Under the pieces are notes generated by a model. It searched no databases, was not told the DNA's origin, and saw only the letters and a program-made list of their open reading frames with translations. From NCBI RefSeq assembly GCF_028867935.1, contig NZ_JAPQNS010000001.1, positions 1,550,001 to 1,614,000 on the forward strand: a stretch of 64,000 nucleotides of DNA. The letters run 5' to 3'. This stretch comes from Flavobacterium sp. SUN052. Lineage in GTDB: Bacteria > Bacteroidota > Bacteroidia > Flavobacteriales > Flavobacteriaceae. A program made the translations under genes and the position numbers. This document shows, in pieces, positions 1 through 64,000 of the stretch. Position 1 is the stretch's first letter; each line of letters starts with the position of its first letter.

Positions 1-20
1 TTGTGCGGGGTTCTTCTTAT

Positions 21-281
21 TTACCCGTAAACGTCTTTACGGTCTCCAACTTGTAAGACTTCAACGGTTAATATGTTGTCTTCAACGCCATAAATAATAC
101 GATAATCGCCAGTACGAACTCGATAGAGGTTTTTAAAGCCTTTTAGCTTCTTACATTGCTCAGGGCGAGGATCATCTGCTAAGTGGGCGATCGTTTCTCT
201 AATCCGCAGGATAGCACTGATTGGAAGTTTGAGTAATTCTTTTTCGGCAGATTTCGTAATAACGACAGTGCACTTAGCCAT
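21..281 (-). CDS. RelE/ParE-family toxin of a type II toxin-antitoxin pair
   Basis: An 86-residue basic protein with the RelE/ParE layout: an N-terminal lysine-rich helix region (KSAEKELLKLP), a middle segment ending in KKLKGFKNLYRVRTGDYRIIY, and a terminal beta strand with VGDRKDVYG. The R-x-G-D-Y-R-I-I-Y stretch is the family signature. Proteins of this fold act as ribosome-dependent mRNA nucleases or as gyrase poisons; which one cannot be told here. The reading frame could begin 10 codons earlier, but the ATG at 281 overlaps the stop of the upstream antitoxin gene by 8 bases, the usual coupling in such operons, so I chose it. Confidence 0.85.
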   Translation of the reverse strand: MAKCTVVITKSAEKELLKLPISAILRIRETIAHLADDPRPEQCKKLKGFKNLYRVRTGDYRIIYGVEDNILTVEVLQVGDRKDVYG

Positions 282-465
282 CAGTCGTTTTAGCTTGTAA
301 GACTCGCTCAAAAACTAAATTAAACTCTTCTTTAGGCTCGTTTTTACGGCTTTCGGCTTCCAACCCGTCCAGAAAATCTTCGATTTCTTCGCCGTATGTT
401 TTTAAGTCAATGACAATGGCGGTTCGATCGCCATTCTCATCTATCATATAATTAATACCTCTCAT
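274..465 (-). CDS. Antitoxin partner of the RelE/ParE-type toxin
   Basis: A 63-residue acidic protein (many Glu and Asp) immediately upstream of, and overlapping by 8 bases, the RelE/ParE-like toxin gene. It begins with a short YMIDENGDRTAIVIDLKTYGEEIEDFLDGL segment typical of small antitoxins that pair with RelE toxins, followed by a disordered-looking tail that would wrap the toxin. A second in-frame ATG seven codons in (MIDENG) is an alternative start. Assignment comes mainly from size, charge and gene order; the DNA-binding fold is not clear by eye. Autoregulation of the operon is expected for the family. Confidence 0.7.
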   Translation of the reverse strand: MRGINYMIDENGDRTAIVIDLKTYGEEIEDFLDGLEAESRKNEPKEEFNLVFERVLQAKTTDG

Positions 466-501
466 CGGTAGAACTTTTTTGTGAAATTACATTTATTCAG
501 C

Positions 502-1209
502 TTACGCCACAGCCCGCGCTATGAGTTGTTGAGCAATGGGCAGCAATGTTTCTTCTTCGGGGTATGGGTGTTCGCTTTCGAGCCGGTAGGTAGCCGGATT
601 GGGCAAGTGCGCGTATCGACGAATCAGGTCGAGCTTGAGCGACTCAAAAGGAGTTGTGAGCCCACGCCGAACACGATCGACAAACTGGAACCGGACTAGT
701 CTACCACCCGGTACCCGGTCGGCGTAGAGTGTTAGGTTAAATTGGTAAATAGCTGTTTCGTAGCCCCGCTTAAAATGAAGGAACAGGTATCCTTCTGCGG
801 GTTTGATGGGCAACAGACCAACAGGCTCAAGTGTCAGGGTAGCGGCAATATCCTGCCAAAGTTGCTGCCCTTCTGTCAGCATCTGGTTAAATCGTGGCAG
901 AGCAAAATCAATTATGGAATCCATTTCGGCCATAAATGGGTCGTCCGCATGCTCAGATTTATATTCAATTCGGGGTGGTGGACCGCTAATTCCAGACACT
1001 CGCTTGGGAAAGGCCGAGTTAAGCGTACCTTTGCCCCGCCGAAAACAAAGGCTTGATTCGTAGTGGTTGCGCAGTTCGGGAATATCAGGGCAGAGTTTAC
1101 GGTCATCGAATCGTTTCCGAACAGCCTGTAAATAAGCCAAAACGACATATTTTTTGTACTCGGCATCAATCCAGTCCCGTGTTAGCCAATCAGCATCTAG
1201 TGTATTCAT
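502..1209 (-). CDS. Conserved-looking hypothetical protein, about 235 residues
   Basis: I do not recognise a family. The protein is soluble, without signal peptide or membrane segment, and rich in aromatic and charged residues. Its first 90 residues look helical (repeated Trp/Tyr in DADWLTRDWIDAEYKKY), and the second half looks beta-rich (GYLFLHFKRGYETAIYQFNLTLYAD). The frame is open to 1308 through a non-conserved Cys-rich extension; I placed the start at the ATG at 1209 because the downstream sequence has normal composition. It is divergent from groES with about 240 bp between them. No function is proposed. Confidence 0.6.
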   Translation of the reverse strand: MNTLDADWLTRDWIDAEYKKYVVLAYLQAVRKRFDDRKLCPDIPELRNHYESSLCFRRGKGTLNSAFPKRVSGISGPPPRIEYKSEHADDPFMAEMDSIIDFALPRFNQMLTEGQQLWQDIAATLTLEPVGLLPIKPAEGYLFLHFKRGYETAIYQFNLTLYADRVPGGRLVRFQFVDRVRRGLTTPFESLKLDLIRRYAHLPNPATYRLESEHPYPEEETLLPIAQQLIARAVA

Positions 1210-1451
1210 GAGTAGTGAGCGACTTGTTGCGATGGGATAATTTATGGCATTAACGCCGAAACACCAACTTTTGTATGCCATTTTCTGGCAGTCTCCATCG
1301 AAATTCACTCTGTTCGTTCAAAACGCTTTATCCGAAGCGTAAGACTGCAATTTTGACAGGCTTGCTTAACTGGCACAACATTTGGTAATCGGGCAGTGTC
1401 ATACTAATCGGTGTATAACCAATTTTTAATAACCTTAATCACATTCCTGTC

Positions 1452-1748
1452 ATGACAACAGCGATGGAAGACGTACAAGTGAACGTAAAACCCCTGGCAG
1501 ACCGCGTGCTCGTAGAAGCAGCACCGGCTGAAGAAAAAACGGCTTTCGGGATCATTATTCCGGACACGGCCAAAGAAAAACCCCAACGTGGCACAGTAGT
1601 AGCGGTTGGCAATGGCAAAAAAGACGAGCCGCTGACCGTTCAGGTAGGCGATACGGTTCTCTACGGCAAATATGCCGGCACAGAGATCACAGTGGAAGGC
1701 AAAGAGTATTTGATCATGCGCGAATCCGACATCTTCGCTATCCTTTAA
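1452..1748 (+). CDS. groES: Co-chaperonin GroES (Hsp10)
   Basis: A 98-residue protein of the usual GroES length. It has the N-terminal [11 protein letters not shown] strand, the mobile loop region ([27 protein letters not shown]) that contacts GroEL, and the closing [26 protein letters not shown] segment. It caps GroEL rings and encloses folding substrates in the cytoplasm. groEL follows 118 bp downstream on the same strand. No CIRCE element (TTAGCACTC and its inverted partner) is visible upstream, so HrcA control is not supported by the sequence. A few extra N-terminal residues (MTTAMEDVQ) leave the exact start between two ATGs open. Confidence 0.97.
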
Positions 1749-1751
1749 TTT

Positions 1752-1837
1752 AAATGATGAATCGGTACGCCGAGCGGATAAGCGATAAATAGTTTGCCTG
1801 CCAGACATTTATCCTTCATGCCGTTTCTTCATCATTT
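1752..1837 (+). repeat. 10-bp inverted repeat in the groES-groEL spacer
   Basis: AAATGATGAA at 1752-1761 is matched by its exact reverse complement TTCATCATTT at 1828-1837. The 66-nt loop holds further ATAAAT/ATTTAT-like pieces. The 118-bp gap is long for this operon; the hairpin may tune the groES to groEL transcript ratio or stability. No T-run follows, so it is not a standard terminator. Confidence 0.4.
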
Positions 1838-1848
1838 ATCATTCATAA

Positions 1849-3504
<1,656 letters not shown>

Positions 3505-3524
3505 TTCCCTGATGTAAAGTTTAT

Positions 3525-3562
3525 AAAAACGCCCCCGGTCGAGAAACTGGGGGCGTTTTTTT
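3525..3562 (+). terminator. Rho-independent terminator of groES-groEL
   Basis: AAAAACGCCCCC at 3525-3536 pairs perfectly with GGGGGCGTTTTT at 3549-3560 across a 12-nt loop, and a T-run continues to 3562. It starts 21 bp after the groEL stop. The A-run on the left arm means it could also work for the convergent PhyH gene. Confidence 0.93.
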
Positions 3563-3585
3563 GTGGGTATTGAGTGAGCGTTGTA

Positions 3586-4323
3586 CTATACATCCAAAAT
3601 ATGCCTTCCTGCTTCACCGATACGCTCTGATGTTTCCTGGGTTATATATTTCTTTTGATCAATTTGCTGGGGCTGATCTCTCGTACAAAAATAGCTATGG
3701 ATGCTACGTCGGTCGTGGGCTGTTTGATTGGTTGTTCCGCCGTGCCACACGTGTGAGTTGAAAATAAATACCGAACCGGCGGGGGCAATGATCCGAATTT
3801 CATCGGGATGCTTGTCGTTAGGATCTGCCATGCCTTCATCAGGTAAAACGCTCGATTTGTGCGTTTTAGGGACAATGCGGGTGGAACCGTTATGCTCGGT
3901 AAAATCATCTAACAGCCAGATACTATTACAGACTTTGTAGGTGTTATCAACAGCCGCATTTTTCCAATCGACATGAAGCTTTTGATGCCCTTTACCAGGT
4001 TTTGCCGCCCGATAATTGAGCGACGACAATTTGTAGTGCGTCCCTAAAACGGCTTCAATGCCAGCCAACACCCGGGGATGCGTGTAAAACACATCGAAAA
4101 TCGGCCCTTTATTAACCAAATCCGCCAATCGGTCTGCACCCTCCTCTTTTGGATGGCGGATATATTTTGACTCTGCTAGTTCCGCGCCTGCATTGTCGCC
4201 TTCGACTTGCATTAATTCAGCCAGACGATCGTTGACTTGACTGACTTGTGCTGGGGTCAATAATTGGCCCAAATCGAGATAACCGTAAGTATCTAAAAAA
4301 TCAATTTCCTGTTCGGTAAGCAT
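3586..4323 (-). CDS. Phytanoyl-CoA dioxygenase (PhyH) family oxygenase
   Basis: A 245-residue Fe(II)/2-oxoglutarate-dependent oxygenase. The metal facial triad is visible as His117 and Asp119 (KLHVDW) plus His194 (SHVWHGG), with a likely 2-oxoglutarate-binding Arg near 205 (DRRSIHSYF). The TRIVPKTHK segment is also typical of PhyH proteins, which hydroxylate or halogenate diverse small molecules. The substrate cannot be inferred. It is convergent with groEL, and divergent from the VOC gene with its own promoter. The ATG at 4323 follows a good promoter box by about 30 nt. Confidence 0.88.
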   Translation of the reverse strand: MLTEQEIDFLDTYGYLDLGQLLTPAQVSQVNDRLAELMQVEGDNAGAELAESKYIRHPKEEGADRLADLVNKGPIFDVFYTHPRVLAGIEAVLGTHYKLSSLNYRAAKPGKGHQKLHVDWKNAAVDNTYKVCNSIWLLDDFTEHNGSTRIVPKTHKSSVLPDEGMADPNDKHPDEIRIIAPAGSVFIFNSHVWHGGTTNQTAHDRRSIHSYFCTRDQPQQIDQKKYITQETSERIGEAGRHILDV

Positions 4324-4354
4324 ATGAAGGTATAGTAAGCGTAGAATGATTAGG

Positions 4355-4381
4355 CAAACCTAAAAGTGGACGCGAGTACAA
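4355..4381 (-). promoter_or_regulatory. Predicted Bacteroidota-type promoter of the PhyH gene
   Basis: On the minus strand, TAGGTTTG (plus-strand 4355-4362) fits the TAnnTTTG -7 consensus, and TTG (4379-4381) lies 16 nt upstream as a -33 box, one short of the usual 17-23 range. The ATG is 31 nt beyond the -7 box. Confidence 0.5.
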
Positions 4382-4415
4382 TTTTCCTTATTTTCGGCCA
4401 AACCAATTACGTCGC

Positions 4416-4805
4416 ATGCTTCAACTCAACCAGGTTCATCACATTGCCATTATTTGCACCAACTACGCCGTTTCAAAACAATTTTACACCGATGTGCTGG
4501 GACTCACAGTCATTCAGGAAGTGTTCCGCGAGGAACGACAATCGTACAAGCTCGATCTGGCGCTGAACGGCCATTACATCATCGAGTTGTTCTCTTTTCC
4601 CAACCCACCCAGCCGCCCCTCCCGACCTGAAGCCGCCGGTCTGCGCCATCTGGCTTTTGCCGTCGATGATATTCAGGCAACTATCAATACGTTGCACACG
4701 CACAATGTGGAGGCCGAGCCCATACGGATCGATGAATTAACCGGTAAGCAGTTCACGTTCATTGCCGACCCCGATGGTTTGCCTATTGAATTTTATGAGC
4801 AGTAA
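4416..4805 (+). CDS. VOC (vicinal oxygen chelate) family metalloprotein, glyoxalase-like
   Basis: A 129-residue protein with the two beta-alpha-beta-beta-beta modules of the VOC fold. Likely metal ligands are visible: His8/His9 (VHHIAI), Glu57 (YIIELF), His78 (LRHLAF) and Glu125 (PIEFYE). It resembles the small lactoylglutathione lyase-like proteins often named GloA2 or SMU1112c-type, though substrate specificity is not readable from sequence. It is divergent from the PhyH gene (92-bp gap). A hairpin with a T-run ends the transcript, so it is probably monocistronic. Confidence 0.88.
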   Translation: MLQLNQVHHIAIICTNYAVSKQFYTDVLGLTVIQEVFREERQSYKLDLALNGHYIIELFSFPNPPSRPSRPEAAGLRHLAFAVDDIQATINTLHTHNVEAEPIRIDELTGKQFTFIADPDGLPIEFYEQ

Positions 4806-4826
4806 TGGCAATGGCAGGTCTCTATA

Positions 4827-4867
4827 ATAAACCATAATTGGGTTAATATATATTATGGTTTATTTTT
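4827..4867 (+). terminator. Probable terminator of the VOC gene, overlapping the next promoter
   Basis: ATAAACCATAAT at 4827-4838 is perfectly complementary to ATTATGGTTTAT at 4852-4863, with a 13-nt loop and Ts to 4867. The hairpin is AT-rich and therefore weak. It overlaps the promoter of the downstream TonB_C gene, so a regulatory role is an alternative. Confidence 0.6.
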
Positions 4868-4868
4868 G
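4838..4868 (+). promoter_or_regulatory. Predicted promoter of the first TonB_C gene
   Basis: TTG at 4838-4840, a 20-nt spacer, then TATTTTTG at 4861-4868 matches the Bacteroidota -33/-7 consensus. Transcription would start around 4873-4876, which excludes the in-frame TTG at 4866 as a start and supports the ATG at 4896. Confidence 0.72.
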
Positions 4869-4895
4869 GCTCACTATTGTAGCCACACTAAACAA

Positions 4896-6356
4896 ATGAG
4901 CAGAGCCTTAGCACTTCTCTTTTTACTGGTAGCTTTTGCGACAAATGCTCAACAACCTGCTTACCACGATTTTGAAGTTCACCAACCCGCCGAACCACAT
5001 GGTGGACTGAACTTACTGCATCAGTTTATAACTGTGAATATCCGCAAGCCATTTATGGCGCAGGTGGCCAACACCAAAGGACTGGTGATCGTGCAGGGTG
5101 TGGTAGAGCCCGATGGCCAAGTTACGGAGATATCCCTGGTTCGTTCGTTGCGACCTGACTGTGACCGTGAGGCCATTCGGGTGTTTTCGCTGTTCACTGC
5201 CTGGAAACCCGCTCAGAAAGACGGGAAAGCAGTCCGACAACTGGTTACACTCCCGATACAGTTTGGACATAACGAGCCAGTACAGTACCAACTTGGCCTT
5301 GCTACGCGCTATTATGACGCTAATCTTAGTGTTGTCGGCGCATCCGATTCATTGGCTGTAATACGGTCGGACGTTCCTACCGATACGCTTGGTTTTCCAA
5401 CAGGCGACCTGACGCTTTTTAAACGCAAAGGCGGTAAATGGAAGAAAGAAACGACTATCCTTTTTGCACGGGAGCCTTACAAAGCCGGAGGAACGTTGCT
5501 TATTCACCGGTTACCTAACCTCTCGGCGTTTGGACCCGTATATCACCTCAGCCGAGAGGGCGTTCTGCTTTCGAATTATGTACAATCACCCGACGGAACT
5601 GTCGGGTTGAGACTTGATCGGAACGCCAGGGGAATGGTTATTAAACGCACCGAACCGATAAATAGCCGAATAATAGAAACCACCTGGTACGCCAACGGGC
5701 AGTTGAAGTCCGTTATGGCTACAGCAAGTCATCAGGATCAGCCGGTCAAGTCTTTACCTGAGCAGGTTCTGACCTATTGGGACAGTACGGGGGTTCAGCT
5801 TATCAGCGATGGCAATGGCACCATAACGCACCATTACCCTGTCAATTCAGCAGCTAATCCTAAACTTCAGACGATGCTGATAAAGCAAGGAGTTTACGAG
5901 AAAGGACTGAAACAGGGACGATGGATGGGTGGCTACGTGGATGGATCGTATTGGGAGGAGGAATTCTACGATAAAGGCCAGCTACAGGTGGGTCGATTTA
6001 CGCACATAGGCAAGTCAGATACCGTGATGTATTCGCCAACCGAACGTCCACCCCAGTTTGTTACGGGTATCTCGGGATTAAACCAGTTTATAGCCAGAAA
6101 CCTTAATCCGGAAGTAGCCCAAAAGGCGGGTGTGCACGGTTGGGTCCAAGTTCGCTTTGTTGTAAATACAGACGGTAAACTAAGCGATATTGTCATTCAA
6201 CGGGGTTTGCACCCGGCTGCTGACGAGGAAGCAATACGCATTGTGAAAGCCATGAATGGTAACTGGCCCAACCGCTGGAATCCGGGCCTTCGGAATGGGT
6301 ATCCGGTTAAGATGACTTATACATTACCCATCCCGTTCGGTACAAATCAACTGTAA
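4896..6356 (+). CDS. Secreted protein with two TonB C-terminal-like domains, copy 1
   Basis: About 486 residues, starting with a Sec signal peptide (MSRALALLFLLVAFATNAQQ). A TonB_C-like module lies near residues 38-125 (GLVIVQGVVEPDGQVTEISLVRSLRPDCDREAIRVF) and a second at the C-terminus, about 390-482. Between them is a MORN-like or antitoxin-like stretch with the pattern YEKGLKQGRWMGGYVDGSYWEEEFYDKGQL. TonB_C domains in TonB contact outer-membrane receptors, but these proteins lack the usual N-terminal membrane anchor and proline-rich spacer, so energy transduction is unlikely; a periplasmic or surface scaffold role is inference. The next gene is a paralogue, a clear tandem duplication. Confidence 0.8.
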   Translation: MSRALALLFLLVAFATNAQQPAYHDFEVHQPAEPHGGLNLLHQFITVNIRKPFMAQVANTKGLVIVQGVVEPDGQVTEISLVRSLRPDCDREAIRVFSLFTAWKPAQKDGKAVRQLVTLPIQFGHNEPVQYQLGLATRYYDANLSVVGASDSLAVIRSDVPTDTLGFPTGDLTLFKRKGGKWKKETTILFAREPYKAGGTLLIHRLPNLSAFGPVYHLSREGVLLSNYVQSPDGTVGLRLDRNARGMVIKRTEPINSRIIETTWYANGQLKSVMATASHQDQPVKSLPEQVLTYWDSTGVQLISDGNGTITHHYPVNSAANPKLQTMLIKQGVYEKGLKQGRWMGGYVDGSYWEEEFYDKGQLQVGRFTHIGKSDTVMYSPTERPPQFVTGISGLNQFIARNLNPEVAQKAGVHGWVQVRFVVNTDGKLSDIVIQRGLHPAADEEAIRIVKAMNGNWPNRWNPGLRNGYPVKMTYTLPIPFGTNQL

Positions 6357-6362
6357 CTCAGA

Positions 6363-6393
6363 TTTGCGCTACTATCTATTTTCCCTATTTTTG
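6363..6393 (+). promoter_or_regulatory. Predicted promoter of the second TonB_C gene
   Basis: TTTG at 6363-6366, a 19-nt spacer and TATTTTTG at 6386-6393 form a near-ideal Bacteroidota promoter, 25 nt before the ATG at 6419. The two tandem paralogues therefore each have their own promoter rather than forming a simple operon. Confidence 0.75.
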
Positions 6394-6418
6394 AATACTA
6401 TTTTAGCCTTTATAATCA

Positions 6419-7870
6419 ATGAACCACACCCTAATTCTTGCCTTGTTGCTGGTAGCTTTCACGGCTCACGCTCAACAAACGGCTTACACCAACTTTGAGG
6501 TACAACAAGCAGCTGAACCACAAGGAGGCTTTCAGGCCCTAAATCAGTTTGTAGCTGTCAATCTCCGCAAACCGTTTCTGGCTGAGGTGGCCAACAAAAA
6601 GGGAATGGTCATTCTTAAAGGCGTAGTCGAACCCGACGGTCGCATCGCCGAGGTGTCGGTAATCCGATCCCTTCGGCCTGATTGCGACCTGGAGGCCATG
6701 CGTGTCTTCTCACGCTTCAACGCCTGGAAACCCGCCCAGAAAGACGGCAAAGCGGTCCGACAACAAGTGACGTTCCCCATTCAGTTCAGAGGCAACGAGC
6801 CCGTTCTCTATGAGAATGGTATTGCCATTCGGTATTTCAACAACGCCTTTCAGGCAGTAGCCTCGCCCGATTCAGCTGTCATTCGCTTTGAAACGCCTAC
6901 CGATACATTGGGAATTCCAACGGGTAATCTCGTTTTCTTTAAACGTGACAACAAAAAATGGAAAAAAGATGGCGAAATGGAGTTTTTTCGAAACCCGGTC
7001 CGCAGGCCGATGGGTAAGGAACCAGTTTTTAGTGTTGGGCACCGCGACGCTACCTACAAGTCGTTTGGTTCCGTTTATACAGTCGATAAACAAGGCGGTA
7101 TTATTGAGGAGCGGGTTTATAATCTCGACCGAAAACTGATCCATTCCCTAACCCGAAATGCAGCTTTACAAGTCACACGCCTTGAAACCCTAGACGATGG
7201 TCAGACAACCGTCAATACCTGGTACAACAATGGCCAGTTGAAATACAAAATGATTCATCCCCAGTATATTGGCAGCAAAACCTTACCCGATCAAATGCTT
7301 GTTTTTTACGATAGCACGGGTACGCAGGTGGTCAGCGAAGGTAACGGACAGGTGACCATGCAGGAGCGGGTTCGTTCAGCGATCGACACCAATCGATACT
7401 CCGTTTTTACAGAACAGGGACTTTACGCGAAGGGGTTGAAACAAGGCCGCTGGACCGGTCAGCAGGCTGATGGTTCGCATTGGTACGAAGAACAGTATGA
7501 CAAAGGTGTGTTGACAGTGGGGAGATCAACCTACATCGGGCAATCTGACACGCTTACATACAATCAGCCGGAACAACAGCCTGAATTCAAGGGTGGTATG
7601 CAAGCGCTGAGCCAGTTTTTAGCCAGTAATATCCGATACCCAGCAGAGGCTCAGCGAGCCCGCGCACAGGGTCGGGTCTTTGTGAGCTTTGTGGTCTGTC
7701 AGGATGGTAGCCTATGTGACTTCGACGTGTTGAAAGGGTTTCATCCTGCCGCTGATGCCGAGGCCTTGCGCGTTGTAAAAGCTATGAGCGGGCAGTGGAA
7801 ACCAGGGATTCAACGAGGTCGGCCGGTGAGAGTAAAATATAACCTGCCTATCAATTTTGCCTTGAACTGA
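6419..7870 (+). CDS. Secreted protein with two TonB C-terminal-like domains, copy 2
   Basis: A 483-residue paralogue of the preceding gene, aligned almost end to end by eye. It has the signal peptide MNHTLILALLLVAFTAHAQQ, the same N-terminal TonB_C module (KGMVILKGVVEPDGRIAEVSVIRSLRPDCDLEAMRVF), the same central GLYAKGLKQGRWTGQQADGSHWYEEQYDKG segment, and a C-terminal TonB_C module with the canonical form GGMQALSQFLASNIRYPAEAQRARAQGRVFVSFVV. The C-terminal module here keeps the usual 'YP..A...G..G.V.V.F.V' pattern better than copy 1, which has NPEVAQKAGVHG. Role unknown; exported to the periplasm or cell surface. Confidence 0.8.
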   Translation: MNHTLILALLLVAFTAHAQQTAYTNFEVQQAAEPQGGFQALNQFVAVNLRKPFLAEVANKKGMVILKGVVEPDGRIAEVSVIRSLRPDCDLEAMRVFSRFNAWKPAQKDGKAVRQQVTFPIQFRGNEPVLYENGIAIRYFNNAFQAVASPDSAVIRFETPTDTLGIPTGNLVFFKRDNKKWKKDGEMEFFRNPVRRPMGKEPVFSVGHRDATYKSFGSVYTVDKQGGIIEERVYNLDRKLIHSLTRNAALQVTRLETLDDGQTTVNTWYNNGQLKYKMIHPQYIGSKTLPDQMLVFYDSTGTQVVSEGNGQVTMQERVRSAIDTNRYSVFTEQGLYAKGLKQGRWTGQQADGSHWYEEQYDKGVLTVGRSTYIGQSDTLTYNQPEQQPEFKGGMQALSQFLASNIRYPAEAQRARAQGRVFVSFVVCQDGSLCDFDVLKGFHPAADAEALRVVKAMSGQWKPGIQRGRPVRVKYNLPINFALN

Positions 7871-7896
7871 TTCCTGCATTCCCCATCCAAATTCCG

Positions 7897-7904
7897 TACT
7901 TTTG
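7897..7904 (+). promoter_or_regulatory. -7 promoter box of gcvT-comB
   Basis: TACTTTTG fits TAnnTTTG, 8 bp before the gcvT ATG, which would give a very short leader. No TTG box sits 17-23 nt upstream. Confidence 0.45.
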
Positions 7905-7912
7905 CGGGCATT

Positions 7913-9004
7913 ATGACCCTAAAACAAATCCCGCTCCATCACATTCATCAGCAACTGGGAGCCAAGATCATGCCATTCGCGGGCTACGAAATGCCCGTTC
8001 GTTACTCCTCAGACCTCGACGAACATCATGCTGTGCGCAACGCAGTGGGCATTTTCGATGTTTCGCACATGGGTGAGTTTATTTTGAAAGGCCCCGATGC
8101 CTGTGCACTGATCAGTCGCGTGTCGGCTAACGATCCCGCGCTGTTGTTCGATGGTAAGGTTCAGTATAGCTACCTGCCCAATGAGCAGGGCGGTATTGTT
8201 GATGACTTGTTGGTATACCAGATCAGTCCAATTGAGTTTATGCTGGTGGTAAATGCCTCGAACATCGACAAAGACTGGGATTGGATTAATCAATATGTTG
8301 GCGATCTGGATGTAGAACTCGTGAACGTTTCAGACGATATGTGCCTTTTCGCCGTTCAGGGACCTCTTGCCGCGAAAGCACTTGAATCGTTGACGCCAGC
8401 AAAACTGGATTCGATGTCCTATTACACCTTCGAGAAAACCGACTTTGCTGGTCAGGCTAACGTGATCGTCTCAGCAACGGGTTATACCGGAGCCGGTGGT
8501 TTTGAAATTTACGTATCTAATCACCAGGCCGAACACGTCTGGAACGCCATAATGGAAGCTGGTGCTCCCTACGGCATTAAGCCAATTGGTTTGGGTGCCC
8601 GCGATACGCTTCGGCTCGAAATGGGATTCTGTCTGTATGGTAACGACATTACCGATAACACCTCCCCTATTGAAGCAGGCCTGGGCTGGGTAACCAAGTT
8701 CACGCACGACTTCACCAATTCTGATACCTTCAAGCAGCAGAAAGAAGCAGGTGTTCTCCGAAAACTTGTTGCTTTCGAACTAATTGACCGGGGCATTCCT
8801 CGCTCCCACTACCCCCTTTGTACGGCCGATGGAACCGTAGTCGGCGAAGTGACCTCCGGCACACAGTCGCCTACCCTCGGCAAAGGCATCGGCATGGGTT
8901 ACGTGCCAACGGCACTCGCCAAACCAGGCACTGAACTCTTTGTACAGGTCCGCGACCGTCTGCTGAAAGCGCAGGTCGTTAAATTACCGTTCGTTAAGAA
9001 ATGA
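7913..9004 (+). CDS. gcvT: Aminomethyltransferase, T-protein of the glycine cleavage system
   Basis: A 363-residue protein of normal GcvT length. The N-terminus LHHIHQQLGAKIMPFAGYEMPVRYSS, the folate-binding-site segment GIFDVSHMGEF, the middle SATGYTGAGGFEIYVS motif and GLGARDTLRLEMGFCLYGNDI are diagnostic. It transfers the aminomethyl carbon from H-protein to tetrahydrofolate, releasing ammonia. The gcvH and gcvP genes are not in the window, so the system is dispersed. The stop overlaps the comB start by four bases (ATGA), so the two are translated as a coupled pair. Confidence 0.97.
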   Translation: MTLKQIPLHHIHQQLGAKIMPFAGYEMPVRYSSDLDEHHAVRNAVGIFDVSHMGEFILKGPDACALISRVSANDPALLFDGKVQYSYLPNEQGGIVDDLLVYQISPIEFMLVVNASNIDKDWDWINQYVGDLDVELVNVSDDMCLFAVQGPLAAKALESLTPAKLDSMSYYTFEKTDFAGQANVIVSATGYTGAGGFEIYVSNHQAEHVWNAIMEAGAPYGIKPIGLGARDTLRLEMGFCLYGNDITDNTSPIEAGLGWVTKFTHDFTNSDTFKQQKEAGVLRKLVAFELIDRGIPRSHYPLCTADGTVVGEVTSGTQSPTLGKGIGMGYVPTALAKPGTELFVQVRDRLLKAQVVKLPFVKK

Positions 9005-9711
9005 AAAATATAGACGTCTGTCTGACTCCCGAGCTCCTGCATTTACATACGATCGACAACACCATTGTGGTAGTAGCAGATGTGTTTCGGGCTACTTCCT
9101 GCATGGTAACTGCCTTTGCATATGGGGTAGAGAGTATTATCCCGGTAGCCACTGTAGAGGAGTGCCGCGACTTGCAACGGCGGGGGTATCTGGCTGCGGC
9201 AGAGCGCAATGCCAGTAAAGTAGAAGGTTTCGATCTCGACAATTCGCCGTTCAGCTACATGGATGAACGCCTTCGCGGTTCAGCGGTTGCTATGACCACC
9301 ACCAACGGAACACTGGCCATTACTAAGTCACGTTCGGCGGTGAAAGTACTGGTAGGATCGTTCCTGAATCTGGATGCCATTGTGACCTATCTGAAATCAC
9401 AGTCGTACGATGTGATGGTGTTATGCGCGGGCTGGAAAGGCCGATTCAATCTGGAAGATACGCTCTTTGCGGGTGCCCTTGTAGAACGGCTGAAGGACAC
9501 GTACATGATGGCCGAAGATAGCACTATTATGGCTTGGCGCCTTTACTGTCAGGGCCAAGACAACCTGATCCAGTACTTAGCGAACTCCTCCCATATTCGA
9601 CGTCTGCAACGCCTTGGTATTCAGAAAGATATTTCTTATTGTTTACAACACGACCTCTACGACGTAGTGCCTGTATTGCGGGGAAATGCCTTGGTTAACA
9701 TGGGGCGGTAA
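9001..9711 (+). CDS. comB: 2-phosphosulfolactate phosphatase family protein (ComB)
   Basis: A 236-residue protein with the ComB family features: VVADVFRATSCMVTAFAYGVESIIPVATVEE near the start, the DNSPFSYM segment, GSAVAMTTTNGTLAI in the middle, and CAGWKGRFNLEDTLFAGALVERL. Characterised members hydrolyse 2-phosphosulfolactate in coenzyme M biosynthesis; a bacterium like this is not expected to make coenzyme M, so the true role here is open. It is coupled to gcvT by an ATGA overlap. Its 3' end overlaps the convergent Uma2-like gene by 17 bp. Confidence 0.9.
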   Translation: MKNIDVCLTPELLHLHTIDNTIVVVADVFRATSCMVTAFAYGVESIIPVATVEECRDLQRRGYLAAAERNASKVEGFDLDNSPFSYMDERLRGSAVAMTTTNGTLAITKSRSAVKVLVGSFLNLDAIVTYLKSQSYDVMVLCAGWKGRFNLEDTLFAGALVERLKDTYMMAEDSTIMAWRLYCQGQDNLIQYLANSSHIRRLQRLGIQKDISYCLQHDLYDVVPVLRGNALVNMGR

Positions 9712-10363
9712 GGATAGTACGAAGGGCCAATACGTTAGCTGTTACATCGAAAATGGACCGAATCGGGATGGTAAAACCTTTGATGACGTGACTGGTGATG
9801 CTGTCCTTTATACCAAACGTATTCATCAGTGCGTATTCCTCGGTATCAGCATCAATATTGTATTGCTCAACTGTTTTGCGTTTGGGGTCGATAATCCAGT
9901 ATTCGGCTATCCGGTGAGCTGCATAATCGGCAAATTTAATTTCCCGGTCGTATTTCTCCGTGCTTTTGGAAAGTACTTCAACCACAAAGTCGGGGGCGGA
10001 GTAATAGAGCATTTCATCATGAATTTGGGCCGCTTTCTCTGTGGCCCAAAAACTGATGTCAGGCTCGTAGCTGTTACGGGTTAACTCGACAAGAGCTTTT
10101 TCAGCGCGAACAATACCCAATTGACGGTCATCCACGTAGACCCGAAGCAGAGTTGCCAGCATTAGCATAGCTGAGTTGTGCCGATCCAGGGCGGGCGAAT
10201 GAACGATCACCTCACCGTTTATAAACTCAGCTTTTTTGTCTTCGTCCAGCCATTCGTAAAACTGCTGCCGTTTCCGATGTTCATCGTTCAGAATGGCCTG
10301 CGCCTGCTGAATAATAAGTGGAGCCTGGGGTGTATCTAAGAGTTGAAACAGTAATTCAGACAT
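9695..10363 (-). CDS. Uma2-family putative restriction-endonuclease-fold protein
   Basis: About 222 residues with the Uma2 (DUF820) pattern: FYEWLDEDKKAEFINGEVIVHSPA, then a PD-(D/E)xK-like core visible as YEPDISFW, DFVVEVLSKSTEKYDREIKFADYAAHRIAEYWIID. These proteins are abundant in Cytophagales and cyanobacteria and are thought to be nuclease-fold proteins of unknown role; many have been noted near mobile DNA. The ATG at 10363 gives the usual family N-terminus; an upstream in-frame ATG at 10402 lies closer to the long palindrome and is less likely. Its end overlaps comB on the opposite strand. Confidence 0.85.
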   Translation of the reverse strand: MSELLFQLLDTPQAPLIIQQAQAILNDEHRKRQQFYEWLDEDKKAEFINGEVIVHSPALDRHNSAMLMLATLLRVYVDDRQLGIVRAEKALVELTRNSYEPDISFWATEKAAQIHDEMLYYSAPDFVVEVLSKSTEKYDREIKFADYAAHRIAEYWIIDPKRKTVEQYNIDADTEEYALMNTFGIKDSITSHVIKGFTIPIRSIFDVTANVLALRTILTAPC

Positions 10364-10407
10364 TGCTACGGAGTCGTTTATCAAAGATACCGATAAATGC
10401 ATACAAC

Positions 10408-10449
10408 AGCAAGAAGCCCAAATCCAGTACTGGATTTGGGCTTCTTGCT
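10408..10449 (-). terminator. 42-bp perfect palindrome, probable bidirectional terminator
   Basis: Positions 10408-10428 and 10429-10449 are exact reverse complements (arms of 21 bp, no spacer), with AGCAAGAAGCCCAAATCCAGT as the left arm and ending in GGGCTTCTT. It lies 18 bp after the acyl carrier protein stop and before the Uma2-like gene, both on the minus strand. A long stem with pyrimidine-rich ends suits a terminator, though there is no long T-run and the central few bases must form the loop. Confidence 0.7.
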
Positions 10450-10467
10450 AATCGGATTAGAGCAAAA

Positions 10468-10707
10468 TCAAGCCGGTACAGCTACTTGTTGCTCATTCTC
10501 CAAATAATCAACTACGCCACTAAATGTTGTTAGTTTAGAATAATCTTCGTCGGGAATTCGGATACCGAATTCCTGCTCCAATTGCATAATGAGGTCAACT
10601 GTATCTAAGCTATCGAGGCCAAGATCGCGTGTGAAGTGAACAGTATCGGTGATGGCTGTGCGTTGTATGCCGAAATTACCCAATATCTCAATAATCTTTT
10701 CTTTCAT
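10468..10707 (-). CDS. Acyl carrier protein
   Basis: 79 residues with the ACP helix pattern and the phosphopantetheine site in DLGLDSLDTVDLIM, the Ser being residue 33. The C-terminal half (FGIRIPDEDYSKLTTFSGVVDYLE) is typical of fatty-acid-type ACPs. The ATG at 10707 gives MKEKIIEILGNFG, the usual start; the frame upstream is not ACP-like. The neighbours are not fatty acid synthesis genes, so this may be an accessory ACP; the housekeeping acpP-fabF pair normally lies elsewhere in Bacteroidota. The Ala/Val tail (QQVAVPA) is a little longer than usual. Confidence 0.9.
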   Translation of the reverse strand: MKEKIIEILGNFGIQRTAITDTVHFTRDLGLDSLDTVDLIMQLEQEFGIRIPDEDYSKLTTFSGVVDYLENEQQVAVPA

Positions 10708-10895
10708 GACTGTAATCAGGTTATTGTAATTTGTTGAGGGGCTACTTACGTAAGTAACTGCCTGACAACTCACTTTGTTGTTTCGAATTATGAATTTTTA
10801 AGAAGCGGGACAGGCACTATTTGATGATTGGCACCTAAATGCGGATGAATGGTTATAGCACTCATTAGCTCCAAATCATAATTGTCTGTCAGCCA

Positions 10896-12215
10896 CTAAT
10901 TTCCTAACTTCTCACCAGTCAAACGCTTTAATTCTAACTGATTCAGCAATAATTGATACTGAAACGACAATTGTGATAGACGAGCCTCTTCAACCCCTGT
11001 TTCTGCTGCCTGCAATTCGACTGGGGTGATGACACCATTTCGGAGCCGTGTCCGGGCAATTGCCAATGCTTTTTCAGCCTGCAAAACTGATACAGTCAGG
11101 TTTTGAAGACGAGCCTGATTTGCTCTCACATCAGCCAGAGTTTGTTCGATCCCTTGGCGAAGCTGGGCATTCGCATTATCGACAGCAAAGCGGCTAGCAT
11201 TCAGATTGATCTGTGCGGCCTGATTTTGCAATTGATAGCGTTTCCCTGAATAAATCGGTACCGATAACGACACACCAGCCGCCTGGTTGAACAAGGGCTT
11301 ATTGATATCAGGAAGGTAGCCATTTCGAAAACCCGCCGAGCCTGAAAAAGCCAGGTTTGGCTTACCAGCTAACTCATTTATCCGAATCTCAGACAGAGAT
11401 TGGTTTACCCGATCCTGAGCTACCACCAACTCCCGATTCCCCGCACTGGCGGCCTGGTTCAGTGCTTCAGCCTGGTCGGCAGCAGGAGCTGCCCCAAAGC
11501 TGTCGAACCGAAGGGCCCCTTCTCCAATTGCTTGAGCACTCACTGGCAAACCAGTCAGGTAGGTTAGCAACACCCGTTGGCGGTCCAGTTGATTTTGAAT
11601 ATCTATTTTACGGTTCTTCGCCGTTTCAAACCGTACGCGCTGGGTCAGCACGTCGAACTCAAGTGCATCGCCGTTACGAAGTCTGTTCGTAATAATCTGG
11701 ATGTTTTCATTTGCCGTTCTGATCACCGAATCCTGCACAATCAGACTACGCTGTAAAAAGCCAACACCATAATAAGCAGCCGCCACCTGGTAGGCCAAAT
11801 TAAAACGGGTCAGTTCGAGGTTGTCTTTCGCTGTTTGCACATCACCTTTGGAACGATCTACATTCGCTTTGGTGCGTCCCCAGTCGTAGATCGGAGCCAC
11901 TACACTTAGGTTGGCATTGACGTTGTGATTCGGCTGAAACTGCACAGCAACGTCGCGACCGTTCAACGGAAACGTGGTTTTGGCAACGGGATTAAGGTAT
12001 TGGTACGAAGCGTTCCCCGTTACCACGGGCTGCAAACCGGTGCGGGCCACCTCTGTTCTGACTTCGCCCGCCTGAATAAGTGCCTGTTGTTCTTTCAGAC
12101 GCGGAAAATTTGCGTTAGCCTGCTGAATCAACACCTGCAAATCGTTGGGAAGCGGTTGTTGGGCCAGCGTAGGCAGCGCTATTAGCAAAAAAATAAATAC
12201 GTTAATTGACTTCAT
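10896..12215 (-). CDS. TolC-family outer-membrane efflux channel
   Basis: A 439-residue protein with a signal peptide (MKSINVFIFLLIALPTLAQQ) and two outer-membrane-efflux repeats made of long helices and short beta hairpins (for example NANLSVVAPIYDWGRTKANVDRSKGDVQTAKDNLE and GVSLSVPIYSGKRYQLQNQAAQINLNASR). It provides the outer-membrane duct for the EmrAB-like pump encoded just upstream: the gap to emrB is 2 bp. Last gene of the three-gene operon. Substrate unknown. Confidence 0.93.
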   Translation of the reverse strand: MKSINVFIFLLIALPTLAQQPLPNDLQVLIQQANANFPRLKEQQALIQAGEVRTEVARTGLQPVVTGNASYQYLNPVAKTTFPLNGRDVAVQFQPNHNVNANLSVVAPIYDWGRTKANVDRSKGDVQTAKDNLELTRFNLAYQVAAAYYGVGFLQRSLIVQDSVIRTANENIQIITNRLRNGDALEFDVLTQRVRFETAKNRKIDIQNQLDRQRVLLTYLTGLPVSAQAIGEGALRFDSFGAAPAADQAEALNQAASAGNRELVVAQDRVNQSLSEIRINELAGKPNLAFSGSAGFRNGYLPDINKPLFNQAAGVSLSVPIYSGKRYQLQNQAAQINLNASRFAVDNANAQLRQGIEQTLADVRANQARLQNLTVSVLQAEKALAIARTRLRNGVITPVELQAAETGVEEARLSQLSFQYQLLLNQLELKRLTGEKLGN

Positions 12216-12217
12216 GG

Positions 12218-13798
12218 TTAGTGTGCGGCATCGGCCACGGCTTTAGCGGTAGCTGCATCCATTTTTTTACGTTTTAACAAAAACAACAAGGGAAACGAGA
12301 TGACGAAAAAGAGACCCGCCAACCGGAACGTATCCAGATACGACACCATCAGCGCCTGTCGCTGAATAATCAGATCCATGTTTCGGATCGCGGCTGTACC
12401 TGCATCAAAAGCATTCATGCCTCTTCCAACTAAAGCTTGCGTCATGGCATTGAGCCGCTCGGCCCAGAGTGGGTTATCGGGCGAGATATTCGTGACCAAA
12501 TCGCCCCGGTGTATCGCTGTACGTTGCATAACGTAGGTATTCGTTATTGCCACGCCAAACGCTCCGCCCAACTGCCGCATCATGTTCACAATAGCGATAC
12601 CAGTGGGTAATTGCCGGGGCTCCAGCGTCGAAACAGACTGATTAATGAGGGGGACATTTACCAAAGCCAGCCCAATACCTCGAATGACCAGAGCAAAAAT
12701 GAAATCGCCATTCGAGGCATCCATATTATAGGTGGACATGATAAAGCAAAATGAGGCAAACGCTATGTAGCCAAATACAACAATTAGCCTCGGCGAAACT
12801 CCTTTCGACAATAACCGGCCCGAGATAGCAAACATGGGCAATGTCATAAGCCCGCCCGGAATCAGCAGTAAGCCCGTTTGAGTGGCCGTAAGACCCACAA
12901 TCCGCTGGGCAAATAAAGGGTACAATAACACGGAAGTGAAAAGACCGTAACCCACGACCACTATCAAGAGGGCTCCAATGGTAAGGTTTCGGTTTTTCAG
13001 AACCCGTAAATCCACCAGCGGGTCGCGGGTGCCGCGCAACTCCCACCAGGCAAACAGCGGAATCGCTACCGCAGCCGCTACCGTCAGGTATTGAATCGCC
13101 GAGCTGTCGAACCAGTCGTCGGCTTCGCCCCGTTCCAGTACGTATTGTAAAGCGCCGACCCCAACGGCCAACAATAAAATACCAAACGTGTCAATGCTGA
13201 TTTTGCTCCGGTCGATGTTAAGCTCTTCGGCTTTCTTGTCGATAAATGTCAAACTCAGAAACGTCGCCAGTAAACCGATCGGTACGTTGATGTAAAACAT
13301 CCAGCTCCAATGGTAATTGTCGATGATATAGCCGCCAAGGGTTGGCCCGAGCGTTGGCCCAAGCACAATACCCATACCAAACAGGGCCGAAGCAGTCGCT
13401 CGCTGCGAAGGCGGAAAAGCATCATACATCAAGCCTTGCGAAGTCGAGAGCAACGCCCCACCACCCACACCTTGCAGGAACCGGAAAAAGACCAATACCC
13501 AGAGGTTATCCGCCATACCGCAACCCCACGAGGCAATTGTGAACAGGATAATGGAGCCGACATAATAGTTTTTACGGCCAAAATACCGCTGTAAAAAACT
13601 CGTCATCGGAATCACGATCACGTTGGCAATGGCGTAAGCCGTTACCACCCACGACACATCTTCGATGGTTACGCCGAGGTTACCCGCAATATCGGTTAGA
13701 CCAACGTTGACAATCGAAATATCGATGAGCTCAATAATGGCCGCCGTAATCGCCGTGATCACTACGATCCACTGGCGAAAGCCGATTTTTTGTTCCAT
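12218..13798 (-). CDS. emrB: DHA2-family multidrug efflux transporter (EmrB-like, MFS)
   Basis: A 526-residue inner-membrane protein with about 14 predicted membrane helices. MFS motifs are visible: DISIVNVGLTDIAGNLG in helix 1, SFLQRYFGRKNYYVGSI in the loop 2-3, and GIVLGPTLGPTLGGYIIDNYHWSWMFYINVPIG, the motif C and following signature of DHA2 drug:H+ antiporters. It pumps hydrophobic compounds across the inner membrane in exchange for protons, with EmrA and TolC forming a tripartite exporter. Gaps to its neighbours are 2 and 4 bp. Predicted to be repressed by the divergent MarR protein. Confidence 0.94.
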   Translation of the reverse strand: MEQKIGFRQWIVVITAITAAIIELIDISIVNVGLTDIAGNLGVTIEDVSWVVTAYAIANVIVIPMTSFLQRYFGRKNYYVGSIILFTIASWGCGMADNLWVLVFFRFLQGVGGGALLSTSQGLMYDAFPPSQRATASALFGMGIVLGPTLGPTLGGYIIDNYHWSWMFYINVPIGLLATFLSLTFIDKKAEELNIDRSKISIDTFGILLLAVGVGALQYVLERGEADDWFDSSAIQYLTVAAAVAIPLFAWWELRGTRDPLVDLRVLKNRNLTIGALLIVVVGYGLFTSVLLYPLFAQRIVGLTATQTGLLLIPGGLMTLPMFAISGRLLSKGVSPRLIVVFGYIAFASFCFIMSTYNMDASNGDFIFALVIRGIGLALVNVPLINQSVSTLEPRQLPTGIAIVNMMRQLGGAFGVAITNTYVMQRTAIHRGDLVTNISPDNPLWAERLNAMTQALVGRGMNAFDAGTAAIRNMDLIIQRQALMVSYLDTFRLAGLFFVISFPLLFLLKRKKMDAATAKAVADAAH

Positions 13799-13802
13799 GC
13801 GT

Positions 13803-14891
13803 CTAGTTGGCTACCCGTACAGCTACGTCGGTGCTCAGGCCAGCCCGTAGTTGATCCCGATACTGACCTGGGTTCAGGATTTCAATTTTCACAGGTACCC
13901 GTTGGGTAATTTTTACAAAGTTTCCCGACGCATTATCAGCGGGCAGCAGGGCAAACCGGGCGCCGGTCGCTTCTGAAAGCGATCCAATACGCCCCTTCAC
14001 ATTGAGGTTCGGATAAGCATCAATTTTGATGTCAACTTCCTGACCCACCTTCATTTTTTCTAATTGTGTTTCTTTAAAGTTTGCCACTACCCAGAATGTC
14101 GAGTCGGCCACAATAGTCATCAGGTTTTGGCCGGGTTGCACATATTGCCCAACCACAACACTCTTCCGGCCAATTTTACCCGTAATGGGCGCTGTCAATC
14201 GGGCATAACTAAGCCGTAGCTTGGCATTATCGATAGCCGTCTGCTTTAACTTCAGCACAGCCTCCACTTTCTGAATATTGGCTTGTGCTCGCGCAATGGC
14301 TGCCTGAGCCACGCCTTGCCCCGTGCGGGCCAACCCAATCTGCTCTTCACTGGCTCCGTACTGGCTGGCCTGCACCTCGGCGTTGTTCCGCGAATCTTCC
14401 AACTGCTTGCGAGTCAGCGATTGATCGTTGTATAAGTTTTGGTCACGTTGTAGATCCTGTTTGGCTTTGTCGCGCCGGAGTGCCTGCACACCAGCATTCG
14501 ATTGTACCACTTTCAGGTTCTGAGCCACATTACGGGCATTTGCCTGCGCATTTTGAAGATCTGCGCGGGCCGTTTGTAAATCAGCCAAGGTCTGTTGATA
14601 ATCGGCTTCGGCCTGTTGCAGGGCTAAATCATACTCTTGTGGGTCAATCACTAACAGCGGTTGTCCCCGTTGAACGTTGGCATAATCGCTCACATCGACA
14701 GATTGTACATAACCAGCCACCCGTGCCAGCACCGGAGCCGAATTGGTTTCGATTTGGGCGTTGTCAGTTGTTTCGTATTGTTGATTATACCGGTAGGCGT
14801 TGAAGCCGTAAAAACCTGCCGTTGCCGCCACGATCAAACCGATCACAGGCGCAATAAATTTTTTGGGAGAATTAGATGAATCGGTTGCCAT
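13803..14891 (-). CDS. emrA: HlyD/EmrA-family membrane fusion protein
   Basis: A 362-residue periplasmic adaptor. One N-terminal membrane helix (FIAPVIGLIVAATAGFYGFNAY, about residues 12-33) is followed by the lipoyl half-motif VLARVAGYVQSVDVSDYANVQRGQPLLVIDPQ, a long coiled-coil hairpin (about 85-200, Gln/Ala rich), the second lipoyl half APITGKIGRKSVVVGQYVQPGQNLM, and a beta-barrel domain. It bridges EmrB and the TolC-like channel. First gene of the efflux operon; its start is about 70 nt downstream of the -7 box and two operator boxes. Confidence 0.94.
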   Translation of the reverse strand: MATDSSNSPKKFIAPVIGLIVAATAGFYGFNAYRYNQQYETTDNAQIETNSAPVLARVAGYVQSVDVSDYANVQRGQPLLVIDPQEYDLALQQAEADYQQTLADLQTARADLQNAQANARNVAQNLKVVQSNAGVQALRRDKAKQDLQRDQNLYNDQSLTRKQLEDSRNNAEVQASQYGASEEQIGLARTGQGVAQAAIARAQANIQKVEAVLKLKQTAIDNAKLRLSYARLTAPITGKIGRKSVVVGQYVQPGQNLMTIVADSTFWVVANFKETQLEKMKVGQEVDIKIDAYPNLNVKGRIGSLSEATGARFALLPADNASGNFVKITQRVPVKIEILNPGQYRDQLRAGLSTDVAVRVAN

Positions 14892-14940
14892 ATTTAATCG
14901 TACTGCCCTGACTGGGAAGAGACTTAACGAACTGGGAAAT

Positions 14941-14957
14941 AGTCAATTTAGTTTACT
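14941..14957. promoter_or_regulatory. Predicted MarR operator box 1 (emrA side)
   Basis: AGTCAA-TTTAG-TTTACT, an imperfect 6-5-6 palindrome (one mismatch) of the same design as box 2, 49 bp away. It lies just downstream of the emr -7 box, where a bound repressor would block transcription start. Confidence 0.6.
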
Positions 14958-14963
14958 ATAAGC

Positions 14964-14995
14964 CAAAGGTAAACCATCTTGAACACGAAAGTCAA
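14964..14995 (-). promoter_or_regulatory. Predicted promoter of the emrA-emrB-tolC operon
   Basis: On the minus strand, TTG (14993-14995), a 21-nt spacer and TACCTTTG (14964-14971) match the Bacteroidota consensus. Operator box 2 covers the TTG and box 1 covers the start region. Confidence 0.7.
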
Positions 14996-15006
14996 GTAAG
15001 TTGACT
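14990..15006. promoter_or_regulatory. Predicted MarR operator box 2 (marR side)
   Basis: AGTCAA-GTAAG-TTGACT, a perfect 6-5-6 palindrome. It overlaps the -33 box of the emr promoter and touches TACATTTG (15006-15013), the probable -7 box of the marR gene, so one repressor could control both directions. Confidence 0.68.
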
Positions 15007-15059
15007 ACATTTGTGCAGAAAAATTTAACGATATGCTGTAAAACGGCTATCTTTAATTT

Positions 15060-15557
15060 ATGACCCCGGAAATAGATAAATTAATCTTTGATTTTGACCG
15101 TTTTGACGAGATTAGAAGACGGTCTTTGGGCCGTTTATCGTGGCGCTTAAAGCGGTACGTACATACATTTATTGAACCCCGTATCCAGGCGCGGGGCTTT
15201 GCCGATTTTAAAGTGAGTTACCTCGCCTTGCTGGCAAACATTGAAGAGAAGGGCATTACTAACAACGAACTGGCGAAGAAAGCCTGCGTGACCAAGCAGA
15301 TGATGAGCAAAACAGTTAGTTTGCTCGAACAGCAGGGTTATATCTATCTGGAAAAGAATGCAAACGATTCACGCTCAAGTGTAATTTTCTTAAACGAGCG
15401 GGGCAAAGCCTTGTTCATAGCCTTGCACGAGTGCATTTCTCAGATGCACGAGCAATTCAGTGCCATCCTTGGTCAAGATCGATTTGAGCAACTGGTTGAT
15501 TCCTGGGTGATTCTGATGGACACTTTAGACCAGGAATCTCCGCAATGTTCAGAGTAG
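15060..15557 (+). CDS. MarR-family transcriptional regulator
   Basis: A 165-residue winged-helix protein. The recognition region is visible near residues 60-105 (ITNNELAKKACVTKQMMSKTVSLLEQQGYIYLEKNANDSRSSVIFLNERGKALF), including the D-x-R wing motif. MarR dimers repress efflux or detoxification genes and release DNA on binding small aromatic ligands. It is divergent from the emrA operon and the gap holds two 17-bp palindromes, so control of that operon and of itself is a strong inference. Its last codons overlap the convergent response regulator gene by 9 bp. Confidence 0.93.
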   Translation: MTPEIDKLIFDFDRFDEIRRRSLGRLSWRLKRYVHTFIEPRIQARGFADFKVSYLALLANIEEKGITNNELAKKACVTKQMMSKTVSLLEQQGYIYLEKNANDSRSSVIFLNERGKALFIALHECISQMHEQFSAILGQDRFEQLVDSWVILMDTLDQESPQCSE

Positions 15558-16196
15558 AATGATTCCCTGCCGAAGCGCTTCCATCACCATGCCGACGCGG
15601 CTTTTGACGCGAAATTTATGGAAGAGTGATTCTCGATACCCATCAACAGTGCGCACACTTACGCACATTATATCGGCGATTTCGGCGTAGGTGAGGTCGC
15701 TACAGGCAAGCTTCAGAAACTGCAATTCACGATCATTAAGTTGTGTGGTAGCCGGGTTGACCGTAATCTTTGCCTCCTGAATGGACTGAAGCAAATGGCG
15801 GGTCAGAAACTCCGAATAATAAAACCCTTTGGTTCGGATATCGTCCAGCGCTTGCCGCAGCTCCGAAGGCCGACTTCCTTTAAGCAGATACCCCCGAACG
15901 CCGTATCGAATCATCCGCGCGACGTGTTCGTCGCGGTCCATCATCGAAAGGGTTAGTATTTTGAGGTCAGGATGGTGTTGTTGAAGATAGGCGGCCGTCT
16001 CAAACCCATCCATTTCGGGCATGTGGATGTCGAGGAGTAAAATGTCCGGGATACCCTGGGTAGGGAAGCGCTCGATCAGATCGCGGCCATTTTCGGCTAC
16101 ATAGAGAACATCATATCCGTCAAATTTCTGAATGAGATCCGATAAAGCCTGGGCCAATAACTGATGATCGTCGGCAATAGCAATGGTAGTAGACAT
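15549..16196 (-). CDS. NarL/FixJ-family response regulator
   Basis: 215 residues: an N-terminal receiver domain (acidic pocket ADDHQ, phospho-acceptor Asp56 in LLLDIHMP, Lys in GYLLKGSRP) and a C-terminal LuxR-type helix-turn-helix (LTYAEIADIMCVSVRTVDGYRESLFHKF). Phosphorylation by the HisKA_3 kinase encoded upstream is expected. The ATG at 16196 is preferred over a TTG three codons earlier. It is the last gene of a minus-strand group of four, 87 bp after the kinase. Targets are unknown. Confidence 0.95.
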   Translation of the reverse strand: MSTTIAIADDHQLLAQALSDLIQKFDGYDVLYVAENGRDLIERFPTQGIPDILLLDIHMPEMDGFETAAYLQQHHPDLKILTLSMMDRDEHVARMIRYGVRGYLLKGSRPSELRQALDDIRTKGFYYSEFLTRHLLQSIQEAKITVNPATTQLNDRELQFLKLACSDLTYAEIADIMCVSVRTVDGYRESLFHKFRVKSRVGMVMEALRQGIILL

Positions 16197-16283
16197 AGCA
16201 AGCAAGCCGGAGGAAGTAAGAATAGGAAAGGTAGCCTATCAAGCTCATCAAATCAATAGGGAGCAGAAATTAATCCAATTAAA

Positions 16284-17084
16284 TTAAGCAGACGGCAACG
16301 TAATTGTAACAACGCATCCTTTGCCGGGCTGGCTCTCAATTGTACAGATTCCTCCGAGCAAATTAGCCCGTCGGCGTAGGTTATTTAAGCCCTGACCTGA
16401 CCCGTCCTTTTGAGGTTCCGATCCTGAATTCATCGAAAACCCTTTTCCATCATCGGTAATGCGGAGTATAAACTGACTAGGCTGATAATCGGCACTAACG
16501 AGAATCGTTTTGGCGCGGGCATGTTTCAGGGTGTTACTAATTGATTCCTGCACCATACGGAACAGTACGATTTCGACCTGTTGATCGAACCGACGGGGTT
16601 GACCGGTGCTGGTGAGTTGTGTCTGGTAGCGGCCCGTCCGCCGGATACGATCTAGTTCAAGGGCAATGCTATCAAACAAGCCCAATTCGGAAACAGCATC
16701 AGTATTAAGCGTTTTGGAAATGGCCCGCAAATCAGAGAGTACCTTCTCTACCAAGGTAGACGTTTGCTGTACTGTTGAATGATGGGGAGTTTGATCCAGA
16801 TCTTCGTCGAGGATATTAAGCTGAAGCATTGCCACCGACAGCAATTGGCCAATATTGTCGTGAAGTTCGCCCGCTACGTGCCGGAGGGTTTGATTCTGAG
16901 TTTCGACCTGAGCGGTGAGAATTTCGCGCTGGTAGGTTTCGTGCAAGGCCTGTTTTTCAGCGCGAAACTGAGCTTGTCGGCGTTGGAACACAAAGGAAAA
17001 TGTAACCAGAAATAGCACCAGTAACACTAGTACAACACTAATGGAAATGAGGGACAGAAATACTTCGTTGACACCTTCATTCAT
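16284..17084 (-). CDS. Membrane-anchored HisKA_3 sensor histidine kinase
   Basis: 266 residues: one N-terminal membrane helix (about 9-33), a short coiled coil, the HisKA_3 dimerisation/phospho-acceptor segment with His75 (AGELHDNIGQLL), and an ATPase domain with the N box (VQESISNTLKHA) and G boxes (DDGKGFSMNSG and GQGLNNLRRRA). There is essentially no extracellular domain, so the signal is likely passed by a partner. The immediately upstream membrane protein overlaps it by 8 bp and is a candidate. It should phosphorylate the response regulator downstream. Confidence 0.93.
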   Translation of the reverse strand: MNEGVNEVFLSLISISVVLVLLVLFLVTFSFVFQRRQAQFRAEKQALHETYQREILTAQVETQNQTLRHVAGELHDNIGQLLSVAMLQLNILDEDLDQTPHHSTVQQTSTLVEKVLSDLRAISKTLNTDAVSELGLFDSIALELDRIRRTGRYQTQLTSTGQPRRFDQQVEIVLFRMVQESISNTLKHARAKTILVSADYQPSQFILRITDDGKGFSMNSGSEPQKDGSGQGLNNLRRRANLLGGICTIESQPGKGCVVTITLPSA

Positions 17085-17733
17085 AATTTTGGGCGATACT
17101 CCGTTGTTTCGACTGGAATGCTACAACAAAAAGTGCGTACAATTGCCATTCAGCAACTGATCTTATCTGATCAAACAATTTGGCATACGTGGTTGCATGA
17201 TTACTGCTAACGTAATTGAATGTGCCAAGGCTAACGGCCGATAGCACTACCAACAGCAGCCAGCCAATACTGATCCAGAACAACGGATACTCGCCAAAGG
17301 GATGAATAGGGGGCTGGTTAATTAGCTCACGAAGGTAAAGTAGTATAATCATCACACTAATAACAGCGACACCATTTTGGAGAGCACTGGGGAACACATT
17401 AGTTAGCTGATGACGGTAGATTAGTAGGCTACTTATACCCCCTATTAGCACGAGTACTATTAAAATACTGATAAACGTCCGATATTTTTTCAACTCAAAA
17501 CTATAGACGATCAGGAAAACAACGCACTGTATTGGAGTAACAATATTATAAATAATAAGATTAGACTTGTAAATATGCCCGACCCAGTACGCCAGAATTT
17601 CTTTCACAAAAAGTAGCATTAGTAAAAATAGCAACCAGCGACTACTATCGGTCAGGCGTTTATATCGAATGGCCCCGGCAGTTGTTGCCGAGGCCATGAT
17701 TATATAACTAATAACGTACGAGAATACGGCCAT
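17077..17733 (-). CDS. Integral membrane protein, about seven helices, unknown function
   Basis: 218 residues, very hydrophobic, with about six or seven membrane helices and short loops (for example WLLFLLMLLFVKEILAYWVGH, IVTPIQCVVFLIVYSFEL, FISILIVLVLIGGISSLLIY, LFWISIGWLLLVVLSAVSLGTF). I do not recognise a named domain. Its stop overlaps the start of the histidine kinase by 8 bp, indicating translational coupling, so it may act as the sensory or ligand-binding partner of that kinase, which has no sensor domain of its own. That role is inference from gene order only. Confidence 0.75.
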   Translation of the reverse strand: MAVFSYVISYIIMASATTAGAIRYKRLTDSSRWLLFLLMLLFVKEILAYWVGHIYKSNLIIYNIVTPIQCVVFLIVYSFELKKYRTFISILIVLVLIGGISSLLIYRHQLTNVFPSALQNGVAVISVMIILLYLRELINQPPIHPFGEYPLFWISIGWLLLVVLSAVSLGTFNYVSSNHATTYAKLFDQIRSVAEWQLYALFVVAFQSKQRSIAQNYE

Positions 17734-17748
17734 AGAACGGTTTACACG

Positions 17749-18276
17749 CTAATCAAGATCTTCGGGGCAGGGTGGTTGCGGACAGGGACCAAATTCATCA
17801 ACGATGTCCTGGCCTTTACTATCAGTGTCAACGAGCCGTTTACCATTCTTATCAACAACTGCCATCATCAACCGAATAGTTTTACCGGTTTTACCCATAG
17901 AAATTTCAAGAAAATCGGTTTCAACGGTCACCCGTTTAAGCAATTGGCTAACCAGGCTGGTACTGACATACAAATTTGGCAAATTCTTAAGTGCGCCAGC
18001 CCGAAAAATACTCCCTGCCCATTCTTTAAACTCTTTGCGAAGGGGTTGAGCCTCTGCGCGCGACATAAATTTACCCTTAACGTCACCGCTTTGCACAGTT
18101 CCAAACTCAATAGATTCGGCTTCGGCCAACAACTGCAAGTTTACAATACCAGTTTGAAGGTCTGCAAGCGTCTGTTCAGACACAGAACCTCCTACGTTTG
18201 GCCCAGTGAGAGCCTGCTCAATTTGCTGAAGGGTAGCAATAAGATTACCTACCTCCTTAGATGTAGTGGTGGACAT
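17749..18276 (-). CDS. Soluble protein of unknown function upstream of a two-component system
   Basis: 175 residues, no signal peptide and no membrane segment. The N-terminal half looks helical (VGNLIATLQQIEQALTG and LADLQTGIVNLQLLAEAES); the C-terminal half has short strands (VETDFLEISMGKTGKTIRLMMAVVDKNG) and ends in a Pro/Cys-containing tail, CPQPPCPEDLD. No family recognised. It is the first gene of a compact group with a membrane protein (15-bp gap), a histidine kinase and a response regulator, so it probably takes part in the same signalling unit. Confidence 0.7.
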   Translation of the reverse strand: MSTTTSKEVGNLIATLQQIEQALTGPNVGGSVSEQTLADLQTGIVNLQLLAEAESIEFGTVQSGDVKGKFMSRAEAQPLRKEFKEWAGSIFRAGALKNLPNLYVSTSLVSQLLKRVTVETDFLEISMGKTGKTIRLMMAVVDKNGKRLVDTDSKGQDIVDEFGPCPQPPCPEDLD

Positions 18277-18434
18277 TGACTGACATGGGTTATTTGGCGT
18301 GAAAAAGCCGGATAGCTATTTGCCAACTAACTTACGAGACACCTTGTAGTATGCCAACCCCAAACCAGCGATACGGGGAATTTCCCACTAAAAAGGGCAT
18401 ATTTCCCGTGTCTAAACAACCCTTTTATGTAACC

Positions 18435-20408
18435 TTACACTTCCACTTCGACGGTAGTACCTTCCTTTGAATAGATCCTGAATTGACCACCCAACTCCTC
18501 GGCACGGCGTTGCATATTTCGAAGGCCATAATGCTGGTCGAGCGCGTCAATGGTCCGATACGTTAGTCCTCGGCCATTATCGATGATCTGAAGATGAATC
18601 CGATTATCGCTTTGTGCCGTCAACACAACCCGCACTTTGCTGGCTCCAGCGTGTTTTACTACGTTGTTGAGCGCTTCCTGCACAATTCTGAACAGGTTCA
18701 GGACCTGTCCCGATGATAGCCGTTCGGTTAACTCGCCCTGAACCTCAACCGTTACCAGTAAGCCTCCTACTTCCGGTATCGACCGATCTACATAATGCCG
18801 CAGACGATCCCCAAACTCGACCAAACTCAATTCATCGTGATGTACTGCCCAGATCGTGTCGCGAAGCATAGTAACCGCTTCACGAGTGGTATCAATAAGC
18901 TGCCGGAGTGTTTCTATCCATTCGCGCGTGCTGACAACCGGCTGTCTGTCGGCCTTCCGCACAATGCTGCCCAGGCTCGTGATTACAAACGACAGATGCG
19001 CGCCTACGTTATCGTGAAGGTCCCGTCCAATGCGTTCTTTTTCAAGCAGTAATGTGTTTTCTACCGCTAATGTCCGCACCTCCGCCTGGTAGGTTAGGTG
19101 TTGCTGTCGAATATTTTCATGGGCTGCGGCTTCACTTTCGTCACGAAGCGTTTTATAGCGGTAAGCTAGCCCCAGTGTCAATACCAATACTTCGAATAGG
19201 GCGGCCAGGGCCAGGTAGGCGTAATAAGCTACGGCCGGATGCGTTTGGATCAGACCGAAATTAGCCATCACCTGTCCGAAATTGAGTACGTAAAATGGTG
19301 TTACAGCAATCAGGTAGAACCACGCTTCCCGAACATGATACCGGCGAACAACGCTGATGAAAATGTATGCTCCGATAACCGGCATGGGTAGCCAGTAGCA
19401 GACCGTAAAAAAGCGCATAAACAGGCCCTCCAGACCGGCTGGTAGCGTTACCAGACGTTCGATAACCAGGAAAAACAGGCATATAATACCGCAAATCAAC
19501 ACCCCCGTTCCAACATGATGCCACCGGTAAGCATGTGTTTTTCGAAGCGACAAAAACGTGCGGATGAAAATCAGCTGACTATAAAAAAGCAGTAAGGGAA
19601 ACAGGAAATAGATGTTTTGGCCCGGAAACCAGTGTTGGACCGGAAAAGCAAATTGATTCAGGAAGCCTTCGTTGATGGTAAAAAAGCCCGTCAGTCCGAT
19701 CAAGCAGAGTGTATATTTGAAATAAATGCGGTCGTTTGTGGTCAGAAAAAAGAAAAAACTCATAACCGTAACAAAGGTTAACCCAAACAATGTACCACCC
19801 CAGAATAAGTACTCGGCCTGCGTAATACCGATAAAAGCCGTTTGAGGTAACACCGTCACCGGTACAATCTGAGTGCCCCGGCTTTTCAACACCCGGATAT
19901 AAGCGGTTGCCTGTTGGTGCGGTTGTAAGGTAAATGGAAAGAGAAAATGCCTGGAATGCACGAATCGACGCTCAACGGGTGTTTGCCAGCCCACTGAAGC
20001 CGTGGATACTCGAACTGAATCGCGCACAACAAGGTAAAATCGGAGCGAATCGAAGCACCAGAAGTTAATCTGTGCATATAGTTGACGAGCCTGTTTACTC
20101 GTGTTTTCCAATTCGAACCGGAGCCAGATAGGATTCACCTGTTGGCGGTTTGCCGTGTAACCAAAGTTGGCAACAGGTGATCGAATTGGTTCAAAAGCAG
20201 GTTTCCGGTTAATGATCTGTTCAATACGAAGCTGATGAGTCGAATCGCGCAGATACGATAAATACCCCTGCAATGGTAATGGCTCTGTCAGGGTGCTCAC
20301 GTCAACTACCGACTGTGAGCGGGCATATTCTAACCCCACATTCCCCCAAAGCAGGGCAACGGCAAGCAGGAACCTGACTAAATTAGTTGAGGCAGTGATG
20401 AAGTTCAT
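18435..20408 (-). CDS. 7TMR-DISM sensor histidine kinase (HisKA_3)
   Basis: 657 residues. After a signal-like N-terminus comes an extracellular 7TMR-DISMED2 domain (about 40-175, with NPIWLRFELENTSKQARQLYAQI), seven membrane helices (about 190-400), a coiled coil, the HisKA_3 box with His465 (GRDLHDNVGAHLS) and an ATPase domain (FRIVQEALNNVVKHA, DNGRGL, HYGLRNMQRRAEELGG). DISMED2 domains resemble carbohydrate-binding folds, so a saccharide ligand is plausible. No response regulator is directly adjacent; the nearest is in the next operon on the same strand. Confidence 0.93.
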   Translation of the reverse strand: MNFITASTNLVRFLLAVALLWGNVGLEYARSQSVVDVSTLTEPLPLQGYLSYLRDSTHQLRIEQIINRKPAFEPIRSPVANFGYTANRQQVNPIWLRFELENTSKQARQLYAQINFWCFDSLRFYLVVRDSVRVSTASVGWQTPVERRFVHSRHFLFPFTLQPHQQATAYIRVLKSRGTQIVPVTVLPQTAFIGITQAEYLFWGGTLFGLTFVTVMSFFFFLTTNDRIYFKYTLCLIGLTGFFTINEGFLNQFAFPVQHWFPGQNIYFLFPLLLFYSQLIFIRTFLSLRKTHAYRWHHVGTGVLICGIICLFFLVIERLVTLPAGLEGLFMRFFTVCYWLPMPVIGAYIFISVVRRYHVREAWFYLIAVTPFYVLNFGQVMANFGLIQTHPAVAYYAYLALAALFEVLVLTLGLAYRYKTLRDESEAAAHENIRQQHLTYQAEVRTLAVENTLLLEKERIGRDLHDNVGAHLSFVITSLGSIVRKADRQPVVSTREWIETLRQLIDTTREAVTMLRDTIWAVHHDELSLVEFGDRLRHYVDRSIPEVGGLLVTVEVQGELTERLSSGQVLNLFRIVQEALNNVVKHAGASKVRVVLTAQSDNRIHLQIIDNGRGLTYRTIDALDQHYGLRNMQRRAEELGGQFRIYSKEGTTVEVEV

Positions 20409-20526
20409 GGGTGCGTGGGTTATGCCGAAAATTAAGTATTATTCGCCAAAAAACCAACCACCACCGTTGATTATCAAATTGTTATTTCAACCCTATACTA
20501 TAGCTATTATAAAACTACGCTGCACC

Positions 20527-22230
20527 TTATTTTACGTCTACTACCTGCCCCGTATTTAGTAAACTTGTATTTTCTCCGTTTACTTCGTACCGGCCAATTA
20601 TATACCGACCAGGGGGTAATAAGGCCTTAGGCATGGAGGCTGTCCAGCCGTTGGGACGCGAAAACGGACTTAAGCCCGTTGGCTTGTGCCTTTCGGCAAA
20701 CATCACATAACAATGTCCTTTGGTATTGAGCGGCCACAACACCAAGTAAACGCCTTTGTTGGTACTAACCTGATAGTCAGCCTGATCATTTTCAACGGTT
20801 ATGTAGTCGGGCTGGTCGATTACACGGAGTGGAATGCTCGTTTTTTGTACTGGAATGGCTTCGAGAAGTTGTTTTTCGCCGGAAATAATGGCCGGTTCGG
20901 GCAATGTGTGCCATTGCCGAACATGCATGGTGCTATCCAGTTCAATGATCCACCGCGCCAATGCCGAATTGCGCGTTCCCCCTAATCCAATCTGGTTATA
21001 TTTCTGGTTAAATGTTAATCCCTGCATATGTTTCCGACGTTGAACAGCTTCGGGGAGGTACGTGAAATAGCTAAGTATATTTACGCATAAAAACAGCAGC
21101 CACAGTATAGGAATCCAACGATCGCGGTTCTGAGGCTTTAACAAACTCACCAGAATCAGATACCCCACTGCCCACAGTACAAGGGAGTACGTTCGGTAAG
21201 AGCTGTGAAGTACCATACCGAAGTAAAACCGGATTCGAAACACAGCTATCAAGCCCATATTGGCCAGCAGAAATAGCGTTACTCCGGTCAGAAAAGTCTG
21301 AAAGTGTGATCTATTGGCCTGCCGTTGAAGCACAACTTTCACTAACCACCAGGCTACTATGCTCACCAACACAACCCCTGCTAAAAGGGGCAGCACAGCT
21401 CGTCTCTCAACAGACCAGGTGGGAAAGAAATCAAACAGGCTCCCAGCAAAAATAAAGAAGCCTGCTAGCGTTTGTATAGGGTGTTGCAGTACGTAGGCAA
21501 AACCTTCACTATTACCTTGTTGCACGGGATAGTTTCGAAAATAAAGCCAGGTACAAAGCGCCCCAAATCCAATCCAGACTACGAGCCACAACCAGCGTCG
21601 GCGAATCACGAGAATAGCCACACCGGCGGGCCACAGCAAAATACCATTACCCATACTAAAGGTGGCCAGTGCCCCCAAGCCCAATGCCCCAGCAAACGCA
21701 CCTGGTTTATCGAAAGCCAGCACAAAAAACGTGACCATCACCAGCATAATGATTGCCAGATACTGAAGGGTATAAATGGCCGTGAAGGTGAGCAAGTAGT
21801 TTTGCGCCGTAAAGAGCATAAGCGGCACGGGCAAAAGCCAAAAGAGTGCTGTTTCAGTGGGATAGCCGGCGCTTGAGGAGCGGGAGAATAGTGTCTGTGT
21901 ACTTCGGTAAAGCAGCCATAAAATCACCACCAAACCGAGGTTCCCCCAAAACATTAAGCCCTGAAACGAAATGCCGCCCGTGAGCAGGTATTGCCCGTAA
22001 ACAACCAGGCGAGCGTAGAGAACGCGGTGTTCGTTATTGGGTTTGAGCAGAGCATCAAATCGCTCACCAAATGAATTGGCATCTACAAACCGCTGCAAAA
22101 AATAAGGAATGTTCTCGTACTCATCGAACCACGGAATATCGTAGCGAAGGGTAAAAAAATACACAAAGAAAACGGCAATTGGACTGATCAGGAGTGCCGT
22201 CTGGACGTACTTGTTCGTGAATAGTTTCAT
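20527..22230 (-). CDS. Polytopic membrane protein, probable GT-C-type glycosyltransferase
   Basis: 567 residues with about 11 membrane helices followed by a periplasmic C-terminal domain of about 150 residues. The first outer loop carries DIPWFDEYENIPYF, an acidic motif like the catalytic loop of GT-C enzymes, which use lipid-linked sugars on the periplasmic face. The soluble tail ends with beta-rich sequence (YQVSTNKGVYLVLWPLN). It lies 15 bp downstream of a GT2 enzyme of the dolichyl-phosphate-sugar type, which would supply the donor. Specific substrate unknown. Confidence 0.65.
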   Translation of the reverse strand: MKLFTNKYVQTALLISPIAVFFVYFFTLRYDIPWFDEYENIPYFLQRFVDANSFGERFDALLKPNNEHRVLYARLVVYGQYLLTGGISFQGLMFWGNLGLVVILWLLYRSTQTLFSRSSSAGYPTETALFWLLPVPLMLFTAQNYLLTFTAIYTLQYLAIIMLVMVTFFVLAFDKPGAFAGALGLGALATFSMGNGILLWPAGVAILVIRRRWLWLVVWIGFGALCTWLYFRNYPVQQGNSEGFAYVLQHPIQTLAGFFIFAGSLFDFFPTWSVERRAVLPLLAGVVLVSIVAWWLVKVVLQRQANRSHFQTFLTGVTLFLLANMGLIAVFRIRFYFGMVLHSSYRTYSLVLWAVGYLILVSLLKPQNRDRWIPILWLLFLCVNILSYFTYLPEAVQRRKHMQGLTFNQKYNQIGLGGTRNSALARWIIELDSTMHVRQWHTLPEPAIISGEKQLLEAIPVQKTSIPLRVIDQPDYITVENDQADYQVSTNKGVYLVLWPLNTKGHCYVMFAERHKPTGLSPFSRPNGWTASMPKALLPPGRYIIGRYEVNGENTSLLNTGQVVDVK

Positions 22231-22245
22231 AGGGTGGCACTGAGA

Positions 22246-22974
22246 TCACCGGTACGCCCGGCTAATCCGGTACAACTCATACCAAAGTTTAAAGTAATAG
22301 GACACCTTAATTCGGGAATCGTCCATTTCAACCCATTGTCGGAGGGGCATTTCGGCCACGTGCTGTTGGATTTCTTCGCGACCGTAGTTGCGAATGAGCC
22401 GCGCCAACACTTCTACATCGAATAGCCACGGGCTAAGGAACGGTTCAGCAAACAGGTCGGCTACCGCACCCCGACGAAATAGCTTGGCTCCGCATTGGGT
22501 ATCGTAAACACCCAATTTCAGGATATTGCTAATAAGGGTAGCAATCACTCGTCCCGCATAATGCCGCACGGGATTCCGCCGAATATCGGTTCCCAAGTAC
22601 TTGATCCGCGAGCCCATAACTAAGTCAAGTGCGGGTTGCGCCGAAAGCCGGGCCTCTAAATCCTGAATGGCAGATAAAGGCGTTGCCAAATCGGCATCCA
22701 GAAAGCCAACATAATCCGCCTGTGAAGTTTTAGCTACATGAAGCATCCCCGCCCGGACAGCGCCGGCTTTCCCCTGGTTTTTCGGTAAAATCAACGCTTC
22801 AACCTGAGCAGGATGAGTAGTTTGTAACTGCTCCAGCAAGGTTCGGGTTTTGTCCGTACTACCGTCATCCACAAAGCAAAACCGCACCTCCGGGTGCTGT
22901 TGCCAGTAGGCTTCAAAAGCGGCAACGGGCAAACGTGTAGCTTCGTTATAACAAGGAATGACAATACAGGTCAT
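22246..22974 (-). CDS. GT2 glycosyltransferase, dolichyl-phosphate glucosyltransferase-like
   Basis: 242 residues of the GT-A fold: nucleotide-binding start CIVIPCYNEATRLP, DDGSTDKT near residue 37, AGAVRAGMLHVAK, the metal-binding GFLDADLATP, and the later MGSRIKYLGTDIRRNPVRHYAG and YDTQCGAKLFRR segments. This pattern is that of Alg5/DPM-like enzymes that move a sugar from a nucleotide donor to a polyprenyl phosphate at the cytoplasmic face. No membrane helix. It stands between two polytopic membrane proteins with GT-C features, suggesting a lipid-linked sugar donor pathway for surface glycans or glycoproteins. Confidence 0.9.
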   Translation of the reverse strand: MTCIVIPCYNEATRLPVAAFEAYWQQHPEVRFCFVDDGSTDKTRTLLEQLQTTHPAQVEALILPKNQGKAGAVRAGMLHVAKTSQADYVGFLDADLATPLSAIQDLEARLSAQPALDLVMGSRIKYLGTDIRRNPVRHYAGRVIATLISNILKLGVYDTQCGAKLFRRGAVADLFAEPFLSPWLFDVEVLARLIRNYGREEIQQHVAEMPLRQWVEMDDSRIKVSYYFKLWYELYRISRAYR

Positions 22975-23037
22975 TGTGAGTGATGAATGGTAAACGATAA
23001 GTCAGGAAGATACTGTGAATAGGCTATTCATCGCTTA

Positions 23038-24459
23038 TCATCCGTCGTTTTTTGCGAGTTTAACCGTCTTATGTTTATAATAACCTGCCTGACAACGGTT
23101 CCAGAGATGTTCGGGGTTGGCATTAATGTCTTCGACAAACAAACTGGGTGGATACACGCTAATTGGTGTAACCTGTAGTACGTCGGCCGATTGGTTCAGT
23201 TGATCGTGACGGGCATTCATTTCACGGTTGTACGTAGCCGCGTGGCCACGAATCAAGTCGTTGTATACTAATCGAATAGGTCGACTAAATGCCAAGCTAC
23301 CTACCATCCATACCCCCGCCAAAGCAGGTGCCCAAACGGGTAGCACCAACTGATTATAACTCAGCTTTCCGGCTTGGGCAAGGGCATTGACTAACACTGT
23401 TAGCAGGTAAAACCAACCTACAATGGCCATGTCGTAGAATACATTCATGGTCCTGAAAGCGGGAGGTAGCCCGATGCCGTAGTACGAAGGGAAAATCATG
23501 GCGGCCAGCAAGCCTACATACCCTAACAATACCACCCAAACCGGAATTTGGACCAGTTTTCGCACGGGACTATCCATCTGAATCAGTCGTAGTGCCAGCG
23601 GTACAAACAAAAGCGACAAGGGTAAAATGGGCGTTTTCAAAAACAATGTTCCAAGTGACTTGACCAGCCAGCCTACAGACCCGACAAACGATGCTACAAA
23701 GTCGCCACTATGCGGGTTTCCCCCCATGCGAACGGCGTTACCCGGAGCCCGAAACAACAACCAGCTCGACAGGAGCGACACGACTACCATGCCAACCAGA
23801 AACAGATCGAACCGACGTTGAAACAGCAGTCGGTATCCGGCAATAATCAGCAGTAACAGCACCAGTAAAATCAGGTTGGTTTCGCCGGAGCCGACAATAG
23901 CAAAGACTAGAAACGACGCCCAAACAGCCGTCAGAGGACGCAACAGCCCACCCGAAGGTAATCGGTACCACCGGATACAAACGGCCAAAAGATAAAACGT
24001 AAAGGCGGTTGGAACCGTGTAAGACGCCACGGCAGCAGTCCAGAAAAACGCTTCGACCGTGCTTTGCTGGGCAACCATCATGGTAAAAAACAAAAGCGCT
24101 GTTGCCAGTAGAATGGTGCGGGATTTCTGTCCACGCAACAGTTCGCTGGTGAGCGAGTAGATCGACGCCAGTAGGCCAGTCATGGCAAGGGCCGGAATCA
24201 ACCGAAAGCCATCGTACCAACCCCAAACGAGGGGATTACCATGGACCAGAAAATTGGAGAAATAACGGCCCGTCCACCAGTCGTAATAGTATTTCTGAGC
24301 CTGCCAAAAGCCTTCGCGGACAGCGGTATCGGCAAAACAGTAGTCATCAGCCGCTGAGGGATGATTAAAAAAAGACAGCACGAACAGCGGAACGAAAACG
24401 GCTAGAAAAAAGCCAAATCCAGCCAGTTGAGTGACTGTGTGAATGAGGGGTGATTTCAT
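23038..24459 (-). CDS. Polytopic membrane protein, DUF6056-like, probable glycosyltransferase
   Basis: About 473 residues with 10-11 membrane helices. The first outer loop has SAADDYCFADTAV, the DDYC motif seen in DUF6056 membrane proteins and similar to the acidic catalytic loop of GT-C enzymes. A later loop has YYYDWWTGRYFSNFLVH, also typical. The frame extends to a GTG at 24501, but the ATG at 24459 places the first membrane helix normally. It precedes the GT2 gene on the same strand (63-bp gap), and probably uses the polyprenyl-phosphate sugar made there. The family's activity is not established. Confidence 0.68.
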   Translation of the reverse strand: MKSPLIHTVTQLAGFGFFLAVFVPLFVLSFFNHPSAADDYCFADTAVREGFWQAQKYYYDWWTGRYFSNFLVHGNPLVWGWYDGFRLIPALAMTGLLASIYSLTSELLRGQKSRTILLATALLFFTMMVAQQSTVEAFFWTAAVASYTVPTAFTFYLLAVCIRWYRLPSGGLLRPLTAVWASFLVFAIVGSGETNLILLVLLLLIIAGYRLLFQRRFDLFLVGMVVVSLLSSWLLFRAPGNAVRMGGNPHSGDFVASFVGSVGWLVKSLGTLFLKTPILPLSLLFVPLALRLIQMDSPVRKLVQIPVWVVLLGYVGLLAAMIFPSYYGIGLPPAFRTMNVFYDMAIVGWFYLLTVLVNALAQAGKLSYNQLVLPVWAPALAGVWMVGSLAFSRPIRLVYNDLIRGHAATYNREMNARHDQLNQSADVLQVTPISVYPPSLFVEDINANPEHLWNRCQAGYYKHKTVKLAKNDG

Positions 24460-24521
24460 TAAGTAATAGTCGCAAAGCAAAGACCACACGTCACAAAACA
24501 CTTATCAGACGGCAGGCTTTT

Positions 24522-25448
24522 CTATTTACCTGACTGACCAGTGTCGAGTTGCGACTTGTGGCTATCTAAAAAAGGGAACCCAATGACTGCCGCCAGAATC
24601 ACCAGCGTGCCCAGGTAGAACCCGGTTGTCATCCGTTCAGTATCCCCAAAAATCAGTACAGCCAGAATGATTCCGTATACTGGCTCCAAATTTACGGTTA
24701 ATATGGCCAGATACGCCGAAAACTTACGCAACAGCCTAACACCTGCCGTGTACGCGTAAACTGTACAGACCCAGGCCAGCACTAAAAGCCAGCCCCATTG
24801 CCCTATCGACGCTGGCCAGAACACTTCATCTGGCCCGGCAAAAAAAGCCATGTATACACCCACTAAAGGCACTGAACTCAGGAAAGCACCCGCCATTTCA
24901 TGAGTCGAGATAACGAGAGCCTCGTAACGATGCGTAAACTGACTATTGATAATGGTAAACAGAGCCGCCAGCATCGCCGAGAATACCGCTACCAGTAAAC
25001 CAACTACCTTATCGAACTCAAACCGAAAAATCAGGTATAGGCCAGCCATAACAACCGCGCCCAGCAGCACCTCGATGGGGCGTACCCGCCGACGCAACAG
25101 CAGCGGTTCGAGAACACTTGCCCAGAGCGAACTGGTGGCCATTCCGGCTAGGCAAACGGACACATTCGCCAATCGGGCAGCGGCAAAAAACGCCATCCAG
25201 TGAATCGCAATCAGCCCACCAACGCCCAGCAGACGCCACCGGTCACGCGACGAAACCGGCGCAACGGGTGATCCATTGCGGTGTTGATACAAAAGCACAG
25301 CCCCCATGCCAATCACGGCCAAAAATGTACGATACAGCACCACAGACAAGGGGCAGAGTGGCTCCAACAGTTTGCCCAGAATGGCCGTGAAGCCCCAAAT
25401 CAGGACGATAAAGTGCAGGTGTAAGTAATCAGAAGTACGAGTGGGCAT
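24522..25448 (-). CDS. EamA-family (DMT) permease
   Basis: 308 residues with about ten membrane helices in two EamA repeats: HLHFIVLIWGFTAILGKLLEPLCPLSVVLYRTF at the start and the second half beginning near VGLLVAVFSAMLAALFTIINSQF. The DMT superfamily includes exporters of amino acids, nucleotides and drugs; specificity is not readable. Its ATG shares one base with the stop of the LptF/G-like gene upstream (TAATG), so the two are translationally coupled, although no functional link is obvious. Confidence 0.9.
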   Translation of the reverse strand: MPTRTSDYLHLHFIVLIWGFTAILGKLLEPLCPLSVVLYRTFLAVIGMGAVLLYQHRNGSPVAPVSSRDRWRLLGVGGLIAIHWMAFFAAARLANVSVCLAGMATSSLWASVLEPLLLRRRVRPIEVLLGAVVMAGLYLIFRFEFDKVVGLLVAVFSAMLAALFTIINSQFTHRYEALVISTHEMAGAFLSSVPLVGVYMAFFAGPDEVFWPASIGQWGWLLVLAWVCTVYAYTAGVRLLRKFSAYLAILTVNLEPVYGIILAVLIFGDTERMTTGFYLGTLVILAAVIGFPFLDSHKSQLDTGQSGK

Positions 25449-26524
25449 TATCTGGGTATGGTATGGTACAACAACACACCGATACCAGCAAACAGGATGT
25501 TGGGCATCCAGACAGCCAGCAACGGATTGAGGTTACCCGACTCAGCAATTCCTTTGCCAAGCATAAAAAAGAGCAGGTAGGCAAACGCCAGGGCAAACCC
25601 CAATGCCACCTGCCACCCTACCCCTTGTCGGCTCTTACGGGCCGACACAATAACACCGATGATGGTAAGGATCACGATAGCAAATGGACGGGTATCGCGG
25701 GAGTATTTTTCGAGCAAATACACCTCTACCCCATCAGCACCGCGACTTTGAAGCAGGCCGATGTAGTTATTTAATTCGGGCAGTGTAAACGTCTCAAATA
25801 GGTTGAAGTCGCTTTCAAAATCAGACGGTTTCATGTTCAGCGTGGTATCGGCGCGGGTGCCGGGCACCAAGGTTTCGTTCTGCCCATTGATGGTTCGAAT
25901 TTTATAATCGTGAATAGCCCATTTACGCCGGGTACTATCCCATTCGATACGGTCTGCGGAAAGCTTTTGCTGAAGTTCGTTGCCTTTCATGCGTTCCAGC
26001 GTGAATTTATAGCCGGTACGAGTGAGGTTGTTATAGCTTTCAAGATACGCATAGACGTCGGGGGCAATCTTCAGGTGTACGTTACGACCATTGTAAGTAT
26101 AGGCGTCCTTGGTATACTTAAGCTCGAAGGCAATACGGGTCTTGTTCGCACGGGGAATAATGTAGTTTACCATGAAATAGGTAAACACCGCCAGTATCAG
26201 AGCGCCCACAGCATAGGGTAACAGAAACCGCATGAAGCTAACCCCACTACTCAAAATAGCAATAATTTCGGTACGGGCGGCCAACCGCGAGGTCAAAAAT
26301 ACCGTCGCAATAAATACCATCAGCGGGCTGATGTAATTGGCCCAGTAAGGAATGAAATTGAGGTAATAATCAAATAAAACAGCGTTTGTGGGGGCATTGT
26401 GTTTCCTGAAATCCTCAATCTTTTCCGTGTAGTCGATCATGACTACTACCAATACGATGACTGCCACTACAAAAATGTACGTTTGCAGAAATCGCTTTAA
26501 AATATACCAGTCTAATAGTTTCAT
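25448..26524 (-). CDS. LptF/LptG-family permease (YjgP/YjgQ)
   Basis: 358 residues: three membrane helices at the N-terminus (LDWYILKRFLQTYIFVVAVIVLVVVMIDYTEKI is the family start), a beta-jellyroll periplasmic domain (about 130-260, including YNGRNVHLKIAPDVYAYLESY), and three C-terminal helices. LptF and LptG form the inner-membrane part of the LPS transport ABC complex with LptB. Bacteroidota often keep single scattered copies. Whether this is F or G cannot be decided by eye. It follows mntR by 9 bp on the same strand. Confidence 0.92.
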   Translation of the reverse strand: MKLLDWYILKRFLQTYIFVVAVIVLVVVMIDYTEKIEDFRKHNAPTNAVLFDYYLNFIPYWANYISPLMVFIATVFLTSRLAARTEIIAILSSGVSFMRFLLPYAVGALILAVFTYFMVNYIIPRANKTRIAFELKYTKDAYTYNGRNVHLKIAPDVYAYLESYNNLTRTGYKFTLERMKGNELQQKLSADRIEWDSTRRKWAIHDYKIRTINGQNETLVPGTRADTTLNMKPSDFESDFNLFETFTLPELNNYIGLLQSRGADGVEVYLLEKYSRDTRPFAIVILTIIGVIVSARKSRQGVGWQVALGFALAFAYLLFFMLGKGIAESGNLNPLLAVWMPNILFAGIGVLLYHTIPR

Positions 26525-26533
26525 AAGGTCGTA

Positions 26534-27187
26534 CTAAGCCACTAACAAGTTCTTTGCAACGTCGTGACTTACAAACAACGCGGTTTCGGGCTGAATCTGC
26601 ACCAACAATGATTTATCGAAGCCGTTAATTTCCTTTAAAATCAGGCAGCAACCCAAAGTAAGGCCTGTGCGGGCAAGGTGTTGCAAAAATTCGGGTGAGT
26701 GTTCCAGCACCCCCATAATGCACACTTCAACACCGGCCATAACTTCCGACAGTTTCTGATACCCCGTAGAAGGCATGGTGCCCGTGGGAGTAGGGATTGG
26801 GTCGCCGTGGGGATCAAATTGAGGGTGTTGCAAATACTGATCCAGGCGTTCGACGAGTTCATCGGAACGGATATGTTCGAGTTCTTCGGCCATATCGTGG
26901 ACTTCATCCCAGCCGAAACCAAGTTTTTCTACTAAAAAAACTTCCCATAACCGATGGCGACGAATAATTTTCAGCGCCAGCCGCTCGCCTTCATCTGTCA
27001 GCCGAACGCCCTGATATTTCCGGTAGTGGATTAATTGTTTGTCGGCCAGCTTACGGAGCATATCCGTTACCGAAGCTGCTTTTGTGGCCGTCATTTCAGC
27101 TAACGCATTAGTAGTCACCTCCCCCTGCTGCCGTAGCGCAAGAGCATAAATAGTCTTCAGGTAATTTTCTTCGGTGAATGAATGCAT
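26534..27187 (-). CDS. mntR: DtxR/MntR-family metal-dependent repressor
   Basis: 217 residues: an N-terminal winged helix (FTEENYLKTIYALALRQQGEVTTNALAEMTATKAASVTDMLRKLADKQLIHYRKYQGVRLTDEG), a metal-binding and dimerisation domain (HRLWEVFLVEKLGFGWDEVHDMAEELEHI, with the His/Glu ligands) and a C-terminal FeoA/SH3-like domain. The longer, DtxR-like architecture is usual in Bacteroidota. It represses metal uptake when Mn(II) or Fe(II) is replete. The divergent mntH gene and the palindrome in the gap point to manganese control. The ATG at 27187 is preferred to the GTG at 27193. Confidence 0.92.
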   Translation of the reverse strand: MHSFTEENYLKTIYALALRQQGEVTTNALAEMTATKAASVTDMLRKLADKQLIHYRKYQGVRLTDEGERLALKIIRRHRLWEVFLVEKLGFGWDEVHDMAEELEHIRSDELVERLDQYLQHPQFDPHGDPIPTPTGTMPSTGYQKLSEVMAGVEVCIMGVLEHSPEFLQHLARTGLTLGCCLILKEINGFDKSLLVQIQPETALFVSHDVAKNLLVA

Positions 27188-27231
27188 AAGCACAGGCGTA
27201 ATTCAGCTTGTGGAGCTGAACAATCGTACCA

Positions 27232-27260
27232 CAAAAGTAGTTTTTAATTAGAACGAACAA
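27232..27260 (-). promoter_or_regulatory. Predicted promoter of mntR
   Basis: On the minus strand TTG (27258-27260), an 18-nt spacer and TACTTTTG (27232-27239) match the Bacteroidota consensus. The -33 box abuts the MntR palindrome at 27261, consistent with autoregulation. Confidence 0.68.
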
Positions 27261-27284
27261 AAAATTTAGGCCAATCTAAATTTT
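27261..27284. promoter_or_regulatory. Predicted MntR/DtxR operator between mntR and mntH
   Basis: AAAATTTAG-GCCAAT-CTAAATTTT: nine-base perfect inverted repeats with a 6-bp centre. The TTTAGG..CTAAA core resembles known DtxR/MntR boxes. It is the only such palindrome in the 155-bp divergent gap and is placed to block both promoters. Confidence 0.78.
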
Positions 27285-27342
27285 AGTTATATACTTGTCG
27301 TAAAATTCCACCAATATGTTTTTGAGCTACTAACCATATCCA

Positions 27343-28665
27343 ATGAAAGCTTGGCGACAACCTAACTTGACTGACTCCCTGCCAGAGTCGCATAGTACTG
27401 TTCGGATTCCTCATAATGGTGGGTTCTGGCGCACTCTTGCCGCCTATGCTGGCCCTGGGTTACTGATAGCCGTAGGGTATATGGACCCTGGTAACTGGGC
27501 TACTGACATTGCAGGCGGCTCTCAATTTGGCTATAAGCTGTTGTCGGTAATCTTGATCTCTAATCTCTTTGCTGTGCTTTTGCAACATCTGTCGCTTAAG
27601 CTCGGCATTGCAACAGGTCGTGATCTGGCTCAGGCCTGCCGCGATAGCTACTCCCGACCAGTATCGCTGTTTCTTTGGGCACTAGCCGAAATTGCTATTG
27701 CCGCCACCGACCTTGCCGAAGTTATTGGCTCTGCCATTGCGCTTAACCTGTTGTTTGGATTACCCTTACCCGTCGGTGTGGCCTTTACCGTGCTTGACGT
27801 TTTTCTGCTGCTTTACCTGCAACAAAAGGGATTCAGAGTGATTGAGAGCATTGTGGGTGCCTTGATTCTTATTATTGTCCTTTGCTTCGGCTACGAAATG
27901 CTCCTGGCTCAACCCAATGTGCGGGAATTAATGGGTGGACTGGTGCCGCACAAGGAGATTGTTACCACACCCGGAATGCTCTACGTGGCCATCGGGATTT
28001 TGGGCGCTACCGTGATGCCGCACAATCTCTACCTGCACTCAAGCATTGTACAAACGCGCAACTTCGCCCGCACCGACGAGGGACGCACGCAGGCCATTCG
28101 GTTTGCTACGATCGACTCTACGGCTTCGTTATCACTGGCTTTTTTTATCAACGCAGCCATTCTTATTCTGGCTGCTGCCACCTTCCACTTTTCGGGAAAC
28201 CAGAAAGTGGCCGATATAAATGATGCGTACAAACTTCTTGATCCACTACTGGGTGCCACTGCGGCCAGTATCGTGTTTGGCGTGGCCTTATTGGCATCAG
28301 GTCAGAATTCAACACTCACGGGTACCATAGCTGGTCAAATTGTGATGGAAGGATTTCTCAACCTGAAACTGAAACCTTGGGTACGGCGTCTCGTGACCCG
28401 TTTGGTCGCGGTTGTTCCAGCCATGATTGTAGCTATCCTGTACGGCGAACGTGGCACGGCTGAGTTGTTGGTGTTGAGCCAGGTAATTCTGTCGCTCCAA
28501 CTAAGTTTCGCGGTTGTCCCCCTTGTCCGTTTCACCAGCGACCGGCTCAAAATGGGCCGCTTTGTCAACCCACTTTGGATTACGATAACCTCATGGATCG
28601 TGGCTGGTATTATCATCGCGCTAAACGGGTATCTATTGTGGAATACAGTTAAATGGATGTTTTAA
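27343..28665 (+). CDS. mntH: Nramp-family divalent metal:H+ symporter
   Basis: 440 residues with 11 predicted membrane helices. The metal-site motif in helix 1 is visible as [22 protein letters not shown] (DPGN), and the helix 6 motif as [19 protein letters not shown] (MPHN). These are diagnostic for Nramp proteins, which import Mn(II) and Fe(II) with protons. Divergent from the DtxR/MntR regulator and downstream of its palindrome, so expected to be induced under manganese shortage. A perfect 16-bp hairpin follows the stop. Confidence 0.96.
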
Positions 28666-28695
28666 GGTTTGATTGTTCTCAACTGTAGTATTCAA

Positions 28696-28732
28696 ATAAC
28701 AAAGGCCACTCTATTGGAGTGGCCTTTGTTAT
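28696..28732. terminator. Bidirectional terminator between mntH and glnA
   Basis: ATAACAAAGGCCACTC (28696-28711) pairs perfectly with GAGTGGCCTTTGTTAT (28717-28732) across the 5-nt loop TATTG. It lies between two convergent genes and can serve both; U-richness is modest. Confidence 0.85.
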
Positions 28733-28753
28733 GAACTATCAATCAAGTTATTA

Positions 28754-29776
28754 CTAAACCATTACGTCGGCAGTTTTCACCGTTTGGATAATGCGTGAAG
28801 CTACTTTGTATGGATCAGCAGCTGAGTTTGGCCGACGATCTTCTAACCAGCCCTTCCAGCCGCGTTCTACCGTTGCGATAGGGATACGGATTGAGGCACC
28901 ACGGTCAGATATACCATACGAGAATTGGTCGATTGACTGTGTCTCGTGCTTACCGGTCAAACGCAGGTGGTTGTCGGCACCGTACACTGCAATGTGTTCA
29001 GCCACAACGGGAGCGAATGATTGGCAAATAGCGTCGTAAACTTCTTTGCTACCCGACGTACGGAGGGCCGTGTTCGAGAAGTTAGCGTGCATACCTGAAC
29101 CATTCCAATCGGTGTCGCCCAGGGGTTTGCAATGCCAGTTAATGGCAACATTATATTTTTCACCGATGCGCTCTAACAGGTAGCGAGCTACCCAGATTTC
29201 GTCACCAGCTTGTTTAGCACCTTTAGCGAAACACTGGAATTCCCACTGACCAGTGGCTACTTCAGCGTTGATACCTTCTACGTTCAAACCAGCATCGAGG
29301 CACACATCAAGGTGCTCTTCAATGATATGACGTCCGTAGGCATTCATTGCCCCTACTGAACAGTAATAAGGACCTTGTGGACGAGTCGGGAAGCCTTCTT
29401 TTGGAAAACCCAGTGGTTTATCAATTGTAGTATCCCATAGGAAATACTCCTGCTCAAAACCGAACCAAAAGTCATTATCATCATCATCAATCGTTGCCCG
29501 ACCATTTGACTCATGGGGTGTACCGTCGGCGTTCAACACTTCGCACATAACGAGGAAACCGTTCTTGCGCTGTGGATCAGGGCAAACATATACAGGCTTC
29601 AACAGACAATCTGATGAGCCTCCAGGAGCCTGCTCCGTTGAAGAACCGTCGAATGACCACATATCAGCGTCCTCTACTGAACCAGAGAAATCGCTCACGA
29701 TTTTTGTCTTAGAACGGAGACTTTGAGTGGGCTTGTATCCGTCAAGCCAGAGGTACTCGAGTTTGCACTTTGCCAT
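28754..29776 (-). CDS. glnA: Glutamine synthetase type II (eukaryote-like, beta-grasp form)
   Basis: 340 residues, far shorter than GSI (about 470) or GSIII (about 700). GSII signatures are clear: LEYLWLDGY at the start, WSFDGSSTEQA, FGFEQEYFL, EGINAEVATGQWEFQ, DWNGSGMHANFS, NHLRLTGKHET and LEDRRPNSAADPY. It makes glutamine from glutamate, ammonia and ATP. GSII is the eukaryotic type and is also found in several Bacteroidota and actinomycetes. The long upstream AT-rich region suggests regulated transcription; no GlnB or other nitrogen gene is adjacent. Confidence 0.96.
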   Translation of the reverse strand: MAKCKLEYLWLDGYKPTQSLRSKTKIVSDFSGSVEDADMWSFDGSSTEQAPGGSSDCLLKPVYVCPDPQRKNGFLVMCEVLNADGTPHESNGRATIDDDDNDFWFGFEQEYFLWDTTIDKPLGFPKEGFPTRPQGPYYCSVGAMNAYGRHIIEEHLDVCLDAGLNVEGINAEVATGQWEFQCFAKGAKQAGDEIWVARYLLERIGEKYNVAINWHCKPLGDTDWNGSGMHANFSNTALRTSGSKEVYDAICQSFAPVVAEHIAVYGADNHLRLTGKHETQSIDQFSYGISDRGASIRIPIATVERGWKGWLEDRRPNSAADPYKVASRIIQTVKTADVMV

Positions 29777-30200
29777 GGTATATAAACGGGGTAAATGTTA
29801 GGTTTTGTTGTGGCCGACCAAATGATCTACTGGCAAATGTAGCATCAGACAAGATAAAAATGAAGTCAAAATGAAATTTACCTTACTATTTTTGGCAAGT
29901 TTGTAGAAAATTCATACTTATCATTTGGATTCTACAATAAACCCCAAAACATTCTTCGGAATTTGTAGTTTTCCGGCATCAACCTCTTTTTTTATTTATA
30001 ACAAATTTAATATTAGAACGCCCATAAATCCATCCCTTAACAAGAACGATTTTATAAAACTAGATACGAAATAGCCCATTTTATATCCGTTGCCGCTGAT
30101 CCTCGTTTCAGGCCATACCCCACCAATTATGTAGTATTATCAATTTGTGAAACTTATCTTTGAAGTTGCATTGAATTAGTATTATTCTGTATAACCACCG
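29777..30200. other. 424-bp AT-rich divergent intergenic region (glnA / LtaS-like)
   Basis: No open frame or RNA gene was recognised. It holds candidate promoter boxes for both sides: on the minus strand TACATTTG at plus-strand 29835-29842, 58 bp before the glnA ATG (TTTG about 25 nt upstream, slightly too far), and on the plus strand TATCTTTG at 30155-30162, 38 bp before the LtaS-like ATG. The middle part (29940-30080) is rich in A/T runs and could bind regulators. Nothing palindromic stands out. Confidence 0.5.
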
Positions 30201-32060
30201 ATGATCTCCCGTTTATTCTGGCTGCTTCTTTACTGGCTCAGCTGGGCGTTCTGGCTCGAAATGAACCGGGGCCTGTTTCTAGCCTACCAGTATATGAAAG
30301 GAGCAGCTGCAGACCTCTCTATATGGCCGGAAATTCTTCTACATGGCCTTCGCATGGATCTCTCGGTTGCGGGTTATCTTAGTCTGATTCCCGGATTGGC
30401 ATTGGCTTTTTTTCCTTCACGCTGGTTGTTATCGTTTTTCTCGCGTTATACCGCCCTATTTCTGATCGTAGTCAGTTTTATGACTACTGTCGATATGGAA
30501 ATTTACCGGGCCTGGGGATTCCGGCTCGACACCACGCCCTTTCGGTATCTTAAAACACCAAACGAGGCAATGGCTTCGGTCAGTTCGTCGCCTTTGGGGT
30601 GGCTGACGTTAGTTTTGATAGGGTTAATTGTAGTGGGCATCCTGTGCTTTGGCCAGGTTAACCGGTTGGCTTCAGTTGTTTTACGACCCTCTCCTCGCTG
30701 GGTTTTCGTGCCTATGATTCTGGCTACCGCGCTGCTCATCATTCCTATTCGCGGTGGTCTTCAACTGGCTCCCATGAATGTGAGTGCGGTGTTCTTCTCG
30801 CCCATGGCTTTTGCCAACCATGCCGCAATCAACCCGCAGTGGAATTTTCTGTTCTCAGTATTGGAAAAAACCGACGATCAAACTAACCCATTCGACTATT
30901 TACCCGAACCCGTTGCCCAGCAGGCTGTTCAATCGCTGTATGATCCGGGGACTCTAAACCCATCGTCACATAGGGTAGGATTGAACCCATCAAATACTCC
31001 GTTCCTTTCTCAGAACCGACCCAACGTGCTACTTATTGTTTGGGAGAGTCTCACGGCCAAAGTGGTTACGAGGTTGGGGGGGCGCCCCGGCATTACGCCC
31101 AACTTCGATAAACTATGCAAGGAGGGGCTGCTTTTTACCAATTATTACGCGAGTGGTGACCGTAGTGAGAAAGGTTTGATTGCGCTTTTGAGTGGGTTCC
31201 CGGCTCAACCACTTACCTCTATAATGACCGTACCCCAAAAGTCGGCCAAATTGCCAACGCTGGCGGGTACGCTCCGTCAGGCGGGTTACCAGACGTCCTT
31301 TTATTATGGGGGTGAAACCGAGTTCGCCAATATCCGCTCGTATCTCTTTCACAGCCAATACGACCGGATTGTCTCCAAACCCGACTTTCCGTCCGAAACC
31401 TGGAATTCCAAATGGGGTGCCCACGATCATATAGTATACGGACGCCTGCTTCAGGACTTGAGCCGACAGCGACAACCTTTTTTCACTACGCTGTTTACCC
31501 TGAGCAGTCACGAGCCATTTGAAGTACCTATGTTGCCCGTTGCCGTACCCGGTGCCGATGAGGAAAACCTGTTTCTGAACGCGCACTTTTATGCCGACAA
31601 AAGTTTAGGAGAATTTATTGCGCAGGCCAAACAGCAACCCTGGTGGGCGAATACACTCGTTATCATTGTGGCTGATCACGGTCACCGAATGCCGACAATT
31701 GGCCCTAACAAAACGGAAGAATTCCATATCCCGATGCTCTGGCTGGGCGGGGTTATCAAACAAGCAGGTATAATCAATGAGGTAGCTTCGCAAACCGACT
31801 TACCAGCTACGTTGCTTCATCAATTACACCTCAACGCCAGCCCCTTTCGCTGGAGCCGCAATCTGTTCGACGTAACCCGCCAACCCTTTGCCTATTTTGC
31901 GTTTCACAATGGATTCGGTTTTGTGCGGCCGGGCCGTGCTTTAGTCTACGACAATGATGCCCGGCAAGTGATAGAGCAACATGGGCTGGTTTCGGACACG
32001 GATATAAAAACGGGGCAAGCCTTCGAAGAAGTCAGCTTCGGCGACTACTTGTTGAAGTGA
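30201..32060 (+). CDS. LtaS-like sulfatase-fold phosphoglycerol/phosphoethanolamine transferase
   Basis: 619 residues: five N-terminal membrane helices (about residues 1-190) and a large periplasmic alkaline-phosphatase/sulfatase domain. The metal-site Glu282 (IVWESLTAKVV), the nucleophile region SGDRSEKG and ADHGH near 491-495 are visible. In LtaS the nucleophile is Thr; here the equivalent position appears to be Ser322. Family members transfer glycerol phosphate or related groups from phospholipids to surface polymers or lipids. Bacteroidota lack classical lipoteichoic acid, so the acceptor is probably a lipid or glycan; unresolved. Monocistronic. Confidence 0.87.
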   Translation: MISRLFWLLLYWLSWAFWLEMNRGLFLAYQYMKGAAADLSIWPEILLHGLRMDLSVAGYLSLIPGLALAFFPSRWLLSFFSRYTALFLIVVSFMTTVDMEIYRAWGFRLDTTPFRYLKTPNEAMASVSSSPLGWLTLVLIGLIVVGILCFGQVNRLASVVLRPSPRWVFVPMILATALLIIPIRGGLQLAPMNVSAVFFSPMAFANHAAINPQWNFLFSVLEKTDDQTNPFDYLPEPVAQQAVQSLYDPGTLNPSSHRVGLNPSNTPFLSQNRPNVLLIVWESLTAKVVTRLGGRPGITPNFDKLCKEGLLFTNYYASGDRSEKGLIALLSGFPAQPLTSIMTVPQKSAKLPTLAGTLRQAGYQTSFYYGGETEFANIRSYLFHSQYDRIVSKPDFPSETWNSKWGAHDHIVYGRLLQDLSRQRQPFFTTLFTLSSHEPFEVPMLPVAVPGADEENLFLNAHFYADKSLGEFIAQAKQQPWWANTLVIIVADHGHRMPTIGPNKTEEFHIPMLWLGGVIKQAGIINEVASQTDLPATLLHQLHLNASPFRWSRNLFDVTRQPFAYFAFHNGFGFVRPGRALVYDNDARQVIEQHGLVSDTDIKTGQAFEEVSFGDYLLK

Positions 32061-32062
32061 TT

Positions 32063-32095
32063 TTTTCGACAGGATTACAGGATAAAAAGGATTTT
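32063..32095 (+). repeat. Left 33-bp inverted repeat of the GxxExxY cassette
   Basis: Starts 3 bp after the LtaS-like stop codon and contains CGACAGGATTACAGGAT followed by AAAAAGGATTTT. Exact inverse of 32620-32652. With the right copy it could also fold the intervening transcript into a long hairpin. Confidence 0.9.
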
Positions 32096-32144
32096 CTCTT
32101 TAGGATTCATGCAGAGTCAGACAAGAGGCCAATAGCCTACATAT

Positions 32145-32528
32145 TTACACTCCCCCCTTATTGACTTGGAACCGATATTTTCGTTTGACAGTAACAGAAG
32201 TGCCAAAATTGATAAGTAGACCTACATCTTTTTGAGTTCCGGTCAAATAGCTAACAACTTGCGCTTCATGCTTTGGATGTAAACTTTCAACAGCTTTCAA
32301 CTCGACAATAATTTCGTTATCGACTAGTAGGTCAGCGTAAAAGTCGCCAACCACTTCATCATCATAAAACACGGGGATTGGGAATTGATTCTCTACACTA
32401 ATACTTCGTTTATGAAGTTCAATAACCATCGCATTTTCATACACTTTCTCTAAAAAGCCTGGCCCTAACGTATTGTGTACCTTAAAAGCGGCAGCAATAA
32501 TTTGCTCAGTAATGGTTTGATATTGCAT
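32145..32528 (-). CDS. GxxExxY-family protein, PD-(D/E)XK nuclease-like
   Basis: 127 residues. The family motif is Gly24-Glu27-Tyr30 (PGFLEKVYENA), and the nuclease-like core shows Asp66 (YADLLVDN) and Glu76-x-Lys78 (IIVELKAVE), the PD-(D/E)XK pattern. Known members are common in Bacteroidota, Leptospira and cyanobacteria and have no established function; they have been grouped with PDDEXK_3 nuclease-like proteins. It is the only gene in a 590-bp segment bounded by perfect 33-bp inverted repeats, which suggests a selfish or co-mobilised unit. Starts at the ATG at 32528. Confidence 0.9.
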   Translation of the reverse strand: MQYQTITEQIIAAAFKVHNTLGPGFLEKVYENAMVIELHKRSISVENQFPIPVFYDDEVVGDFYADLLVDNEIIVELKAVESLHPKHEAQVVSYLTGTQKDVGLLINFGTSVTVKRKYRFQVNKGGV

Positions 32529-32619
32529 AAGTTAAGTATAACCCTGGTGGTTCGGCCAAGATACTGCAACAAGATCAACAAGCTCTGTATCTATTCAAAA
32601 ATTCCCTCTACAGCAAACC

Positions 32620-32652
32620 AAAATCCTTTTTATCCTGTAATCCTGTCGAAAA
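32620..32652 (-). repeat. Right 33-bp inverted repeat of the GxxExxY cassette
   Basis: Reads AAAATCCTTTTTATCCTGTA and on to GTCGAAAA; exact reverse complement of 32063-32095. It ends 101 bp before the mtaB start and upstream of the mtaB promoter box. Confidence 0.9.
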
Positions 32653-32723
32653 CCTGTGCCTTTATCTGGTTGGTTCGCGGTACCCGTGAGTCCACTTGTC
32701 AAATTAATCCAGCTTAAATTTTG

Positions 32724-32731
32724 TATTTTTG
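32724..32731 (+). promoter_or_regulatory. -7 promoter box of mtaB
   Basis: TATTTTTG fits TAnnTTTG and lies 21 nt before the ATG at 32753. The nearest TTG (32696-32698) is 25 nt upstream, a little far. A transcript starting here would exclude the in-frame TTG at 32729 as start codon. Confidence 0.5.
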
Positions 32732-32752
32732 CAAGCCAATTGGCCGGAAATC

Positions 32753-34105
32753 ATGAAAAAAGTTGCCTTTTATACACTTGGATGCAAATTGAATTTCTCT
32801 GAAACCTCAACGATCGGGCGGATGCTCGAAACCCAGGGTTATCAGCGGGTGGAGTTCAATCAGCAGCCAGATATATTCATCATCAATACGTGTTCTGTGA
32901 CCGATAATGCCGACAAGAAATGTCGGAAAATTGTCCGCGAGGCTCAGAAGATCAATCCTGATGGGTACGTGGCAATTTTGGGTTGTTATGCCCAACTAAA
33001 GCCGCAGGAAATTGCAACTATCCCCGGCGTTGATGCAGTCTTGGGGGCAGCCGAAAAATTCCGGCTTCATGAACTGATTGATACGTTTGAAAAAGCGCCG
33101 ACCGGTCAAGCGCGCGTGTTCAACTCAAATATTGAGGATGTTATCGACTATCACGCTTCCTATTCACTGAACGACCGAACTCGTACCTTTCTGAAAGTGC
33201 AGGACGGTTGCGATTACCCCTGCTCTTATTGTACTATTCCGTTAGCACGGGGTAAAAGTCGCTCCGATACCGTAGCTAACGTGGTACGTGCCGCCCACGA
33301 AATAGCTAGCCGTGGACGGTCGGCCGCTGCCGTGAAGGAGATAGTCCTGACCGGTGTAAACATCGGCGATTTTGGGCTGAGTGATGGAACTGGACTCGCA
33401 ACTACCCGAAGAGAAACGTTCCTTGATCTGATCCGTGCCCTGGATGAGGTTGAAGGTATCGATCGATTCCGTATTTCGAGTATCGAGCCCAACCTGCTCA
33501 CCGACGAGATTATTGCCTTTGTGGCCCAGTCGAAGCGGTTTGTACCGCATTTCCACGTGCCGTTGCAGTCGGGAGCCAATACGGTCCTGGGCCTGATGCG
33601 TCGGCGGTACAAACGCGAACTGTATGCGGAGCGGGTAGCCAAAATAAAAGAACTCATGCCGCATGCCTGCATTGGCGTCGATGTGATTGTGGGGCACCCC
33701 GGCGAAACGAATGCTCTGTTCCGTGAGACTTATGAGTTTCTGAATGAGCTACCCATTTCGTACCTCCACGTCTTCACCTATTCGGAGCGGCCGAACACCC
33801 ATGCCCTCACCATTCGGCCCGTGGTATCGGCTTCGGCACGCGCCGAACGGTCCAAGATGCTGCACATTCTGTCGGACAAGAAACGCCGGGCTTTTTACGA
33901 AAGTCAGGTCGGCCGCGATGCAGTCGTGTTGTTTGAAGAAGATGTTACCCAGGGATTGATGCAGGGCTTTACCGAAAACTACGTCCGCGTCGTTGCGAAG
34001 TATGACCCCTTACTCATCAACGAGACAATGCCGGTACTGCTAACGGGTGTCAATGCCGACGGGCTGATGGAAGTAGAAGAAGTTCAGGCATTGGTGGCGC
34101 ATTGA
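32753..34105 (+). CDS. mtaB: tRNA (ms2t6A37) methylthiotransferase MtaB
   Basis: 450 residues of the radical-SAM methylthiotransferase family. The N-terminal UPF0004 domain (VAFYTLGCKLNFSE, cysteine in TCSVTDNADKKCRK, CYAQ) supplies one 4Fe-4S cluster; the radical-SAM CxxxCxxC is Cys153, Cys157 and Cys160 (GCDYPCSYCTIP); the C-terminal TRAM domain spans about 380-445. It adds a methylthio group to t6A37 of tRNAs reading ANN codons. 'LGCKLNFSE' and 'DNADKKCRK' separate MtaB from MiaB and RimO. Monocistronic with its own promoter box. Confidence 0.94.
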   Translation: MKKVAFYTLGCKLNFSETSTIGRMLETQGYQRVEFNQQPDIFIINTCSVTDNADKKCRKIVREAQKINPDGYVAILGCYAQLKPQEIATIPGVDAVLGAAEKFRLHELIDTFEKAPTGQARVFNSNIEDVIDYHASYSLNDRTRTFLKVQDGCDYPCSYCTIPLARGKSRSDTVANVVRAAHEIASRGRSAAAVKEIVLTGVNIGDFGLSDGTGLATTRRETFLDLIRALDEVEGIDRFRISSIEPNLLTDEIIAFVAQSKRFVPHFHVPLQSGANTVLGLMRRRYKRELYAERVAKIKELMPHACIGVDVIVGHPGETNALFRETYEFLNELPISYLHVFTYSERPNTHALTIRPVVSASARAERSKMLHILSDKKRRAFYESQVGRDAVVLFEEDVTQGLMQGFTENYVRVVAKYDPLLINETMPVLLTGVNADGLMEVEEVQALVAH

Positions 34106-34180
34106 AAAATGTGAGTCGTTCAGCATTCAGTCGATTGTCTGTTAATTGATAACTGCTGCAATTTTTCCTCCCTCCCTCCG

Positions 34181-34188
34181 TATCTTTG
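34181..34188 (+). promoter_or_regulatory. -7 promoter box of hisG-hisD
   Basis: TATCTTTG, a perfect TAnnTTTG, 26 nt before the hisG ATG. The preceding pyrimidine-rich CCTCCCTCCCTCCG replaces the usual spacer; no TTG at the ideal distance. No leader peptide with His codons was seen. Confidence 0.6.
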
Positions 34189-34214
34189 CGGCCTGATTTT
34201 CCGCTTGCATTCTG

Positions 34215-35078
34215 ATGTCAAAAACCCTACTTCGCGTTGCCCTTCAAAAATCCGGGCGACTGAGTGAAGACTCGTACCAACTATTCAAAGAGTGCGGTAT
34301 CCGTTTCGATTACGGCACCGGCAAACTCAAATCTGTTTCCTCCAATTTTCCCGCTGAATTCCTGTTTTTGCGCGACGACGATATTCCCGGCTACGTGGAA
34401 GATGGCGTGGCCGACCTCGGTATTGTGGGCGAAAACGTGGCCGTCGAAACAGGTCGGGATGTGCAAACCGTTCATAAACTGGGCTTCTCGAAATGCCGCC
34501 TGTCCATTGCCATTCCGCGTGGCGAAACCTATAACAGTCTTAGCGACCTAGAGGGTAAGAATATTGCTACCTCCTACCCGCGCTTGTTAGGTGACTACTT
34601 GGCTGGAGAAGGCGTAAAAGCTCATATTCACGAAATCAGTGGATCGGTGGAGATTGCTCCCAGCATTGGGCTGGCCGAAGCCGTATGCGATATTGTGAGT
34701 TCGGGGAGTACGTTGCTGAGCAATGGCCTTCAGGAAGTAGAGACTATTTTCCGCTCTGAGGCCATCATGATTGCCAACAATGACTTGAGCGTCGACAAGC
34801 AAACACTCCTTGATAAACTGCTGTTCCGAATCAAATCCGTCCAGGCAGCTAAAAACAATAAATACATTGTTCTGAATGCGCCTAATAATGCTCTCGATCG
34901 CATTACGGCTTTGTTACCCGGTATGAAAAGCCCAACTGTAACACCGCTTGCCACGGAAGGATGGAGTTCAGTCCATTCGGTTTTGAACGAAAACGAGTTC
35001 TGGGAAAACATCGAAGCCATCCGCGCAGCCGGTGCCCAGGGTATTTTGGTGATTCCGATTGAGAAAATGATCTATTAA
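34215..35078 (+). CDS. hisG: ATP phosphoribosyltransferase, long form
   Basis: 287 residues, the long (HisG_L) type that needs no HisZ. Landmarks: LRVALQKSGRLSEDSYQLFKECG at the start, DLGIVGENVAVE, GFSKCRLSIAIP, the PRPP-binding stretch EAVCDIVSSGSTLLSNGLQEVE, and the C-terminal ACT-like regulatory domain (about 210-287) that binds histidine for feedback inhibition. It condenses ATP and PRPP, the first step of histidine synthesis. Its stop shares one base with the hisD start (TAATG). The other his genes probably lie elsewhere, as no hisC or hisB follows. Confidence 0.97.
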   Translation: MSKTLLRVALQKSGRLSEDSYQLFKECGIRFDYGTGKLKSVSSNFPAEFLFLRDDDIPGYVEDGVADLGIVGENVAVETGRDVQTVHKLGFSKCRLSIAIPRGETYNSLSDLEGKNIATSYPRLLGDYLAGEGVKAHIHEISGSVEIAPSIGLAEAVCDIVSSGSTLLSNGLQEVETIFRSEAIMIANNDLSVDKQTLLDKLLFRIKSVQAAKNNKYIVLNAPNNALDRITALLPGMKSPTVTPLATEGWSSVHSVLNENEFWENIEAIRAAGAQGILVIPIEKMIY

Positions 35079-36355
35079 TGCAAATTATCCCCTTTCCCAC
35101 CCGTTCCGAATGGCCCGCTTTGCTGGCGCGTCCCATGCAAGCAAACGCCCAGATTGAGCGCATTGTCGCCCCGATTCTCCAGCAGGTGCGGGAACAGGGC
35201 GACGCAGCGCTGATCGAGTTGACGCAACGCTTCGATAACGTTGATTTGAATACAACTGGCCTCGCCGTTTCGGCGGATGAACTTGATACCGCCGAAGACC
35301 AGTTGAGTACGGAGTTGAAGGCGGCTATCCATCAGGCCTATGCGAACATCCGCACGTTTCACGAAGCGCAAAAACAGCCTATTCAGAAGATTGAGACAAT
35401 GCCCGGCGTTACTTGCTGGCGCAAAAGCGTGGGTATCGATAAAGTTGGTTTGTATATTCCGGGCGGCACGGCTCCGCTGTTTAGCACAGTGCTTATGCTA
35501 GGCGTTCCAGCGCAGCTGGCCGGATGCCGCGAGGTAGTTTTGTGTACACCCGCCACCCACCCTGCTGTATTTTTTGCGGCTAAACTGGTGGGCGTGACAA
35601 AGGTTTTTCGGGTAGGGGGCGCTCAGGCCATAGCTGCCATGGCCTACGGAACGGAGACAGTACCGCAGGTTTACAAAATCTTTGGGCCGGGTAACCAGTA
35701 TGTCACAGCCGCCAAAATGCTGGTGGCAAAAGAAGGTATGGCTATTGATATGCCCGCCGGACCCAGCGAAGTAGCCGTTTACGCCGACGATACGGCCATT
35801 CCAGCGTTTGTCGCGGCAGATTTGCTTTCGCAGGCTGAACACGGGGCCGACAGTCAGGTTCTGCTCGTTTCGACCAGCAAAAAACTGGTTTCAGCTGTTA
35901 ACCTTGTTCTGGATACCCAAATGAGCCGCCTGCCCCGGCGCGATATGGCTGCCAAAGCCATTCAAAACAGCAAGGCGATTCTGGTTGATACCGACGCAGA
36001 TGCTATTGACCTACTCAACCAATATGCTGCCGAACACTTGATTTTGAGCGTTCAGGATGCCGAAACAGTAGCCAACAGCATTACGAATGCAGGGTCCATT
36101 TTCTTAGGCAACTACACCCCCGAATCAGCGGGTGACTATGCTTCAGGAACCAACCACACCCTACCGACCAACGGTTTCGCGCGAGCCTACAGCGGTGTGT
36201 CTCTGGATAGTTTTGTCAAGAAAATAACCGTTCAATACATTTCGCCTGACGGCTTACGGGTACTTGGTCCCGTAGTAGAAGCTATGGCCGAAGCCGAATC
36301 GCTGGATGCTCACAAACGAGCCGTCAGTATCCGGTTGTCACAACTAGAGGGGTAG
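35078..36355 (+). CDS. hisD: Histidinol dehydrogenase
   Basis: 425 residues of usual length. Visible motifs are CWRKSVGIDKVGLYIPGGTAPLFSTVLMLGVPAQLAGC, FRVGGAQAIAAMAYGTETVPQVYKIFGPGNQYV, DMPAGPSEVAVYADD, LLSQAEHGADSQVLLV (zinc ligands and catalytic His region) and GDYASGTNHTLPTNGFARAYSGVSLDSF. It oxidises histidinol to histidine with two NAD+ in the last two steps of the pathway. Translationally coupled to hisG by a 1-base overlap. Confidence 0.97.
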   Translation: MQIIPFPTRSEWPALLARPMQANAQIERIVAPILQQVREQGDAALIELTQRFDNVDLNTTGLAVSADELDTAEDQLSTELKAAIHQAYANIRTFHEAQKQPIQKIETMPGVTCWRKSVGIDKVGLYIPGGTAPLFSTVLMLGVPAQLAGCREVVLCTPATHPAVFFAAKLVGVTKVFRVGGAQAIAAMAYGTETVPQVYKIFGPGNQYVTAAKMLVAKEGMAIDMPAGPSEVAVYADDTAIPAFVAADLLSQAEHGADSQVLLVSTSKKLVSAVNLVLDTQMSRLPRRDMAAKAIQNSKAILVDTDADAIDLLNQYAAEHLILSVQDAETVANSITNAGSIFLGNYTPESAGDYASGTNHTLPTNGFARAYSGVSLDSFVKKITVQYISPDGLRVLGPVVEAMAEAESLDAHKRAVSIRLSQLEG

Positions 36356-36390
36356 TCGTTTGCTATAGTAAATCAAAACTCCCTAAATCT

Positions 36391-36660
36391 ATGCCTGTCA
36401 TTTCTATGTTTTATGGGTTGCTTGTTTCGATGTATTACTTCGACAATAAGCAACATAAACTACCACATATACATGTAAAATATGGCGAGCTAGAAAGCGT
36501 TTTTACCATTGCAGATGGTACGTTATTAGAAGGTCATTTACCTAAAAACAAGATCAAACTGGTAGAAGCGTGGATAGAAATTCACCGCGAAGATTTACTC
36601 GCCGATTGGCAATTAGCAATTTCAGGACAACGTATTTTCCCAATTGATCCCCTAAAATAA
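36391..36660 (+). CDS. DUF4160 family protein
   Basis: 89 residues with the DUF4160 pattern: MFYGLLVSMYYFDNKQHKLPHIHVKYGE, then ADGTLLEGHLPKNKIKLVEAWIEIHREDLLADWQLA. The HxPHIHV segment and the terminal helix are diagnostic. It overlaps the DUF2442 gene by one base; these two families are found together in many bacteria and have been suspected to form toxin-antitoxin-like pairs, without clear proof known to me. It sits 35 bp after hisD but is probably a separate accessory unit. Confidence 0.88.
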   Translation: MPVISMFYGLLVSMYYFDNKQHKLPHIHVKYGELESVFTIADGTLLEGHLPKNKIKLVEAWIEIHREDLLADWQLAISGQRIFPIDPLK

Positions 36661-36929
36661 TGAATCCCAGAATAATAGCTGTCGAACCTTTACCAGATTT
36701 TAAGCTAAGTCTGACATTCACTAATCAAGAACGAAAAATCTTTGACGTCAGCGCTTATTTGAACATCGGCGTTTTTACTGAGCTAGCCAATCCCGCACTT
36801 TTCAATCAGGTACGTGCTTTCAATGGTAGTATTATCTGGCCAAACGAATTAGACCTGGACCCTGACACGCTCTATCTGGATAGCCACCCTGTCTCTTTTT
36901 CCAGTTCATCAGTCAAAACTGCTGGTTGA
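36660..36929 (+). CDS. DUF2442 family protein
   Basis: 89 residues. The pattern RIIAVEPLPDFKLSLTFTNQERKIFDVSAYLN, FTELANPALFNQVRAFNGSIIWPNELDLDPDTLYLDSHPV is typical of DUF2442, a small alpha/beta fold like the NE0471 N-terminal domain. Stop and start are fused with the upstream DUF4160 gene (TAATG). The Ser-rich tail (SFSSSSVKTAG) may be a read-through extension compared with relatives. Function unknown. Confidence 0.88.
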   Translation: MNPRIIAVEPLPDFKLSLTFTNQERKIFDVSAYLNIGVFTELANPALFNQVRAFNGSIIWPNELDLDPDTLYLDSHPVSFSSSSVKTAG

Positions 36930-37069
36930 ACCCTTAATAGAAGCAATTGAGATAATGTGTTTTGTGGGCTGACGAAGGTCGGCTGTAGGTTTGTAACGGG
37001 AATCACAAAAACCCGGAACAAACCTCTTTTTTTAACCGCTTCGGCGAAACAAAAAAAACACAAATACTC

Positions 37070-37882
37070 ATGACTGCCTCATTTACCTCAACTAAATTCG
37101 TCGCCATTGCCCTAACCGTTCTCTGTTCAACTGGTTCAGTTTTCGCTCAGCAGGCCCGCACCGCGGCACCCGTCAGAAAAACCACGACATCAGCACCAGC
37201 GCGCACAACAACCGCCCGCCCAACTACGGTAGCCTCACAGCGTACTGCAGTATCGCCAACAACGGCACCGAAGACAAACACAAATCAGGTTGCTGCTACA
37301 ACAACAGCACCTGCGAAACCCGCCGAAACCCCGGCGGCTGCACCCGAAAAGCCACGCCCCGGTGCACAAACAGCCAGTGCCCGAACGACTCCTGCACGCC
37401 CAACAACTACGCAACCTGCCAAATCGATGGGAGTGTCGCGCCAAAAATATCTGAACGCAGGAGTTGGCTTAGCGGCTTATTACGGCGGAGGTTTGCCATT
37501 GGGTGTGTCGCTTGAAGTAGACTGGAAAAACAACATTTCTGTCGGCGGCTCCATCGACTATTTCCGTTACGGCTACAATTCGGGCGGCTACAAGTGGAAC
37601 TATACATTTGTGTATGCTGGTGCTCGGGGTTCTTATCACCTGGGTGAAGTATTGAACGCTGGTGACTCAAAATTTGACCCGTATGTGGGGGCAACGCTGG
37701 GATTCCGCTATGCCGGTTATCAGAATAATTACGGCTACGACTACAGCAGTCCGTACAACAGCGGTATTTTTCTGGGCATACACCTCGGCTCGCGGTACAT
37801 GTTTAATCCCAAAATTGGAGCCTTTGCTGAAGTTGGTTACGGCGTTTCAGCCCTACGGTTAGGCGTAACAGCGAAGCTGTAG
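37070..37882 (+). CDS. Outer-membrane beta-barrel protein with Thr/Pro/Ala-rich linker
   Basis: 270 residues. A Sec signal peptide (FVAIALTVLCSTGSVFAQQ, ending near residue 27) is followed by a low-complexity Ala/Thr/Pro segment to about residue 120 and then a barrel-like domain with alternating aromatic strands (LNAGVGLAAYYGGGLPLGVSLEVDWKNNISVGGSIDYFRYG, FVYAGARGSYHLGEV, YVGATLGFRYAGYQ, AEVGYGVSALRLGVTAKL). About eight strands fit, as in small OmpA/OmpX-like porins. The linker may span peptidoglycan or be O-glycosylated, as Thr-rich stretches in Bacteroidota often are; that is inference. Followed by a long inverted repeat. Confidence 0.78.
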   Translation: MTASFTSTKFVAIALTVLCSTGSVFAQQARTAAPVRKTTTSAPARTTTARPTTVASQRTAVSPTTAPKTNTNQVAATTTAPAKPAETPAAAPEKPRPGAQTASARTTPARPTTTQPAKSMGVSRQKYLNAGVGLAAYYGGGLPLGVSLEVDWKNNISVGGSIDYFRYGYNSGGYKWNYTFVYAGARGSYHLGEVLNAGDSKFDPYVGATLGFRYAGYQNNYGYDYSSPYNSGIFLGIHLGSRYMFNPKIGAFAEVGYGVSALRLGVTAKL

Positions 37883-37886
37883 TGGA

Positions 37887-37970
37887 TAGTTGGGTAAAAT
37901 GGTAATTGGGTAACTGGGGCTAGCTAACAACTAATCACCCCAGTTACCCAATTATCATTTTACCCAACTA
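37887..37970. terminator. 33-bp-arm inverted repeat, probable bidirectional terminator
   Basis: Positions 37887-37919 and 37938-37970 are reverse complements over 33 bp with one mismatch, separated by an 18-nt loop. The arms carry TTGGGTAAAATGG and TAATTGGGTAACTGGGG. It lies between convergent genes, but the stem is much longer than needed for termination, so it could also be a dispersed palindromic repeat. Confidence 0.65.
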
Positions 37971-37978
37971 CATTTCCT

Positions 37979-38290
37979 CTATGCCGTCTGACTAATCTGC
38001 ATCGTCGGCTGCACATTGGTGAAATTTGGAATGTCGCCAATCAGCTCGGGGCCGTGAGTAACTAATGCGTTTTGAAGTTGCTCCATAGTATCGAAGTTCA
38101 GATTACAAATCATGGCAAAGGTTGGTGGGCTATCGGGAGCACCGCCAGCTAGGCCTTGCCGAAGATCAACGCTAGTCAATCCCTCTGAAGTGAGCCTCTC
38201 CTTCACCAAGGGCGTATGCGTATTGAGGTAGTAATCGAGATCAAACTGGCTTTCAGCCGTCTGAGGATACATTACGGTTACAGAAACCAT
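37979..38290 (-). CDS. EthD-family protein
   Basis: 103 residues of the dimeric ferredoxin-like alpha/beta barrel: VSVTVMYPQTAESQFDLDYYLNTHTPLVKERL and the later PPTFAMICNLNFDTMEQLQNALVTHGPELIGDIPNFTNVQPTMQISQ fit the EthD domain. The family was named from ethyl tert-butyl ether degradation, but most members are of unknown function. The ATG at 38290 gives a family-like start; the frame upstream is hydrophobic and not conserved-looking. Confidence 0.85.
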   Translation of the reverse strand: MVSVTVMYPQTAESQFDLDYYLNTHTPLVKERLTSEGLTSVDLRQGLAGGAPDSPPTFAMICNLNFDTMEQLQNALVTHGPELIGDIPNFTNVQPTMQISQTA

Positions 38291-38423
38291 GGTTTTGGGG
38301 TTTGAGGTGATGAAAAAGTAAGCGGGTAAAGGTAAACGAAATATCAATTATGATTGAAAAACAACACCAACTGGAGTCCCAAAATAATAACACAGACGTT
38401 TTCTAAACTCTTCATACCTATCG

Positions 38424-39095
38424 CTATTGGATAGACAAAGGCAACTCCCGACTGGCATATCGAATGGCGTAACCTTGTTTGTCCCATGCCAGCACACACC
38501 ACACATAGTTTGGCTGTTTATTTATACTTGCCGCCAGTGGTATAGGCGGACCAAAACTGTATTCGTCGGTGGCTTTATCCCAGTTCGTAACGGCTTTACC
38601 ATCAGCATATTTGGCCTTACCAGGATCGGTATTCCCCTTTGGGTTAGTCCAGAGCCAGACTAAATCGTACCGATTGGCAATTTCGTTGTCGCCAACATTG
38701 ATGACATTCTGAAAAATGGCCACCATCATAATTTTGCTATCCGTCGGCTTCCAGGTGAACTCGTATCCGAGTAGTTTTTGGGCAGGAATAGTGTCAACCG
38801 CCAGCCTGTATTGGCCATAATCCACGATACGAGTTGGTCGAGTTTGAGCCGGATAACGCGATGCCAGCAAATTATCAGATTTATTCCCAACCGTAATCAA
38901 GGTAACAGGCGTGGGAGCCGTTTGCACAACCGGGTCGCCCATTTTACTCCCTTTGGAAAGCGTCAGAGTGGGAGGTATAGCATCATCGGAAACGACCTGA
39001 CATTGACTCAGTAACCCAGCCAAAGCCAGTAGTATCCCTGTTTTGGCTACTGATGCCGATAGAAAGAGTAAGTTATACCGCCACATAAGTACCAT
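38424..39095 (-). CDS. Probable exported lipoprotein, unknown function
   Basis: 223 residues. The N-terminus has a membrane-like segment (TGILLALAGLLSQC) ending in Cys32, a candidate lipobox, though Gln at -1 is atypical. The rest is soluble and beta-rich, with AQTRPTRIVDYGQYRLAVDTIP and a domain ending YVWCVLAWDKQGYAIRYASRELPL. No domain recognised. The start (ATG at 39095 or 39086) lies inside the end of the trypsin-like gene, an overlap of 40-49 bp, which is long and suggests tight coupling in a three-gene operon. Confidence 0.65.
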   Translation of the reverse strand: MVLMWRYNLLFLSASVAKTGILLALAGLLSQCQVVSDDAIPPTLTLSKGSKMGDPVVQTAPTPVTLITVGNKSDNLLASRYPAQTRPTRIVDYGQYRLAVDTIPAQKLLGYEFTWKPTDSKIMMVAIFQNVINVGDNEIANRYDLVWLWTNPKGNTDPGKAKYADGKAVTNWDKATDEYSFGPPIPLAASINKQPNYVWCVLAWDKQGYAIRYASRELPLSIQ

Positions 39096-40534
39096 TGGTT
39101 GAGAGGAATGATTTGATCGCGGATGATTTGACCAACGCCCAATCGGCGGATAATCAGATCGTGTTTGGTGTTCTGGTGAATCCAGGCAGCCCGTATTTCC
39201 AAGCCGAGGTTACGCTTCGGGCCAAGGTAAAGCCGATACCCCGTAAACACGCGGGCATTGTTGAGCAATCGAGCGTCTTTATAGTTCTTGAAAAAACGGT
39301 CTGGAACATACAGCCCTCCGGCCCCAATATAGGCGTTGTGAACGGTGCCCTGATGCCAGATATGGCTGAGTTGCAAACCGTAAAGATCAATGGTCGGCCC
39401 CTGATGCTGTTGTCGCTCGCCATTGGGTGGAGGCAGATTGTGAGCCGACGTTTGCGTAACCCGATACTGCAAATACCTGCTCGACACGTACAGACCACCT
39501 AACCATTTCTCTTTTAGACGGGTTTCAAGGTAGGCATCAAAAGCCGCGTTAAGCTGGTTATAGGCCCCTAGTTTTATGCCCTCATTGTTGAACCAGAGTG
39601 GCCGACTGAAGGTGCCGCCGATAGTAAGGCGTGGGGTTTCGTTATTGCTGTACTCATGTTTAGGGGTGCTGGGGTCGCTCATCAGAATTTGCAACCCAGA
39701 TCCTGACAATCGTTTAAAATCGGCCTTTTGGTCGTTAGAGAGTCCATTTATTGGAATAGCCTGAGGTAAAATCGCCCAAGAGCGTAGCCGATCCCGCTGG
39801 TTATAATCTCCCCCGTTGGCCACACCTACTACTTCGCCTGTCTGGTTGAAAACCGGGCCACCCGAATCTCCCGAAAAGATAGATGTTGGCCCAAGGTTAA
39901 TGACAATTTGCGACAAATCAGGACTCCGGCGTTCTTTCAGCTTACTGTATGATTCTGGCGTTATGAGCCTTCCCAATTCAAAAAGCACAGGAGCTTCTGT
40001 GTTACGGTCGCGCCCGATCAATTCATCAATACCCGGATAGCCAACCACCCTTACCATTTCTCCACCCTTTACTTTATAATTTGAGTTCGCTGGAGTCAAC
40101 CCTTCTGATTTAGTCCATAATTTGGGCGGTTTTTGGGTACCCGGTTTATAGCCAATAAATGCGAGATCGGCCGACACGTTGATTCCCTGTAGTTGAAGAA
40201 GATTATCTCCAATAATTTCCGTTGCTCGTCCATCGCCATTTTTGCTAAAACGAACGGCCACAAAATTCAGGTTATCCAGCGTAACAGAAGGGACCGTGAG
40301 CCCATGCAATGCTGTCAATAAGCCATCGTGACCAGCTATCTTGAAGGCCGTCATGGTGCCTACCTGTTTTCTTCCACTTAATACTTTCAGTTTGTACACA
40401 TATGGCAAGGCTTTGGCCTCTTGCTGATCGAGTGTAAGTTGTGCATATGTGAAGGATGGGATAAGGGGAATCATAACCAACATCAGTGGACACTTGATTT
40501 GGCAAGCGATCAAAAACCTGTAGTAGATGTACAT
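39047..40534 (-). CDS. Trypsin-like serine protease fused to a predicted outer-membrane beta-barrel
   Basis: 495 residues. After a signal peptide ending near Ala31 comes a trypsin-like domain (about 40-255) with a complete triad: His77 (LLTALHGL), Asp123 (VSADLAFIGY) and Ser224 (FSGDSGGPVF). From about 300 to the end the sequence changes to alternating amphipathic strands rich in Tyr/Trp (GGLYVSSRYLQYRVTQ, NAYIGAGGLYVPDRFF, ARVFTGYRLYLG, GLEIRAAWIHQ) and ends on the aromatic-rich WYLCGGITYSFYRHQ, as in outer-membrane barrels. The fusion is unusual; a protease tethered at the outer membrane is inferred. It overlaps both neighbours (25 and 49 bp). Confidence 0.75.
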   Translation of the reverse strand: MYIYYRFLIACQIKCPLMLVMIPLIPSFTYAQLTLDQQEAKALPYVYKLKVLSGRKQVGTMTAFKIAGHDGLLTALHGLTVPSVTLDNLNFVAVRFSKNGDGRATEIIGDNLLQLQGINVSADLAFIGYKPGTQKPPKLWTKSEGLTPANSNYKVKGGEMVRVVGYPGIDELIGRDRNTEAPVLFELGRLITPESYSKLKERRSPDLSQIVINLGPTSIFSGDSGGPVFNQTGEVVGVANGGDYNQRDRLRSWAILPQAIPINGLSNDQKADFKRLSGSGLQILMSDPSTPKHEYSNNETPRLTIGGTFSRPLWFNNEGIKLGAYNQLNAAFDAYLETRLKEKWLGGLYVSSRYLQYRVTQTSAHNLPPPNGERQQHQGPTIDLYGLQLSHIWHQGTVHNAYIGAGGLYVPDRFFKNYKDARLLNNARVFTGYRLYLGPKRNLGLEIRAAWIHQNTKHDLIIRRLGVGQIIRDQIIPLNQWYLCGGITYSFYRHQ

Positions 40535-41190
40535 AAGGCTGTTCGGATGCGCTGAAGATGGGCTTCAGCAAGTGTATTTTTAAGTTCTTTTTCCCAGATA
40601 GCCAATTGCTCTTCAACCACCCTGACTGGTTTTTCATCCTGCAGTGAGCCAATGTGTCGTTTCAATTCATCCTGTAGCTCAGCATTGTGTAGTGCCTGCG
40701 TACGCTGGCAGAATTCACGTACTTTGACCGAAAATAGGATACCTGATTGCCAGGCAGGGCCAGCCGATGTAACCAACCCAACACTGTCTGGCAACCCAAA
40801 TGTAGCAGCCAGAAGGTGCTGATTCAGGCGTTTTTGTTGGGTTGAATCCAATTTCCAGTGGTTCGCAAGCCAATTTGGCGATGGCCCCAGGATAGCATTA
40901 GTACGAGTAAAAACACCCCCCGCCGAGCCAATTGCCAGAAACAATAGGAACCCTCCAACTGGCAACAGGTTAACATCGTGCAGATACGTCAGCCATCTCT
41001 GATGTGCTTTGTCACCGTCGGGAGGAGCAAACAATGATTGTGTGCCCGCCACAAGGCTTAAAATCCCAACCAGCACGGTCAATAGCGAATTCAGAGTGGT
41101 TTGTATGACTGGCGAAACCGACATGCCCATCATCCAGCCGATCGCCAGGCCACTGGCGATCAGGGCGAAAATGTTCGATATTCTATTCAT
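40510..41190 (-). CDS. Membrane protein with three N-terminal helices, partner of the trypsin-like gene
   Basis: 226 residues. Three membrane helices lie in the first 95 residues (IFALIASGLAIGWMMGMSV, LLTVLVGILSLVAGTQSLF, LLPVGGFLLFLAIGSAGGVF), followed by a helical soluble domain (about 110-226) with Cys at 162 (REFCQRTQAL) and near the end (TALCTSTTGF). I do not recognise a family. It is the first gene of a minus-strand operon: its last 25 bases overlap the start of the trypsin-like protease gene, so it may be an inner-membrane regulator or substrate of that protease. Confidence 0.65.
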   Translation of the reverse strand: MNRISNIFALIASGLAIGWMMGMSVSPVIQTTLNSLLTVLVGILSLVAGTQSLFAPPDGDKAHQRWLTYLHDVNLLPVGGFLLFLAIGSAGGVFTRTNAILGPSPNWLANHWKLDSTQQKRLNQHLLAATFGLPDSVGLVTSAGPAWQSGILFSVKVREFCQRTQALHNAELQDELKRHIGSLQDEKPVRVVEEQLAIWEKELKNTLAEAHLQRIRTALCTSTTGF

Positions 41191-41314
41191 CTGTAATGGT
41201 GGTGTTTATACTGGTTACCCTCTATTCTGATTAGTCGTAAAAAGCCATTAAACAGCAAACGGATAAATTGACAATAAGTACGTTAGCCTTTTTTTGTGAG
41301 TTTACATTCTCCAA

Positions 41315-42190
41315 TCACACATCCGCCTTCAAATACGGCCGCACATCAGCCCCCAACTGCGCCATACCACCAATCCAGGTTTCTTCGTCAAGGCCTGCCG
41401 AAGCAATCCAATCTTCGTCGGCAAGCGAAGCTCGCCAGCCCAGCAAGGGGGCTGCGTCTGGCCCGACTGGATTGCGGAACGTGGTTTGCTTTCCTGTCGC
41501 AATGGCCTGTACTACTTCAGCGACCATTGAAGCGGGGGCGTGGTTATCCCGCGAGGCCCGCAGATAAGCTGAGAGTCGAATTTGGTTTGGATAATTTGTA
41601 TTGGGCGAAGCCTCCTCAAATTTGTCGATGATCGGCGTGTCGATAACACCAGGCTCCACCACGGCAACCCGGATACCCAATGGACCCACTTCGCCTGCAA
41701 GGCACTCGCAAAGGGCTTCTACAGCGGCTTTTGAAGCGCAATAGGCCGAGTGATAGGGGCTATAGAGTTTGCCCGCTACCGACGAAATGGTGATGATGCA
41801 TCCCGCGCCCCGCTCGCGCATACCGGGTAACACGGCCCGGATACATCGCAGGACTCCAAAGTAATTGGTCTCCATAATGGCTTGAAAATCCAAAAACGGA
41901 GCCTCTTCGATAGGACCGAGTGGCCCGATCCCCGCATTGTTGACCAGCACATCAATTTGCCCGGCCTGAGCCAATACCTCCGTCACGGCTGTACTTACAG
42001 ATTCGTCAGAATCGACATCCATGGGCAAAATCGTGATGGGCAGATTGTCCTGTTCGGCGAGTTGGCCGAGTTGGGGAGCCCGTTGGGGGTTACGCATGGT
42101 GGCGTAAACGGTGTGGCCCGCACGAGCCATCAATTCGGCAGTGGCAAAGCCCAAGCCGGTGCTACAGCCAGTGATAAGAACAACAGACAT
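41315..42190 (-). CDS. Short-chain dehydrogenase/reductase (SDR)
   Basis: 291 residues. The Rossmann TGxxxGxG motif is TGCSTGLGFATAELMARAGHTVYATMR at residues 7-33, NNAG follows near residue 87, the catalytic Ser is in ITISSVAG and the Tyr-x-x-x-Lys pair in HSAYCASKAAVE. The Arg at the end of strand 2 (TMRNP) suggests NADP preference. Classical SDR length with a C-terminal extension. Substrate unknown. It lies downstream of a cluster of small membrane proteins on the same strand (47-bp gap). Confidence 0.93.
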   Translation of the reverse strand: MSVVLITGCSTGLGFATAELMARAGHTVYATMRNPQRAPQLGQLAEQDNLPITILPMDVDSDESVSTAVTEVLAQAGQIDVLVNNAGIGPLGPIEEAPFLDFQAIMETNYFGVLRCIRAVLPGMRERGAGCIITISSVAGKLYSPYHSAYCASKAAVEALCECLAGEVGPLGIRVAVVEPGVIDTPIIDKFEEASPNTNYPNQIRLSAYLRASRDNHAPASMVAEVVQAIATGKQTTFRNPVGPDAAPLLGWRASLADEDWIASAGLDEETWIGGMAQLGADVRPYLKADV

Positions 42191-42237
42191 GAAAGTAAAG
42201 GGTTACAACTAGTTTTTAGAGCTTGAATCACAATTTG

Positions 42238-42648
42238 TTAAGTCAATACTCCTCCAGCATCAGCAAGCTTGGCTTCGCGGCTGTAGAAATAAAAAACACC
42301 CAAAGCCAGGGCGAGCCGCAGAGCCGTGTCGAAGATGAAAAAGGAACTTATAGGCGGGTGTAGCACAAAAATGTCGTACAGACCCTTCAGAATCCCGCTA
42401 AAACCAGCCACCCCTATGACGAGTAACGAGTTGCGTAACCCCACCGATTTGGGCGCGTTGCGGCTCAGAAAACACAGCAGGGCTATTGAGCCAGTGGTAG
42501 TACCTAAGTACTGCATGGTGGAAATATGCGAGAGATCAACTTTGGGCACGCCGTAGTTTTTAAGTGAGGGTTCGGCCATGAAAATCATGACCAGGGCCAG
42601 TAGGGCATCATAAATGCCCACAATCAGGAGAAACAAGGAACGGGACAT
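42238..42648 (-). CDS. Four-helix membrane protein, copy A of a local family
   Basis: 136 residues with four predicted membrane helices; it starts MSRSLFLLIVGIYDALLALVMIF, then the loop SHISTMQYLGTTTGSIALLCFLSRNAP, a third helix and a fourth (FIFDTALRLALALGVFYFYSRE). It is clearly paralogous to the gene at 43169-43570: same length, same loop ('HISTMQ.LG' and 'SRNAPKSVGLRNSL'). Family name uncertain; it looks like the DUF4345-type or DoxX-like small membrane proteins, but I cannot confirm. Function unknown. Confidence 0.75.
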   Translation of the reverse strand: MSRSLFLLIVGIYDALLALVMIFMAEPSLKNYGVPKVDLSHISTMQYLGTTTGSIALLCFLSRNAPKSVGLRNSLLVIGVAGFSGILKGLYDIFVLHPPISSFFIFDTALRLALALGVFYFYSREAKLADAGGVLT

Positions 42649-42685
42649 GGTAAGTGAAATTAAAGGGGTTAGGATAGGTTCATGG

Positions 42686-43144
42686 TTACTTTAGCATTCC
42701 CAATTGCTGTAACATCGAGAGATTGTCGTTGAGATTCCAGCTCTCTACGATTTTGCCCTCAGCATTGAAGCGATTGATGGTCCAGTGGGCTATAGTCCCT
42801 TTTTTGCCCGTGGCGGGCGTTCCGTTCATTTCACCCGTTTGCGTACCGGTTGCCTCACAACGAGCCATCACCAGGTCACCTTCGGCGATGAGTTCGAGGA
42901 TTTTGATCTGCAGGTCGGGGAAGGTTTTGAGGTACGAATTGCTTAGGACTTCGGCCGATTTAGGGCCTTTAAGCCCTCTGGCCTCAAACGAGTCAGCGTA
43001 GTACTTGCTGTACTCTATCGTTCGGTTGTTGGCTGCTCGGTTGAGTTCCCGATAGATCGTTTTGTTGCGTTCAGCCGTTTGCTGGGCCATCGAAAACGGA
43101 ACAACTGCCAACAGGCAGAGGAGGGTAATAATGAGTTTTTTCAT
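42686..43144 (-). CDS. Exported SnoaL-like (ester cyclase / NTF2-fold) protein
   Basis: 152 residues with a Sec signal peptide (MKKLIITLLCLLAVVPFSMAQQ) and an NTF2-like fold: IYRELNRAANNRTIEYSKYYADSF, LSNSYLKTFPDLQIKILELIAEGDLVMARCEATGTQTGEMNGTPATGKKGTIAHWTINRFNAEGKIVESWNLND. The pattern fits SnoaL-like polyketide cyclases, a broad family used for many small hydrophobic substrates. The signal peptide is notable because most SnoaL-like proteins are cytoplasmic. It lies between the two paralogous four-helix proteins. Confidence 0.88.
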   Translation of the reverse strand: MKKLIITLLCLLAVVPFSMAQQTAERNKTIYRELNRAANNRTIEYSKYYADSFEARGLKGPKSAEVLSNSYLKTFPDLQIKILELIAEGDLVMARCEATGTQTGEMNGTPATGKKGTIAHWTINRFNAEGKIVESWNLNDNLSMLQQLGMLK

Positions 43145-43168
43145 TGGTTTTTATTGGTTTGTTTAAAA

Positions 43169-43570
43169 TTATATCCCCACCTGTGCCAGCTTACTTTCCT
43201 GATTGTAATAATACAGGATAGCCAACCCCAGGGCCAGCCGGAACAGCGTATCGCCAATAAAGAAAGCGGTGTACGGAACGTTCATGGCATAGGCGTTGTA
43301 AAAACCCAGCACGACCCCACCGAATACCACCAGTGCAGTGGCTGACAGGCTATTTCGGAGCGCGACAGAGTTGGGTGCATTGCGGTTTAGCAAAGTCAGA
43401 GCCGCAAAACCGAGATTCGCTACGCCCAGAAACTGCATTGTTGAGATATGATTCAGGTCGATGTTGCCGGTTCCGTAGCTTTCAAGGGCGGCCTTAGGAG
43501 CAAAAATCATCGACAAGGCTAATACGATACTGTAGATACCGATAAGCAGCAGAAATAAAGAACGCGACAT
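43169..43570 (-). CDS. Four-helix membrane protein, copy B of a local family
   Basis: 133 residues, start at the ATG at 43570 (MSRSLFLLLIGIYSIVLALSMIF), parallel to copy A. Shared features include the HISTMQFLG loop, LLNRNAPNSVALRNSLSA, a helix AFFIGDTLFRLALGLAILYYYNQESKLAQ, and equal helix count. The 25 codons open upstream of this ATG do not look conserved. Duplicated with copy A around the SnoaL-like gene (24-bp gap), and a third truncated copy lies beyond the acyltransferase. Confidence 0.75.
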   Translation of the reverse strand: MSRSLFLLLIGIYSIVLALSMIFAPKAALESYGTGNIDLNHISTMQFLGVANLGFAALTLLNRNAPNSVALRNSLSATALVVFGGVVLGFYNAYAMNVPYTAFFIGDTLFRLALGLAILYYYNQESKLAQVGI

Positions 43571-43661
43571 AATCAGTAAAATTAAAGGTGAAAGACAGAG
43601 ATTATCGGGCAATTTCAGGTGAGGATGAGCACCCCGGTCAGGCAACTACCACCCGTTGCGT

Positions 43662-44822
43662 TTAGCGCACAGCCACCCTCACCTGCGGAGTTACCCCCAG
43701 TCGAACACTGAGCCAACGACGAGCCGGGACTTCCACAAATCGATAGGTCAGGGCCGAAACCCCCAGCACCAGCAGAACGTAGATCAAGCAAACTATTGGC
43801 CCGGTACCGTCATAGGCTACGGGGGCGGGTTCGGGCGTTGGCTGTGTGAACCGCTCCACCACCAAAAAGGTGAAGAGGATGGGTGTATGCACCAGATAGA
43901 TCGAGAATGACCAATCGCCCAGACGTTGCAGGGGGCGGGTTTGCAATAGCCGGGCCGTTCGTCCGGTATTGTAAACGGCTCCCAGAATCAGCAACGGAAA
44001 GGCCCAGCTTGTGACCAGGTCGGAAACCTGCCAGTGCCAGGCCAGCAACAGGACAAGGCCAATTGTCCAGAACACCCAACCCCGACCCAGTAAATCCGCG
44101 CCCAACCGACGTTCGTAACCAACCTGCGTGAGCATTCCCAGCAGGAAACCCGACAGACATCGTAGAAAACTGTCGGGAAAGGTAATCTCGTCGCGGATGC
44201 CGCTAAGGTTCGAGTGCCAGCTTTCGTGGTGCAGAGCCTCGCTATGGCCGCGGGTCAGGTAGGCCCACAGACCAAGCACCAGCAGCAACACCAGCCCACT
44301 GCCAACCCCGCCCATACGCCGGAACCAGGGTACCAGCACCGGGAAAAGCAGATAAACTAGCCATTCGCTGCCAATAGTCCAGGCGGGCAGGTTCCAGGTG
44401 CCTGTCCAGGCCTGATTGAAGCCGTGCAACATGAGTAGGTGCAGCGGAATGGTCCGCAAATCGAATACCAGTTGAGATTCGGCATCGAGCGGCAAGCGAT
44501 TGACTACCAGTATTACATACAGCCCAATCACCCAAAGCAGCGTGAGCAAATGCAACGGATAGAGCCGGGCAAAACGAGCCGCCATGTAGGTTCGGAAGGC
44601 CGACAGGCTAACCCGTTCGGCAAACCAGTTGCCATAAACGTACATCATTACGAAGCCACTCAATACAAAGAAGAAATCGACCATCAGGTGCCAGCGTTGG
44701 TGCAGTGCGGTCAGGCCGGGGGCGGTGAGGGGCATCACCAACAGGTTGAAATGAAAGACCACAATGCAGAGAGCTGCTATGCCCCGCAATGGTGTGAGGG
44801 TAATCAGATAGGGTGCTTTCAT
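43662..44822 (-). CDS. Acyltransferase 3 family membrane protein (OafA/YrhL-like)
   Basis: 386 residues with about ten membrane helices. The family start LITLTPLRGIAALCIVVFHFN (the His/Asp-type R-G-x-A and F-H motif) and the second motif HLMVDFFFVLSGFVMMYVYG are clear, as is the later GDWSFSIYLVHTPILF. These enzymes acetylate or acylate cell-surface sugars using a cytoplasmic acyl-CoA. Typically act on O-antigen, peptidoglycan or exopolysaccharide. Its ATG overlaps the stop of the short ORF at 44819-44917 (ATGA). Confidence 0.93.
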   Translation of the reverse strand: MKAPYLITLTPLRGIAALCIVVFHFNLLVMPLTAPGLTALHQRWHLMVDFFFVLSGFVMMYVYGNWFAERVSLSAFRTYMAARFARLYPLHLLTLLWVIGLYVILVVNRLPLDAESQLVFDLRTIPLHLLMLHGFNQAWTGTWNLPAWTIGSEWLVYLLFPVLVPWFRRMGGVGSGLVLLLVLGLWAYLTRGHSEALHHESWHSNLSGIRDEITFPDSFLRCLSGFLLGMLTQVGYERRLGADLLGRGWVFWTIGLVLLLAWHWQVSDLVTSWAFPLLILGAVYNTGRTARLLQTRPLQRLGDWSFSIYLVHTPILFTFLVVERFTQPTPEPAPVAYDGTGPIVCLIYVLLVLGVSALTYRFVEVPARRWLSVRLGVTPQVRVAVR

Positions 44823-44917
44823 CGGAAATTTTGTAAAGCACCATCAACCTCAACAGCAGGCAGCCCAATCAGTAGGAAATAGAGGCCCACAATCAGAAGA
44901 AATAAAGAACGTGACAT
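44819..44917 (-). pseudogene. Truncated third copy of the four-helix membrane protein, 32 codons
   Basis: A short frame on the minus strand reads MSRSLFLLIVGLYFLLIGLP and then a short unrelated tail before its stop. The first 12 residues are identical or near identical to those of the copies at 42648 and 43570 (MSRSLFLL..G.Y). The rest of the protein is missing, so this looks like a truncated duplicate left over from the cluster's amplification. Alternatively it is a translated leader peptide coupled to the acyltransferase through the ATGA overlap at 44819-44822. Confidence 0.55.
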
Positions 44918-44953
44918 TATCAGGTAATTGGGTTTAGTGATGGTTTATTGGTC

Positions 44954-45148
44954 TTACTGAATCAATCCCTGCCGCATGGCTTCTTTCACCAAGCCTGCCA
45001 TACTCCTCACTCCGGCCTTGCGAAACAGATTGCGCCGATGCGACTCCACCGTTGGTACCGATAGCGCCAATGTTTCGGCAATCTGAGCGGTAGTCAGTTC
45101 GGCGGCAATCAAATCCAGAATCTGTTGTTGGCGGGTAGTCAGAATCAT
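44954..45148 (-). CDS. Stand-alone LuxR-type helix-turn-helix protein, 64 residues
   Basis: A single LuxR/GerE DNA-binding domain: LTTRQQQILDLIAAELTTAQIAETLALSVPTVESHRRNLFRKAGVRSMAGLVKEAMRQGLIQ covers the whole protein. The last part parallels the C-termini of the response regulators at 15549-16196 and 47872-48513. It has no receiver domain, and no receiver remnant is visible in the 177 bp upstream, so it is either an intact orphan regulator or a truncated response regulator. It is divergent from a DISM kinase, with a double palindrome in between that could be its operator. Confidence 0.7.
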   Translation of the reverse strand: MILTTRQQQILDLIAAELTTAQIAETLALSVPTVESHRRNLFRKAGVRSMAGLVKEAMRQGLIQ

Positions 45149-45221
45149 GTTTGCATGAGAGAAATTCCACTACAGTCGATATTGATTCGACAAAGGTTCC
45201 TCTTCTCTGAGAAAACAATCC

Positions 45222-45260
45222 TCATGGTTTACCATGGTATTAAATCATGGTAAACCATGA
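45222..45260. promoter_or_regulatory. Paired palindromic operator in the orphan-HTH / DISM-kinase gap
   Basis: TCATGGTTTACCATG (45222-45236) and its exact inverse CATGGTAAACCATGA (45246-45260) are spaced by 9 bp; centres are 23 bp apart, about two helical turns. Each arm is itself a quasi-palindrome (CATGG-TTTA-CCATG). Such a design suits cooperative binding of LuxR-type dimers. It lies 66 bp upstream of the kinase ATG and 74 bp from the orphan HTH gene. Confidence 0.62.
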
Positions 45261-45325
45261 TTTATTTGACCTGAACAAACCTTTTTGTAAGACAACCTGC
45301 GTATATTTCACCAAACCTGAGCCAA

Positions 45326-47197
45326 ATGATAAACTTTTTAAAGTGCTTCTGGACAGTGTGTTGGCTAAGTATCGGATTGGTACAGGCCCAGTCAACTGTA
45401 CTGACGCTGAGGCAACCTGACGATTCTATCGATTTGTGGGGCCGGGCCGAAACAGAGTTCTACGTGGATAGCAGCCGCCACCAATCCGTAGAACAGGTGA
45501 GACGGCAACCGTTCCAACCCACAGCAGGGCGTTCGAGTAGTTTCGGATTCACCAATGCCAGTATCTGGGTACGGTTTCGGCTCCGGGATGAATCCACCCG
45601 ACCCACTGCCCGCATTATTGGAACCGGGTTCAACCTTATCGACACCCTCGACTATTTTCTCCTGAATGAAGAAACTGGGCAATTGACGCATCAGCAAAAC
45701 GGGCGGCTTATTCCCCATCATCGTCAGCGAATAGACTCACATTCTCGGGTTTTTCCGCTCAATGTGCTACCCAACCAGACCTATATCGTTTATTTTCGGG
45801 TAGCAGGCCGCAACTCTAAACGAATCGAGTTCTCCATTGAAGAAGCGCATCAACACTATGGAGAGTATCAGAAATTGACCTGGGTCTGGGCGGGCTATGT
45901 CGGTTTTTACCTGACCATGATATTGGTGCAGATCATTTTCTTTGCCATCACCCGCAATCGAAATTCCCTTTACTATTTGCTGTATTTATGTGCGTTTTTA
46001 CTGGTTGAAATTAGCCGGGGGAACGGCATGGTGGGCGACCGCTACCTATGGCCCGATGCAACCTGGTTCAAGAGTAATAGCCTTTTACTAAGCGTTCCTG
46101 TTGCCACCGTATTTGGTATGTGGTTCTATGCAAACGGCTTACGACTGAATCAGTATTCGCGCCTACTCTACCGGATTTTGCAGGCTGATGCACTGATTAC
46201 GTTGCTACTGGCGGGTTATGCACTGGTTAGGGCCACGGAAACAAACGTAGTACAACATGTTTTGCTAACGGCGCTGGTGTCGGATTTACTGGTGCTGGTT
46301 GCCTGTTTCTACGTTTGGCGTCGGGGTTACCATCCGGCTCGGTTTTATCTGTTAGGTACGCTTTGTTTTTTCGGGGGAATCATCATAGCCCTGCTCTGGA
46401 ACCTGGGTCTGCTCCCCAATCATCTCGCAACCAATCAGGCTCTAAACATTGGCTGTTTACTGGAGATGCTATTTTTCACGACGGCACTAGCCGATGAATA
46501 CCGACTGACACAACGTGAGAAGCAACAGGCACAAAGCGAACTGATCGGCGTGCTGCAAAACCGAAATGCTGAGCTAAAAGCAGCTAGTCTACAGGGCCAA
46601 GCCCTCGAACGCCAGCGTGTGGCTGCCGACCTGCACGACAACCTCGGCACTACACTCTCGGCCCTGCACTGGAACCTAGAAGCTATGGACAACTCTAAAC
46701 TTAGTCCCGCCGAACAGTCCGTATATGCCACTATCCGCCAGCAAGTGGGGCAGGCGTATAAAGACGTTCGGTTGATTTCGCACAACCTCCTGCCCGACGA
46801 ACTGGCGAAACAGGGATTGGCCTCTGCCCTTCATAATCTGGTGAAGAAAATGAACCGCAATACCGCTGTGCATTTTGAACTTAAAGGTGTTGAAACTCTG
46901 CCTCGGCTCGATCAGCAGACAGAATTTGAATTATACAGCATTTGCTTGGAACTGCTCAACAATACCATAAAACACGCCAACGCTTCTGAAGGGAGAGTTG
47001 AGTTGACCCAGACCAACAACACGCTCTTGCTAACCGTAAGTGATAATGGGACTGGTTTGAACAGCCTACGCTCCGACGGACGTGGCTTGCAGAATGTGGC
47101 CGCCCGGGTTGCCTCGCTGGGCGGCAGTTGGGTCGTTGATGCCGGATCGAATGGAGGAATTGAAAACCGGATTTCAGTGCCGGGAGTTGAATACTAA
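45326..47197 (+). CDS. 7TMR-DISM sensor histidine kinase (HisKA_3), second copy
   Basis: 623 residues. Signal peptide, then the extracellular DISMED2 domain (about 35-165, with SIWVRFRLRDES), seven membrane helices (about 185-390), a coiled coil, HisKA_3 with His437 (AADLHDNLGTTLS) and an ATPase domain (ELLNNTIKHANASEG, DNGTGLNSL, GRGLQNVAARVASLGG). Same layout as the kinase at 18435-20408. The N-terminal domain may bind a carbohydrate. A response regulator lies 0.7 kb downstream on the opposite strand, with a vapBC pair between. Confidence 0.93.
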   Translation: MINFLKCFWTVCWLSIGLVQAQSTVLTLRQPDDSIDLWGRAETEFYVDSSRHQSVEQVRRQPFQPTAGRSSSFGFTNASIWVRFRLRDESTRPTARIIGTGFNLIDTLDYFLLNEETGQLTHQQNGRLIPHHRQRIDSHSRVFPLNVLPNQTYIVYFRVAGRNSKRIEFSIEEAHQHYGEYQKLTWVWAGYVGFYLTMILVQIIFFAITRNRNSLYYLLYLCAFLLVEISRGNGMVGDRYLWPDATWFKSNSLLLSVPVATVFGMWFYANGLRLNQYSRLLYRILQADALITLLLAGYALVRATETNVVQHVLLTALVSDLLVLVACFYVWRRGYHPARFYLLGTLCFFGGIIIALLWNLGLLPNHLATNQALNIGCLLEMLFFTTALADEYRLTQREKQQAQSELIGVLQNRNAELKAASLQGQALERQRVAADLHDNLGTTLSALHWNLEAMDNSKLSPAEQSVYATIRQQVGQAYKDVRLISHNLLPDELAKQGLASALHNLVKKMNRNTAVHFELKGVETLPRLDQQTEFELYSICLELLNNTIKHANASEGRVELTQTNNTLLLTVSDNGTGLNSLRSDGRGLQNVAARVASLGGSWVVDAGSNGGIENRISVPGVEY

Positions 47198-47226
47198 AGC
47201 GTGATTCCTGCCAAACACCTATTGCG

Positions 47227-47631
47227 CTATCGGAATGTCCGCAAGGGCGTATGCCGGGCTATCTGGTCAAAATCTACATCGTTATGCACCAGTAGAACAT
47301 CAAAATGTAGTGCGATCTGCGCAATGAGGCAATCTGTACTTTTTCGGATCGTAGCTCCCTTTTTTCGAAGCGTAAAATATAACCGGGCCGCATCGACCGA
47401 TATATCTGCCCAGTCAGGAGACAGCATCTGGAAAGCTTCGAGCGTGGTCTTGGTTCGATTGAAATCCGCTTCCGTTCGCAAGCCTTGTAATATCTCCTGC
47501 AATACCGTAGGAGTTATCAGTACAAAATCTGGTTCCTGACTAATGGTTCTTTCCAATAATTGCGTTTGCCGACTATCAATCCCCTTAATGAAATCAATCC
47601 AGACGGTTGTGTCAAATAAAGCGGGCTCCAT
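47227..47631 (-). CDS. vapC: VapC-family PIN-domain toxin
   Basis: 134 residues with the PIN acidic residues visible: Asp7 (LFDTTVWIDF), Glu46 (VLQEILQGL), Asp100 (STDCLIA) and Asp119 (HNDVDFDQIA). VapC toxins cleave tRNA or rRNA and inhibit translation. Its ATG shares one base with the stop of vapB (TAATG), the usual operon form. It lies between a DISM kinase gene and its probable response regulator, in the opposite orientation to the kinase. Confidence 0.93.
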   Translation of the reverse strand: MEPALFDTTVWIDFIKGIDSRQTQLLERTISQEPDFVLITPTVLQEILQGLRTEADFNRTKTTLEAFQMLSPDWADISVDAARLYFTLRKKGATIRKSTDCLIAQIALHFDVLLVHNDVDFDQIARHTPLRTFR

Positions 47632-47822
47632 TAATCTCGACGCATTTGATCAATGTCGCCTTCCCAACTATTAGAGCCTTTCAGTAACAAGGCTTGTTGC
47701 TGTCGAAGTTGCCTTAAATAGCTGTTAAGAGCCTCGTTTACAGCTTCTTTCTTACTTTTAAAGGGTTTGATAGCCATGATTTGCGACAAAGCCGCCGTGT
47801 TGATATCAATGTTGGTTGCCAT
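47631..47822 (-). CDS. vapB: VapB-type antitoxin
   Basis: 63 residues: an N-terminal ribbon-helix-helix-like segment (ATNIDINTAALSQIMAIKPFKSKKEAVNEALNSYLRQLR) and a C-terminal toxin-neutralising tail (GSNSWEGDIDQMRRD), the pattern of the DUF2191/VapB group. The ATG at 47822 gives the normal start; the earlier TTG is unlikely. VapB normally also represses the operon. The gap to the response regulator upstream is 49 bp, so co-transcription with it is possible. Confidence 0.9.
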   Translation of the reverse strand: MATNIDINTAALSQIMAIKPFKSKKEAVNEALNSYLRQLRQQQALLLKGSNSWEGDIDQMRRD

Positions 47823-47871
47823 ACAATAAAATATTGCTTTGCACAAATCTATCTATTTTTTCGCACAAGAA

Positions 47872-48513
47872 CTACGACACCAACCCGTGCTTCATCGCAA
47901 ACTTGACCATACCAACTACGCTTTTTACGCCCAGTTTTTGCATCAGGTGACGGCGGTGCGTTTCTACGGTTGGAACGCTAATAAATAGCTTATCGGCAAT
48001 CAGGTGCGTTGGGTTTTCGTCGGCAATGAGTCGCAGCACGTCTACCTCACGTTCGGTAAGTGCCGTCAGTGGATTCACGGCGCCATTGGTCATCTCGGCT
48101 AAGCAGGTCAACTGATCCATTACGGCCGGGCTGAAGTAACGCTGGCCGGTCATAACTGTTGTGACAGCCTTTTCAAGCTCGGTCCGGCAGGCGCTTTTCA
48201 AAATGTATCCTGCCACACCAGCCCGCACGGCCTCCCGAATGGTCGGGGCATCTTCTGCCATCGTCAGTAGTAAAACCTTAAGATCGGGGTGTGATCGGCG
48301 AAGGTGCAGCGTAAGCTCAATACCCGACAGGTGAGGCATGTGTAGATCACACAGTAGAACATCGACTGGTGTGCGAGCCAGCCAGTCTGCTACCCGACGA
48401 CTGTCATTTTCTACCCCAACAACCTCTATACCGGCGATGGATGCCAAAAGCAGTTGCATACTATCTAAAATCAGTTGATGATCATCAACTAGCAGCAAAC
48501 GAGTAGGATTCAT
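47872..48513 (-). CDS. NarL/FixJ-family response regulator
   Basis: 213 residues: receiver domain (LLVDDHQ, phospho-acceptor Asp56 in LLCDLHMP, Lys in GYILKSACR) and a LuxR-type HTH (HLIADKLFISVPTVETHRRHLMQKLG). It ends VVGMVKFAMKHGLVS, very like the orphan HTH at 44954-45148. The best candidate partner is the DISM kinase at 45326-47197. Targets may include the paired palindrome at 45222-45260; this is inference. Confidence 0.94.
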   Translation of the reverse strand: MNPTRLLLVDDHQLILDSMQLLLASIAGIEVVGVENDSRRVADWLARTPVDVLLCDLHMPHLSGIELTLHLRRSHPDLKVLLLTMAEDAPTIREAVRAGVAGYILKSACRTELEKAVTTVMTGQRYFSPAVMDQLTCLAEMTNGAVNPLTALTEREVDVLRLIADENPTHLIADKLFISVPTVETHRRHLMQKLGVKSVVGMVKFAMKHGLVS

Positions 48514-48762
48514 AGAAAGATATGGGGTTGGATAAGTCGTTAAGAACTGGCAACACCTGCCAATATACCAGAAAGTTAGTACGCATTAGTCGGTTACTTA
48601 GCAAACGTTGGAAACAGCAGGTGCATCTGCCATACTCTACTATTTTAAAGGCTTTTTATAAGTTGCACACAATGCATCCTAAACTATGCTGACTCTGGCT
48701 GGTTAATCTAACAAAGGTTTACTGCCTAATCGACAGTAGCCAACACTCAACGTCTTACTATC

Positions 48763-49413
48763 ATGATCGACAACGAAGTCAACGACGGCGGCCCGGACCA
48801 TTCGGGGGCGTCTCGCCGGGATTTTCTCAGGCAGTCATCCGTACTGGTCGCGCTGGCCATGACCCCGCCCACAGCGCTGAAGGCTGCTGATAACAAGCTG
48901 GAAGAAAAATTTGCCGCTGTTTTTGAGCAGATGCCCCTCCGGGTCGAAATCAACGGAACCATGCAGCAACTGCGTATAGAACCCCGCGTTACGCTGCTGG
49001 ATCTGCTGCGCGAGCAACTCAACCTCACAGGCACAAAAAAAGGCTGTGATCACGGCCAATGTGGAGCCTGCACCGTTCACGTCGATGGCCAACGGGTTAA
49101 TGCCTGCCTGACACTCGCCCTCACAACCGAAGGACAAAAGGTTACAACCATCGAAGGGCTGTCGGGCGGAAACAACGCAGCTGTTGACCAACTCCACCCC
49201 ATGCAACAGGCATTTATCAAACACGATGGTTTCCAGTGCGGTTACTGCACGCCGGGTCAGATCATGTCGGCGGTAGCCTGTATTCGGGAAGGGCATGCCA
49301 ACAGTCCCGACGAAGTTCGGGAGTACATGAGCGGCAACATATGTCGCTGTGGCGCGTATTCGAACATTGTAGATGCAATCATGGAGGTAAAACAGGGAGG
49401 CCAGAAAGTATGA
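48763..49413 (+). CDS. paoA: 2Fe-2S subunit of a periplasmic molybdenum hydroxylase (PaoA-like)
   Basis: 216 residues. The N-terminus has a twin-arginine signal (ASRRDFLRQSSVLVALAM), so the folded complex is exported by Tat. Two [2Fe-2S] clusters are visible: the plant-ferredoxin type (KGCDHGQCGACTVHVDGQRVNAC) and the helical type (CGYCTPGQ and NICRCGAYSNI). It passes electrons from the molybdenum site to FAD. Start of a three-gene operon with an ATGA overlap to the FAD subunit gene. Same architecture as PaoABC (YagTSR) of E. coli, an aldehyde oxidoreductase. Confidence 0.94.
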   Translation: MIDNEVNDGGPDHSGASRRDFLRQSSVLVALAMTPPTALKAADNKLEEKFAAVFEQMPLRVEINGTMQQLRIEPRVTLLDLLREQLNLTGTKKGCDHGQCGACTVHVDGQRVNACLTLALTTEGQKVTTIEGLSGGNNAAVDQLHPMQQAFIKHDGFQCGYCTPGQIMSAVACIREGHANSPDEVREYMSGNICRCGAYSNIVDAIMEVKQGGQKV

Positions 49414-50393
49414 ACCAGTTTCAGTACGTACGGGTCACGAACCCCAAAGCGGCCGTAGCTGCCGTTACCAAAGACAATAGTTCGATGTTTCTGGCTGGAG
49501 GAACCAACCTTATCGACCTGATGAAACGGAACGTGGTGGTGCCGGAAAAACTGGTCGATATAACGCGGTTACCACTGAATACCATCGAGAAAACAGCCAC
49601 CGGGATTCGTATTGGAGCCTTGGCCAAAAACACGGCCGTGGCTGAGCATGAGTTGGTCAGGAAAAACTTTCCGTTATTGTCGCTGGCGCTCAATGCCGGC
49701 GCATCGCCCCAGCTGCGAAACATGGCTACCGTGGGGGGTAACATGATGCAGCGCACCCGCTGTGGCTATTTTTACGACACAGCCATGCCTTGCAACAAAC
49801 GCGAACCCGGAAGCGGTTGTGGCGCCATTGACGGCTATAACCGGATGCACGCCATTTTTGGCACCTCTCCGAAATGCATTGCGGTTCACCCCAGCGACAT
49901 GTGTATTGCACTCGTCGCCCTCGACGCAACCGTGCTGGTGTCGGGACCGAAAGGCGAACGCCGAATTCCGTTCAGCGAGTTTCACCGGCTTCCTGGCGAC
50001 ACGCCTGAGAAAGACAATACACTCCAGAAAGGCGAACTGATTATGGCCGTTGAACTGCCCAGCAACTCGTTTGCGGGTAACTCACATTACCTGAAAGTAC
50101 GCGACCGGGCTTCCTATGCCTTTGCACTGGTGTCGGTAGGGGCAGCCCTGAATATGAAAGGCAACACAATTCAGGACGTTCGGCTGGCGATGGGTGGTGT
50201 GGCGCACAAACCCTGGCGGCTGACTGAAGCCGAACAGTTTTTACGGGGTAAACCCGCTACGGAAGTTTCGTTTAAACAGGCAGCAGAAATTGCAATGAAA
50301 GGCGCCAAAGGGTACGGCGAAAACGATTTCAAGCTGACAATGGGCCCCAATTCGATTATTGACGCACTTAAAACCGCAGCCCGCACGGCTTAA
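49410..50393 (+). CDS. paoB: FAD-binding subunit of the molybdenum hydroxylase (PaoB-like)
   Basis: 327 residues. The FAD-binding start MFLAGGTNLIDLMKRNVVVPEKLVDI and the middle ASPQLRNMATVGGNMMQRTRCGYFYDTAMPCNKREPGSGCGA are typical, the latter cysteine set matching the extra [4Fe-4S] site known in PaoB. The CO dehydrogenase C-terminal domain lies at about 220-327. The true start is the ATG at 49410 that overlaps the paoA stop; the longer frame from 49236 is the wrong one. No signal peptide: it is expected to be carried across by the Tat signal of the small subunit. Confidence 0.93.
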   Translation: MNQFQYVRVTNPKAAVAAVTKDNSSMFLAGGTNLIDLMKRNVVVPEKLVDITRLPLNTIEKTATGIRIGALAKNTAVAEHELVRKNFPLLSLALNAGASPQLRNMATVGGNMMQRTRCGYFYDTAMPCNKREPGSGCGAIDGYNRMHAIFGTSPKCIAVHPSDMCIALVALDATVLVSGPKGERRIPFSEFHRLPGDTPEKDNTLQKGELIMAVELPSNSFAGNSHYLKVRDRASYAFALVSVGAALNMKGNTIQDVRLAMGGVAHKPWRLTEAEQFLRGKPATEVSFKQAAEIAMKGAKGYGENDFKLTMGPNSIIDALKTAARTA

Positions 50394-50403
50394 CCTTCAT
50401 CTC

Positions 50404-52638
50404 ATGGAAAAAGATCAAAAAAGTCCGGCTCTCGACCGGGTCGATGGGCTGATGAAAGTGACCGGCGGAGCAAAGTATTTTGCCGAGTTCGACATACCGG
50501 GTACAACCTACTGCGTGCTGGTAACCAGCACAATTGCCAAAGGAACCATTGCCAACATGGACACCAAAAAGGCTGAGGGGTCGCCGGGTGTGCTGGCGGT
50601 GTTTACCAACCTGAACCTGCCTAAAATTCCGGGACTGAATACGCCCGAAGGCAACAATGCCAAGCGGCCGTCTGCCGGTGGCGAGTCGTATCAGATGCTG
50701 AGCAACGACAAAATTCTGTTTGCTGGTCAGCCCATTGCGCTGGTAATTGCCGACACGCTCGAACGGGCGCAGTATGCTGCTACACTGGTTAAAACGACTT
50801 ACAAAAAGCAACCGCACCAGACCAGTCTGGAGAAAAACAAAAGTAAAGGTGTTGCTCCCAAAGGGCCTCGAAGTGCTGATTACAAACGGGGCGATGTTGA
50901 GGCCTACAAAAGTGCTCCCGTGACCTTGGAAGCCAATTACACCATTCCGATTGAGGTGCATAACCCAATGGAGCTGCACGGTATTCTGGTGCATTGGACT
51001 GCCGACGACAAGGTGATGATCTATGCCAAAACGCAGGGGGTACAGACTACCCAACGAGCCGTTGCTCAGGCGTTTAAGATCGACGAGAAAAACGTACACG
51101 TACACACCGAGTTCATGGGCGGTGGGTTCGGGATGGGCCTTAAAACCTGGCCGCAGGAAATTGCCGTGGTAGCAGCCGCCAAAAAGCTGGGCAAACCCGT
51201 AAAACTGGTTGTCACGCGCGACCAGATGTTTACCATGGTTGGCCACCGACCGTACACCGCCCAGACTATTTCGATGGGTGCCGACAACTCGGGCAAGCTG
51301 GTAGGCATTGTTCATTCGGCCACTGCCGAAACAGCCAGCTACGAAGATTTTACAGAAGGTACCGTCAACATGACGCGGTTTCTGTACGATTGCCCTAACC
51401 TAAGTACCATCTACAAAATTGTACCGCTCGATCGGGGTGTACCGATCTGGATGCGTGGGCCGGGCGAAGCAACTGGCGCATTTGCCCTGGAATCGGCGAT
51501 GGACGAGATGGCTCACAAGCTAAAACTCGATCCGATTGAGTTTCGGCTTCGTAACTACGCGGAAACCGATCCCGAAAAAAACCGACCGTTCTCAAGCAAG
51601 CACCTCAAAGAAGCCTACCAACTGGGCGCGGAACGAATTGGCTGGTCGAAACGAAAGAATGAACCGGGTACCGTTCGCGATGGCGACTGGCTGGTGGGTT
51701 ACGGCATGAGTTCGGGGACGTTTAACGCAAGCCGGGGACAGGCTACGGCCAAAGCCATTATAAAGCAGGATGGATCGTTGGTGATTCAGAGTGCCGTAAC
51801 GGACATTGGGCCGGGTACTGGCACAGCTATGGTCACCATTGCACACGAGGTGCTGGGTATTCCCGTAAACCAGATCAAGTTTGAAATGGGTGATTCAGAC
51901 TTACCCAAGGCACCGAGTCAGGGCGGTTCAACCATTACCTCCACGGTTGGCTCGGCTGTTTACGACGTGTGCACCGCGCTGAAAACATCATTGGCGGCCA
52001 TGGCCATCAGTCAGTCTAATTCGCCTTTTGCGGGCGGCAAAGCCGACGATCTTTCGTTTAGCGACGGCATGATTCAGGTTGATGGTGACCGCAAAAAGAA
52101 GCTGTCTGTTGTGGATGTGCTGAAGGCCAACAACATGCCGACACTGGAGCGAACCGAGGAGTCGAAGGGTGGCCCTGAGATGCAGAAATACTCGATGTAC
52201 TCCTTCTCTGTCCACTTTGCTGAGGTACGAGTAAATCCGGTAACGGGTGTGGTGCGGGTAAAAAACGCGGTAAGCGTGGCCGATTCTGGACGGATTGTGA
52301 GCCCGAAAACAGCTGCCAGCCAGATGATCGGGGGAGTTACGGGCGGTATTGGCATGGCCCTTACCGAAGAAGCAATCATTGACCACCGCTATGGTCGCTA
52401 CGCCAACAACAACTTTGCCGATTACCACGTACCCGTTAGCGCCGACGTGCCGCATATCGAGACCATTTTCATCGACAAACCCGACCCATATATCAATTCA
52501 ATGGGGTCGAAAGGTATGGGCGAAATTGCCCTGATCGGTTTTGCGGCTGCTGTGGCCAACGCCGTGTTCAACGCGACTGGTCAGCGGGTTCGGGATTTGC
52601 CGATTACGCCCGATAAAGTGATTAAACGCGTGGTATAA
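50404..52638 (+). CDS. paoC: Molybdopterin-binding catalytic subunit (PaoC-like)
   Basis: 744 residues, xanthine dehydrogenase family. Landmarks: DRVDGLMKVTGGAKYFAEFD at the start, HNPMELHGIL, GGGFGMGLKTWPQEIAV, MRGPGEATGAFALESAMDEMAH, SQGGSTITSTVGSAVYD and GSKGMGEIALIGFAAAVANAV, where the catalytic Glu is about residue 707. It binds a molybdopterin cofactor and hydroxylates aldehydes or N-heterocycles. Starts at the ATG 10 bp after paoB. No XdhC/PaoD-like maturation factor is in the window, although such proteins are normally needed. A hairpin terminator follows. Confidence 0.93.
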   Translation: MEKDQKSPALDRVDGLMKVTGGAKYFAEFDIPGTTYCVLVTSTIAKGTIANMDTKKAEGSPGVLAVFTNLNLPKIPGLNTPEGNNAKRPSAGGESYQMLSNDKILFAGQPIALVIADTLERAQYAATLVKTTYKKQPHQTSLEKNKSKGVAPKGPRSADYKRGDVEAYKSAPVTLEANYTIPIEVHNPMELHGILVHWTADDKVMIYAKTQGVQTTQRAVAQAFKIDEKNVHVHTEFMGGGFGMGLKTWPQEIAVVAAAKKLGKPVKLVVTRDQMFTMVGHRPYTAQTISMGADNSGKLVGIVHSATAETASYEDFTEGTVNMTRFLYDCPNLSTIYKIVPLDRGVPIWMRGPGEATGAFALESAMDEMAHKLKLDPIEFRLRNYAETDPEKNRPFSSKHLKEAYQLGAERIGWSKRKNEPGTVRDGDWLVGYGMSSGTFNASRGQATAKAIIKQDGSLVIQSAVTDIGPGTGTAMVTIAHEVLGIPVNQIKFEMGDSDLPKAPSQGGSTITSTVGSAVYDVCTALKTSLAAMAISQSNSPFAGGKADDLSFSDGMIQVDGDRKKKLSVVDVLKANNMPTLERTEESKGGPEMQKYSMYSFSVHFAEVRVNPVTGVVRVKNAVSVADSGRIVSPKTAASQMIGGVTGGIGMALTEEAIIDHRYGRYANNNFADYHVPVSADVPHIETIFIDKPDPYINSMGSKGMGEIALIGFAAAVANAVFNATGQRVRDLPITPDKVIKRVV

Positions 52639-52663
52639 CGGTTCGCCGTTGGTATCAATCTTC

Positions 52664-52706
52664 TCCGCTGCGTCTGCCTGAACGGGTAGGGGCAGCGGAT
52701 TTTTTT
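52664..52706 (+). terminator. Rho-independent terminator of the paoABC-like operon
   Basis: TCCGCTGC (52664-52671) pairs with GCAGCGGA (52692-52699) around a 20-nt loop, followed by a T-run to 52706. Confidence 0.83.
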
Positions 52707-52741
52707 CTTACTACCACCAACAACGCCTACTCCCAACTGCC

Positions 52742-53626
52742 ATGTCGACAATCGATAGAAAAACCTTTCTGAAAGAGATTTCCCTGTTAGCCGGGGTCTC
52801 CATTCTTTCCGGGCCAGCGTTTGCTTCGGGCCTTACTACGAGCGACAAAGCAGGCATCAAACTAGGTTTTGTGACCTATTTGTGGGGTAAAGACTGGGAC
52901 TTGCCCACGCTGATTAAAAATTGCTCCGACACTGGCATCCTGGGCGTTGAGTTACGCGTGGAGCATGCCCACAAGGTGATGCCCGACCTGAATGTGGCCC
53001 AACGCCAGGAGGTAAAAAAGCGATTCGCCGACAGTCCGGTGAAGTTGGTTGGGCTGGGGACAAACCAGCAGTTTGACTATGTAGAACAAGACAAACTAAA
53101 AGCTTCGATTGAGCGTGCAAAAGAGTTTATCCGATTAAGTGCCGACGTGGGCGGAACGGGCGTGAAGGTGAAACCTAATGCCCTCCACAAAGAGGTTCCT
53201 GTCGAGAAAACGGTTGCCCAAATTGGCGAATCGCTTAACGAACTGGCCAAATATGCCGCTGAGTTTGGCCAACAAATACGACTGGAAGTACACGGCGAAG
53301 AAACCCAGGAGCTGCCCATGACAAAACGGATTATGGATGTGGCCACCCATCCGAATGCCACCATCTGCTGGAATTGCAACCTACAGGACCTGAACGGAAA
53401 GGGTTTCCAATCCAATTTCGACTTAGTCAAAGATCGGTTTGGTGCTACCTGCCACGTTCGCGAACTCGACCGCACCGATTACCCCTACCAAGATCTGCTG
53501 AACAATCTGGCCAAGATGAATTATAAGGGTTGGGTGCTCCTCGAATGCCACACCAACCCAGCCGATAAAGTAGCCTCGATGAACCAACAACGAGGTGTCT
53601 TTGACCGGATGATTGGGAAGGTTTAG
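52742..53626 (+). CDS. Exported sugar phosphate isomerase/epimerase-like TIM-barrel protein
   Basis: 294 residues. A signal-like N-terminus (TFLKEISLLAGVSILSGPAFASG) is followed by a xylose-isomerase-like TIM barrel: GVELRVEHAHKVMPDLN, FIRLSADVGGTGVKVKPNA, RLEVHGEETQ, TICWNCNLQDLNG and YKGWVLLECHTNP. Acidic and His residues at the ends of strands (Glu in LEVHGEE, Glu/His in LLECH) would bind a metal. Many Bacteroidota secrete such proteins in carbohydrate-use loci; substrate unknown. It has an independent position after the terminator of the molybdenum hydroxylase. Confidence 0.85.
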   Translation: MSTIDRKTFLKEISLLAGVSILSGPAFASGLTTSDKAGIKLGFVTYLWGKDWDLPTLIKNCSDTGILGVELRVEHAHKVMPDLNVAQRQEVKKRFADSPVKLVGLGTNQQFDYVEQDKLKASIERAKEFIRLSADVGGTGVKVKPNALHKEVPVEKTVAQIGESLNELAKYAAEFGQQIRLEVHGEETQELPMTKRIMDVATHPNATICWNCNLQDLNGKGFQSNFDLVKDRFGATCHVRELDRTDYPYQDLLNNLAKMNYKGWVLLECHTNPADKVASMNQQRGVFDRMIGKV

Positions 53627-53762
53627 GGGCGTAACCAGGCAGCATGCGCAGTGCATACGTTGTAGCGTCTTTTAGGGAAAAATCTATGTAAATATCTAAC
53701 AATGAATGTAATACTATTACTTATGACAAAAAAAATTGGATAACAAGAAATCGTATGTTATG

Positions 53763-53794
53763 TTGCGGTTGAGCCCAAAACATTAGTATATTTA
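53763..53794 (+). promoter_or_regulatory. Predicted promoter of the TIR-receiver gene
   Basis: TTG at 53763-53765, a 21-nt spacer and TATATTTA at 53787-53794, one mismatch from TAnnTTTG. Transcription would start near 53800, about 38 nt before the ATG. Confidence 0.5.
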
Positions 53795-53837
53795 TGAGTA
53801 AAGAGAAAATGCTTGAAACACCTTACTTCTTATAAAA

Positions 53838-54764
53838 ATGAGCGTCTTTGTCAGTTACAATTCGAAAAATGAAGATTTTGCAGAATTGGTAAAAATGAAA
53901 TTAGAGAAAGAGAACATAGAAGTATGGAAAGATACATATCAGATCGATGCTGGTACAGAATGGAGAAATGAAATTGATCAAGGACTATTAAATTGTTCTG
54001 TAATTATTGTTCTCTTGAACGAAATTTCGACCAAATCACCTTATGTCACTTATGAATGGGCATTTGCCTTAGGAGGAGGAAAACATATTATTCCTATTTT
54101 AGTCGAAGAATGCGAACCTCATCCAAGAATAGATATTTTACAATATCTAAATTTTAAGAATGGACAAAGACCATGGGATAAATTAATTGAGCGAATAAAG
54201 AAAATTGGAATTTCAAGTCAAAAATTAAAAGTTTCTGATTTAACTGTTGAGGAGTTAGAGAAGCTTATCGAAGGAAGTAAATTTCTTGCAAAAGAGACTG
54301 CTAAAGCTGAAGGACGGCCAGTTAATAAAGATGAAGTGACAAGTTTTGCAAATCAAATTGTAACAGCTAAAACATTATTTGAGGCTAAGCCTAAGCAATC
54401 TAATGTTATTTTATGGGTTGACGATAGACCGGACAATAATATTCATGAAAGAAAAGCCCTTGAATTGATTGGTTTTAAGTTTGAATTAGCCTTATCAACT
54501 AATGAAGCACTAAAATTATTGGCAAAGAATAAATATGTTGCAATAATATCAGATATGGGCAGGGCTGAAGGCCCTCAAGAAGGGTATTTATTACTCGAAG
54601 AATTACGTAGAAAGGATAAAACAACTCCATTTTTTATTTACGCGGGTTCAAATACGATAGAACATAAGAAAATGGCTAAAGAAAAAGGTGCACAAGGAAG
54701 CACAAATAGTTCATCGGAGCTTATAGGATTAATAACAAGTTATATTCAACCAAGTAATTATTGA
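53838..54764 (+). CDS. TIR-domain protein with a C-terminal degenerate receiver domain
   Basis: 308 residues. TIR domain at about 1-125 (VFVSYNSKNEDFAELVKMKLE, with the putative NADase Glu73 in YVTYEWAFAL). Linker about 126-188, helical. A receiver-like domain at about 190-305 (VILWVDDRPDNN with Asp195/Asp196, and Asp239 in IISDMG); the usual beta-5 Lys is replaced (GAQGSTNSS), and the beta-4 region reads FFIYAGSN, so phosphorylation is doubtful. TIR proteins in bacteria deplete NAD+ or make signal nucleotides in anti-phage defence. Codon use is strongly AT-rich compared with both flanks, which points to transfer. A second TIR gene follows on the same strand. Confidence 0.85.
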   Translation: MSVFVSYNSKNEDFAELVKMKLEKENIEVWKDTYQIDAGTEWRNEIDQGLLNCSVIIVLLNEISTKSPYVTYEWAFALGGGKHIIPILVEECEPHPRIDILQYLNFKNGQRPWDKLIERIKKIGISSQKLKVSDLTVEELEKLIEGSKFLAKETAKAEGRPVNKDEVTSFANQIVTAKTLFEAKPKQSNVILWVDDRPDNNIHERKALELIGFKFELALSTNEALKLLAKNKYVAIISDMGRAEGPQEGYLLLEELRRKDKTTPFFIYAGSNTIEHKKMAKEKGAQGSTNSSSELIGLITSYIQPSNY

Positions 54765-54783
54765 AACTTCGCCTACCACGAGG

Positions 54784-54818
54784 TTTGGGAAAATAAGTGT
54801 GGACGAAAATTATCTTTG
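54784..54818 (+). promoter_or_regulatory. Possible promoter of the second TIR gene
   Basis: TTTG at 54784-54787, a 23-nt spacer and TATCTTTG at 54811-54818 match the Bacteroidota consensus. The ATG at 54990 would be about 170 nt from the start, leaving a long leader. The rest of the 225-bp gap shows no gene. Confidence 0.42.
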
Positions 54819-54989
54819 ACATTTGTAATTCTGTCGTGCTTTAGTTCGTAGTTAGACATTTACTATTTATCTTTTAGTTGTTATCTTAGCAAAATATTTT
54901 CGAACAGTACTGATTCCGGGCTTGCATGTACCTATTCCCATACTTCGCTAAGACCTGTATGTTAGAGCAAACTCTTTCAACAACATCTT

Positions 54990-56231
54990 ATGAGTGACAA
55001 AATTTTTGATTATGACGTTACACTCTCCTTTGCTGGCGAAGACAGAGAATTTGTTCGATGTGTTGCAGGGCAACTAAAAGATAAAGGGTTTAAAATTTTC
55101 TATGATGAGTATGAGCAAGTAAACTTATGGGGTAAAGACTTATATACGCATTTAGATGATATTTATCGGAATAAATCCAGATACTGCGTAATGTTTCTTT
55201 CAAATTTTTATAAACAAAAGCTATGGACAAATCATGAAAGGGAAAGTGCTCAAGCTAGAGCTTTTAAAGACAATACTGAATATATTTTACCATTTAGATT
55301 AGATGATACAGAAGTTCCAGGAATTCGTGAAACCACTGGCTATCTTTCTATAAAGAACTTTAATTGCGAGCAATTATCTGAAGCTATCTCAAATAAACTA
55401 AACTCAAATCAGGTTAAAAAACGGGAACTAGAGCCCGAGGAAAAGAAAATCAATAAATTATTAGAACCTGGAATTATCGAACTTGAATCTGGAGAATTTG
55501 AGATTAGAATCAGAAAGTATGATTTCTTTTCTCAAAGATTAACAAGAGCATTCCCAGGAGTGCGGGGTTTCCAATGGTTTACAAATCCCGAAGAGATAGT
55601 AAGAAGGTTATCCATTCTATTAGCAAAGCCTCTCTCATTCGAAGTTTTCCCTGGAAAGAATTTTGATTTCGGTGGTATCTCAACTCCCATTTGGTGGTTT
55701 CGAGGAGGAGCATCAATGCCAATAAAGAACTTTGAAGTTATAAGTAAAACAAAATGCTTACTTGATTCTGACGAGTTAGAGGTTGAAAAACTTGCGGTTT
55801 ATAAAAATCCAACTCACTACAGAGAATTTATTTATTTAAAGTTGAAAGCAGAGCTTCCTGTTGAAAACGGAAGTGACACCAAAACCTCAATGGACTTCCA
55901 ACTGGGTTACAAAAAATTTGCAACGCAAGATTATGCAATATACAAAGGGCAAATAATCAAAACTGAAGAATATGAAGACGGAGCTATGGTTGTTGATGGG
56001 AAAATTATTCGTTTTGAAGAAGAGCCAATCCACCGTTATAGGTTTCTCACACCTTATAACATTATAATTTGCGCCCAATCTTCAGTTTATAACTCATCTG
56101 AAGCGGATGGAATGTTCGGATATTTTTTAGACAAAATTCTTGAGACAGGGAATGACGAAGAATTCGAAACTTTCCTTCTAAAATTAAAAGAAATTACAAA
56201 TGATTCGCCAGACATAATCGACTTCTACTAA
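54990..56231 (+). CDS. TIR-domain protein with an unrecognised C-terminal domain
   Basis: 413 residues. TIR domain at about 1-140: DVTLSFAGEDREFVRCVAGQLKDKGFKIFYDEYEQVNLWGKDL, SRYCVMFLSNFYKQKLWTNHERESAQARA with putative catalytic Glu83. This is the 'SFAGEDRE' class common in bacterial TIR effectors. The remaining 270 residues (about 145-413) form a beta-rich domain I cannot assign (for example FEVFPGKNFDFGGISTPIWWFRGGASMPIKNFEV), likely a sensor or partner-binding region. Codon use and base composition match the neighbouring TIR gene and differ from the rest of the window. A role in phage defence by NAD+ depletion is inferred from the domain. Confidence 0.82.
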   Translation: MSDKIFDYDVTLSFAGEDREFVRCVAGQLKDKGFKIFYDEYEQVNLWGKDLYTHLDDIYRNKSRYCVMFLSNFYKQKLWTNHERESAQARAFKDNTEYILPFRLDDTEVPGIRETTGYLSIKNFNCEQLSEAISNKLNSNQVKKRELEPEEKKINKLLEPGIIELESGEFEIRIRKYDFFSQRLTRAFPGVRGFQWFTNPEEIVRRLSILLAKPLSFEVFPGKNFDFGGISTPIWWFRGGASMPIKNFEVISKTKCLLDSDELEVEKLAVYKNPTHYREFIYLKLKAELPVENGSDTKTSMDFQLGYKKFATQDYAIYKGQIIKTEEYEDGAMVVDGKIIRFEEEPIHRYRFLTPYNIIICAQSSVYNSSEADGMFGYFLDKILETGNDEEFETFLLKLKEITNDSPDIIDFY

Positions 56232-56389
56232 TGTTAGTCCATCTATTAGTAAAACTTAATTTTCAGATAGTCAGTAGTAGTAATTTTATTATATTTTGGT
56301 TCTGGGCTTGAGAATTAAGTACCAAATCAAGTTAGCTGTGTACCAAAAGCACCGTATCAATAATCGTAAGCAACTTCAACTAACACAGT

Positions 56390-56947
56390 ATGGCAAAAGA
56401 GTTATCACCAGAATTGCGGGAAGATTTACTCGGCGTTTTGAAAACCCGTTTTGAGAAAAACAAGAACCGCCATGTAGAGCTTGAATGGGTTAATGTTCAG
56501 GCGAAACTGGAAGCCAATCCAGAAAAATTATGGTCTCTCGATGAAATGGAAAGCACCGGTGGTGAACCAGATGTCATTGGCTATGACGAAGGTTCAGGCC
56601 AATACATTTTTTATGATTGCTCAGCCGAAAGCCCCCAAGGTCGCCGAAGTATTTGTTATGACCATGAAGCCCTGGAGTCTAGGAAAGCAAATAAGCCAGC
56701 CAATAGCGCTATCGAGATGGCTTCTGATATGGGCATTGAGATATTGACGGAAGAACAATACCGGCAATTGCAGCAACTGGGAAAATTCGATTCAAAAACG
56801 TCGAGCTGGGTGAAAACCCCTTCGGAGATCAGAAAGCTTGGCGGTGCCATCTTTTGCGATTTCCGCTTCGGTCGCGTCTTTACCTATCATAACGGGGCTG
56901 AATCCTATTATGCTGGCCGAGCGTTCCGTGGCTCGCTTCGGGTGTAA
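56390..56947 (+). CDS. DUF4256 family protein
   Basis: 185 residues. The family features are clear: LLGVLKTRFEKNKNRHVELEWVNVQAKLEANPEKLWSLDEMESTGGEPDVIGYDEGSGQYIFYDCSAESPQGRRSICYDHEALESRK and the C-terminal LGGAIFCDFRFGRVFTYHNGAESYYAGRAFRGSLRV. DUF4256 proteins are widespread and of unknown function; many occur in stress-related settings. Composition returns to the genome average here, so it marks the right edge of the AT-rich TIR island. 158 bp separate it from the TIR gene. Confidence 0.9.
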   Translation: MAKELSPELREDLLGVLKTRFEKNKNRHVELEWVNVQAKLEANPEKLWSLDEMESTGGEPDVIGYDEGSGQYIFYDCSAESPQGRRSICYDHEALESRKANKPANSAIEMASDMGIEILTEEQYRQLQQLGKFDSKTSSWVKTPSEIRKLGGAIFCDFRFGRVFTYHNGAESYYAGRAFRGSLRV

Positions 56948-57080
56948 TCAGTAGATAAGCTATATAACCCCTGCCCCTCCCCCATTCTGGATACAACCAT
57001 ACGAGATTTGGATACTCTTTCCATTCTGGGCTCCCTGACCTTTGTGGTGTCGATTTTTAACGGCACAAAACAAGAGAGCA

Positions 57081-58097
57081 ATGAACAGTATTCAGAAAAC
57101 AAATCTTGGCAGCCAGGGACTGGTGGTCCCTGTAATGGGCCTTGGTTGCATGAGCATGACCAAAATTGCGGGGTACGACACTTACGGACAGGCCGATGAA
57201 ACCGAAGCCATCGCTACCATCCATCGGTCGCTGGAGTTGGGCGGCAATTTTTTAGATACCGCCGATTTATACGGTCCGCTGGAGAACGAACGCCTGATCG
57301 CCAAAGCCATTAAAGGCAACCGCGATTCGTATATCATCGCCAGTAAGTTTGGGTACGAGATTGATGATAACGAACAGATGACCTGGGCCATCAACGGCAA
57401 ACCCGATTATGTAAAAAAAGCCGTTGAGCGGTCGCTCAAAAATCTAGGAACAGATTACATTGATCTGTACTACCTGCACCGTCTGGATCCAAATACCCCC
57501 ATCGAAGACACGGTTGGAGCAATGGGCGAGCTGGTGAAAGAAGGTAAAATCGGGTATATCGGCCTGTCGGAAGTGTCGTCGGCTACCATTCGCAAAGCCC
57601 ATCAGGTGCATCCACTCACGGCCGTTCAAACGGAGTACTCCCTGTTTGAGCGCACGGTGGAAGAGTCGGGCGTTCTGGCTACCCTCGCCGAATTGGGCAT
57701 CGGGTTTGTGGCTTATTCGCCCTTGGGGAGAGGATTTATCTCCGGCGATGTTACGATTAAAAGTCCCGACGATTTTCCGGCCGATGACTTCAGACGACAT
57801 ATCCCCCGCTTTCAGGGCGAGATGTTCTACAAAAACCTGGAACTAGTCGAGGCTATCAAGAAACTGGCCAGCCAGAAAGATATGACCGTGGCGCAGCTGG
57901 CGCTGGCCTGGGTGTTATCAAAAGATATTGTACCGATTCCGGGTACTAAGCGTCGGAAGTATGTGGAACAAAATCTGGCAGCAGCCAGTATTACCTTGAC
58001 ACCCGAGGATATTCAGCAACTCGAAGCCATTGTTCCACTGGGCACCCCAACAGGCGACCGGTATGATGCCGGCACTATGGCAACAATTGATCAGTAG
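57081..58097 (+). CDS. Aldo/keto reductase
   Basis: 338 residues of the AKR (AKR13-like) family. Catalytic Asp and Tyr are visible in FLDTADLYGPLENE, the Lys in IIASKFGY, and the His in YYLHRLDPNTPIEDTVG. The NADPH-binding end IPGTKRRKYVEQNLAAASI is present. It reduces aldehydes and ketones with NADPH. The ATG at 57081 is chosen because the 13 codons upstream start with TTG and are not AKR-like. It is followed by a long hairpin and then by a divergent-function AraC regulator on the same strand, which could control it. Confidence 0.93.
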   Translation: MNSIQKTNLGSQGLVVPVMGLGCMSMTKIAGYDTYGQADETEAIATIHRSLELGGNFLDTADLYGPLENERLIAKAIKGNRDSYIIASKFGYEIDDNEQMTWAINGKPDYVKKAVERSLKNLGTDYIDLYYLHRLDPNTPIEDTVGAMGELVKEGKIGYIGLSEVSSATIRKAHQVHPLTAVQTEYSLFERTVEESGVLATLAELGIGFVAYSPLGRGFISGDVTIKSPDDFPADDFRRHIPRFQGEMFYKNLELVEAIKKLASQKDMTVAQLALAWVLSKDIVPIPGTKRRKYVEQNLAAASITLTPEDIQQLEAIVPLGTPTGDRYDAGTMATIDQ

Positions 58098-58130
58098 AGG
58101 AGAGAAAACAGCAAGCGGTTAGCGGTATAA

Positions 58131-58232
58131 ATTGCTGACGCATAGGGAGGGCTTCGACTCCGCTCAGCCTGACGAGAAATTTGAGAGTTGGTGGTCAGGC
58201 TGAGCGGAGTCGAAGCCCCTCGCGTCAGCAAT
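58131..58232. repeat. Long imperfect hairpin with the GGCTTCGACTCCGCTCAGCC repeat
   Basis: Left arm 58131-58173 and right arm 58194-58232 are reverse complements apart from a 4-nt size difference near the base, with a 20-nt loop. The arms share GGCTTCGACTCCGCTCAGCC. From memory, very similar sequence occurs as a dispersed palindromic repeat in Bacteroidota and other phyla, so this is probably a REP-like unit that also ends the aldo/keto reductase transcript. Confidence 0.65.
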
Positions 58233-58282
58233 CAATTTAAAGTTTTCTATCAATTTTTACCTTTCCTACACTATCCAGCATT

Positions 58283-59203
58283 ATGAAAAAGGAAACGAAC
58301 ACTCCCTATATAATTCAGTCAATTTCTGAGTTGCACCGATTGTTGGGCTTACCGAAGCCAGCGCACCCGCTGGTGAGTGTAGTTAACCTAGCGGAGATTC
58401 CCTGCCCACTGGATGAAAATCTGGGCAGCTTTGCCTATAACTTTTACTCGGTCTGCATCAAGAAAAACTTCACCGGTAAAATGAAGTATGGGCAGAACTA
58501 TTACGATTTTAACGAAGGCACCATGACTTTTTTCTCGCCGGGGCAGGTGATCGCCACCGATGTGACGGATAACATTTCGCTTTCAGGATGGTGGCTGGTT
58601 TTCCACCCCGATTTTGTTCAGATATACCCCTTACTGAAACGAATCAAGGAATACGGCTATTTTTCGTACGCCGTGAACGAAGCTTTGCACCTGTCCGATA
58701 AAGAAGAAGCCATGATTACGGGCATCATGCAAAACATCGATCAGGAATACCGGTCGGCCATCGACACGCATAGTCAGGACGTGATGGTGTCCCACATAGA
58801 CTTGCTCCTTACGTACTGCAACCGGTTCTACAGTCGGCAGTTTATTACCCGAAAACACATTAACAACGACGTACTGAGCAAGCTGGAAGCGTTACTTACT
58901 GATTATTTCGAGGGAGGCAATGTGCAAAAATTGGGGCTTCCCACGGTGCAATACGTTTCGGATCAGCTCAATCTCTCACCCAATTACCTTAGCGATCTCT
59001 TGCGGTCGCTTACCGGGCAAAGTACCCAACAGCATATTCATAACAAGCTGATTGAGAAAGCGCAGGAAATCCTGACAACTACCTCGTTATCCGTCGGCGA
59101 AATTGCCTACGAACTTGGCTTCGAGTACCCACAGTCGTTCAACAAGTTATTCAAGAGTAAAACCAACCTATCTCCCCTCGAATTTCGGCAGTCGTTCAAC
59201 TGA
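58283..59203 (+). CDS. AraC-family transcriptional regulator
   Basis: 306 residues: an N-terminal ligand domain (about 40-175, cupin-like, with GQNYYDFNEGTMTFFSPGQVI) and a C-terminal double helix-turn-helix (about 205-306: VQYVSDQLNLSPNYLSDLLRSLTGQSTQQHIHNKLIEKAQEILTTTSLSVGEIAYELGFEYPQSFNKLFKSKTNLSPLEFRQSF). This is the XylS/AraC signature. Bacteroidota commonly carry such regulators beside the aldo/keto reductase or dehydrogenase they control; here the reductase precedes it. Ligand unknown. Confidence 0.93.
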   Translation: MKKETNTPYIIQSISELHRLLGLPKPAHPLVSVVNLAEIPCPLDENLGSFAYNFYSVCIKKNFTGKMKYGQNYYDFNEGTMTFFSPGQVIATDVTDNISLSGWWLVFHPDFVQIYPLLKRIKEYGYFSYAVNEALHLSDKEEAMITGIMQNIDQEYRSAIDTHSQDVMVSHIDLLLTYCNRFYSRQFITRKHINNDVLSKLEALLTDYFEGGNVQKLGLPTVQYVSDQLNLSPNYLSDLLRSLTGQSTQQHIHNKLIEKAQEILTTTSLSVGEIAYELGFEYPQSFNKLFKSKTNLSPLEFRQSFN

Positions 59204-59287
59204 CCTGTGCCGCCCGATTGCTTCAAGCTAACAAAGCCGTAGGTATCGTGTTTACTGGAAAGCAAACCAGTCTACAAAACAGTACTT

Positions 59288-60808
59288 ATGGCAGTATTTG
59301 GTGAATTAATCAGAAAAGCGATTGATGTTTATGGCTTTGTAACATCGGAGCCCGATCCGGCGAAAGCCCAGCGCGAGGTGTTACACGATCTGCTTACCAA
59401 AGCCAGATTAACTGCCTTCGGTAAAAAGCATAATTTCACCGAATTGCTCCAAAGCGACGATATTGTAAGTGCTTTTCAACAGGCTGTTCCCGTTCATGAT
59501 TATGACAAAATGCATGACGACTGGTGGCATTATTTGCTCGAAGGCCATCAGAATGTGACCTGGCCAGGCGGTCAACGCTATTTTGCTCTAAGCAGTGGCA
59601 CCACCAGCAATAGTAAGTCCATTCCGGTAACGGACGACATGGTCGATGCAATCCGCAAGTCGGGCATTCAGCAGGTGATGAGCCTCAAAAACTTCGACCT
59701 TCCCGCCGATTTCTTCGAAAAGCAGATTTTGATGTTAGGGAGCAGCGTGAGCCTGATCGAAAAAGATGACCATGAGGAAGGTGAGATTAGTGGCATCAGC
59801 GCTTCGAATATTCCCGTCTGGTTTAGAGGCTATTACAAACCGGGTGTCGAGATTGCGTCGATGACAGACTGGGACGAAAAAGTACGCCAGATAGCCATTG
59901 AAGCCCCCGGCTGGGATATTGGTAGTCTGAGCGGAATTCCGTCGTGGATTGAAATGATGCTAAAGGAAGTCATTACCTATAATAAACTCAACACCATTCA
60001 CGACATCTGGCCCAACCTCCAGGTGTATACAACGGGCGGAGTAGCGTTTGAACCCTATCGCAAAAGCTTCGAAACCTTGCTGGCTAAGCCCCTCATTTAC
60101 ATTGACACCTATCTAACTTCGGAAGGTTATCTGGCTACGCAAAAACGTCCCGACACTTCGTCGATGTCATTAATTGTCGACAATGGAATATTCTTTGAAT
60201 TTGTCCCTTTCATGGACGAAAACATGGACGAAGAAGGTCGGGTGAAGCAGGACGCTACGATACTTCCGCTGGAACAGGCCGAAGAAAACGTCGATTATGT
60301 GTTGCTTATCTCAACCGTTTCGGGGACCTGGCGGTACATGATTGGCGATACCGTCATGATTACTGATAAAAAAAGGGCCGAAATAAAGATTACCGGGCGG
60401 ACTAAGCACTTCCTTAATGTGGTGGGTGAACAGTTGTCGGTTCACCAGATGAACAAGGCGATGGAAACCATGCAGAAACAGTATGACATGGAAATCAAAG
60501 AGTTTGTGGTTTCTGCTATTCGCAAAGACGGTGAGTACATCAATAAGTGGTATATCGGCTCCAACAAAGAACTGGCGGGATCCGAAATGGCTGCGTCGCT
60601 GGATAACGAGCTTAGTAACACCAACAAAAACTATAAGGTAGCCCGTAGCAAATCACTGAAAGGTGTTGAAGCCGAGGTGATCCCGGTGGAGCAGTTTTAT
60701 CGCTGGAGCGAAGAATTTAAAAAGCTCGGCGGCCAGGCCAAAATTCCACGGGTTATGAAAGAAGACGACTTCCTGGAGTTCGAGCAGTATATAAAAGGCC
60801 TGTCATAA
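59288..60808 (+). CDS. GH3-family acyl-adenylate / amido synthetase-like protein
   Basis: 506 residues with the GH3 fold. The adenylation P-loop analogue LSSGTTSNSKSIPVTDDM, YIDTYLTSEGYLATQ, the YMIGDTVMITDKKRAEIKITGRTKHFLN segment and a C-terminal lid (about 370-500) are recognisable. Plant GH3 enzymes conjugate auxin or jasmonate to amino acids via an acyl-adenylate; bacterial homologues have unclear substrates. No signal peptide. It overlaps by 6 bp the convergent zinc-protease-like gene. A role in making an amino-acid conjugate is inference. Confidence 0.88.
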   Translation: MAVFGELIRKAIDVYGFVTSEPDPAKAQREVLHDLLTKARLTAFGKKHNFTELLQSDDIVSAFQQAVPVHDYDKMHDDWWHYLLEGHQNVTWPGGQRYFALSSGTTSNSKSIPVTDDMVDAIRKSGIQQVMSLKNFDLPADFFEKQILMLGSSVSLIEKDDHEEGEISGISASNIPVWFRGYYKPGVEIASMTDWDEKVRQIAIEAPGWDIGSLSGIPSWIEMMLKEVITYNKLNTIHDIWPNLQVYTTGGVAFEPYRKSFETLLAKPLIYIDTYLTSEGYLATQKRPDTSSMSLIVDNGIFFEFVPFMDENMDEEGRVKQDATILPLEQAEENVDYVLLISTVSGTWRYMIGDTVMITDKKRAEIKITGRTKHFLNVVGEQLSVHQMNKAMETMQKQYDMEIKEFVVSAIRKDGEYINKWYIGSNKELAGSEMAASLDNELSNTNKNYKVARSKSLKGVEAEVIPVEQFYRWSEEFKKLGGQAKIPRVMKEDDFLEFEQYIKGLS

Positions 60809-61489
60809 GGCTTTTTTCTGCGCTTCCAGTTTTTGTTCTTCCAGCTTTTTCACCTGATCGGTAATTTCCTCGGGCGATACATACAGTCGAGCAATTTTGT
60901 CTTTGTAGGCTTGCGGAAGTTCAGCATGGTCGAGAATGAATCGCTTGGTTTCAACCAGGTAGCTGCCGAGTCCGTGGCTAACGGCGTAATCGTCGGCAAT
61001 GCGTTCTACCTTTTTCACATAGGCAGGCGACGAAATATACCCCCAACCGAAACGCACTAAGCCTAAGTTACTTCGGCTTTCATAATCCATAATGTGCCCT
61101 AGCTCATGACCAATCCAGCCAATCATAATGGCATCGGGCAGTTGATGAATGGGAATAGCCGTGTGCGTCAGTTTAAATAAAGCACTGATATTGATGCGGT
61201 ACGCTCTGTTTTTCCGACTAGCTAACAAGGTACTGAAAACCGGCTGGGCCTGCATGACCGATGATTTTATCTTTTGTTTGAAGACAAAGTGAATCGACGT
61301 CTCCATCAACTCCGGGTAAAACGACAGTGCCGTCAGCACGTTTTTCTCGATAATCGCCGGTATCGTTTTATTCGTTCTAAAGCGCGCCAGTTCGGTCGTA
61401 ATCTCGCCCATTTGCGCACTGATTTGGGATGTCAACATAAGCGTGTTCAGAAAATCGATGTAACCTACCTCTCTTCTTAACACGCTCAA
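60803..61489 (-). CDS. Zinc-metalloprotease-like protein (HExxH)
   Basis: 228 residues. HExxH is His128-Glu129-Leu-Gly-His132 in WIGHELGHIMDY, followed by VERIADDYAVSHGLG about 30 residues later, where Glu162 or an Asp166/167 could be the third ligand, as in gluzincin/M48-type proteins. No membrane helix or clear signal peptide. The frame starts with TTG at 61489; an internal ATG at 61438 (MLTSQISAQM) is another possible start, since a family alignment is not available by eye. It lies 22 bp after the M81 gene on the same strand, so they may share a transcript. Confidence 0.7.
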   Translation of the reverse strand: MSVLRREVGYIDFLNTLMLTSQISAQMGEITTELARFRTNKTIPAIIEKNVLTALSFYPELMETSIHFVFKQKIKSSVMQAQPVFSTLLASRKNRAYRINISALFKLTHTAIPIHQLPDAIMIGWIGHELGHIMDYESRSNLGLVRFGWGYISSPAYVKKVERIADDYAVSHGLGSYLVETKRFILDHAELPQAYKDKIARLYVSPEEITDQVKKLEEQKLEAQKKAL

Positions 61490-61511
61490 TGTCCATTGGT
61501 TTTGTATTCTG

Positions 61512-63089
61512 CTATTTGGCAGCCCCCGACAACGGAACGAGCTGGGCCGACAAGTCTGGCTTTTTCATGTCTTTGTCAAAGGGAAACATAGGGCGCTTGA
61601 TTCTCTTATACGGCAACCGAAACAGATCCTGATCAACCCCTCCGGGCGTTAGCGCCATGATCCAGTCGGCCTGCATAGCGTACAGTTCGGGTTGTAAATA
61701 GCCAATTTTGACCACCACAATGTCGGCGGTTCGGGGGTTGAGGCCCAGGCGGGTAAAGTCCTTTTCTTCGTGATAAGGTTTGCGCTTTTGGGTAACAATC
61801 ACGTGAATACTACCCACTCGAACTACCACCTCAACCTCAGCATCTTTGTCCCCTTTCACAATCGATTCTACTGTACCTTTGAGCGGGACGGGCGGGGCAA
61901 AGCGAGCATCGACACGTGCTCCTGCAACGCCTTCAACCTGCCCGCCGACGCCAGCAGCCATAGCCTTTTTAACCAGTTCGGGATCGGGAATTGACGCGTA
62001 AATCAGCGTGGGACCATTGGCCGGTTTAAATTCTGGCCGGGCGAGCAGTTGGGTAATGGTCCAGGTCACATCCCCAGCGCCACCAGCCGTCGGGTTATCG
62101 CCTGTGTCGCTGATATAAAACGGGCGTTTTGTACTGACAAGGGCTTTGGCCAGCACCTCGTTCAGCGTACCGGTCGGTGCCACAAAGCCGAACTGATTGC
62201 GAACATTCCAGAAGTCAAGTGCCAGTTTCTCGGCAGTCTGGGTCACTTTGGCTTTATCGTCGCCTGTTACCATTACCACAGCGTGGTTGCGGGGCTCGTC
62301 GGCCCAGGCATAGCCAATCCAGATAGCCGCATCCACAATGCCCTCCCGGTGATCGGCCAGGGGTTCTACCTGCTGGTACAGACTCTTACCCGGCTCGATG
62401 CGCGTACTTGTTTTTTCGCCCGGTAACAGAATGGGAATGGGTATCCATGCTTTGTAAGCCGGTTTACCTTTGCCGCTTTTGATGCGTTCTAGCAGATTGA
62501 CCACCGCCCGTTCTTTGGTTTGCATGGCATCTTCGTGGGGAGCCATCCGGTAGCAGGTCATCAGGTCCGTATTTTGCGCCAATCGCCACGAGACATTACC
62601 GTGCAAATCCATTGAGGTAGAAATGATAGTCTTATACCCGATCACTTTCCGAATTCGGGTTATATAGTCTCCTTCGGGATCATCAAGACCCACTACACTC
62701 ATAGCTCCGTGAATGTCGAAGTACAGCCCGTCATAAGGCGCATATTTCTTGAGCGAATCGAGTGTTTTGTTCACCAGCGATTCGTAGGCTTCCCGGGTTA
62801 CGGCTCCACCAGGCAACGATTTCCCCACGACGGTGGGCACCCACACAGCCTGTTTTCGTAACGGAGCTGCACCCATCATAAACGGATAGGCATTGTAAAC
62901 TTCACCACTGTACCGGGCATGAAAAGCGTCTTCGTGTGTAACAGCCGGCGAGAATGTGCTGGATTCGATTCCTAAGCCAGCAATGGCGATGCGGGGAAGT
63001 TTAGCCGTTCCGGCAGAACCGTTTGTTTGAGCAAATCCAAAACGAACAGCACTCAGGCCAACAGCAAAGCAAACTAGAAGGTGTTTCAT
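61512..63089 (-). CDS. M81-family metallopeptidase (MlrC-like), exported
   Basis: 525 residues. A signal peptide (MKHLLVCFAVGLSAVRFGFAQ) is followed by the MlrC domain: RIAIAGLGIESSTFSPAVTHEDAF, YDGLYFDIHGAMSVVGLDDPEGDYI, ISTSMDLHGNVSWRL, YRMAPHEDAMQTKERAVV, and YISDTGDNPTAGGAGDVTWTI. Asp/His pairs in these segments bind zinc. The family is named from microcystin degradation, but members are widespread and many act on other peptides or amides. The ATG at 63089 is preferred to the GTG at 63095. It is 97 bp from the partial DapA-like gene upstream, on the same strand. Confidence 0.92.
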   Translation of the reverse strand: MKHLLVCFAVGLSAVRFGFAQTNGSAGTAKLPRIAIAGLGIESSTFSPAVTHEDAFHARYSGEVYNAYPFMMGAAPLRKQAVWVPTVVGKSLPGGAVTREAYESLVNKTLDSLKKYAPYDGLYFDIHGAMSVVGLDDPEGDYITRIRKVIGYKTIISTSMDLHGNVSWRLAQNTDLMTCYRMAPHEDAMQTKERAVVNLLERIKSGKGKPAYKAWIPIPILLPGEKTSTRIEPGKSLYQQVEPLADHREGIVDAAIWIGYAWADEPRNHAVVMVTGDDKAKVTQTAEKLALDFWNVRNQFGFVAPTGTLNEVLAKALVSTKRPFYISDTGDNPTAGGAGDVTWTITQLLARPEFKPANGPTLIYASIPDPELVKKAMAAGVGGQVEGVAGARVDARFAPPVPLKGTVESIVKGDKDAEVEVVVRVGSIHVIVTQKRKPYHEEKDFTRLGLNPRTADIVVVKIGYLQPELYAMQADWIMALTPGGVDQDLFRLPYKRIKRPMFPFDKDMKKPDLSAQLVPLSGAAK

Positions 63090-63186
63090 GCGCACAAGTT
63101 AAATGATTCAGCAGAATGGCAAGCATTGCAGTTGTCTAAAATATGCCAACGCCCCCTGGAAAAATAATCACTGAATCGTTTGGGTG

Positions 63187-64000
63187 CTAGCCTGCCTTCG
63201 TGATGGCTAGCTCGTTTTGTAGATTCTGGTAATCTGCCCACAACTTATTCATCTTATTCATGATCTCGGGCGTCATCTTGCCCACGTCGCGCCGAGTGAA
63301 TGTGGTAATATCGAACCCTCGTTGCTGTAAAAAATATTTGGACACAGTGGGGTACACGTGATGCATCACCTCCATTTTATCGATCAGAAACTGCTGCACA
63401 GCGGCTACTTCTTCCTGTTTATCAGCATCGTTGTAATGAGCGCACAGCCACACGATTAGCTCGGGAAAATAGTTTCCCTGAATGCAAGACAAACCAGCCG
63501 AACCAGCCCGCAAGGAGTCAACGGCATGCGCCATGTAAGCATCATATAATCCAAACGTAGCGCCCTGCGTCAACCGAAGTTTTTCTTGAATCTGGGCAAT
63601 GTCCAAGCAAGTGTCTTTATGGTAAATAACCCGCCCGGTGGACACAAACTGCCCCAACTGTTGTGGTGAGATAAGCCGTTTATAAGGAACCGGGCATTCA
63701 TAGAAACCCACCGGAATCTGTTCGGTGCGATCCAGCAATTGAAACACCCGCTCATCGAAAACCGCATCCGATTCAGATTCTTCAGCCAGAAGTCCTGTAA
63801 TCAGAATAACAGCGTCGGTACCAAGCCCGTGTACTTTCTTTACAAACTCGGCCTGCTTTTCGATGGGGCCGCCAAACGTTCCGGTAGCCACCACCGGCAC
63901 CGCGCCGTTCACTCTTTTCACAACATGATCGATGATCTGAAGCCGTTCCTGCTCGCTCAGTTCGAACATCTCGCTCGACAGGCAGTTGGCAAACAAGCCA
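63187..64000 (-). CDS. Dihydrodipicolinate synthase (DapA) family protein, 5' end outside the window
   Basis: At least 269 residues, running off the right edge. The visible part starts FANCLSSEMFELSEQERLQIIDHVVKRVNG and includes PVVATGTFGGPIEKQAEFVKKVHGLGTDAVILITG, EQIPVGFYECPVPYKRLIS, the Schiff-base Lys in VIYHKDTCLD and GSAGLSCIQGNYFPELIVWL. The 'YECPVPYKR' in place of the usual 'YN.P' and the helical C-terminus point to the N-acetylneuraminate lyase/KDG aldolase side of the superfamily. The substrate is probably a 2-keto sugar acid; unknown. Likely in an operon with the M81 gene downstream. Confidence 0.85.
   Translation of the reverse strand, partial: GLFANCLSSEMFELSEQERLQIIDHVVKRVNGAVPVVATGTFGGPIEKQAEFVKKVHGLGTDAVILITGLLAEESESDAVFDERVFQLLDRTEQIPVGFYECPVPYKRLISPQQLGQFVSTGRVIYHKDTCLDIAQIQEKLRLTQGATFGLYDAYMAHAVDSLRAGSAGLSCIQGNYFPELIVWLCAHYNDADKQEEVAAVQQFLIDKMEVMHHVYPTVSKYFLQQRGFDITTFTRRDVGKMTPEIMNKMNKLWADYQNLQNELAITKAG

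Follow-up and report, generated by a model that had tools for sequence, protein, structure and literature searches.

Two TIR genes in an AT-rich island of Flavobacterium sp. SUN052 may encode standalone immune proteins with different C-terminal input domains

We analysed a 64-kb stretch of DNA from Flavobacterium sp. SUN052 (the window). It holds an AT-rich island of about 2.7 kb with edges near 53.66 and 56.4 kb, flanked on one side by a TIM-barrel gene and on the other by a DUF4256 gene. The initial annotation had described two same-strand TIR proteins of 308 and 413 residues here, and the open reading frames bear this out, both lying on the + strand and matching TIR_2. The features, with positions in the window, are the following:

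53660..56389 (edges approximate), no strand: AT-rich island, from the 100-base GC profile and ORF GC/GC3 z-scores of -4.8 to -6.1
53838..54764, + strand: gene 1, TIR-REC protein of 308 aa, an ORF with Pfam TIR_2 (E 2.2e-24) and Response_reg (E 1.5e-7)
53844..54191, + strand: TIR domain of gene 1 (residues 3-118)
54054..54056, + strand: codon of Glu73, the putative catalytic Glu of gene 1, Glu in 50/50 alignment rows and aligned to the BtTir Glu
54399..54761, + strand: predicted pseudo-receiver domain of gene 1 (residues 188-308)
54552..54554, + strand: codon of Asp239, the receiver Asp site, kept in 50/50 rows and aligned to the RcsC receiver
54765..54989, + strand: intergenic gap of 225 bases; a DNA search of the own genome gave no second good copy, the next match being at E 0.07
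54990..56231, + strand: gene 2, TIR-X protein of 413 aa, an ORF with Pfam TIR_2 (E 3.3e-16)
55011..55409, + strand: TIR domain of gene 2 (residues 8-140)
55236..55238, + strand: codon of Glu83, the putative catalytic Glu of gene 2, aligned to the Glu of the AbTir WTNYE motif
55452..56228, + strand: module X (residues 155-413; conserved core about 176-400), a candidate sensor or input domain found with other N-terminal parts

Both genes have a foreign composition. Their GC content is 0.324 (gene 1) and 0.345 (gene 2) against a mean of 0.499 (sd 0.030; z -5.8 and -5.1), and their GC3 is 0.21 and 0.28 against a mean of 0.535 (sd 0.053; z -6.1 and -4.8); the comparison set was 49 other largely non-overlapping window ORFs of at least 150 aa, not all of which are proven genes. 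Codon use is richer in A/T than in these ORFs, as had been noted. The left-flank protein of the island is 80-85% identical to nine Spirosoma records, which supports the Spirosoma relationship assumed in the initial annotation. Presence in relatives, raised at the outset as a sign of transfer, was assessed at 42 loci of the left-flank gene. It turned out that neither TIR gene lies near this gene in 42/42 loci (within at most 10 kb either way, and less at L036 and L067). The other flank genes are reordered there too, the DUF4256 gene being found in 2 loci, XDH-like in 2, AraC in 4, GH3 in 1 and a distant AKR in 4, and no clean empty site was found among the 42. The composition and the absence from these loci support an acquisition of the island DNA by transfer, and both genes were probably gathered at one site. 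Of the transferred two-gene module that had been proposed, the transfer is thus supported; the two-gene part is weak, for reasons given below.

The island and its surroundings were searched for traces of insertion and expression. A candidate for insertion repeats or att sites, an 11-base motif common to the two gaps (54914 and 56300), occurs at chance level (2 found, 2.77 expected) and was rejected. Neither gap sequence has another good copy in the own genome, the 64-kb window holds no tRNA genes, and there are no Rfam matches in 50-60 kb. A plausible promoter had been claimed for each gene. This was not borne out: a sigma-70 scan of 53500-56500 gave 10 sites where 9.9 are expected, which is chance level. 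When the gaps upstream of the genes were scanned with the consensus of the Bacteroidota-type promoter, there was no signal for gene 1 and one spot for gene 2, at 54811, 173 bases before the gene with a spacing of 22-23.

Judged by its sequence, gene 1 is a TIR domain followed by a pseudo-receiver. Conservation was counted in an alignment of 50 rows (A3). The Asp of the receiver is kept, the Thr site is Ala in 41/50 rows, and the Lys site is Lys in 1/50 (register from the RcsC alignment); this loss of the receiver Thr and Lys sites is what defines a pseudo-receiver. It is unlikely that the domain is a working phospho-receiver, in which a histidine kinase encoded elsewhere in the genome would phosphorylate Asp239 and switch the TIR on in a Detocs-like relay. 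The conserved Asp and an acidic pair do leave phosphorylation possible, and T or K substitutions in receivers do not necessarily abolish it, according to an excerpt of PMC12632262. The loss of both sites argues against such a relay, as does the absence of a kinase gene both beside gene 1 and among the genes named in the neighbourhood of a related E. coli gene. The latter encodes a protein with membrane helices (recognised by eye) and a receiver 60% identical to residues 186-303 of gene 1. It is present in 26/5426 genomes, and the phylum sample includes two genomes with proteins resembling it. A receiver also lies inside a SAV_2336 protein that adjoins MoxR in Rhizobium.

Work in J Bacteriol from 2020 reportedly concerns a nucleotide sensor related to receiver domains. 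The pseudo-receiver of gene 1 would probably respond to a bound nucleotide-like ligand and not to a histidine kinase; conflict-system receivers without histidine kinases are proposed as nucleotide-responsive switches in sections of PMC8195603. At E<=0.001 gene 1 has 1505 protein relatives, the best of them 80% identical, and the TIR and the receiver motif are both present in 114 of the 120 listed. Genome searches, which score only the top few candidates per genome, gave matches in 21/101 genomes, all partial except in the own genome, and in 132 of 395 genomes, where the own match alone has full length among the best matches listed; no full-length relative outside the window's genome appeared in the searches run. 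The kinship labels of the genomes searched look wrong (same-genus members of 2.4-5.9 Mb against 8.1 Mb for the own genome), and these counts, like that for gene 2 below, do not describe Spirosoma. Eight plasmid records match gene 1, 0 of them over at least 80% of its length, and a search of phages gave no match.

In gene 2 the TIR domain is followed by a different C-terminal part, module X. The column of Glu83 in alignment A1 holds Glu in 14/16 rows counted and Gly in the other 2, the 7/23 rows without a TIR/SEFIR N-terminus being left out of this count. Residues 73 and 83 are Glu at the conserved position, as had been suggested for both proteins, and their catalytic role is putative. The aligned Glu is the catalytic one in AbTir and BtTir. 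Both genes thus encode a TIR domain with a conserved Glu at the catalytic position of bacterial TIR NADases, and we infer NADase activity for both. The predicted structure of gene 2 is poor near Glu83 (pLDDT under 50 at 82-91); over X the block pLDDT is 81-98 across 161-400, except 65 at 221-230.

Gene 2 has 1356 protein relatives at E<=0.001 (best 78% identical among the 120 listed). Of the 120 listed, 12 cover at least 88% of the query, and most others share its TIR part only. Matches were found in 11/299 genomes, and the named-genome scan gave no relative. Plasmid records with a match number 18, mostly TIR-only, with 1 covering at least 80%. When the model of gene 2 was used in a fold search, the rows shown were TIR domains, and BFVD gave nothing at E<=0.001. 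Alignment-based scans of viral contigs gave no relative; a single-protein scan gave one, TIR-only.

Taken alone, X had no convincing match in Pfam, PADLOC or PDB, the PDB sequence matches being chance only. One search for X covered 395 genomes of the class. X occurs behind TIR, SEFIR, GT4-conflict, NTase-conflict, class III cyclase and membrane-helix N-termini, so that effectors of several types share this C-terminal domain. The GT4-conflict part matches PF20706 (E 8e-103), the NTase-conflict part PF20697 (E 6e-47), and the class III cyclase PF00211 and PADLOC PycC (E 8e-5); some X proteins have an N-terminus with two membrane helices, seen by eye. One further X protein resembles the CAP12/Pycsar-like TIR at E 0.003, below the cut-off. 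Its gene adjoins an SLFN_AlbA_2 gene, and nearby ORFs look by eye like cas9, cas1 and cas2. With X alone as the query, 3 plasmid records matched, and there was no match in phages.

The effector chemistries named for X number at least six: NADase-type TIR, SEFIR, glycosyltransferase, nucleotidyltransferase, nucleotide cyclase and membrane helices.

Because X stands behind many different effectors, it is probably a sensor of infection or of a signal that infection gives rise to. We regard it as a candidate infection sensor without its own family model in the libraries used. GT4 is described as an effector in conflict systems in the relevant part of PMC8195603. The suggestion that the non-TIR parts are the likely sensors is supported for both genes; both C-terminal domains are found with other effectors. 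A stronger claim, which we make only tentatively, is that X is an undescribed immune sensor pluggable into at least six effector chemistries and directly recognising a phage cue or an infection-made metabolite, the island adding a second sensor-TIR protein with a ligand-sensing receiver. One domain behind such different effectors and without a family model would give a direct handle on what solitary immune proteins detect. As X is common to different effectors, testing one X protein would inform on all of them.

We also assessed whether the two genes form one module. A TIR_2 profile search of the own 8.1-Mb genome (TIR_2 model alone, E<=0.001) matched only genes 1 and 2. Since the only two TIR_2 genes are adjacent and equally AT-rich, in addition to being on the same strand, a joint function could be meant. 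In a Thoeris-like module, the TIR of one protein would make an NAD+-derived signal, and the C-terminal domain of the other would sense it and unleash its own TIR. A sensor of a diffusible signal is conceivable for X, given the many effectors behind which it stands, and gene 1 touches the ThsB_TIR cut-off (21.2 bits, exactly the cut-off of 21.2). Near another X gene (G1375 at locus L159, a gene split by a contig break) there is a TIR-like ORF, at a distance of about 2.3 kb. Set against this, the TIR model found no second TIR ORF at nine other X/receiver loci (L088, L089, L090, L092, L149, L154, L155, L157 and L158), although it missed the CAP12-like TIR of L154 and can hence miss some. Further, a full-length relative of gene 1 is present in 0/3 X-bearing genomes, the 225-base gap separates the genes, and the ThcB4 model reaches 25.5 bits with a cut-off of 220. 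The two TIR domains share 22% identity (E 0.14), which rules out a recent duplication of one TIR gene, and the C-terminal parts differ in kind. In other places both kinds are joined to other effectors, for the most part with no TIR gene beside them. We therefore consider joint function in one module rather doubtful.

The reading we prefer, with moderate confidence, is that the island carries two independent standalone TIR immune proteins with C-terminal input domains, which transfer probably brought to one place and which could each work without the other. In each, the N-terminal TIR effector would be kept off until the input domain is triggered, the pseudo-receiver by its ligand in gene 1 and X by infection or an infection-made signal in gene 2. 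Once triggered, the TIR domains would assemble with one another and then cleave NAD+ (or produce a TIR signal instead). This would stop the growth of the infected cell, both proteins being standalone suicide proteins with swappable effectors. Standalone systems with a variable effector and a constant C-terminus are described in part of PMC8195603. It is very unlikely that the genes have nothing to do with immunity and are mobile cargo with another role (e.g. conflict between bacteria or control of NAD+ under stress) or transferred DNA in decay. The defence role is inferred, and the adjacent genes are, by profile scan, TIM-barrel, DUF4256 and aldo/keto reductase, that is, metabolic and not a rich defence island. 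Yet neither reading frame is broken, invariant residues occur in both domains, X is partnered by domains of conflict systems, and a CRISPR-type locus is close to one X gene.

Several known systems were compared with the preferred arrangement of two separate TIR proteins. In TIR-SAVED, CAP12/Pycsar TIR and Thoeris effectors the TIR is likewise gated by a second domain or partner; in genes 1 and 2 the gating domains are different, and no SAVED, STING, ThsA or cyclase was found among the adjacent genes scanned. This agrees with the original statement that no Thoeris or CBASS partner is present. Thoeris was rejected, as ThsA is absent next door and the ThcB4 cut-off is missed, even with gene 1 at the ThsB_TIR cut-off; CBASS/Pycsar was rejected because no cyclase gene is among the adjacent genes scanned. 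Detocs consists of a sensor kinase and receiver partners in an operon. It was set aside because the adjacent genes encode TIM-barrel, TIR-X, DUF4256 and aldo/keto reductase proteins, with no sensor kinase. SPARTA TIR-APAZ resembles gene 2 in having an N-terminal TIR, which gene 2 matches in fold, in a protein of about 420-450 residues; no Argonaute adjoins genes 1 and 2 next door.

The SEFIR-X relatives of gene 2 match bSEFIR (PADLOC PDLC03957) strongly, at E 1.8e-37, 1e-60 and 9e-64, in one stretch running into X (P0242 1-403, P0245 139-464, L090 1-275). X may therefore not be new and may be a divergent bSEFIR tail. Gene 2 itself carries TIR_2 where these relatives have SEFIR and does not match bSEFIR at E<=1, and its membership in bSEFIR was dropped because the profile matched 0/16 X-only sequences at E<=10. 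In the EAD10/GreA-B-C and TRADD-N systems different N-terminal effectors (TIR, nucleotidyltransferase, EADs) take turns before a constant part, as they do before X, and the GreA/B-C systems are described as mostly standalone (both from portions of PMC8195603). In gene 2 the constant part is X, without a convincing Pfam match, and a profile scan of gene 2 gave no GreA/B-C or TRADD-N match.

For gene 1 the closest plan is that of Cam2, a CRISPR-associated TM-receiver protein whose receiver, without a histidine kinase, is predicted to bind cyclic oligoadenylate (PMC11229360, in the part concerned). Its N-terminal effector and C-terminal receiver are arranged as in the E. coli relative of gene 1 that combines membrane helices with a receiver. 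Cam2 has an N-terminal TM domain and a receiver and belongs to a type III CRISPR locus. In gene 1 a TIR replaces the membrane helices, and the adjacent genes are not CRISPR genes, and Cam2 was rejected for gene 1 on these grounds; the likeness drawn here is one of plan. The TIR plus pseudo-receiver protein may serve as a soluble counterpart of Cam2-type membrane proteins for finding the receiver ligand.

The two TIR genes and their neighbours lie in the window as follows:

52742-53626: TIM-barrel gene, left neighbour of gene 1
53838-54764, + strand: gene 1 (TIR-REC), called ORF of 308 aa with a TIR_2 domain
54990-56231, + strand: gene 2 (TIR-X), called ORF of 413 aa with a TIR_2 domain
56390-56947: DUF4256 gene, right neighbour of gene 2

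The initial annotation had described two same-strand TIR proteins of 308 and 413 residues, each with a putative catalytic Glu, and both ORFs do carry the TIR_2 domain; the gap between them is 225 bases. The Glu is found at position 73 in gene 1 and 83 in gene 2. Its column is conserved and aligns with the Glu of the bacterial TIR proteins BtTir and AbTir, in which this residue is catalytic. At E<=0.001, the 8.1-Mb genome (listed as 99.99% complete) gave no further TIR_2 matches. The codon use is A/T-richer, as proposed: GC3 is 0.21 and 0.28 against a window mean of 0.535 (49 other ORFs), and GC is 0.324 in gene 1 and 0.345 in gene 2 against a mean of 0.499 in the same ORFs. The plausible promoter claimed for each gene did not hold. 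Sigma-70-like sites numbered 10 when 9.9 were expected, and the Bacteroidota-type signal gave one poor site ahead of gene 2 and none ahead of gene 1. The original observation is mostly real; the promoters are the part that failed. The motif TTCYGGGCTTG stands at 54914-54924 and 56300-56310, 65-80 bases upstream of gene 2 and of the DUF4256 gene; its count in the window does not exceed chance.

Nine Spirosoma records, including one MAG, contain the left-flank (TIM-barrel) protein at 80-85% identity, and Fibrivirga has it at 78%. Transfer of the TIR genes had been suggested, and a presence/absence comparison agrees with it: both are missing from all 42 loci of the left-flank gene (up to 10 kb on either side) in Spirosoma, Fibrivirga, Dyadobacter, Larkinella and Rhabdobacter. 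This set holds no exact empty site because the other flank genes vary too. Gene 1 has a partial match in 6 of ten Spirosoma/Fibrivirga genomes and a full-length one in none. In the S. fluviale family, 138 of 222 genomes have a match, with no full-length relative among the matches listed. The best covers only residues 1-139 and belongs to a 212-aa TIR protein of genome G895, which adjoins ORFs resembling, by eye, a MoxR/vWA cluster; at 1e-15, G895 alone passes among 390 genomes of the order. Within the class, X, the C-terminal part of gene 2, was found in 3 of the 395 genomes searched; in the window's genome it was found once. The gene pair looks like recent, patchy cargo.

Two observations concern relatives of gene 1 and its pseudo-receiver. 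In a Spirosomaceae genome (L156:5457-19223), a gene-1-like TIR protein adjoins DUF4062-, MoxR-, vWA-, TIR- and CHAT-like ORFs (by eye), a cluster resembling a ternary conflict system. In E. coli, a 256-aa protein annotated 'response regulator' joins two membrane helices (by eye) to a pseudo-receiver. It lies between yfgI and guaA (L087:5599-6366, L149:8001-8771) in 26 of 5426 genomes, with an AAA ATPase gene and a disrupted integrase-core gene in the vicinity, and looks like an undescribed defence candidate.

The initial annotation had joined the two genes into a two-gene module. Two adjacent TIR genes at an acquired site are indeed present. Joint action of gene 1 and gene 2 is possible but less likely; among the X-bearing genomes, 0/3 (a tiny sample) have a full-length relative of gene 1. 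Rather than a 'module' lacking partners, the locus is better interpreted as a pair of standalone TIR proteins acquired at a single site. A literature search of limited scope found no published description of TIR-REC or TIR-X.

X spans residues 155-413 of gene 2, and model confidence is good across most of residues 161-400; it is lower in the TIR part, with pLDDT <50 around Glu83. Sixteen diverse X sequences gave no convincing match in Pfam (best, one member at E 0.0046) and a single member in PADLOC (E 0.018), and matches to PDB were at chance level. A search with the X part of protein P0133 returned 15 proteins, the query counted.

N-terminal parts in front of X (P, protein records; L, loci)
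TIR_2: gene 2 and close relatives; P0135 and P0137, more distant
SEFIR: P0242, P0245, Roseibium L090 (which also matches TIR_2)
GT4-conflict: P0133, P0134, P0241
Class III cyclase: P0243, weakly matching PycC, the Pycsar cyclase
NTase-conflict: L089:4057-5504, Bradyrhizobium plasmid, with X in a second, overlapping frame, like a fusion that has been broken or frameshifted
TIR nearest PADLOC 'TIR-TM': P0244
CAP12/Pycsar-like TIR (below cut-off): L154:7782-9095
Two membrane helices (by eye): P0246, L155, L158
Part without assignment: P0136

Since X sits behind chemically different enzymes and membrane helices, its shared job would most simply be control rather than catalysis. In the loci read, X genes have varied neighbourhoods and no common partner; therefore, X more likely senses infection directly than reads a messenger made next door. 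There is one exception in kind: besides the window, L159 has a separate TIR gene nearby, a TIR-like ORF (2772-3167, E 9.5e-12 to a TIR model) separated by ~2.3 kb from the X fragment, which sits at a contig end. The cyclase fusion P0243 raises the question of whether X can turn on messenger synthesis. The X gene of L154 lies near ORFs resembling cas9, cas1 and cas2 (by eye; 953-6426), and an SLFN_AlbA_2 gene adjoins it. Once activated, the TIR domains would assemble and cleave NAD+; such assembly and cleavage on activation are known for other bacterial TIR effectors.

The SEFIR-X proteins match PADLOC bSEFIR strongly, in one continuous stretch reaching into X (P0242, 1-403 of 416; P0245, 139-464 of 531; L090, 1-275 of 407). 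The same profile matched none of the 16 X sequences taken alone, nor gene 2 at E<=1. The match may be due to the SEFIR domain; alternatively, the bSEFIR tail may be a divergent X. In the latter case X would be an already known sensor in a new effector context, which counts against its novelty.

Effector-sensor immune proteins are already known, and the new element is module X, an unnamed input domain. Its place behind variable effectors repeats the pattern of the GreA/B-C and TRADD-N proteins, in which a constant part follows variable effectors, as described in PMC8195603, which also names GT4 an effector.
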